The notes under the pieces are model-generated. The model did not search any database. It was not told the DNA's origin and saw nothing but the letters and a program-made list of their open reading frames with translations. A stretch of DNA of 64,000 bases from assembly GCA_964036295.1 (NCBI GenBank), contig OZ038463.1:3782001-3846000 (forward strand), in the 5' to 3' direction. The stretch comes from Plumapathes pennacea (Eukaryota; Cnidaria; Anthozoa; Antipatharia; Myriopathidae). The position numbers and the translations under genes were made by a program. Each line of letters begins with the position of its first letter. Position 1 is the stretch's first letter. Below, one piece after another: positions 1-64,000 of the stretch.

Positions 1-53
1 AGGCTGCTCCATAAAAAGAAGTGGAACCAAATATCACTGTCATTCACCCTTAC

Positions 54-3000
54 CTCTCCATTGTTCCAGTGACCAACGTACGTAGCACCTGAAGTGTACC
101 GCATCTCGCCCTGGCCGTTGATGCGATCGTTGACAAAGTCACCGCTGGAAAGAAGCGGGAAAAGTGAGGCCAAAAAAATTGGAAAGCCCAGTATGGTCCT
201 TTGGCTTTACGGTATATTCCTTTCAAAAGCCTTTCATAAAATATCAAACTCTTCACTTCTCAATTGTTTTGTTTTCACCTGTAAATGTTCCCATCACCTG
301 ACGTCAGGGTTCCCTTGCCGTGTTTCTGTTGGAAATAAATGGAAGGAGAAGGTATGTAATTCAAGGGAGTTCACAGAAACTTAGAACAATAACACAGACA
401 CACACAGAGACGGTCAGTTTGTGTATGGGTGTGGGAGTTTAATTGACACTTCCATACCTTGCTAGCGACCCACTGTCCACTATATAGCAGTCCATTCACA
501 CACTTCAGCTCGCCGTGGCCTTGAATTTCTCCTCGGACAAATTGGCCCTTGAAACGGTCCTTATTCGCGAAGCGTATTTCGCCCTGATTGGAAAATGCCC
601 ACAGTTCAGTAAAACACCTCGACAGCCCCATAAAACACTCCGACAGTTTAATAAATACCCCACAGTTCCATAAAAACACCCCACAGCTCTATAAAACACC
701 CCACAGTTCCATAAAAACAACCCACAGCTCTATAAAACACCCCACAGTTCCATAAAACAACCCGGCAGTTCCACAAATAAATCGACAGCTGCATGAAACA
801 CCTCGGCAGTTACATCAAACGCCCAGACAGTTCCATAAAACACCTCTGCAGTCCATAAAACACCTCGGCAGTTACATCAAACACCCGGATAGTTCCTTAA
901 AACACCTCGGCAGTCCATAAAACACCTCAGCAGTCTATAAAACACCTCGGCAGTCCATAAAACACCTCGGCAGTTCCACAAATACATCGACAGCTGCATG
1001 AAACACCTCGACAGCTCCATAAAACACCTCGGCAGTCACATCAAACACCCGGACAGTTCCATAATAAAACACCTCGGCAGTCCATAAAACACCTCGGCCG
1101 TTCCATAAAACACCTCGGCCGTTCCATAAAACACCTCAACAGGTCCATAAAACACCTCGGCAGTTCCACAAAACACCCCAACAATACCATAAAACTCCAC
1201 GATAATTCCATAAAACATCCCACGTCTCCTCAGAATTAAATCACATGACATTTTATGATGGCTCCGATGAAAACTGATTAAACTACCAATACAATTTCTT
1301 CCTGGAGGTTAAGATAATTTAGGAGTTCTCAGGGAGATTTTCCCGTGGGTTCTCGTTAGTTTAAACTTTGTTTTAGTTTTGCTGATACACCACTACATTG
1401 TTACCTGTCCATGCATCTTGCCCTCGGCCCAGTCTCCATGGTACTCATTGCCATTATTGTAATAGAGAATTCCGTGGCCATCTGCCAAGACGAAAAAATG
1501 CTGAATAAGCGACGAGGGTTTCAGAAACTTTATACTGCTGTTCCTGTTTTTGTTGCTGTTATTGCTCTGTTGTCTTGTTCTTGTTTGCATTAGCGAGACA
1601 GTGTGTGAATGCACCCATAGCTATGAAAAAATTCCAATTCCAAAACTTCCTGGCCTTAATGCACGACGTGTGTGCACGACAAAATTAATGATGCGAGGAA
1701 CCTTTGTTAGTTGTGACATGACATACAAATTAAAGTGTGACTTCACAACATGACGTCACACGTTGTGAATGCGGCAGCCTTATAAGGACATTACGTTGTT
1801 TGTCGTCCGCCCATTGGCCTTTGTACTTCTCGCCTGTACTGAAAGTCAGCTCGCCTTCACCATTCCTTTCGTCGTCCTCCCATTGACCCTACAACAGGAA
1901 ATATAAGTTAAACGGATATTATGGCCACGATAACGATGCTGATAACGATGATATTTATGACGAAGACGACGAAGATGATGACGACGGCGATGATGATGGC
2001 GACAACGACAACGATGACGGCAGTGATGACGACGATGACGACAACAACAACGCTGATTATGGTAATGACGATGAAAACAACCGCGTTAAACAATAAAAAG
2101 GACAGTGAAGATGTAAAGCAATCTTATCTCACCACATATCTTGTCTGATTGGGCCAAGCAAGGACTCCCTGACCATGTCTCTGCAACAAACAGATATACA
2201 CAAGGCGACAGTACGTTTTATTTATGGCTTTTCAGTCATATTGTTTTAGTACTGGAATAACGTCAATCTTCCTTTACCTTTCCCGAGCGAAAATCCCCGC
2301 AATATATTCTTCCGTCTTTGTACGTAAATGAAGCCTTTCGCACATCTAAAGGAAAGAAAGATGAAGGTGTGAGATGTGGTTAAGGCAAAAAATTCTCCTT
2401 TGAGTGTCTAGCCAAAGAAGAGAACGTTACATCATCAAAATCATTACAACTTCATTTTAAAAATGTGTCAATTCTTCTAGCCGACCACCTAAAGGTCTCA
2501 ATGAGTGCATTCTAATAGCAGCAGTGTTCATTTCAAACTCATGAATTGTGAAATGAAACCTAAAGGTATGACCAGTCAAAGAAAGTTCCCAGAAAGTACA
2601 TTCTTATGGAAGTGTAAATATTGTTGAGCGGACTTCACGTTTTGTAAAATGAAACCTAAAGGCGTGCCTAATCAAAGGAAGTTCATTCTAATAACAGTGT
2701 TCATGGTGTTTCTGAGCGTAATTGATGTTTATTTTGCAGGTCCGACAAGGGTTTTACTTTCCGAGAAGAAAAGACTAAAAAGAAAAAAAGAAAGACAGTA
2801 AATGGTTTTTACAGCATTCCCCGTACCAATTTCTTTTACTCCCGTGGCTTCCTCTCCATAGAACTTAATTGATACAGCGGACTCCAGTTTTTGTAGCCAA
2901 AGTTTCTTCTCGGACTTCGATCCAGCATACATGATGTGGGACCGTTCGGGCGTGAACACCTCTAGGGAGTCTTCCTTGACTGTTATGCAAGAAAATACGT

Positions 3001-3958
3001 AAAAAGTAAAAATAAGTTTAACAACTGAATAAAGACGCTTAACATAGACACAATGTATCACAGACTGAAATGATGAGAAGCGAGAGAGAAAGATACAAAG
3101 GGAGACAAATGGAAAACTAATGCACGCGTGAACGTTGTTCGGACACCATATCCGTCCTACTAGACACTTGAACTAAAAAGACGACTGATCTAGTCGGAGA
3201 TGATTTTCTTTGCCAATCAGTGTCCGAAATGAACAACCAAGAATTTTGGCATTGCCCATATGCCTTTGAAAGCCTAAGGTACACCCTAAAGGATATATTC
3301 ACTCGTCTCTGTAATTCGTTGTGAAACATGCGGCGACGAGAAACACTGTTGAGTCGGCAAGATAAAATCATTTTCGAAAAGCACATTTGCAACTTAAAGT
3401 AGCTAGAGTAGCAATGAAGTAGTTTTGAGAGTATTTATTTTGTTGTTAACAGGTCGAATGGCCGAGATTGAAGACGATTTAAAAGACGTCATATGAAAAT
3501 CATATCAAGGATCATCGTACACGTGATCTGGGCCCAGTCCTCCCCAGCAGAGGCTCAAATGAGCCCGCAAAGGATTGTAGGTTTATATATACTGTATTTT
3601 TGTTTCCGACGAGTGAACGTGTGAAAGCATGAAACAAAAGTCCTACTTGAATGGGGATCGTTATCTTGGAGGTCAGTAAACCAGACAGTCTCGAGCTCTA
3701 GGGTCAGCTCCACCTCTTGATTAAGAACGCCTTTATAAGCGAACACCAACAAGTCATTGAACAGCAAGCACTGCCGAACAAAGAGACAACAAGTGTGAAG
3801 GTGATGTGGTGTGAATGCTTAATTATCCTTACTATGCCAAGGTTCTTATTACTTTATTACATGACTTATAACTATAACTATACTATTACATTGACTGATA
3901 AGAGTATTGTATCTTTTAAAAAAAGAGAAACCCTCAAGGTCCCCGTGGAACATGATTT

Positions 3959-4002
<44 letters not shown>

Positions 4003-7000
4003 GAATAGCTCGTGCACGATACAAGTCTGCACAACAAAGGCTGGAAGATGGAAAGGCATTCTGGTAGATGCAGTCAAAGGACGTTCGTCATATCAAGTGA
4101 ATCGAAGAGTGAAGTCCTCATTTTTCAGAAGTCAAGGCCACTCTTCTTAACATTTATGTATTTTCCATATGGTGGCCGATTTAGCCTGCCTAAAGTTAGG
4201 CTCAGAAATGAGCAATCCTCAAGAGGAACCACTGACACAAACCCAAGAACATTTTAGCGATCATTGCAATACAGAACGTCGCAAATCATCTAATCGGAGA
4301 ACGTTTCCTTAGCCAATCAGCACTCGCAAAGTCAATAACCAACAGTTCAAATCCCAGATGCTGTTGCGCTTTTTGGACCTTGTTTACAAACACTGTCGGC
4401 CATATTGGATTATCTAACGTATACTTTCGTTATTTTACGTATCATCCGAGCTATTCCTACTCCGGAATAGTCCCTAAAGATTACATCATGCTTTTACGCA
4501 ATACCTTGTTCACTCTGGTGTTTCCTGATAGAGTCACTTCACCCGTTTTGAAGAGTGCACGCCCTGGAACTTCATAAGCCTTGGCAAAGAAAACAGAGAT
4601 GAATATAATAAACCCAACAAACTATTCGTGCAAGATGGTGGAGAAAATGAGACTGAAGAAGTAGAAAGAAAAACAGGCAGCAAATCAAAGATAACTAAAC
4701 AACGAAAGAAAGAGAAATCAGGAAAAGGGAGGACCAGACGAAAGAGACAGAAAGAACACAGATAGCGAGACAAACAGAAACAAGCAGGCAGAAAATATGG
4801 AAACAATGAAGCACAGGCAGGGAAATCAGAGACGGCGAATTATCTCTTTCAAAGTTCATACTTCAATTTCATACAAAATAACGGAACTCAGCAAGCCATA
4901 GTTCATCAATAAAATCTGAGCAGAAACTCGAGAAAGCACCGTATTATTTGTAAGTTTCTTTGTTCACAAGTTACCTGCAGGCCAATGACTCTGGATCGGA
5001 GTTCCGCCATTGCTTTCTGACCCTGAACAGCTTGAAGGCGATTGTTTATGTACTCTGCAACTTTGTTCTAAAAACAAAAACGCACACAAAAGCACCAAAA
5101 TAATCGATACAATTTCTAACATCGAGGACGCGAGACCGATGGAAGTTCTCCTTCTCTGTTAAATAAACTCGCATGCTCTGCTCGACTGATCACAAATGCG
5201 CGATGAAGTGAAGCTCGTCCTCTTTCTTATCCGACCATGTGTTTATTAAATATTTCTGGTTAGACATTGAAAGGAGAAACGTTCCCTTGATTACACGAGG
5301 GGTGATGTAAACGCCTACCATTTCTTTCAAGGCCTTCTCCACATCCCGATAATCTGGGTGTTTCTCGGGAGTTCGTTTTAGCAGCTCCTGCAGCAAAGAC
5401 AGAAATTATAATTGAATATTGCATGGGCACGGTAAACTGATGAACGCCTGCTATTAATGCAAGCTTTTCTAGTCTTTGCTATGGCCATAGTCTGGCGTCT
5501 AACCAATAAAAAAGAACATGCCGATTTTTTTCACAAAGAATCCTTGAACCTTGGACCATGATTTCCACGTAATTTTCTACGGTCGATGTTAAAGTGCCTG
5601 CACCTTTCTCAGTTGGGTTAGTGTCAGTCAACTCTCTCTAAGCGGACACCTTCTCTAAAGCGGACACCTCTCTAAGGCGGACAGCATGCAGAGTTGGTCC
5701 TTGCCAATTTTCACTTGTTTCTCTGCAGCTGAACTCTCTCTAAGACGGACACTAAAAAGTAAATGCTAGTCCCGAAGGTGTCCACCTCAGAGACAGAGAC
5801 AGAGACAGAGAGAGACAGAGAGAGAGCTCCATTCAGCCAGAAGGGATTTCTTTTACTGTTGTTGTCGTCACGTTACCTTGAGCAAGAGAATGTAGCGCGG
5901 GATTCTGTGGACAACGCTGATTAGATAGACAGGCAGTGTTATTCCAGGCTGACAAATAGGATGGAGATAGCAGTTCTGAACAAGAAAAGGAAAGCAACAC
6001 ATCGATCAGGTCTCACTGATACATGGTGCCATGTACTCAACTTTATTCGCTATCACTGCATGATGTAAATACTATATATCATGAAGTCTATCATAATTTA
6101 CACGTAGTTTATAGATGCAGCCCCCTGGTCTCTGTACTCTGTAATATGGATATATATTTCCAATTGTTAAGGCCTGGCAAAACGAGGACACATTGTGGCG
6201 GCAACATTGCTAGCGCGCGCATGTTTCCCAAATGTTGCCCCGTTTTACCACGTGCGAAACATTTGTTGCGGACACAAATTTGTGTCCTGGACACAAAAAA
6301 TGTTTCTGAAAAACTTCAGAAACATTTGTTATGTCCACGCGGAACGCAACAATGTTGCCGCACGTTTTGCCACCCTGGAAACATCGAAGGACACAATGTT
6401 GCCGCCACAATGTGTCCTCGTTTTGCCAGGCCGTTAGTGTGTCTGTTGTATACGTTTGAGGATCAAACTTCGTATTTAAGAAACATAATATTTTGAAAAG
6501 GAGTGACCGCCTGCCTTCAGAAATGTTTCAAAGTCCTTTCTTTTGGTCTTGAGTTTGATCAGTTTTTCGGCATCATCATAGTTATTGCAGAAAGTGGCAT
6601 AGATTTTTAGCTGTGGAGCCTGGTGGAACACAGGGAAAGAAAATGCACATTTAACACTTGAAAAATACAGAATAGGGAAACTGTGAATGAACAAGGGAAG
6701 GGAGAAAGGGTGACACAGGGCCAAGGGAGCAAGGAAAGGAAGGAGCATGGCAAAAAGGATGAAGGCAAAGAGACCGGAAAGAAGAAAGACAAGGAAAGGA
6801 AGGATAGATAACAGGAAGGAGGAAGGGAAGCGCAAAGAGAAGAATAGATGGAAAGAGGCAGTTGGAGTAGGGAGGTAGACTGAGGGGAGAGGGAAGACTG
6901 AGGCAATAGGAAGACTGAGAAGGGAGATTAAGAGAGGAGGAACATTAAGGGAGGGCAGAAAAAGGACATCTATATTGCAAATAGCAAACTTGAAATGTTT

Positions 7001-10000
7001 AGTTGAAATGCCACACAAACCGCTTGGATGAAGATTTGTCCAATGCATTGGGTTTCAGTCCAGTGGCTGATTTTCTCCAGCATATTGAACAGGATGCTTT
7101 TGTTTATTACGAAAATCCTACAATCAGAAGATAATATTAATGAGGCTGGTTGAACACAAAACCTTCAACATAAACATAAACATGGACAGCTAGTTTATAG
7201 CAATGTTTGTAAAAAATTTTACAATCCAGCAAACAAGCTAACATCTAAAACTAAATGCAGCAAAGGCAGGGAGGACTTTCCTGAAATAATCTGTGGGAGT
7301 GCAAGGCCTTTAGTACCTTAAATTATTATCAAATTCTCGCACTTACTGTTGTATGTTGGAAAACAATGTGTTCAACTCCTTGGAATCCAGGAATTCTTCC
7401 AGAGGATTCTTGAAAAGCTGAAATAGTGTTGAACAGAAAAATGGCCACACAAAATTCTACTACACTCCAAAGTCCCCTTCTTCCTAATGTTGATGTGTTA
7501 AGAAGGTACAGCATGACATTTAAATTATGAACACTGTTATTCATTTTTGGTGTGTGACCAAATTCAAGTGGTACATTTGAATAAGCATGGAAACCATCAC
7601 TTTCTCACTGACTTTGAAATTTGATGTATGTCTATTGCTGTCTGACAAGTTAAATAGAAAAGTAGCTGCTTCAACTGTCACATGGCATGTCTAATTTATG
7701 AAACCGGCAGAACCAATGGAATCCTAACCATAACCATAAGCTTAATCCCAACCCTAGCCCTAAGTTATGCTTAGGGCTAGGGTTAGGGTTAATGTTAGGG
7801 TTAGGTATAGAGTTAGAGTTAGGGTTCCGTTGTTTCCATTGCTTCCGTAAATTAGACATGGTGACTGTCACATGCACATTTCCTATTTGTGTTGTTAGGG
7901 AAACTGCTATATACTGTGATAGTGGTTTTATGTCTGGGACCAGCATCACTGCTTAATTATTTGGGCAAAAAAACTTAATAAAAAAATACAAAGGGTGGGG
8001 AGAGTGGGGGAGAAGTTGACATGACACCACCCCTGCCAAAACTCACCTCAATGATGGTTTCCATTCCCCTGACAAAAGTTCTCTCTGTGGTGTACAGTTC
8101 AAGGGCCACTTGGGCCCTTTTGTACGAGGGAAAGTTGGAAAATGTCAAGGGCAGTTGATCTGTTATCAGTGTCACATGCTCATGTTGCTGCAAAGAGAAA
8201 ATAATGGTGATCTGTACTTTGCTTTTCATCTGTATTCTTCCATTTCAAAACTAATATTATTATTGAATGAATTAAAAACAAAAAACAAAAACAAAAACAA
8301 AAATTAAAAAAACAGATGGATCCATGGCTGGCCACCAGTGTCTATAGGTATTGTAATTTTAGTTTGCCAGTCTTCCCAACCTCCGCCCCTCAATGGGGGG
8401 GAAGGGGGATTCTGCCCCTCAACCTGAGCCGGTGCCTCTGCAGCGAACGCATCTACTGCAGTATGTTGCCTTCCTGGCCCGAACACTCAAAGTGCCCACT
8501 ATAAAGAGCTACATCAACATTGTGGGCATCCTCCACAAAGGGTTTGGGTTTCCTAACCCCCTGCTAGATAATTGGCCAATTAAATCTCTTATAATCGGCA
8601 TTAAACACGTGAAAGGTCAGCCACCTAACCAGAAGCTACACAACCCTTCCATTGCTCCGACTAATTCACTCAAAGCTCAATCCGCTTTCAATCTTTGATG
8701 CCTCTTTCTGGGCTACCTGCTTAGTTGCCTTTTTTCGGCCCATTCCACAAATCACACCTGCTGCCTACTTCCGTTAAACACTTTAACCCTACTAAGCAGT
8801 TCACCAAAGCCAACTTTAAATTCAACCCTTGGGGCATCCTTCTTACCATAAGATGGAGCAAAACCATACAATTCCGGGAGAGGGTAGTTTGCATTCCCCT
8901 TCCCAAGATCCCGGGCTCACCCTTATTATTCACTCTGGTTATTCAAGCCTTCCATTTCACTGCACAGGCAGATGATGACAGCCAAGCCTTCAACTGGCTT
9001 AACCAGTCTATGTTAGACCTCAGAGTACTCACCTACAAGATGTTTATGAGCAAGCTCAGAGCAACCCTACAGTTGGTAGGCATTCAGGCTGATGCCTATG
9101 CGGGTCACTCTTTTCGGGGGGGAGGGGCTTCTTTTGCCTACCAATCCGGGGTTCCTCTCGAGCTTATCGAAGTATTAGGGGACTGGCGATCCAATGCAGT
9201 ACTCCTTTATCTCACCATCCCTCTTAACATTAGATTAGAGTCTGCCAATCTATTATGTAAATCAGTTCTATCTACTAACCACACTACCACTACTCCATTA
9301 CTTAATTAGGGGTTTGGGAACATTTACCAATATTGTATAGGTAGTCATTATTTCTAATGTACTGTATGTGTATTTAATTAAGCTAAGGATCAAGTTGTAA
9401 TAAAGACTGCGGGAGCTCAAATTGTGTTGAGTCTTGTTCATTGTGTTAAGACTGGGTAACTGCTAAACTCACTCACGTAAAATTCCAGTGATTGGTGGTT
9501 AATGCTCTTCCCCAGTCCTCCTGGTAAAGTCATCCATCTGCTAGAGCGACGGTTGGACCGTTCTTTCACTTTTTGGGCAACTACTGATGTATTTCCCCCT
9601 TTTGATGCAAAACAAAAAATATTTAGTTTCAAGTCTCAAAGCCATGATTCTTTGTCCAAATGAAACTTAATGGCAATCAATATAATCATGAACTACTGTA
9701 CATTATTATGAAAAAAAAATGCTCCTAATTTGCATATTCATTTGAAAGCTTTTATTTGAGTGGCCAGGTATTGAGCAATATTCAACTTTAGCAATGAAAA
9801 CAACTGAACCAGAGAAAACTTTATACTGAATGCCTTTTTCAGTCTTGGCCTCAAACTCAGGGCATAGATAAATCTAGAGATACCCACATTTCCACAGAAA
9901 CATATTTAAGAAGTGTTTTGATAATGTAACACAAAATAAGAGCAAAAAGTTACAACTGCATGGCCACTTCTTTCAGTAGTCTTGGTGGCTCCTAAAATGC

Positions 10001-10218
10001 CTGTTTCTATTTTTGAGCTCCATGCAGGCTAGAGTGCGTATTGCATGTGCTTATTGGTGCAATATACTTCCTGGCTCAGTGAGGGAAATTAGGTGCTCAT
10101 TTCATACCTGAGTGCTCTTCATCCAATATTCTGATTGTCTTAGTTTATTTCTCACTGAATATGTGGGTGTAAGAAGGGCCTTTGTAGATTTTTACTCAAC
10201 ACTGATCAAATACTCACA

Positions 10219-10256
<38 letters not shown>

Positions 10257-13200
10257 AGTAGATAACAAAATAATGCAAATACATGGTGAGTTTGGAGTTT
10301 GGCAAAGCATAATGTATACCTGACAGTGTATAGGCCAAGTAACCCTTTCACTGCTGAGCTCATAATACAAATTCTCCCAACCATTCATAAAGAAGAGGAT
10401 GATGTACTGTTACAAGTATTGATAATTTGATCAGCTTTTATCTCAACAAGTGTATAGTGTGATATGAATCTCTGTGAGAATAACAGAGAGTCAGCAAGAG
10501 TGAAAGGTTTAATTCACCTGTCTAGACAAGCAGTTTCTGTACTAAAATTCAGGACACCTCTAACCTGCTGCACTAAATGTTGCTGAGTATCTCAGCTTGG
10601 GTTTACGCCGTCTAGGTGGGGCGGATGGTACTGCACTGAACTCATGCTCCTTACCATCTGGGATGCGCTCTTTCTCACTATTGTCAGGTGGATCTTCTGG
10701 AGAGCCTGTATCCACATCATCAGCAGGGAGAAATTTTATGAGTGACACACTAGTTTCCTCAGGACTTAGCGGAAGGCTGGAAGTTTGATCGAAAGAAATT
10801 GCGGCCCGATCTGACATAAAATTCTTTCTCTTTGTTTTTGCTGTGTTCTCAATCTTTGGTAGAGTCTCCTTCTTTTCTGGAATGTTCTCCACTTGAGAGA
10901 CATTTCCCTTAGAGAGTCCACTTTTGCTGTTCAACCCAGTCAGTTCCACCTGATTTTGTGACCCAGCGACATTTTCAGGAGTGTAATACCACTCCGTCTG
11001 TTTATGAAGATCTTGAGAGGTGTTCGCTCTTTGTTTGTCAGTTCTTTCACTTTCTGTCTTTATTACCTTTCCTTGATCTTGTAACTCAGTTGTTTGCTGT
11101 AGATTATGTGAGTGGTTTTGTGAATTTATACTGTCAGATGCAGGACAACCAGCCAACCTCCCATTAAAATGCTTTCCATCCAGAGAATCAGTGGCCATAC
11201 TAGGCAAATCTGCAGATGTAGCAGCTTGTTTCTGATTTAATTTTCCTTGACTGCCTTGTGACATGTTATTCCCTATAAATAATCAGAACATAGTCTACTG
11301 TACAGTGTACATATTTTTAAAAACCTTCATTAGGCAGAGTAACTTTCATATGAAGAAAACTGTTGGCTCACCATATGAAATTAGCAGCTATATATCATCC
11401 TTTAGTTCAAGATTCTAATGGTGTCCAATTTTCATACATCGACTCATAGTCAATTCATATCTTTTCTCTACAGCGACAAAGTCCAAAACTATAGCTCTCC
11501 CAACTGCTAACGTTTCCATTCTTTTAGAAAAACCCATGTAACAGTACCCTGCCAGACAGAGGTTCCAAGGAGAAAGGAGTCTCTGCTTGCAAGCTTGATT
11601 TCCTACCAAGTATGCACAAGATTGTGTGCATTTGACATTGCAGATGCACAGTGAGCCAGTAAAAGTGATTAGATGACTACAAGCAGTAGTGCGAACTCTA
11701 AAATGTATGACATGTAAAATTTTAACCTAGTAAAAAACTGGCTTATTGAAAATTTAATGGCCTGGTCTTAGCTGTAGACAGTGGCTCATCAAAGAATCAG
11801 ACAGTTGCATGAAGAACTGAGGTTTCTTTCTCCTTAGAACCTCTTTCTGGCAGAGGAGTAGTACTGTTTTAACTGTCCTCAATCAAACTTTAATTTGTCA
11901 ACCCCTCTCACTAATTTGGGAAGTTTTGAAGCACATGAACACTCACCATCTGCCAGACGATGCCCAGAACCCTTTTTACTAACGTTCCTTTGAATCACTG
12001 CTTCCTTGATGTCAGCTTCAGTGGTCACATCAATTGGATCAACTTGTATAATTTCTAGGCTTCCAGATCGGTTTTTTATCACCTTGTATGACTTCCTTCG
12101 CTCTTGGCTGCCAATCTGCCTGGTCTTAATTGCTGGTCTGCCCTCTTCAAAGACATCATCATTAGATACATCATCTGTAACCAAAACACATCCTGGGCCA
12201 GGAAAGTGCTGCAAGATATCTTCTTCTGTCAAAGATGATGCACTCTTCTTGCTTTCTCTTTCTCCATCTAAACCCGTTGGAAAAGTTCTACATTCGTTGG
12301 CTTTACCTTGAACTGTCTGACGATCTTCTTTGTCACTAATACCAGCAAATGGCAGGCCATGCAGCAATGCAGCATCTTTATTTTGTTCATTCTCAGTGTC
12401 ACTGTGGGGATCCATGGGTTCATTTTTGAAGATTCCCAACATTCCTTGAACTGTATCTACATGGACAGCTGTGCCTTGCTCGCATTCTTTGACACTTTCC
12501 TAACAACAAAGTTATATGTCAGAAGGAATCGAAAGTTAATTTAAAACATCTAGAGGGTATTCTGCTTTTTTTTTTCTGCAAATGATAATATACTAGCTAT
12601 AGGTATGATAACTATGCTGAGTGTCTGTAAATGTATAAAACTAACTAAAGTCATGCATGTTTCACCGGAATTTGAGTTCCATGGCAATGCACTACAAGTG
12701 CCTAAACAACAACAACAACATGCTGTATAATCATACCCTACGATCAATTAAACTAATTCTGTCTAAAGTGATGAATCTTTTTTTTTTTTTTTTTTTTTTT
12801 TTCACTTTATTTAAAAATATACAACCTATACTTACACATGTTTATAACAAACATTTAATGGCTAATCCATATGATCACCACCTGTGTGTGTGTGGCTTTC
12901 ATGTCAAAATACCACTGAGGATGTTGATAATGTTTTGATTTTATTAATTGGTGTATAAAGGAATTTTTATATAAACTTCCAGTTAGTATTAGTAAACAAA
13001 GGTCAATATAATTAATTATTTGACATATGGGGCACATATCTCTACCTAGGGTCGGTGTCAGATTGGCTGAAATCACACTATAAACGCTCCACACATTTTA
13101 GAGTTATCACAAATTCACATACCTCTGGCTTAGGCTCACAACCACCAAAAGCTTCGGCGAATTTCACATCGTACTCGCCCTCTGAGCTGGATGTATAGGA

Positions 13201-13548
13201 ACTACTGTCAGAGTCGGAATGTTTGCTGTTTGAATCTTCCTGCTCTGTCGCCTTTGAGAAAATTTCTTGCTCGGGACTACCACAGGGCGAGTGAAATTCT
13301 TCCTCTCCACCTGAGCTATTCTCGCAAGCGTCCGTTTGCTGTCCACTTCCCGCAAGATCATCGGGTGTTGCGTGTACGTTTTTCGTTTCCGTCTTGTCAG
13401 GATTCAATGATCTTTCGGTGGCTTCTTCTCCAGTTCTTTTCTCTTCATATTCGTTAGCATTCACGTCAGCTGAAGCAATTTTACTTTCGTTCACGACATC
13501 TTTTTCCGTATCAAGTACATCGTCCACATTGCCCGAATGGTTCGCCAT
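54..13548 (-). CDS. Alsin/ALS2CL-like RhoGEF (DH-PH-MORN), 3' end beyond window
   Basis: Twenty-one exons join in phase (13548-13123, 12499-11947, 11272-10565, 9598-9477, 8187-8047, 7417-7347, 7117-7021, 6619-6515, 5975-5877, 5387-5319, 5067-4975, 4579-4505, 3770-3647, 2979-2827, 2345-2278, 2180-2133, 1888-1795, 1481-1405, 583-458, 325-279, 144-54), giving at least 1129 residues. Order: an acidic, Ser/Glu-rich N-terminus (residues 1 to about 560) ending in a Pro/Arg run (APPRRRKPK), a DH domain (about 620-800), a PH domain (about 830-925) and MORN repeats (about 948 onward). Known for the family: alsin-type proteins exchange nucleotide on Rac/Rab5 and end in a VPS9 domain, which would lie left of base 1 and is not seen. 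No RCC1 repeats are visible at the N-terminus, unlike full alsin. The ATG at 13548 opens the first coding exon. Family assignment is by domain order; another DH-PH-MORN protein is possible. Confidence 0.78.
601..1220. repeat. 20-21 bp minisatellite
   Basis: A head-to-tail array of about thirty imperfect 20-21-bp units, consensus CAGTTCCATAAAACACCTCGG, fills most of the intron between two MORN exons (583 and 1405). Unit variants include CAGTCCATAAAACACC and CAGCTGCATGAAACACC. It produces long artificial open frames on both strands but no gene. Confidence 0.9.
1921..2093. repeat. Imperfect GAT/GAC/AAC trinucleotide array
   Basis: About 170 bases of degenerate trinucleotide repeat (gatgat, gacgac, acaacg words) in the intron between exons 2133 and 1888 of the alsin-like gene. 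It gives only low-complexity translations on either strand. Confidence 0.85.
2490..2705. repeat. About 105-bp repeat, two degenerate copies
   Basis: Two diverged copies contain the words AATGAAACCTAAAGG, TCATTCTAATA and AGTGTTCA. They lie in the intron between alsin-like exons 2827 and 2345. The same family recurs in pyruvate kinase intron 6 at about 18735-18870, so it is a dispersed tandem-repeat family. Confidence 0.6.
2827..4579 (-). other. PH domain exons of the alsin-like gene
   Basis: Three exons: 4579-4505 (VPGRALFKTGEVTLSGN, first beta strands), 3770-3647 (CLLFNDLLVFAYKG, the typical LFNDLLV strand of Dbl-family PH domains) and 2979-2827 (FTPERSHIMYAGSKSEKKLW, last strands and C-terminal helix with its Trp). 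Phases are 0-0, 0-1 and 1-1, so they join DH to the MORN exons without a frame break. Membrane or phosphoinositide binding is a family expectation, not something seen here. Confidence 0.78.
3955..4003. repeat. (TTTA)n microsatellite
   Basis: A nearly perfect run of about twelve TTTA/ATTT tetranucleotides in the intron between exons 4505 and 3770 of the alsin-like gene. Confidence 0.9.
5630..5830. repeat. CTCTCTAAGCGGACAC repeat plus GA microsatellite
   Basis: The word CTCTCTAAG(C/A)GGACAC occurs four times, followed by an inverted GTGTCC and a GAGACAGAGAGA run. It lies in the intron between alsin-like exons 5877 and 5387. It looks like a degenerate end of a dispersed transposable element; no coding sequence is seen. 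Confidence 0.55.
6171..6432. mobile_element. 262-bp palindromic MITE (GGCCTGGCAAAACGAGG family)
   Basis: Perfect or near-perfect terminal inverted repeats of about 40 bp begin GGCCTGGCAAAACGAGGACA and end in the reverse complement. The interior has smaller hairpins (GGACACAAATTTGTGTCC). A target duplication is not certain; GTTA lies near both ends. A second, more diverged copy sits at 23141-23349. It is in an intron of the alsin-like gene and has no coding capacity. Confidence 0.85.
6640..6960. repeat. Polypurine tract
   Basis: About 320 bases consist almost only of A and G on the plus strand (GGAAGG, GAGAAG words), and so form a polypyrimidine tract on the transcribed sense strand of the alsin-like gene. 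It lies just upstream of the acceptor for exon 6619-6515 and may act as an unusually long pyrimidine tract. The open frame through it is a composition artefact. Confidence 0.7.
7671..7880. repeat. Inverted-repeat element with TTAGGG-like core
   Basis: Outer arms (left ...GTCACATGGCATGTCTAATT, right ...AATTAGACATGGTGACTGTC) are imperfect inverted repeats. Inside lies a second inversion, CCCTAGCCCTAAG / CTTAGGGCTAGGG, followed by several GGGTTA words. It looks like a MITE whose centre contains degenerate telomere-type repeats. It is intronic in the alsin-like gene. Confidence 0.6.
8393..9309 (+). pseudogene. Tyrosine recombinase relic (DIRS/Crypton-type)
   Basis: This lies antisense inside intron 4 of the alsin-like gene. 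The first part (8393-8698) resembles the N-terminal SAM-like core-binding domain of tyrosine recombinases (YVAFLARTLKVPTIKSYI). The second part (8725-9309) has the catalytic domain, with RWSKTIQFRERVVCIPLP, then AGHSFRGGGASFAYQSGVP (the H-x-x-R box, with Gly where the second Arg of HSFRRG is usual) and LGDWRSNAVLLYL with the final Tyr. The two parts are broken by a stop and a frame change near 8695-8725, so it is not functional as read. Known for the family: such enzymes integrate DIRS/Ngaro retrotransposons or Cryptons. No flanking repeats were identified, so the element type is open. Confidence 0.75.
9310..9476. other. Non-coding tail after the recombinase relic
   Basis: AT-rich sequence containing AATAAAG at about 9400, possibly the 3' end of the recombinase-bearing element, followed directly by the donor end of alsin-like exon 4. 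No open frame of interest is seen. Confidence 0.3.
10217..10256. repeat. Poly(A) tract
   Basis: About 38 A residues in the intron between alsin-like exons 3 and 4. This is either a retroposed poly(A) tail or slippage; no coding relic was recognised next to it. A comparable poly(T) run lies at 12778-12802 in intron 1. Confidence 0.85.
12778..12802. repeat. Poly(T) tract
   Basis: A run of about 24 T in the intron between exons 1 and 2 of the alsin-like gene. No associated coding relic is seen. Confidence 0.85.
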
Positions 13549-14250
13549 TTTTTCATGCAGCTGTATAAAATGTGAATTCGCGTTCCGTTAGCAATCGGCA
13601 AACGTATTAACAAATTCTTCCTCAAATAAAACTATTAAACCAGTCTGCTGGTTAGCAGATCTTCCAGAATAAACCAGCTTCACATTTGTTTCCAGATCAT
13701 CGTTTCCAGTTCACTGCACATTTCGAGGTCAACATTTTGCCGCTGACTTCTGTTCGCAAGTTCTTCACAGGTATCAGGAAAGAAGTTTTAGACAAACACG
13801 AACTATCTCCAGCTTCCTTCTAAGCGTTATTAAACGAATGGTAAAGAAAAGTCCAAATGGTCCGTTCTCTTGTGTTGACTGCCAAAACATAGCAATTTCC
13901 GTCACCTGATCAGGGTTGAAATAGCAAATTGCACAGGGAGAGCGCGGGCGGTTACGCATGATCGGAGGGGGGGGGGAGGGGAGAGTTGAAATCATCTTCT
14001 CGCCGAACCTTTACAAAAACGTGGAAATAACGCATACGTGTTGATAGAGGGGACAAGAACAAGAATAGAAAGCATTGACCACAAGAATTCCGTTGCTGTA
14101 TCCAGAGGTGGGCGTGGGCAGCTATAAAGTCCTGCACAGCTGGTTTGTGACTCAGAAGGGTGGGGCAAGGAACCACTTTGTTAATGTGACATGATTGGTT
14201 GAAAAACAACATGCAATAGTCAAGGCGTGGAGATTAAATAAGTTGGAGCA
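13549..14250. promoter_or_regulatory. Divergent intergenic promoter region
   Basis: About 700 bases separate the alsin-like start codon (minus, 13548) from the presumed first exon of pyruvate kinase (plus). The stretch holds no convincing ORF. It contains a poly(G) run near 13970-13980, a GC-rich GGGCGTGGGC box at about 14110 and a TATAAAG at 14123. The head-to-head layout suggests a shared promoter; this is inference. Confidence 0.45.
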
Positions 14251-14295
14251 AGCACAACAACGGTGTCATCTTTCTGCATTTTATCGGCTTTTGGG
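14123..14295 (+). promoter_or_regulatory. PKM: Candidate TATA box and non-coding exon 1 of PK1
   Basis: TATAAAG at 14123 lies just downstream of a GC box. A good splice donor, TTGGG|GTAAGT, ends a possible 5' untranslated exon at 14295. The first coding exon begins at an acceptor (TTCTTGCAG) at 15333, only 11 bases before the ATG, so an upstream non-coding exon must exist. The exact transcription start is not known from sequence. Confidence 0.4.
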
Positions 14296-15344
14296 GTAAG
14301 TTAAACAGTAGATATGCTAGCCTGCACTCACGCAAAGATACTAAAAGCCTTCTTCTTTTGCCAGTATCATGGAACACCCGTAAAAGTCTGTGCATTTCTC
14401 TGACTTTCCTTCAAGATGCAATTAGCGTTCAACACAAGTCGATCCCCATGTTTGCCTTGCTTAAGCATGCTTTAAATGATCAGAGCTTTGCGTTCTTTGA
14501 TACTGCAAAACTTGCAATATAATTGATCCTTTTATTTAAAAATATACGCCCAAAATGCATGTGTCACGCGACTTTCATGAGCTCATTGTATTCCAGTAAA
14601 AGGATCGTTTTGTGTGCAGTTTCATGTGGTTCCAGAGTGGTATAAATTTTCAGCAACATCCAACACAGTTTTGTCCGCCAATAGACACTATGTATTGGAT
14701 CTCCTGTACAAAAGTTATTCGTCCCTGGAGATTAATTATGGTGATATCCTCCTTGTGACGCAGTTTTTAGTGCTAACGCTCAGGGCTTCTTGTCATCGTG
14801 TTTCACGCGGTTTACTGCTAAATTTTGGCATCTTTGATCTCATTTGTTCGATCTGGGGAAACTAAACGCTAGAAGGTTTTTGGTGTAAAGCGAAAAATTA
14901 TACACCGAGTGAATAATGGCGTCCACTGCATGTGACCAGTTCATAGTTTATTGTATATATACACAAACAAAAGAAATAATTTATACCACGTGAAGGGGGT
15001 GTTACTAAACCACGAAACAGGGAAACCGAAACCTCCTGGTTAAGAGTTAACTCAGCTTCTGAATCCCAATTTTGAACCATCCATGTTGAATATCATTTGT
15101 ATTGAATTGGATGTCATTTTTGGGATTATGCTATGGTAATAATCATAATTATTTAGGCTGTGTTTTGAAACTGTATACTCCATTTTGGTAGCACATACTG
15201 TCGGGGGATGCAAGAGCAAGGGAATAATTATGATCTAGGAGCTTGGGTAATTATTGAACCCTCTAGATATCCAGGGGTCTAATGCTCCTAACCTGGTTGT
15301 ATGTTCTGACATTAATATTCTTTCTTCTTGCAGGACACATCACC

Positions 15345-18300
15345 ATGGCAGTACGCAAGGCTAGTATACTCTACACCCGTGATTTGGATAGCCGGTTGGA
15401 GCAATGGAAGCAGGCTACCGCAAACAGCTTAATGGACCACATGTGTCAGTTAGATATTGATACCGAAGCAAGGACAATCAGGAATTCTGGGCTCATTTGC
15501 ACCATTGGTAAACATGAAGTTATAAATAAACATAAAGTAAAAATGTGGTTATGGTTGTCCAGCACACTGGGGGTGAGGTGGGAGTTATATATAAATGTAT
15601 GAGAAGTGGAAGGGAGGAGGGTGCAGACAATCACTCCTTATAGTACAGTTAGAATGGGCTTACATGAAGGCTTGATCTGCCCAGTTTGGGAGAATTTGTA
15701 TTTTGAGCTTGGTGAAAGGGAAAGCGGTTAAATGTCTAGGCAGGTAAGCTTCTGAACACAAATTTTTTTTTTGAATTCACAGGCAGCTCCCTTTAATTTC
15801 AAACTTAACTACAATGGATCCCCCCTATTTTGAAGTCCCACAGGATATGAAAAAACTGTTCAAAATACAGGGGTTTCAAAATAACCAAACTAGTCAAGCT
15901 TATCCAAGGGGATTCTGCTTGACTTTGAAATAACAGGAACTTCGAATTAACCAAGTTCAAAATAGTGGGGTTTCGACTAATGTAAAAACAAGTAATTATC
16001 ACATGAAACTATTATTGAGAGCAGTTTTGAAGAATAATAAGATAATATTGAATTAATTTTATGTTTTCGTGTTGTGTGTTCCTGCTGTAGGTCCTGCATC
16101 TAGAGATGTCGCTCTCCTGTCTAAGTTGATTGCAAATGGAATGAATGTTGCGAGGCTCAATTTCTCTCATGGCACGCACGAGGTGAGTTTAAAATGAAGG
16201 ATAACAAAAAGCTATGAGTTCTGAGATCCAAGAAATGACCAAAAGTTTTGATGTAAAGCTGAATTTCTCACTCCTAAGCTTTGTTATTAATTCTTCAAAC
16301 TTTAGAAGAAACATATGAGTGAGGTAAAGAGAATTGATTATTCAATTTGAAGCAGAGAAAACTGCCAATTTACAATATCCCCATACTATGTAACATTGAA
16401 ACCCCTCAGGAGGACTCTGATGTAAAAAGGGTGGGATGTTTATTGAAACACTGACATTTTTATGTGACAGAGTTTTGTTTAGGGATCGGATATCCGTTGA
16501 AAGGATTTTTTTATGCCACCAGACAAAACTGTTATCAGTTGTACAAGCTTATAGTCACATAATTTTATGGATGTCATTTTAATGTCGTATAATTTGGTAC
16601 CTTTTAGGAGTCAAACTGAGCTTTGAGCCATGCCCATTTTAGTACCTCTTAGACCCAGTAGTCTCAGGGGTCAAAATAAAGATTCCCAAAAAGCAAACCC
16701 CTCCCCCGCACCAGGATTGAAGCGGAGAAAGAAGGGTTAGCTCTTGAATGCGACCAAAAGTAAATAACAATGTACCCACAGATGTGTAGATCATCATAAT
16801 GTTCTAATAGACAGACTGGTAGTGGCCTCAGGGAAGAGCCATGTACAGGTCTGTTTACTAACCTATTTGTTGTTGTTGTTGTTGTTGTTGTGTCTATATT
16901 AGTATCATGCTGGAACTATTGCTAATGTGCGGGAGGCAGCAAAGGAGTGCTGGCCTCATGCTGTGGGGATCGCCTTGGATACCAAAGGTCCAGAAATAAG
17001 AACTGGACTGCTGAAGGGGGTATGCAAAACAAATTGACATGGTTTAATACATTTGAGTAGCTGGTACCCACATGAGTAAAACCATTAAAGGAAGCTTTTA
17101 GTTGCTTTTATTGGTCAGCAGAAATGCTTACTTCATTTGGATCCTACTCTGCGTGCTAAACTTAGTGCTCTGAATTTAATGATAAAAATCGTGAACAAGT
17201 TGTATGTTGGTATGTGTGTGATACATGGTCAGTATGTTGGTTGATATATTAATTCATGATAAATTTGCATGAGAGCATTGATTTGTCTCCCTGATTAATA
17301 GGGCACATGTGCCCAGCTATAAGAACCGAAACTTTAATAAAGTTGTTGATTGATTGATTGATTATTGGTATGATTTATTTTGTGTGATAAATAGGGTGGA
17401 TCGGCAGTGATCTCCCTCAAGAAAGGCCAACAGTTCAAGCTGACCACAGACAAGCAGTACTTTGACAAAGGCGACGATCAAATGGTTTATGTTGACTACA
17501 CCAACATCACCGAAGTGGTTGCCGAAGGAGGCCTGGTTTACATTGATGATGGGCTGCTTCAACTGAAGGTGTTGTCCAGGGGAGATAAACATCTGTTGAC
17601 AGAAGTGCAGAATGATGCTAAGCTGGGAAGCAAGAAAGGTGTCAACTTACCCAACTGTGCTGTGGATTTACCGGCTGTGTCAGAGCAGGACAGAAAAGAC
17701 ATCTTATTTGGAGTCGAACACGGTGTAAGTGCGCGATTTGCAGTACATGTGCATGCATTTTATACCTCACTGTACCTCTCTTGATGTAATTATGTCTTGT
17801 AGCTGTCTGTCCATGCTTGCATGTCACCTCTGTGTTTTTGTCTGAAGTCTGTGTTGATCACTGCACTGTGTATCCAGTCATATAGCGTCGCTTGACAGCG
17901 CGCCCATGCATCAAGTTTAGTTATCACTTTGCTTGAGAAATAGAGCCAGCCCTATGTTTTGATCTCTGAGTTGTAACAACAAGCGACCAAAAACTGAACA
18001 AGACTGGGTTGCCAGTAAGCTTTTGGCATCATTGTGCAGTGGAGTCAATACCAGAAACAGATTTGTTCCATACTGGCCGTACTAAAATGTACCTGACCAG
18101 TTTTTGTATGCACTACAAAAATTAACCGAGGGACGCGCGGCCAACGGCCGCTCAAAGGCAGCAACGCATGATGAAACTGGAGACTTGAGACAGGCATCTG
18201 CAAATGCGCTATGGGAATCATGATTATCGCTGTACTTATCTGCTTATCATTGTTGCTTTACAGGTGGACATGATCTTTGCCTCGTTTATCCGTAAAGCGT

Positions 18301-21300
18301 CAGACGTGCGCGACATCCGAAACTTGCTCGGCGAAGAAGGAAAAGGAATCATAATCATAGCCAAGATCGAGAATCACGAGGGAGTGAAGAGGTTTAACGA
18401 GATACTAGAGGTAGTTGATGGCATCATGGTGGCAAGGGGAGACCTGGGTATAGAAATTCCCCCGGAAAAAGTGTTTTTGGCGCAGAAGATGATGATTGGT
18501 CGGTGCAACAAGGCGGGCAAACCAGTTATATGTGCAACTCAGGTAAAGTTCTTGTTTTTGTTCCCAAATAATCAATTCTCAAAGAGTTTGATACTTTCCT
18601 CACAGAATTTCCAAGGTTACACTGTCAACTCATTTTTTTCTGACTGTGCTTGTTATGCGGCTTCTGCTTACTCTTTCATTTCCAAAGGCAAATTTCTGTC
18701 AGTGTGGTGTGACCACTCAATTGAAAACTCTCAATGAGTACATTCTAATGTAAGTGTTCACTTCAACTCCTGAACTGTCAAATGAAACCTAAAAGTGTGA
18801 CGACTCACGGAAAGTTCTCAATGAGTACATTTTAATGGAAGTGTTCACTTCCAACTCCTAAACTGTCAATATGCTTTGCGCGCCCAGGGACTGACAGCGG
18901 CCATTTTCGTGTTTGTTTTTCTACGTTTTATCGCAAAATAAATCAGCACAAACTTAGAAAGGTTATTGAATGCGGTAAGTAGCGACTGTCAGATCGATCA
19001 GTCATAACGTGGGCGCCTCAGGAAAGTCGACTTTCGGATGTAAGTATAGATATGGGCGCGCAAAGCATCTACGGTGAGGTGTACGTCTCTCGAGTTCTCT
19101 CACACGAATAAACAGGTTTGTCAAGATAAAATCTTAACCAATCTAAACTTGTGTTTTTACAGATGTTGGAAAGTATGGTCCACAACCCTCGTCCCACACG
19201 TGCCGAGGCCTCTGACGTCGCTAACGCCATCTTGGATGGAGCAGACTGCGTTATGTTGTCAGGTACCCACTAGTGTTCACATCAGCCTGTTGCGGACGTA
19301 ACGCTACAGTATTTTATAAGAGATGCACCGAGACTGCGTTAGTGTTCAAACCAGGACTGTAATGAACGGCGTGAATGGGCTGCGGCATCCACATGCTCAT
19401 GTAACTGTGTCGGGCGTAAAGTTAGTCTACGTCGTTGTATCTTCATGTGATCTAGCCTGCGTAGCTGGCGGTCTTATTCGATGCGGTTAAACGGTGTTCA
19501 CGGGCGCCATTTTGTACTGATGGCAGAAGGGAGACTGAGGTCAAGTGACAAAATTACGGGGCGGGGGAGGGGGGTGGGGGCGGGGGAAAAGACCGCCTGC
19601 CCGAAGACTGTGGGTTTTCGATATCCGCCCACTTGTCACAGGCCAATCAGCAATGGGCTGTCAGTTGTCAAATTTGTTGACACCATCTGATACATGATAT
19701 GTTTTTTTCACAGCAAACTTCCCATGGCGATCTGATTTACTTACAAAACGAAAATACTGTATACTAAAATTACGAATCCAAAACGAAAGACATCATAAGT
19801 CGTTCGGGTCACATGAAAACGGATTTTGTTCCAGTCACATGGCTTCGGCAGTTCTTGCTTTTGTTCGTTTGTAAAATCACACCTTCGCCAACCCGCTGTG
19901 GTTTATCAAGACCCGACTACAGCTCGACAACAGGAAAGGGAAACGAATGAACGCTTTACGACTCGTACGAGATTCTCACAAGAGCAAAGGAGTGAGAGCG
20001 TTTTATCGCGGACTTACGGCGTCATGCATTAGAATATCGCAAACTGTCGTCCACTTCACAATCTATGAACACATCAAGGACGCTTTCTCGGCAAAGCAGT
20101 ACACCGACTGTGGCATATTGGTAAAACAGACGCGAAACCGTTTCCAGTTAACCTGCCCGTTTAAATCCTCCTTGGCAAGCACGAACGGAGTAAAAATCAG
20201 GCTTTTTCCAAAGCCAACGGCAAAATGGCGGCAACATCCTTGATAGACAACAAATCTTTTACGGCGGTTTCCTGTTCTATTTTCAGGACGATCTCACGGT
20301 CTCAACCTCTTAGATTTAACTTCTTCAAAGCTTCTTCCACAACAATATCGAACAAATCCGCCATCTCTTTGCGCGTTTCTTTCACGCCGCTCACTTGATT
20401 GACAGTTTATTATTCTCAGCCAATCAGAATGCTGCGTGCACTGGTGCACGCAGCCAGTCGAAAACCCACAGTCTTCGGGCAGGCGGTCTTTTTCCCCGCC
20501 CCCACCCCCCTCCCCCGCCCCGTAATTTTGTCACTTGACCTCAGTCTCCCTTCTACCATCAGTACAAAATGGCGCCCGTGAACACCGTTCAACCGCATCG
20601 AATGAGACCGCCAGCTACGCAGGCTACATGTGATCGTATCGACCGACTACTAAACGTAAAACTGGGTGTGGCATACACGTGCTTCGGTAGCTGTGTGGGG
20701 CGTATTTTGAACAAGGCTGCGATATGTCGTCATGTGATCTTATCGACCGACTGATAAACGCAAAGTTGGTGTGGAATACACGTGCTGAGGTAGCTGTGTC
20801 AGACGTAAAGTTAGTCTAATTGCAGCTGTTTCAAACAAGGCTGCGTTATATCGTCATGTGATCATATCGACCGACTGCTAAACGCAAACTGGGTGTGGCA
20901 TACATGTGCTGAGGTGCTGTGTCGGACGAAGACTGCTAGTCTTTGTCAGTAAATAGTGACTGCAAATTGTCATGGGTAATCATTAGTTAAAATATATTTT
21001 TGAAGCCAGGGTTGTGCTAAACGTGAAGCTAGCAAATATTCTGTATACTAGGTAAATCATTGGCTAAGAAACAAATCTTTTGACCAGCACTGCCAACTGT
21101 GAAATGGATATGGCATATACACATGCTATGATAGCTGTCTAATGTTGTCTGAAACACTCGTATCCATGCACAGACAGTCGTGCTTATCTTTTTCTTGCTT
21201 ATGCTTTCAGGTGAAACAGCGAAAGGTAGCTACCCAGCAAAGTCAGTTTCAATGATGCACAGGATTTGCCGAGAGGCCGAGGCGGCGATTTTTCACAAAC

Positions 21301-21907
21301 AGTTATTCAATGACCTGCGTAATTCCGTCAGGGGGGTGGCTAACACGCATGAGACCACAGCTATTGCGGCCGTGGCAGCATCTTTTACAGGCAACGCTGC
21401 GGCCATTATTTGCTTGACCCACACTGGAAAGTAAGTATAATTGCTACTTGATGTCTATTTTTCTGGCCGATAAACGGTTGTTTTCCACAAGGTACTGTTT
21501 TCAGGTTCTGGTTGGTTGAAACTTTACGGCTTTGTTTTTACGAAAAAGCGCTACGACTGCAAACTTACCACTCCATCTTCATCAACAGGACGGCGGAAGT
21601 GGTCGCTCGCTTCCGGCCGCGTTGCCCCATTGTTGTAGTGACACGTGATGCGCGCGTGGCCAGGCAGATGCATTTGTGGCGCGGCTGCTTCCCTATTGTG
21701 TACGACAAACCTCCGAAAGAAAACGTCCTTGAGGAGCACGACGAACGTCTGGAATTTGCGATAAACATGGGGAAAGAGATGGGATTCCTGAAGGTGAACA
21801 ACACGTTTGTATTCGTTTCGGGTTGGCGGGCCGGCGCCGCTAACACCAACACAATCCGCATTCTGACGGTCGCAGAGGAAAAGATACGCATTGGAGGGGA
21901 CTTTTAA
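15345..21907 (+). CDS. PKM: Pyruvate kinase, copy 1 (complete)
   Basis: Eight coding exons (15345-15507, 16091-16182, 16903-17019, 17395-17724, 18264-18542, 19163-19262, 21211-21430, 21589-21907) total 1620 nt, 539 aa plus stop, the usual length for animal PK. It catalyses phosphoenolpyruvate + ADP to pyruvate + ATP, the last step of glycolysis in the cytosol. Visible landmarks: N-terminal [23 protein letters not shown] (catalytic Arg/Asn/Ser), [12 protein letters not shown] (metal and K+ site), the B domain, the signature [16 protein letters not shown] with catalytic Lys and Glu, [36 protein letters not shown], and the C-terminal effector domain ending SGWRAG. In the fructose-bisphosphate loop LTHTGKTA replaces mammalian LTKSGRSA. 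The ATG has good context (CACCATGG). A paralogue lies 38 kb downstream in the same orientation. Confidence 0.95.
16868..16890. repeat. (TTG)n run before PK1 exon 4
   Basis: About seven TTG units lie just before the TAG acceptor at 16902. They replace a normal pyrimidine tract and are absent from the same intron of the second pyruvate kinase copy. Confidence 0.8.
18735..18870. repeat. About 100-bp tandem repeat in PK1 intron 6
   Basis: Two copies carry CTCAATGAGTACATT(C/T)TAATG, AGTGTTCACTTC and AACTGTCAA words. It is the same family as the repeat at 2490-2705 in the alsin-like gene (shared ATGAAACCTAAA and AGTTC words). Confidence 0.65.
19876..20110 (+). pseudogene. Captured mitochondrial carrier fragment (SLC25A33/36-like)
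   Basis: Inside the Mutator-like element a continuous frame reads [20 protein letters not shown], then [19 protein letters not shown] and [14 protein letters not shown]. This is one carrier repeat: the P-x-(W)-x-x-K-T-R-L-Q signature, the matrix helix with EG/KG-x-R-A-F-Y-R-G, and the following transmembrane helix. The order and wording fit the pyrimidine-nucleotide carriers SLC25A33/36 best. Only about 75 residues are present, without the other carrier repeats, so it cannot be a functional transporter. A stop precedes the first matching residue, which marks the edge of the captured piece. Confidence 0.8.
20165..20395 (-). pseudogene. Captured RecQ-like helicase N-terminal fragment
   Basis: On the minus strand, from an ATG at 20364, the frame reads [20 protein letters not shown], then (after an in-frame TGA) [20 protein letters not shown], and after a one-base frame change [16 protein letters not shown]. 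That is the helicase Q motif (x-x-E-Q-x-x-A) followed by Walker A (GFGKS). It resembles the RecQ-type helicases that are often multicopy in cnidarians. The stop and the frame change show it is decayed. It ends near 20165, next to the end of the carrier fragment. Confidence 0.65.
20627..20945. repeat. About 100-120 bp tandem repeats in PK1 intron 7
   Basis: Three copies start at about 20627, 20732 and 20855. Each begins CATGTGATC(G/T/A)TATCGACCGA and contains GGTGTGG(C/A)ATACA(C/T)GTGCT. The Mutator-like element inserted at the start of one unit. The GGTGTGGCATACACGTG core also appears in the equivalent intron of the second pyruvate kinase. Confidence 0.75.
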
Positions 21908-22134
21908 ATGCTTGGTCTGCAAGAAGGCGTCGTACGCTTAGTTGTCTGGGGAACTTTTATTGTATTTGCTACTATCGAAAGCATGTAACCTTAGAGGCTT
22001 CTGGGCATACTGATAGAAAATATATTGACGAGTAATTTTAGTGAGAATCGATCTTTAAATCAGTCAAATTATCAGTATCAAGATTTCCCAGTTATTGTAC
22101 CACGTTATCTGCTAGTAACGTGTCACTGTTAAGA

Positions 22135-22369
22135 ATACAGGCTAAGATTACGGGGTTCGCTGGCAATATTGAACGCTGGTCACTTAGCCGAACGTCTTTC
22201 GAATAACAGTAAATTGAGCAGAAGCTTAAAGAGACTGATCTTTGAAGCCGCTGGTGAAGGTTTTAGTCGGGCCAACAGCAATTTTTTTAACTACTTGAAA
22301 GTCCTTAAAAAAATGGAAATTGTCCTTGACGAGGCCAGTTTCGAAAAGGCTGTACGAACCCTGAAATAG
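22135..22369 (+). other. Small unassigned ORF downstream of PK1
   Basis: An open frame (KLSRSLKRLIFEAAGEGFSR, ending VRTLK before TAG at 22367-22369) lies about 230 bases after the PK1 stop, within the probable 3' untranslated region. Its amino-acid composition looks protein-like, but no ATG start or family was recognised. It could be a relic exon or chance. Confidence 0.25.
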
Positions 22370-22619
22370 TTGAGTGGTATTGTGAAAGTTATATATATCT
22401 GAGACTACTTTTAATTTGGGTTTCTTAATGTTTAATCGTAAAATGGTTGGATGTCTTCAGGAGAGTGTTTTCATTGGACGTCATCAATATATAAAATCTA
22501 AACCGTTCACAGCAAGTTCAATCTTCGTGCAAACTTTTATTTCTGGGTATTGCATTTTGTTAGACACACCGGCAGCATTTTAAGATAAAAAATTATTGCT
22601 CCGTCGGCTACGTTACTCA

Positions 22620-22625
22620 AATAAA
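22620..22625 (+). terminator. Candidate polyadenylation signal of PK1
   Basis: AATAAA about 710 bases after the PK1 stop codon. A second AATAAA lies at 23091-23096, just before a MITE at 23141. Either could define the 3' end; the sequence does not decide. Confidence 0.4.
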
Positions 22626-23140
22626 CACAAAAAGCAAATATATTTTCACTCTATCGCTTGACTTTTACAAAACTAAGTTTGAATTCTTTTTTGAAGGGAA
22701 CAGTGATAATATTTGCTATATATATCACTTCTAACACTGTTTTATTTGTGTGCACTGTTCAAAGTCCTCTAGTTTCTAAATATTGCCGCATGATTTCCTC
22801 GGTAGTCAGTCAAGTTGTTTTATTTGACCTCTCCGCTGCGATTTGTGTTATTGGTTTTGTCTTTCATGCAAGCAAAAATGTTTTCACCATAGATGAAAAC
22901 ACCATATTTGTTTGTGATTTCTAAAGTAAAGATTGTGTATAGTTTTATGTAGTTGCTGTATGTATCTAATAGTGCAAGACATGCCGATAATAGTCATATA
23001 TCTAATTATGAAACAAAACAAATGTAGTTTGTAACTCAATAGTACAAAAGCCCCATTCAGTAAGTCCTGTCAGTGAGATGATTGAGTGTCAATAAACGTT
23101 TCATTTCTTGACCAAAACTCTCCCTCGTCCGCAATGTAAA
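22626..23140. other. AT-rich intergenic or 3' untranslated sequence
   Basis: No convincing gene. The open frames in this AT-rich stretch have no recognisable domain. A polyadenylation hexamer at 23091-23096 is the only signal noted. Confidence 0.4.
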
Positions 23141-23349
23141 GGCCTGGCAAAACGAGGACACATTGTGGCGGCAACATTGCCGTGTCCTTCGATGCTCCGC
23201 GCGGACACAACAAATGTTTCTGAGGTTTTTCGGAAACATTTTTTGTGTCCAGGACACAAATTTGCGCTTGGCAAAACAGGGCAACATTTGGGAAACATGC
23301 GCGCTAGCAATGTTGTCGCCACAATCTGTCCCGGCTCGTTTTGCCAGGA
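23141..23349. mobile_element. Second copy of the GGCCTGGCAAAACGAGG MITE
   Basis: A 209-bp element starts GGCCTGGCAAAACGAGGACA and ends in a diverged inverted copy (CTCGTTTTGCCAGG). It shares internal words with the copy at 6171-6432 (TTTCTGAGG, GGACACAAATTTG, GGAAACATGCGCGCTAGCAA) but in the opposite orientation, and its right arm is more decayed. Confidence 0.8.
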
Positions 23350-23670
23350 GCAGTGCGCAAGACTGAAACCGTGTGAAAAAGTCCTTTCTTTTGAATTCCT
23401 AATTATCGTGTATACTGCTTGGCAGTAATAAAATTGTAGTGGTTAAAATACCTAAATTTATCTCTCTCAACTAGTAGTAGTCAGAGATTAGTCAGGTGCG
23501 TTCAACTTCTCTTTGCTTGGAGTTGTTTTTGTTCTAAAATGCTTTTCCCTATAACGATCTCGTAGGTTTCATCTGAAACCGAAAGTGACCAGCACGAAGA
23601 CCGCGCGGTACGGGCCAAGCAATATTAAACCAAAACTTCTTTCTGTCTTTCTTTTTCTTTTCCTTTCTTT

Positions 23671-23712
<42 letters not shown>

Positions 23713-24265
23713 CATTCTTCGAAGATATATGAAAAGTGTAAGACATGGTCAAATGTGATTAATACTTTCGTCGGAAGAAATAAGTTGAGTTGCACACGAG
23801 AGTTTTACAATTCGACCATCCTGTGGCTTGCGATTGAGTCACCACGATACCTCTGTCTCCACAAAGACGTGTATTTCTTCCAGATAACTATCTGTCAGTA
23901 AAGTGTCGGTTGCATATTGAGTATATTTTCCGCAAAGCAGAAACTGAAATACGGTAATCGCGAGTCAAGTTACATTTTTCTGTGGAATTCTTGCTGTCGT
24001 CTGCCCTTATTATCTCGGATATTGGCTTCTTTCACTGAAAAGTACGACAGGCAGTTGTAAACGAAGTCGAATTGTGGGGGCGTACCTTTCGCTGGCCAAT
24101 AGGAGGCGGGTATAGAGAATTATTAACAAGGAAAACGGCGACTGTGGGAGGGGCGGGCCGAAGGGAGGGAGTGAAAGTAATTAAATAGGATGTGTTATGT
24201 GGGAGACCCGCGCGTGGCTGGTGGGCAGTGAATACATTTGTTTTGCGAAAAACAAATTCACTCTT
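23350..24265. other. Intergenic sequence with polypyrimidine run
   Basis: No gene recognised. It contains a T-rich tract at 23641-23712 (ending in more than 30 consecutive T). The open frame opposite it is lysine homopolymer and is a composition artefact. Confidence 0.5.
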
Positions 24266-24390
24266 CCGGTGTAGTGGGCAAAAATGCCCCCTCAATATTT
24301 TGCCTCCCCGGGCATTTCCGCCCAGGCAAAAATGCTCTAGCTAAAGTTTCCCCCCCCCCCCCCCCCTGGGCTAAAATGCCCAGCGTTCAG
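24266..24390. repeat. Palindromic GGGCAAAAATGCC / poly(C) module
   Basis: Repeats of GGGCAAAAATGCC, CCCGGGCATTT and CCCAGGCAAAAATGC surround a run of about 18 C. A related module with poly(G) lies at 26655-26790 in inverted orientation. No coding capacity. Confidence 0.6.
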
Positions 24391-24673
24391 AAAGGTCGTT
24401 TCAATAGTTGCTAATAACTCTAGCCAAACAAGGATACTTAAATACAAACAAAGGCATATTCAAAAAGGTTAGCACAATACCAGGACTCTTCTAAGGCGTC
24501 ATAAAAGAGAATTATTCAGTTGCGCCAAAATGTGACACCGATTCCGGACTTTCTTATCTTACTCCACAGGGAGTGTGCACCTTCCGTGACGCGCGTCAAG
24601 CTGGTTGACCACGGCGTCTGTTTAACGCCCCCTCAAACGAAAGGGGAGGGCCAATGGAGAGAAAAGAAAACAC

Positions 24674-25041
<368 letters not shown>

Positions 25042-25348
25042 TATATATATATATATATATATATATAGAACTCAGGGGAGAGGGGGAAGGAGGGTACTAC
25101 CCTCCTCACTTTTTTATATTCTTTCCCTTCCATTTCGAGAACTTTGAAATTCAGGTTTGCGGTTTGCTTTGAAACTTTTCTACAATAAATTGTGGGCTGC
25201 CTGCGATTTCTCTGTCATTGATTGTCTTGGCATTTCCGAGGGCAAAATCTTTGTCATCTTCGACAGCAAATTTCAAATTGCTGTTTTGATAGTCTTTCGG
25301 GCAAGCTATTAGTTAAAAAGTTCGTTCTTTTATTTTGTTTAATCATAT
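25042..25348. other. Intergenic sequence without recognised gene
   Basis: A short (AT)n run after the MITE, then unremarkable sequence with no ORF or repeat that could be assigned. Confidence 0.4.
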
Positions 25349-25649
25349 TGTAACCAACACTGATCACTGTGTTGCGTTTAGGTAGTGATTACAATACAGT
25401 ATTGAGTCACAACTCAGATATCTTTGGAATATCCGTTTAATACAATACTTGATTATTATTGTGAACTAGCCTTTCTTTATTGTTTCGCTTTTTTGTATAG
25501 CCTTTGTTCTACTGTATGACTGTACGTGTACTTTAGACTTGTGAAGGGGATTTCTGAGGTTCCTCGTAGCGTTCAGACCGTTTGTAATTAAAGTGTTATG
25601 TTAGTGACCTGTGAGTTCGTTCTGATCCGTGCCCTCGGCAAGCGTTACA
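25349..25649. mobile_element. Candidate solo LTR
   Basis: A 301-bp segment starts TGTAAC and ends GTTACA (TG...CA with 6-bp inverted termini) and contains no ORF. The flanks share only TAT, so a target duplication is not proven. Confidence 0.25.
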
Positions 25650-26059
25650 TATGTGTGCCGTTTTGGACAATCTGGCTTTCGCCTATGATAAGTCAATTGT
25701 ATCCGACATGATATGTCAAGTTACAATTGCTAATCAAAGTACAATAATCACATTAAGGGTCGCAACTTGTGCTTTTCCCACTTAACTGGAAATGTATTTC
25801 AACAAACACCAAATAAATATTTGCCGTTGTATTTAGAAACAAACGACTTCAATGACATTCTGTACAGGGTAAAGTTTGAACGTGAAATATTGACGTTTGG
25901 AGTACCTGTTTCTCGTCCACCACTGAATAATTAGTGTATCCGGCTGTCAAGTTACTAAACGCAATTGAAAAGGTAAAAGTGTACTATTAGAGGCACAACC
26001 TGGGTAAGCTATTATTCGATACAGTATTAGTTGAAAAGTTCCCAGATCACTGAACTGAA
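25650..26059. other. Intergenic sequence without recognised gene
   Basis: AT-rich, non-repetitive by eye, with no coding sequence recognised. It may include 5' sequence for the ORF starting at 26060. Confidence 0.35.
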
Positions 26060-26351
26060 ATGTCTTCTGAGAGAGACCTCTCAGACATTCGCCGTTATTT
26101 GGAGAAAGGAGATTACAACGATGCCTTTACTAAAGCACAGAAGAGGGAAGTTAGAAGAAGGGCGGCAAAGTTTTTTTATCGGCGATGGAGTTTTGTTCTA
26201 CCGAGATGCCAGTGGCGAGGCACGCAGAGTGGTAGAACAGGACTCAGAGCGCATTCGGATTCTCAAGGCCTGCCACGAGGGACTTGGAGTTTCCAAACAA
26301 GCCTTGGCTATGAAGAAACTATTTTATTTTCTAGTCCCACGCGGAATGTGA
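26060..26351 (+). pseudogene. Retroelement integrase N-terminal (H2C2 region)-like fragment, frameshifted
   Basis: The frame from the ATG at 26060 (LSDIRRYLEKGDYNDAFTKA) continues in a second frame (GDGVLFYRDASGEARRVVEQ, then RIRILKACHEG). This is the K/R-R-x-A-x-x-F...DG-x-L-x-Y...E-R-x-x-I-L-x-x-CH-x-G pattern found before the zinc-binding HHCC domain of Gypsy-type integrases and of GIN/KRBA2-like genes derived from them. The break coincides with a run of seven T at 26171-26177, so one base too many there explains it. It may be a relic, a slippage error, or a domesticated gene with a sequence error. Confidence 0.5.
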
Positions 26352-26654
26352 CGAATAAGGTGGGGCGGGGTACACGAATAAAACGAGGAGATTGAGTGGA
26401 ATTCCCGACCCCCACCCCCAACTACCATCCCCTTTCTTTCCGTTTATCCTTCCGTCCGTCCGTCCGCCCACCTCACCCCTCCGAAACAGTTCATCAAAGA
26501 GACCGCAGGTCACGCAGCACTTGACAGTATGAATTGATTACATCCAGATGTCTGGCTAGAATTTGATCATTTTAGTATCGTATGTTTACGCACGGACGAG
26601 CTGCGCACGGATTTGTTGATCAGAATTACCTGTAACTCGAAATTGATGATTTTG

Positions 26655-26790
26655 CGAAGGGGGGGGGGGGGGGGGGGGGCATTTTTGTCCAGAGAGGGCC
26701 TTTTTGCCTGGGCAAAAACGCCCGGGGAGGTATTTTTACCTGGGCAAAAAAGCCCGGGGAGGCATTTTTGCCAGGGGGGCAAAAAAGACT
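26655..26790. repeat. Poly(G) / CCCGGGGAGGCATTTTT module
   Basis: A run of about 20 G is followed by three units of the form TTTTTGCC(T/A)GGGCAAAAA with CCCGGGGAGG spacers. It is the reverse-orientation counterpart of the module at 24266-24390. Confidence 0.6.
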
Positions 26791-26799
26791 CTTACACCG

Positions 26800-26984
26800 G
26801 CGCTACTCGAGCGTTCTCCCAACTTCTCAAGTGTTTAGATGAGGCAGAATTACACGGTAGCGCGTTGTATATTTCTTATATAAAATAATTAGTCAATAAA
26901 ATCACGTCAGTGTGTAGTATACTCTCATCTAACACGGTTTTTAGCCAATCAGATTGCGCGTAGTATCATAGTGTTGTTTTATAA
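26800..26984. mobile_element. Fragment of the ATTACACGG / CCAATCAG palindromic MITE family
   Basis: It contains GCGTTCTCCCAACTTCTCAA, GTGTTTAGATGAGGCAGAAT, then ATTACACGGTAGCGCGTTG and an end CTAACACGGTTTTTAGCCAA. These words match the MITE spread over 44303-46645, where a Mutator-like element has interrupted the same ATTACACGG site. Confidence 0.65.
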
Positions 26985-27129
26985 GTGTATGTATTTTTCA
27001 CTCGGATAGTGGCACCGGGGAGTGAATATAAGGCAAGGCTGGTCAAAGAAATGCGCCAGGTGATGGACGAGTTTTATCGAAGCGCAAACGAAACGATGAA
27101 GGAGCTGGCGAAAAGACAGAGGCAAGAAC

Positions 27130-27332
27130 TATCCCGAAGTTGTAGGGGACACAATGAAATCACAGCTTCTGATTCAGTCTTTAATCAAGAATCAATAGTA
27201 GATGAAACACTTCTCGCGTTGTCTCTCCTCTCTCCTCCTAATCACCGCCTGATCACCGCATGATCACCACATGATCACCCCAACAAAACAAAACTAAGGG
27301 AGGGAAGGGTGATACCCTCACAGTTCCGGTCA
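27130..27332 (-). repeat. 3' LTR of the BEL/Pao element
   Basis: 203 bp, matching 32784-32986 except at about one position (a CCGCATGATC versus CCGCCTGATC difference). The element-strand start is TGACCGG. It abuts the AGAAC duplication on the left. Confidence 0.92.
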
Positions 27333-27505
27333 CACTCCCCTAAAATTAAAGTTATTTAATTTTACTAACAATAACGTCTTTCTCAAAAGTTCAATTTTCA
27401 GTGTTTCTTAAACTAACAAAAACTACACAGTTCGTGTACGCAGTATTGTGACTCCTTTGCTCTTCAACTAGCCCCACTATCGTTGTCATCATGCAACATC
27501 CGCCC

Positions 27506-30500
27506 TCACTTGTCTTCCTTCTGTAGTATCAGCTGAACCTTCTGTCTGGCGTCTTGCGCTGCACGTCTGTTGCTCCGTCTCAACTCCTGCACCTCCGCTG
27601 TTGGTATGTTATCAGCAACTACAGCTCCCTTGATCTCCAGTGAACACACAAGAGATAGTGGTCTCTCGATATGGTGACCATTGTGTAGGAGTATGACTCC
27701 CCTCACCACACCGTCTCTTCCTCTGATGTGTCTCAAGACACGCCCTTTCTTCCATTCTCTTCGGTTCTTCTCATCCCCGACGACTAGCACGACTTCTCCA
27801 ACATCTGGGCAATTGTTGTCGCCTCTCTTGATACGGTGACTCTCCATCAGGCTGTGGACGTATTCTTTCCTCCACCTCTGCCATACGTGCTGCCTTTTCT
27901 CCATCAGTCGCGCATGCAGCTTGGTAACTTCATCTCCGTCCAACTCGATATCTTCTATGGCATGCGCACCCTGACCCCACATGACTACGTTGGGCGTCAA
28001 CACTTGCTCCTCTCCTGGCTCGCTTTCCACGTACGTTAGGGGACGATTGTTCAGATGTCGCTCGATGTCCATCACTACAGCTTCTACTTGATCATACTTC
28101 AGACTCGTTCTCCCCATCGTCTTGTACAAAGTTTTCTTGACTTCCTTGATTAGTCTTTCGTACAGTCCTCCCCACCATGGTGACCTTGCAAGGTTGAACT
28201 GCCACCTTATTCGTTGTCTGGCCAGGTAGTCTTGCAACGCCTCACTCTTCCGTATCTTCTTGATCTAGGTTGCCGTGGTTTTGAAGACTGCAGCGTTGTC
28301 TGATACGATGCGTTCTGGTCTGGTGCGCCTTGTGATGAACGCATTGAGCTTTCCCTGAAACTCCTCTGCTGTTTGCGACTTTGTCACCTCCAAGTGTACT
28401 GCTCTTGACGTCGCACAAGTAAATATCACAATGTAGCACTTGCCTTGCTCTTTCCTGGAAATCTTGTAACTGAGGGGTCCAACCCCTGTAGTCTCGAACG
28501 GTCTCCCACATTCGATGCGAAACGAAGGTAGCGCAGCTGTTGCCGCTGGTCCGTACGGTTGGGTGTTGAATGCCTTGCACAAGTAACAGCTATTGGTTAC
28601 CTTCTTCACCTTCGATCTCAGCCGTGGTATCCACCACTCCTCTCTCACCGCTGCTATTGTGTTAGCGACGCCTAGGTGTTTTATGTCTTCATGGACATGA
28701 CGTATCAGCTTGTCGGCAAATACTTCCCCTTCGATGTATGTTGGCTGGTAACCAGGGATTCGCCCTTTACACTTGAGGATGCCGGTGCCTTCCTCTGTCA
28801 CTAGCTTCCAGCCTGGGGTCTCTAGATCTGACTCCACGTCCGCTTGCACTTTCCTTAACCAATGATCTCTTGCACTTCCTATCTCCTCCGTCGTCAGCGG
28901 TCCAGTTCTCTTCTTTGCTTTGCATTTCTTGGCCAGTGTATTATGCATGAACCTTAGAACCCACGCGGTCACTCGGAGGGTTCTCCAGAATTTGCTTCTA
29001 TCCAGAAGTGCGTCCCACTCGTCAGGCTCTTTCTTTACTGAGTACAGCGCCTCCTCTTTTACCGGTTTGTGCTCTTCGCTAACGCTCTTGGTCTTCTCCA
29101 GTTTCGGTTGTTCTGGCCACTCATCCTTATTCAGCAACCACTCTGGTCCTTCAAACCACTCTCCTCTCTGCATCTTCTCCAACGAAGCGCCGCGGCTTCC
29201 CAAGTCTGCTAAATTCTTATCCCTGGGACAATACTTCCACTCGATCCCTGTCTCTTGTGTGATTTCAGCAATCTTCCTTACTCGGTTTGACACAAACACC
29301 TTCCATGCTTTTCCTGGGCTGCAGATCCAGTATAGCGCTACCATGCTGTCCATCCACACGTTCACAGAAGTGATGGGCCACCGTCTCAGCGCTGCTAGCA
29401 GGTTCTTTGCCATGTTTGCTGCCATCTGCCCGCCCACCAGCTCTAGTCTTGCTATTGATGTGTTACGTTTCGAAATTCTAGACTTAGACGTCAGCAGCCC
29501 CTTCACAACACCTGTCGAGTGTTCGACTACAGCAATGGTCGCAGCTGAACACGCTGTGTTACTAGCATCTGCGAAAACATGGAGTTGCACGCCCTTCATC
29601 TTGCTGATATTTCTGGCTATGCTCCTCGGCACTCTGACGTTCCTAAGCTGACTGCTCCACTTCAGCCAATCTCTCGTTACAGTACTGCTCACTTCGGTAT
29701 TCCAGCCTACTTTCTCCTCGCACGCCTCTCTGTAAATGCGCTTTCCCTCTACCATGGTCGGTGAGATTACGCCGAGCGGATCATAGACACTGCTGAGTTG
29801 ACTGAGTATTGATCGTTTTGTCACTGGCTTGTCCTCGTTTGTATGCGCTTGAATCTCCAGCGTATCCTTTCTTTTGTCCCACACGTGTCCGAGTATCTTG
29901 CTAGGATTGCCCTCACTGTCTAACTCTGGAACGTTGGACTCCCACCTCGCACTTTCGAGGACCTCAGTCGCTTCCTGTTTGAACCTCTTCAGTTCCGCAA
30001 CGTCACTTCCGGTTTTCATGAGGTTATCTACATACGTGTTTTCCCTTAGCGCTTGGACAGTGTCTTCAAGCTCTGGTGGCTGTTGATTGAAGTGATGTCG
30101 TAGTGTGGCTCCCAGCATGAACGGGCTTGCTTCTGCTCCGAAGGGTACTCGAGCGAAGCGTAAGTGTTCTTCCTTGTCATTGACATTGAATAGGAATCGA
30201 AACGCATCCCTGTCCTGCTCCTTGATGGCGATCTGTAAGAAGGCCTTTTGAAGATCTGCAAGTAGTAAGTGGGTGGACATACGCGCCCTCACCATGACAT
30301 CCCACAGTAGCGGTTGTAGCGGCGGGCCGGTATGCATACATTCATTCACACTGTTTGCAAGCGGGTGTGGCTTCGCACTCGCATCAAACACCATTCTCAC
30401 CTTGGTTGTCGCTGCGCTCTCTCTCACTACAGGTTTGTGGGGCATATAAAACACGCGGTCACCTGTGGGCTCCTCTGGTGCTTCTTCGATGATGCCCTGG

Positions 30501-32704
30501 TCGAGCTGCTCGCGCACTATCTTCTCATACTCCTCTCTTAGCTCGTCGTTTCTATTCAGTTTCCGTTCAACGTTGTAAAGGCGTCTTCTGCTTGGCTCCT
30601 GATTTGTGTTTGAGAGCTCGGCGCCTGGGATCCATGGCACGCCCACCTCATATCTGCCGTCATTTCTCCTGGTGATGTTCTCTTGAAACTCCGTACACAC
30701 GTCTAGCTGATCGTCCTCCCCTCGGTCCTCTACTCCCAACACGTCAAGCGAATACAGTCTCTCGTAGTCGTTGGTTTCCCTCACGTACATGCACTTGCTG
30801 TCCGAGTACTCTTTTCCACCGTGGACGACCCAGCCAAATGTGGTACCCTCGACGATGGGATCTTCCGGTTGGCCTTTGTACACTTGTTCAGTTCTGATTT
30901 TACAGTAGGTCGCGTCTCCTAATATGACGTGGATTGGATACTCTTCACTTGCGGTTCTGTAGAACAGCTTTCCCTCCACGTGTTGATATTTGGCTTTCAG
31001 TTCTGCCAGGGTGGGTCTCCTGATGGTTGTAAAATCCACCAGTTTGCTTCCGGTGATCTCTACTTTCTCACTTGCTTGACTGTCAACCGAGTCGATGGTC
31101 ACGTCAAAAATCGGCATCGACTGTTTCTTTGTTCCGTTGACCGTTACAATATGGCGCGTCTCGTGTCGCACCGGTTTCAATTTTAATCTGTTGACTGCCT
31201 CTTTAGAGATAAAGTTCCTCCCTGACCCTGTATCCAAGTACGCCCAGAAGGTGACTCCCTGGTTCCTCAGTGGTACAATAGCGGGTAGTGACTTTTCCTC
31301 AATCGAAGGCGTGTAGCCATTTAACATTGCGTTGTGGTTTCCCGTTTCGCTCTCTTGTGGTTTGTCGCATAGGCTGGTGTGGTGTTTGCTCTTGCACTTG
31401 TAACAACCCCTGCCGCGGCATTTGTTCTCCCGATGTCCCGCGCGGCCGCAATTGAAACATAGCCGTTTCTCCGCAAAGAACTGTCTGCGCTTCGCAACGG
31501 TGTCGTATGTCAAACACGAGTCCCCCCAGTGTTTCTGTTCGCAAAATATGCAGTGCGGCCCTCTTTCCCTGGGGTTTGATGGCGATGCTCCCCTCTGACT
31601 AAACAGGTGTCGCTCCCTTTTCTTCGGATCCGTTTGATCCTTGTGGTTGTCTTCTGGTTTGTTACGTTTGAGCCATTTTTGGATGGAAACGATTAGATTT
31701 TCCATATTCCAATCTTCCCACCCCTCATCAGTTCTCACCAAATCGGGTTTGACCTGGGGAAGCTTGTTCAGAGTGGACAAGACAAAACCTTTAAGCATCT
31801 CTCCCTCCCCCAGAGTCTGCAGTGCGTCAAAATTCTTGCTCAACTTCTCATAGAATTCGCGCATCTTATCGTAGTTCGACCCTCTGATCACTGGCAAGTT
31901 TATTATCTCCTCCATGTGTGCGGCGATAACTGTTTTACTCTGCCGGTACTCAGTTTTGAGTCTACCCCACGCTGTTTTGTATCCCGTCGCGCCTGGCTTC
32001 AAATTAGCAAATCGATCTCTTACCTTGGGTTTCACCAGCTCTAGAAGATATCCAAATTTCTCTTCGTCAGACATTGCTTTGTTATGTATTTGTGCTGTAA
32101 ACATATTCTCAAACCTGATCCAGTCGGCTGAGGTACCGTCGAAGGGGGTTATCTTCAGTTCTGGCAGCTTCGTACGGGCGGCTTTTGCGGTTTTCTCCAT
32201 TTCGATTCTCTTCTCTGTCGCTCTCAACTCCGCTCTCATTTTTTCCTCCCAAAGCTCTATCTCCCGCTGCTGGATCTCACGTCTAAATTGCTCTTCCTTC
32301 TCAAACTTTGCTATCATCTTCTCTTCCTCGGCCTCTTTCCTTATACTCCGCTCTCTTTCATCTAGGGCCTTACTAAGTCTGTCCTTTACCTCCAACAGTG
32401 GCGTGTATGTTTCTTTCAGGTCTTTCTTCCATTGTCTGACAGCTCTCTGCGTCGAATTTCCGAGGTCAATTTTAAGTTCTTGTAATGTTGACACAAGGTC
32501 ATTTAGGCGATCTTGAATTTCGTCGGTTCGCTTGCACGTAAGTTTTATTTCGCTGTAATCGCCACTCTCTAACAGCTCCTCAGCTTCTTCTAAGTAGAAC
32601 CTTAGCTTGTCAATTTCCTTCTTGATTTTCTTCTCCGGGTCTCGTTCTTCCTCAGAAATGACCGGCGCATCTGGGTTGGATTCATCGGGCTCTGTATCTC
32701 CCAT
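27506..32704 (-). CDS. BEL/Pao Gag-Pol polyprotein (one in-frame TAG)
   Basis: One frame runs from the ATG at 32704 to the stop at 27506, interrupted only by TAG at 28265-28267. In order: a coiled-coil N-terminus; a DUF1759-type Gag region ([15 protein letters not shown]); CCHC zinc knuckles at about 31370-31480 ([18 protein letters not shown]); an aspartic protease with DTGSGRNF at about 31220-31236; reverse transcriptase with DLQKAFLQI and the catalytic YVDN at about 30023-30034 (Asn in place of the usual second Asp); RNase H ([12 protein letters not shown]); the integrase zinc region (HEDIKHLG...C..C); and an integrase core with VSDNAAVFK. The TAG falls between this Asp and the catalytic Glu region. 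The downstream part (27506-28237) has the integrase C-terminus and a DUF5641-like tail. Use of GTG at 32722 as start is unlikely. Confidence 0.9.
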
Positions 32705-32783
32705 GTCTGTTCTTTGCGGCACAAGTCTCGTTCACGTTGGAGTCGCTCTTTCCTCCCCGCAGATCCTGGTCACGGCACCACTA

Positions 32784-32986
32784 TATCCCGAAGTTGTAGG
32801 GGACACAATGAAATCACAGCTTCTGATTCAGTCTTTAATCAAGAATCAATAGTAGATGAAACACTTCTCGCGTTGTCTCTCCTCTCTCCTCCTAATCACC
32901 GCCTGATCACCGCCTGATCACCACATGATCACCCCAACAAAACAAAACTAAGGGAGGGAAGGGTGATACCCTCACAGTTCCGGTCA
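32784..32986 (-). repeat. 5' LTR of the BEL/Pao element
   Basis: 203-bp copy at the upstream end on the element strand, followed outside by AGAAC. It should contain the element promoter; no TATA-like box was assigned with confidence. Confidence 0.92.
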
Positions 32987-33092
32987 AGAACGACAAAAGC
33001 TTCTGAGCAAGCACAAGAAAAACGTCTTTCAGCATTGCCGCCTGCTTCTTAAGACGATGCTTCAACATTGGACGCGTTTCACCGCAAAGTAA

Positions 33093-33719
33093 AAGTGATG
33101 ACACAGAACTTCGAAAGTTGCCTGCTGGTAGCGGCACAAGCCCAGGATTAGGTAGGGGTGACACCGTCCTGGTCGCTTCTGAAATACGGAAAACCTATTA
33201 GGACGGTTCAAGGTATGTTGAGAAGGTGATGCAACCAACCTCCCGAAGAGCACGTCAAGTGTGTTGGATTGACAAGGGAAAATCAAAAGAAATGTAGAAA
33301 GAAATAAACATGAATAGGAAGATGCAGTATGAATAGGAAGTATGAAGAAACAAACATGATAGGAAGTGTTGTTAGCATTTCCTGAAAGATAGCAGGCGAT
33401 TCATGTTGTTGATGTAAACTGTGTCTGTATTCCTTTTGGACATTTTAAGTCGTGCAATATTATGTCGTAACCCATCCTCGGATATCCATGAGCAGATCAT
33501 CACAACTTAACTATGGCAAGTTACTTTATTATAATATTTGAGTCTTGTAGTGAAGCGACCCAGGCTTCTTCCGCCATGTGCGTAGCCTGCGTAACTGGCG
33601 GTATTAGTGGATGCGAGGCCTCTATATTTACATGTTTTATTTTTTACAATGTTTTTCTTTTTTTTTCTTTTTTTTTTTTTTTTTGCATTTTTAATTTTTA
33701 ATCGATTTTTCATGTTTAG
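33093..33719. other. Intergenic sequence with MULE-end fragment and poly(T)
   Basis: No gene recognised. At about 33586 the sequence TAGCCTGCGTAACTGGCGGT matches the terminus of the Mutator-like element in PK1 intron 7, but no partner end was found nearby. A poly(T)-rich run follows at about 33655-33690. Confidence 0.5.
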
Positions 33720-34177
33720 ATTCCGTAAATCCGTGTTTCATCACAGGCGGCCCAATCGTGTGGGTCATTATAAGGGCCTTGAGAACTCTGATGACCGTTT
33801 CCACTTCGGAAGACATTATTTGAGAAGTAAATCTACATTTCTTTAGGTTGCTGGCAATTTCGTGGAGATTTGGACCTCCGACTGGAATTTATCAGGCTGC
33901 GAGTGGGGACGGTTTGAAATCACAGTCTCCAGCCTTCTCATTTTTATTACTGGAGGGGAAGAAAACGACGAAATTCCGTCTAGAGACGCTCTAGCGCCAT
34001 AATAACACCACAAGAAGCAACAAATTACACATATGAACAAGGTCAGTGTAATAAAGCTTTATTATTCCTGTTAAAATCGCAGTTTAGCGATCGAGTGATA
34101 TTCTCCATACTAAATTAACCCTTATAACGACCCACAGGATTGGACCGCCTGTGGTTTCATAAATCCGTATTCCGTGT
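33720..34177. mobile_element. Inverted-repeat MITE upstream of the kinase gene
   Basis: About 55-bp imperfect inverted repeats: the left contains CACAGGCGGCCCAATCGTGT and GGGTCATTATAAGGG, the right their reverse complement (AACGACCCACAGGATTGGAC, CGCCTGTGG). The 458-bp element ends about 100 bases before the kinase start codon, so it probably lies in or next to the promoter. Confidence 0.7.
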
Positions 34178-34278
34178 TATGACGTCATCGGAGAACGAGC
34201 CTCATCGAGGTGACAGGAGGTTTTGTTATACTCTGTCAATTGTTTGCTCTCGTTTTTTAACCATCCCCTGGAGGAAGT

Positions 34279-57772
<23,494 letters not shown>

Positions 57773-57869
57773 CAAGCTGTCAAAAGGCTCTAGTTTTTCG
57801 TAATAGGTTTCGTATGTGTGGCACCTCCATTGTTTGTGAAATTTCTAGGTGCAGGTCGGATCTGAAATC

Positions 57870-57875
57870 AATAAA
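57870..57875 (+). terminator. Polyadenylation signal of the kinase gene
   Basis: AATAAA 98 bases after the TAG stop at 57770-57772, followed by an AT-rich region. This predicts a short 3' untranslated region of about 120 bases. Confidence 0.65.
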
Positions 57876-57899
57876 ATATATTGTTATCATAGAAAAAGC

Positions 57900-59990
57900 A
57901 TAATATATATAAATCATGGACAATTCTTAGACTATAAATGAGTTTATAATCCTTTTACGATGTTGTTATAGTGCAACTGAAGTCACATAACAGAAAAAAG
58001 GCGTCGAGAAATTCTACCTGAAAAATATCAAAGGCAGTTAGTACAAGAAACAAAATGTCTTAAAGTCACAGCCTTTCAAGCCACGTTCCTTTGCTGCTTC
58101 AAGGTGCTCAAATGTTCGAAATTTATGAACAATTCTTACAAACGTGAATGAGTTTTAGCGTCACATCGTATCGTTGCACATCGTCGTTGCAAATCGACCA
58201 GTGAAACACCATCTTTAGGTGGTACATTCTCCATACTGAATGACAGCTACTGTTTTCAACAGCACATTACTTCAATATTGTTTGTTAAAGCAGTGTTTGT
58301 AATTGCAAAGCCAATCACTGCTTTAAACCAACCAGAAGCTAACGGAATTATCTTCGAAGAAGAAACCTATTAACTTTGCGAGGTAATACCATCGTCACTT
58401 GCTTGCGCGAGCAGATCGCAATCGGGTTTTGCTTTTGCAGTATATTTGCCCTGATCATCAGATTGTTTTGAGGTGTGATTTTTATTACTATCATACTTTA
58501 CTTTTCACACTTCTCAGAGTGTGATTTTATATAAATCACATAGCAGAAATGTGAAAAAGCGTGAAAAAGTGTGATTTCATAAATCACACTCCAATCACAT
58601 TTTGACATGGGAAGGGTGCAGTGCGCAAGAGAAAGCCTGTGAAAAAATTCTTTTGATTCTTTTTACATAACAATAGATGATCCAGCTACTTTACAGCGGG
58701 TATGCCACCAGAACTAAAATCAGTAATGGTTAAAATGCCTAAATCATCTCTATCAACAATAATCGTATAAACATTAAGCATTCATTGCACAACCAAGTTT
58801 ACTTCTGTGTGTAAAACACTGACAGAGAATCAAAGTATATTCCCTCCACATGAGGGCGCATTTTGCGGGCTCGGAATAGACGGTAATTGTGTTCTTTTTG
58901 GCACATTTCTGTTTCCGGAATGAATCGGTGGAATAGCATTTTGTGTACTCCACTCCCGTAATTATCGTGTCCTTTGGCAATCTGCCTCTATTTTGGCGGG
59001 TTTTTGTATAATTTGCCCTCCCTCCCCTCCCCTCCCCCATGAAGAACATTCGCACGATGCGATTGGTTGGAAGACAATTATTGTCTTACAAGATAACGTC
59101 ATTCCAGTGAGCTTGCATCGTCAGTTTGTCGGAAAGTGCAACAGTTTTCCAAAGCCGGAACCTTCGCTCCGTTTGGTCGTCTATGTTGATATAATAGCTG
59201 GAACTTTGGTATGTTGGAGAACCTAATCTATTCGCTGTGCCAATAATGAAACGCAATTTGTCACGCTTGTCCAATGTGTTTACTGTGAACTCGTCGCTCT
59301 GTGTTCATGAAATCATGTCTACCGTTTTTGTACGAGAAGGCCGCATGTTTTATGCGTAGGCATGACAATTCTCCAACTGTTCACTGTTCAAAACAAAACA
59401 AAACATGTTTCCAGGTATGACAGGAATTGTTTCGGCCGGCAAATCCAATGTAGTTCAACATAATATTATATTCGGGTCGTCTGTCGGCAATATTATTTGA
59501 AATTACGCAATAGTTAATTTACCCGGTGGCTTTATAATACGTGTGATGTCTTGCACTGTTTGGATAAATAGTTAATTGTCCAGACTTATACGATAAACTC
59601 ATTTATGTACAGTAAATTAGCATAAAGATCACCCAATGTTTACTTAAATCTGTTGTCCAAAGCTCTTGAGCTCTCTGAGAAGGTCTTGAACTCATGAATT
59701 CATTGCGTATGAATATTATTTTATCATTGGAAACACTTTTGACTGGTAATTTTAGTTGGGTCACTGCAAACTGATTTTTTTTTTTTTTTTTTTCACAAGT
59801 GAAAGTAATGGTAATAATTAGGTATGTGAACTGAAGTGAAGAGAGCTATATATATTTATATGTAAAATCCATCAAAAATATCATTGTTGACCTCTGCAAC
59901 AGTGTAACATTTAGTATAACTGTTGCAATCAACTGTTGCAAGCATTATGCTCCTTTCTGAAATTTGAGTATTTGTTGTAAATTATTATTT
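57900..59990. other. Intergenic region and PK2 promoter
   Basis: About 2.1 kb between the kinase poly(A) signal and PK2. It holds an AAGTGTGA-type repeat at 58470-58612 and a poly(T) run at about 59777-59793. No coding sequence was recognised. The PK2 promoter and a non-coding first exon should lie here, because the ATG exon begins at an acceptor (CTGCAG, 60016). They could not be placed. Confidence 0.4.
58470..58612. repeat. AAGTGTGA-rich repeat, copy 4
   Basis: It contains TTCACACTTCTCAGAGTGTG, AAAGTGTGATTTCATAAATC and TTTTGACATGGGAAGGG, matching copies in the kinase introns. Confidence 0.6.
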
Positions 59991-60028
59991 ATGTCAATAA
60001 ACATCTTGAACTGCAGTGCTTTTGAACC

Positions 60029-63000
60029 ATGTCGGCAAGCAAGGCACGCAGACAGTATGTGCCAGACCTGGACATGCGCCTGGAACAGTGGGCGGCATCT
60101 AATGCAAGTTCCTACCTAGACTACATGTCACAACTGGATATTGACAGAGATCCCAGAACAATCAGGAACTCTGGCCTCATCTGCACCATTGGTAAGTCAA
60201 ATAGTTTTATTAGTGGTCTTGGGAATGTGGCTTAGATCATGCAAGGCTGTAAATATTCTCCCAACTGGTCCTGACCCAGGGGGGAGAGAATTGGGTATGT
60301 TAGTGACTGGGAGGTGCGAAATATTTTTTTGGTTTGAAATTAGCAATTTGGGACCCTTTGAGTTATAATTTTTTGGTGGACTTCTTTGTGTAGAAAGGTT
60401 TTTGCAGGGCCCTTTTTAGGGTTAATGATAAAAAGAGTACCCTGGTGTTTTTGATTTTATGTTGAAAAATATATTGTATCAATATTAAATTTAACAAGCT
60501 TCCAAGTGCATGCAAATGACAAGGTGACTTCCCATTTCGCACTCTCTTGATGTTATTTTTTACTTTATCTTTTATGCGGATAAGAAACACCCTTTTTGGG
60601 ATTTTGTTCTGGGCCATTGGTCTTTTTTTGGGTTTAAAAATTTAGCCTCATTCACTCCTCCCGTCACTGATATACCAGAGGACCCTCCCCCAATGGTCTG
60701 ACCAGCAGAAAAGCAACTACCCTGCAAGCAAGAGATCACCTGAAGACAATTTTAAATGATCATGATGGAAATTATCTTAATGGTTGCCTGTACCCAATGC
60801 AGGTCCAGCCTCAAGAAGTGTTGCTGTACTGTCCAGGTTGATTGAAAATGGAATGAATGTAGCAAGGCTCAACTTCTCCCATGGCACACACGAGGTGAGG
60901 CTAAAGTTCACTGAAAAGCTGGCTGAGGGTGTTAGAAAATTTGTATAATATTAGCATGTATACATAATTATATCAGGTTGATTTCATGATGTTTTGTTGC
61001 TGTGTGGGTTTTGTCCACACTAGTACCATGCAGAGACAATAGCAAATGTACGCAAAGCGGCAGAGGGGGAGTGGCCTCATGCTGTGGGGATCGCCTTGGA
61101 TACCAAAGGTCCAGAGATAAGAACTGGACTCCTGAAGGAGGTATGTAAAGAAATGTGATGATCTGCATGCCAGTTTAACTTAATCTTCTGAGGTAAAAGA
61201 CATTATTATTACTGGTAACCTGTCATTGGTATATTCCCAACAATAACAGTGGAAAGTCATTGGACCTTGCAATATATAATAGGTAAATGTATCACACCAG
61301 CTTCTGAGAGTCTGGGGGTTATAATTTACATAAGCCTTTAATCTTATGAGTAACCCATCTCCAATGCATGCCCTCAGGCATGCCCTCAGCAGGTAGCAAT
61401 ATACTGACTTGGACCACCCACCTTCATCCCCCAAAATATTAAATTACAGCAAGTTTCCTGGACACTAGTCTAAATGTAATAATACATAACAGTACTGTAG
61501 TTGCAATTTTTTCAAGAATGGTTTTTTATAATCTGTTTGCAAACATTTTGTAAAGATGCAAATAAAAAATGTGAACAGGAATTGCAAACACACAATCGGT
61601 GCTGTGAGAATAGCCTGTTAACAGCTAGCTTTTATTTGTTTGTCTCTGCTTTATGTTTTTGCCCAAAAGGCATCCTGGGGCTGGTTGTTCGAAGCAAGAT
61701 TAAGCTAACCCCGGGTTAAGCCTAACTTTGTTGTCATTTTTAAGCCTAAAAACAAAAGCGTTTGATCACAAAAGGACTCTGTCCCTATGTTTTGGGCAAG
61801 AACAAACTTTTTAGCCAGTCTAAGATCAAAACTCTGTAGTTTGTAAAAATAAAAATAAATAAAAAAATGCAGACTATTGGTATTTTCATTGTGGAATATT
61901 GTAACAGTGCTCATCTTGATTGGTGATATTTCCAATAAACACAGGGTGGATCGGCAGAGATCTCCCTCAAGAAAGGCCAACAGTTCAAGCTGACCACAGA
62001 CAAGCAGTACTTTGACAAAGGCGACGATCAAATGGTTTATGTTGACTACATCAACATCACTAAAGTGGTGCAAAGAGGAGGTATGGTGTACATTGATGAT
62101 GGGCTGCTTCAACTCAAGGTGTTGTCCAAGGGAGAGAAGCATCTGTTGACAGAAGTGCAGAATGATGCCAAGCTGGGAAGCAAGAAAGGTGTCAACCTTC
62201 CCACCTGTTCTGTTGATCTACCTGCTTTGTCAGAGCAGGACAGGAAAGACATTTTATTTGGAGTTGATCAAGGTGTAAGTACAAATTAATGTTCTGAAGA
62301 GTGAACTATGCTTTCAATCACAATTGAATGTGGACAATGCCTCTCCAGATGTGTCCTTTTGTATCCCATTTATGCCCCATAGTTCGGTCTTGTAGCTCTC
62401 TCTGCCTTGATTGTCTCCCTCTCTTTTCTGTCTGTCTGTTCTTCTATGCTGTCTCTTTCTCTCTGTTTTCTTTTTTTTTTTCTCTTTTTTTTTTTCGTCT
62501 GTTTATTTCTAATCAGATATCTGATTCTGTTTTCCGTTTGTTTCTCGTGTATGTCTTTAATTGAATGAAGTTGTTAACAATTTCACAAACTGGTTTTTTT
62601 TGTTGTGATCGATTGTTCTTGTTGGCAGATTGACATGATCTTTGCCTCGTTTATCCGTAAAGCGTCAGACGTGCGCGATATCCGAAACTTGCTCGGCGAA
62701 GAAGGAAAAGGAATCAGAATCATAGCCAAGATCGAGAATCACGAGGGAGTGACGAGGTTTAACGAGATACTAGAGGTAGTTGATGGCATCATGGTGGCGA
62801 GGGGAGACCTGGGTATTGAAATTCCCCCGGAAAAAGTGTTTTTGGCACAGAAGATGATGATTGGTCGGTGCAACAAGGCGGGCAAACCAGTTATATGTGC
62901 AACTCAGGTACAAGGTCTTTGTGAATTTGTTTACCTCTGTTAACACATGAGTTTCACTCTGCGGAATGCTATGTAGGTGAAGTCCGGTTTTTATTCCCAA

Positions 63001-63467
63001 GGTCACTTTCACTGTGATACTTTGTCAGTAGTTCACATAATTATATGTGCTTTATCTATCGTACTTAAGTCATATCAAACCTCCTTTGGCCAAACCTTAT
63101 GCGGGAATTTGATTGTTTTTGCTCCAGAAACTCGAACCTTGAAAGTGAGCCTTACAAAATAAACAGTGCAGAACGAGGATGGAGAAACTTCATGCCAGAG
63201 AGCTAAATTTCTGTATATACAGAGTTTAAAAGATGCTCAGTTACAACTTATAATGTAGAATACAGTATACCTAGAATTTGGCTTGTGGTGTATTTTCCTT
63301 ATATCTTATGATTTATATTCTAAAAATTATGAAAACCGTTCTAATCGCTACTTCATCAAATCTTTAGATGTTGGAAAGTATGATACACAATCCTCGCCCC
63401 ACGCGTGCCGAGAGTTCTGATGTCGCTAATGCCATCTTGGATGGAGCAGACTGCGTTATGTTGTCAG
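60029..63467 (+). CDS. PKM: Pyruvate kinase, copy 2 (3' end beyond window)
   Basis: Six exons are visible (60029-60191, 60803-60894, 61024-61140, 61945-62274, 62629-62907, 63368-63467), with lengths and phases identical to the first six exons of the copy at 15345. It encodes about 360 residues up to GADCVMLSG. Catalytic landmarks are present: [51 protein letters not shown] and VICATQMLESM. The donor G|GTAATC at 63467 shows that it continues; the last two exons (effector domain) lie outside. The N-terminus ([20 protein letters not shown]) is well diverged from copy 1. Same reaction as copy 1. Whether both are expressed, or differ in regulation, cannot be told here. Confidence 0.93.
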
Positions 63468-63479
63468 GTAATCAAAGCT

Positions 63480-63790
63480 ACGAAGTGGGTGTGGCATACA
63501 CGTGTTACGAGATGTGAGCCTGTTCTACTTTGACATATATTGCATCAAGGTCGCCATGTTGTAAGGGATTCTTCTAGGATGCCAGGTTTAATGCTGTCTA
63601 CTGACTTATGTCGTCAGTTCAGATTACTGTCAATTTATTGTGAAGTGGGTGTGGCATACACGTGTTACGAGATATGAGCCTGTTCTACTTTAATAGATAT
63701 TGCATCAAAGCATCAAAGTCGCCATGTTGTCAGTAAATCTTTTAGGATACCAGGTTTAATGCTGTCTACTGACTTGCGTGTTCAGATATT
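63480..63790. repeat. About 160-bp tandem repeat in PK2 intron 7
   Basis: Two copies (starting about 63482 and 63643) begin GAAGTGGGTGTGGCATACAC and include GCCTGTTCTACTTT and CCAGGTTTAATGCTGTCTAC. The GGGTGTGGCATACACGTG core is shared with the repeats in intron 7 of PK1. Confidence 0.8.
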
Positions 63791-63929
63791 ATAACTAAAA
63801 GGTCTGCTAACTGTTAGAAGTTGCATTAGGACAGAGCTATGTAATAGGGTGTTCAGACCACCGTGAAATAGGTGTGTCGGCAAGCTGTGTTATGTTGTCA
63901 GATAAGCCGTTCAAACCAGACTGTGTTAA

Positions 63930-64000
63930 CCGGGATTATTACACGACTTCACATTTTCGAGTGCAAATACGGGCCAAAACGAGTGCAAAGATGGGAGCGT
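63930..64000. repeat. Repeat CACATTTTCGAGTGCAAATA, copy 2
   Basis: End of a dispersed element, also seen at 37186-37265 (shared GACTTCACATTT, GTGCAAATA, AGTGCAAAGATGGGAGC). Cut by the window end. Confidence 0.55.

Follow-up and report, generated by a model that had tools for sequence, protein, structure and literature searches.

Multicopy elements carrying an SLC25A36-like gene fragment, probably derived from a two-gene DUF6589/RecQ transposon, in an anthozoan genome

The target duplications of Mutator-like elements (MULEs) measure 8 to 11 bp, usually 9, and that of Kolobok elements is the 4-bp TTAA. Capture of host gene fragments by animal transposons with terminal inverted repeats (TIRs) is documented in a 2021 survey of such Pack-TIRs, the available part of which gives 370 cases in 100 species (hAT and Tc/Mariner, 87%), only four multicopy Pack-TIRs in reference genomes in addition to the fly Ssk-FB4 family, and no Pack-MULE (PMC8277862). 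The multicopy case illustrated in that part of the survey involves three chromosomes; Ssk-FB4 has a 45-bp insertion at one breakpoint and a 2-bp microhomology at the other, and gap-filling or fork-switching routes are proposed for animal Pack-TIRs (PMC8277862). Two kinds of helicase-encoding transposon are also relevant here. AcademH elements are described, in the accessible sections of one report, as making 9- or 10-bp target duplications that are linked to their helicase (PMC10045372), and KolobokH elements encode a DDD/E transposase with a RecQ helicase downstream and, in the portion of the source available, are reported only from fungi (PMC9587614). For fungal helicase elements, the effect of the helicase on gene capture is called unknown in the accessible text of a further paper (PMC10799480).

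The DNA analysed here is a window of 64,000 nucleotides from contig OZ038463.1 of Plumapathes pennacea; positions within it are counted from its first letter, and positions elsewhere in the same assembly carry a contig designation (C1, C2 and so on). Inside a pyruvate-kinase intron, positions 19453-20626 of the window form a 1174-bp element that is very probably a Pack-TIR, non-autonomous, carrying a gene fragment and descended from a DNA transposon with two genes (Table 1). Its TIR arms are 97% complementary over 172 nt, and it is bordered on either side by the perfect 9-bp duplication CATGTGATC. Pyruvate-kinase motifs were located by motif search on the + strand at 16984, 18360-18504, 19196 and 21201, and their presence on both sides of the element (19196, 21201) places it in an intron. 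A sequence-only reading made beforehand had described a 1174-bp element with long TIRs and a perfect 9-bp duplication in this intron, all of which was confirmed, together with a plus-strand SLC25 carrier fragment inside it and a minus-strand RecQ-like sequence, which lies to the right of that fragment. The same reading had noted no transposase inside, and comparison of the element with one sequence of its parent transposon, described below, likewise gave no transposase-gene match past the start-codon region. An Rfam search of the element returned no match.

Table 1. Features of the window element and its borders (positions in the window).
Feature	Positions	Strand	Remarks
Left 9-bp target duplication CATGTGATC	19444..19452		
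Left TIR, from the parent's transposase side	19453..19621	+	97% to right arm
Parent subterminal part, ending just beyond the DUF6589 gene start codon (ATG 19724)	19622..19734	+	BLAST 90.8% up to 19721; rest via subfamily consensus
Filler at the left capture junction	19735..19776		Similar between subfamilies (consensus A 33 nt, consensus B 36 nt)
Captured SLC25A36-like carrier coding sequence	19777..20077	+	86% to C1:26141749
RecQ-like helicase belonging to the transposon, 5' coding part	20081..20364	-	Internal deletions relative to subfamily B
Leader, right TIR to RecQ start codon	20365..20457	-	Common to parent
Right TIR, from the parent's helicase side	20458..20626	-	97% to left arm
Right 9-bp target duplication CATGTGATC	20627..20635		

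The insertion site lies within a degenerate 104-124-bp tandem repeat (19381-19429 and 20627-20915) in which CATGTGATC recurs, and the duplication at the window copy alone is therefore weaker evidence; family copies elsewhere with 9-bp duplications settle the target duplication despite this repeat-rich flank. Two further observations were made in the window. A second + strand set of pyruvate-kinase exon motifs (61105-63500) neighbours the first set (16984-21201), so that the window probably contains two pyruvate-kinase gene copies, the first of which hosts the element. An isolated TIR-like end at 33583-33612 (TAGCCTGCGTAACTGGCGG..., one mismatch in 13 bases), for which no partner end was recognised, perhaps belongs to a related family.

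The 290-Mb assembly to which the window belongs was searched for the family defined by these ends. A TIR search scored 40 of 325 candidates; a 31-base pattern taken from the TIR, at most 3 mismatches being allowed, detected 371 ends (183 forward, 188 reverse), and the reversed-pattern control detected none. Among the loci examined, 35 paired elements were found, a count that takes in the parent and interrupted copies, and six further ends were unpaired. Perfect duplications of exactly 9 bp, not 8 or 10, flank 32 of the 35, while two others have one mismatch and the last (C7:10980504) matches over 8 bp; the duplications of different copies have no sequence in common. The genome search that the sequence-only reading had proposed thus did yield TIR copies with 9-bp duplications, and a different duplication length, which it had regarded as speaking against itself, did not occur among the paired elements.

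Listed individually were 100 of the 371 ends, giving 27 pairs: 12 measure 169-295 bp, 11 measure 1129-1283 bp and a single pair 795 bp, and the remaining three exceed these lengths. By their size, the 12 shortest are TIR-only miniature relatives, another non-autonomous branch. One of the 11 pairs of 1129-1283 bp, L080 (C1:29990396-29991647, 1252 bp), has the same TIRs as the window element and a perfect 9-bp duplication, GAACTTTCC; it was considered as a second capture and rejected, its interior being bounded by inverted repeats of its own and thus, by eye, a nested transposon. A copy of the subfamily B type defined below (C3:9577999-9583807) is interrupted by a nested retroelement, judged from its reading frames to be Ty3/gypsy-like. 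Six exact TIR ends in one orientation lie within 71 kb at C1:1817762-1888679, perhaps an array or a segmental duplication of element-bearing DNA.

A full-length parent was identified at C6:16679416-16686576, with 7161 bp, the same TIRs and the perfect 9-bp duplication GGCAGATTG on either side. It contains two convergent genes, one for a RecQ-like helicase (DEAD 5e-18, Helicase_C 3e-14) reading in from one end and one for a zf-AD/DUF6589 protein (DUF6589 7e-21; zf-AD 1e-5, just below Pfam's cut-off) from the other. Ranked by E-value, the top NCBIfam family of each helicase piece is recQ_fam, below its curated cut-off, and the C-terminal piece has 38 solved relatives, including WRN, RecQ1 and BLM. 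On the DUF6589 strand the frame changes at one ORF boundary (read by eye), for which reason this copy may be inactive or may have an intron at that point. At C2:23.326-23.328 Mb lies a further DUF6589/RecQ pair, 97-98% identical, with one stop in its RecQ frame. Positions 1-269 of the window element correspond to parent positions 7161-6891 at 90.8%, and its right-hand portions align with parent positions 597-1. At the transposase end the derivative retains about 280 bp, and at the helicase end up to about 600 bp; in place of the roughly 6.3 kb that separates these parts in the parent, it has a short filler and SLC25A36-like sequence of up to 345 bp.

From the right TIR inward, the RecQ piece of the window element is colinear with the parent, small gaps excepted, and on this comparison it comes from the 5' end of the helicase gene that belongs to the transposon, not from a host gene. 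Complete hit lists, which supersede a smaller hand-picked set (6 of 17 with RecQ, 5 convergent), comprised 40 DUF6589 hits at 36 loci and 46 RecQ hits at 41 loci. RecQ lies within 6 kb of 25 of the 36 DUF6589 loci and is convergent in all 25, compared with 0.06 expected under uniform placement. For 23 of these 25 loci, identity to the transposase piece used as query is just 26-52%, so that the DUF6589/RecQ partnership appears to be old; some of the pairs are recent copies of each other (three have one identity value), so that there are fewer than 25 independent cases. It is conceivable that RecQ is instead a whole captured host gene, in which case the parent would be an earlier Pack element and DUF6589 alone the transposon: cells have RecQ helicases, RecQ genes sit in KolobokH transposons too (accessible part of PMC9587614), and 11 of the 36 DUF6589 loci have no RecQ match within 6 kb. 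We consider this very unlikely given the always-convergent arrangement and the age of the partnership, and a very old acquisition of RecQ would be compatible with the reading of the family as a Pack-TIR.

Two subfamilies were distinguished. Two-ended copies of 1.1-1.4 kb, each within one locus, account for 29 of the 35 pairs (18 A, 11 B), with identities of 97.5% within A, 97.9% within B and 88% between the groups. On the subfamily consensus, the left junction lies just beyond the transposase start codon (ATGGCGAGCTG) and is followed by 33-36 bases of filler and then by SLC25; a search for the origin of the filler gave chance-level matches only. The subfamily B copy analysed has 345 nt of SLC25 sequence and about 600 bp of the RecQ end, joined at a changeover with a short, imperfect match, while subfamily A, which includes the window copy, is without about 50 nt of B's SLC25 stretch and without inner RecQ parts. 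Since the left junction and its filler are common to both subfamilies, a single SLC25 capture probably seeded the family now present at about 40 loci, and later deletions and two bursts would have followed that capture.

The SLC25 part of the window element is 86% identical to C1:26141749 and 85% to C1:26151653, which have uninterrupted frames of 328 and 363 codons with three Mito_carr repeats. The best named relatives of the 328-aa SLC25A36-like protein are in Nematostella (66%), Stylophora (64%) and Oculina (62%). The frame at 19890-20114 in the element retains a Mito_carr match (PF00153, 4.8e-16), and small indels break the SLC25 frame in the upstream part of 19777-20077. The SLC25 piece is the only host-derived part of the cargo, and on these similarities its donor is a host SLC25A36-like gene. 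Both nearest donor genes are intronless over the captured region, so that copying at the DNA level and at the RNA level would look alike. The assembly contains 48 SLC25 matches, of which five were assigned to SLC25 genes and 43 to elements, the latter representing 40 loci after merging; for five of these 40, whose sequence was not fetched, the assignment was made via TIR pairs (two) or via a neighbouring RecQ match (two on C12, one on C2). Between one SLC25-bearing copy and the donor gene the distance is 127 kb (post hoc P about 0.03), an observation on which no conclusion is based here.

Coding changes in the cargo were counted against the subfamily consensus. The SLC25 frame of subfamily A (189 nt) shows 9 synonymous and 27 nonsynonymous distinct changes (rate ratio 0.89), and that of subfamily B (144 nt) 5 and 33 (2.01). 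Indels occur in the tested stretch in 7 of 29 copies, while stop-making changes were absent from the two tested stretches in all 29, which is slightly against pure neutrality. On these small counts the cargo reads as evolving neutrally, with no clear sign of protein-level selection. A role of the SLC25 piece for element or host, for example in supplying antisense transcripts or small RNAs directed at SLC25 or in forming part of a protein, could be argued from its carriage at about 40 loci, from the tested frames being free of stop-making changes, and from the retention of both parental gene starts, through which a transcript from the right end would be antisense to SLC25; in view of the neutral-looking changes in both subfamilies, few as they are, and of the indels, such a role appears distinctly improbable.

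Least probable of the alternatives, and close to dismissed, is a Pack-MULE, that is, a Mutator-like element with both inner pieces captured from host genes: long TIRs, 9-bp duplications and MULE transposases at 11 places in the assembly speak for it, but the full-length partner encodes DUF6589 and RecQ proteins, none of its nine reading frames tested for domains matches a MULE, the RecQ piece runs inward from the TIR as in the parent, and the nine MULE places on contigs with TIR ends among the 100 of 371 listed are all at least 140 kb from such an end (the other two are on contigs with no listed end). The sequence-only reading had named the element Pack-MULE-type and proposed a search for an autonomous partner with a MULE transposase; the 7161-bp parent does not bear this out. 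Its claim that pieces of two host genes are carried stands for SLC25 and falls for RecQ, as the comparison with the parent shows; for RecQ only, then, is the interior part of a transposon protein, as that reading had allowed might count against it. What it had called an animal gene-shuffling transposon with a chimeric cargo is indeed an animal TIR transposon with an SLC25 piece, the cargo consisting of one host piece and a transposon remnant. Its suggestion to align the cargo with intact genes led to the SLC25 donor at 86%, and the intron comparison was uninformative with donors that are intronless there.

Position in the parent, acidic motifs conserved by eye and recurrence across the assembly suggest that the DUF6589 protein is likely a DDD/E transposase. 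In an alignment of 10 relatives, inspected by eye, (G/A)DNID is present in 8 of the 8 rows reaching it, HGDQL in 9 of 9 and a later E in 4 of 4. Structure prediction, run twice on DUF6589 relatives, gave models of low confidence (mean pLDDT 46 and 40), a search for relatives of solved structure found none, and no mention of DUF6589 was found in the open-licence literature searched. At C3:8573120 a MULE-transposase match lies about 2 kb from a DUF6589 match on the same strand (C3:8575448), with no RecQ match nearby.

Filler at one junction and a few matching bases at the other led us to propose a template switch. A break would arise inside a copy of the parent transposon, repair synthesis would switch template to the SLC25 gene and then back into the transposon, and the product, with both ends intact, would be mobilised in trans by parent-encoded proteins; one capture, subsequent deletions and then two bursts would give the present family. 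Such a course resembles the gap-filling or fork-switching routes put forward for animal Pack-TIRs (PMC8277862). That the RecQ helicase itself favours template switching is speculation. A wider proposal, in which DUF6589 is the DDD/E transposase of a two-gene lineage with a facing RecQ-like helicase, the helicase makes gap repair prone to template switching, the lineage is an inherent capturer of genes in animals and many RecQ-like copies in the assembly are transposon genes, is offered tentatively, and as a whole we regard it as rather unlikely.

The accessible part of the animal survey describes fragment-carrying TIR transposons as nearly all single copies (PMC8277862); in the present family a single capture has apparently multiplied to about 40 loci. 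One assembly contains the parent transposon, the gene that served as donor, the two junctions and both subfamilies descended from the capture, and gene capture is extended to a helicase-encoding transposon and to an anthozoan. With this family it can be tested directly whether a helicase encoded by a transposon promotes gene capture, and DUF6589 gains a concrete context. What anthozoan annotations list as RecQ-like and DUF6589 "genes" may belong to transposons.

In length, the duplications of this family (perfect 9 bp in 32 of the 35 paired elements) agree with those of Mutator-like elements, and at 9 bp without a fixed sequence they differ from the TTAA of Kolobok. The autonomous partner has DUF6589, zf-AD and helicase domains rather than a MULE transposase. 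Like plant Pack-MULEs, as far as these are described in the available part of the survey, the family carries a gene fragment between long TIRs with 9-bp duplications (PMC8277862); it differs in a parent without MULE transposase and in that one "captured" piece is transposon-derived. KolobokH, in the accessible sections of its source, resembles the present transposon in combining a DDD/E transposase, here a likely one, with a RecQ helicase, and differs in being reported only from fungi and in having the helicase downstream of the transposase, whereas the genes here are convergent (PMC9587614). Literature searches covering open-licence papers found no description of gene capture by AcademH-type or cnidarian elements. 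With AcademH, as the accessible parts of papers citing it describe it, the family has in common an encoded helicase and 9- or 10-bp duplications (PMC10045372, PMC10799480): the duplications are of 9 bp, the parent has GGCAGATTG twice, and its RecQ-like gene recurs as a pair at 25 of 36 DUF6589 loci. Animal Pack-TIRs are already known, and as in those of the survey's available part, the interior of a TIR transposon has been replaced by a host gene fragment, with filler at one breakpoint and microhomology at the other as in Ssk-FB4; the differences are the roughly 40 loci and the helicase-encoding transposon (PMC8277862). A host fragment lies between transposon ends, its host copy was identified at 86%, target duplications flank the family copies and the source transposon was identified. 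This is a real, well-formed family of gene-fragment-carrying transposons, for which a multicopy animal Pack-TIR of an AcademH-like transposon would be the best fit.
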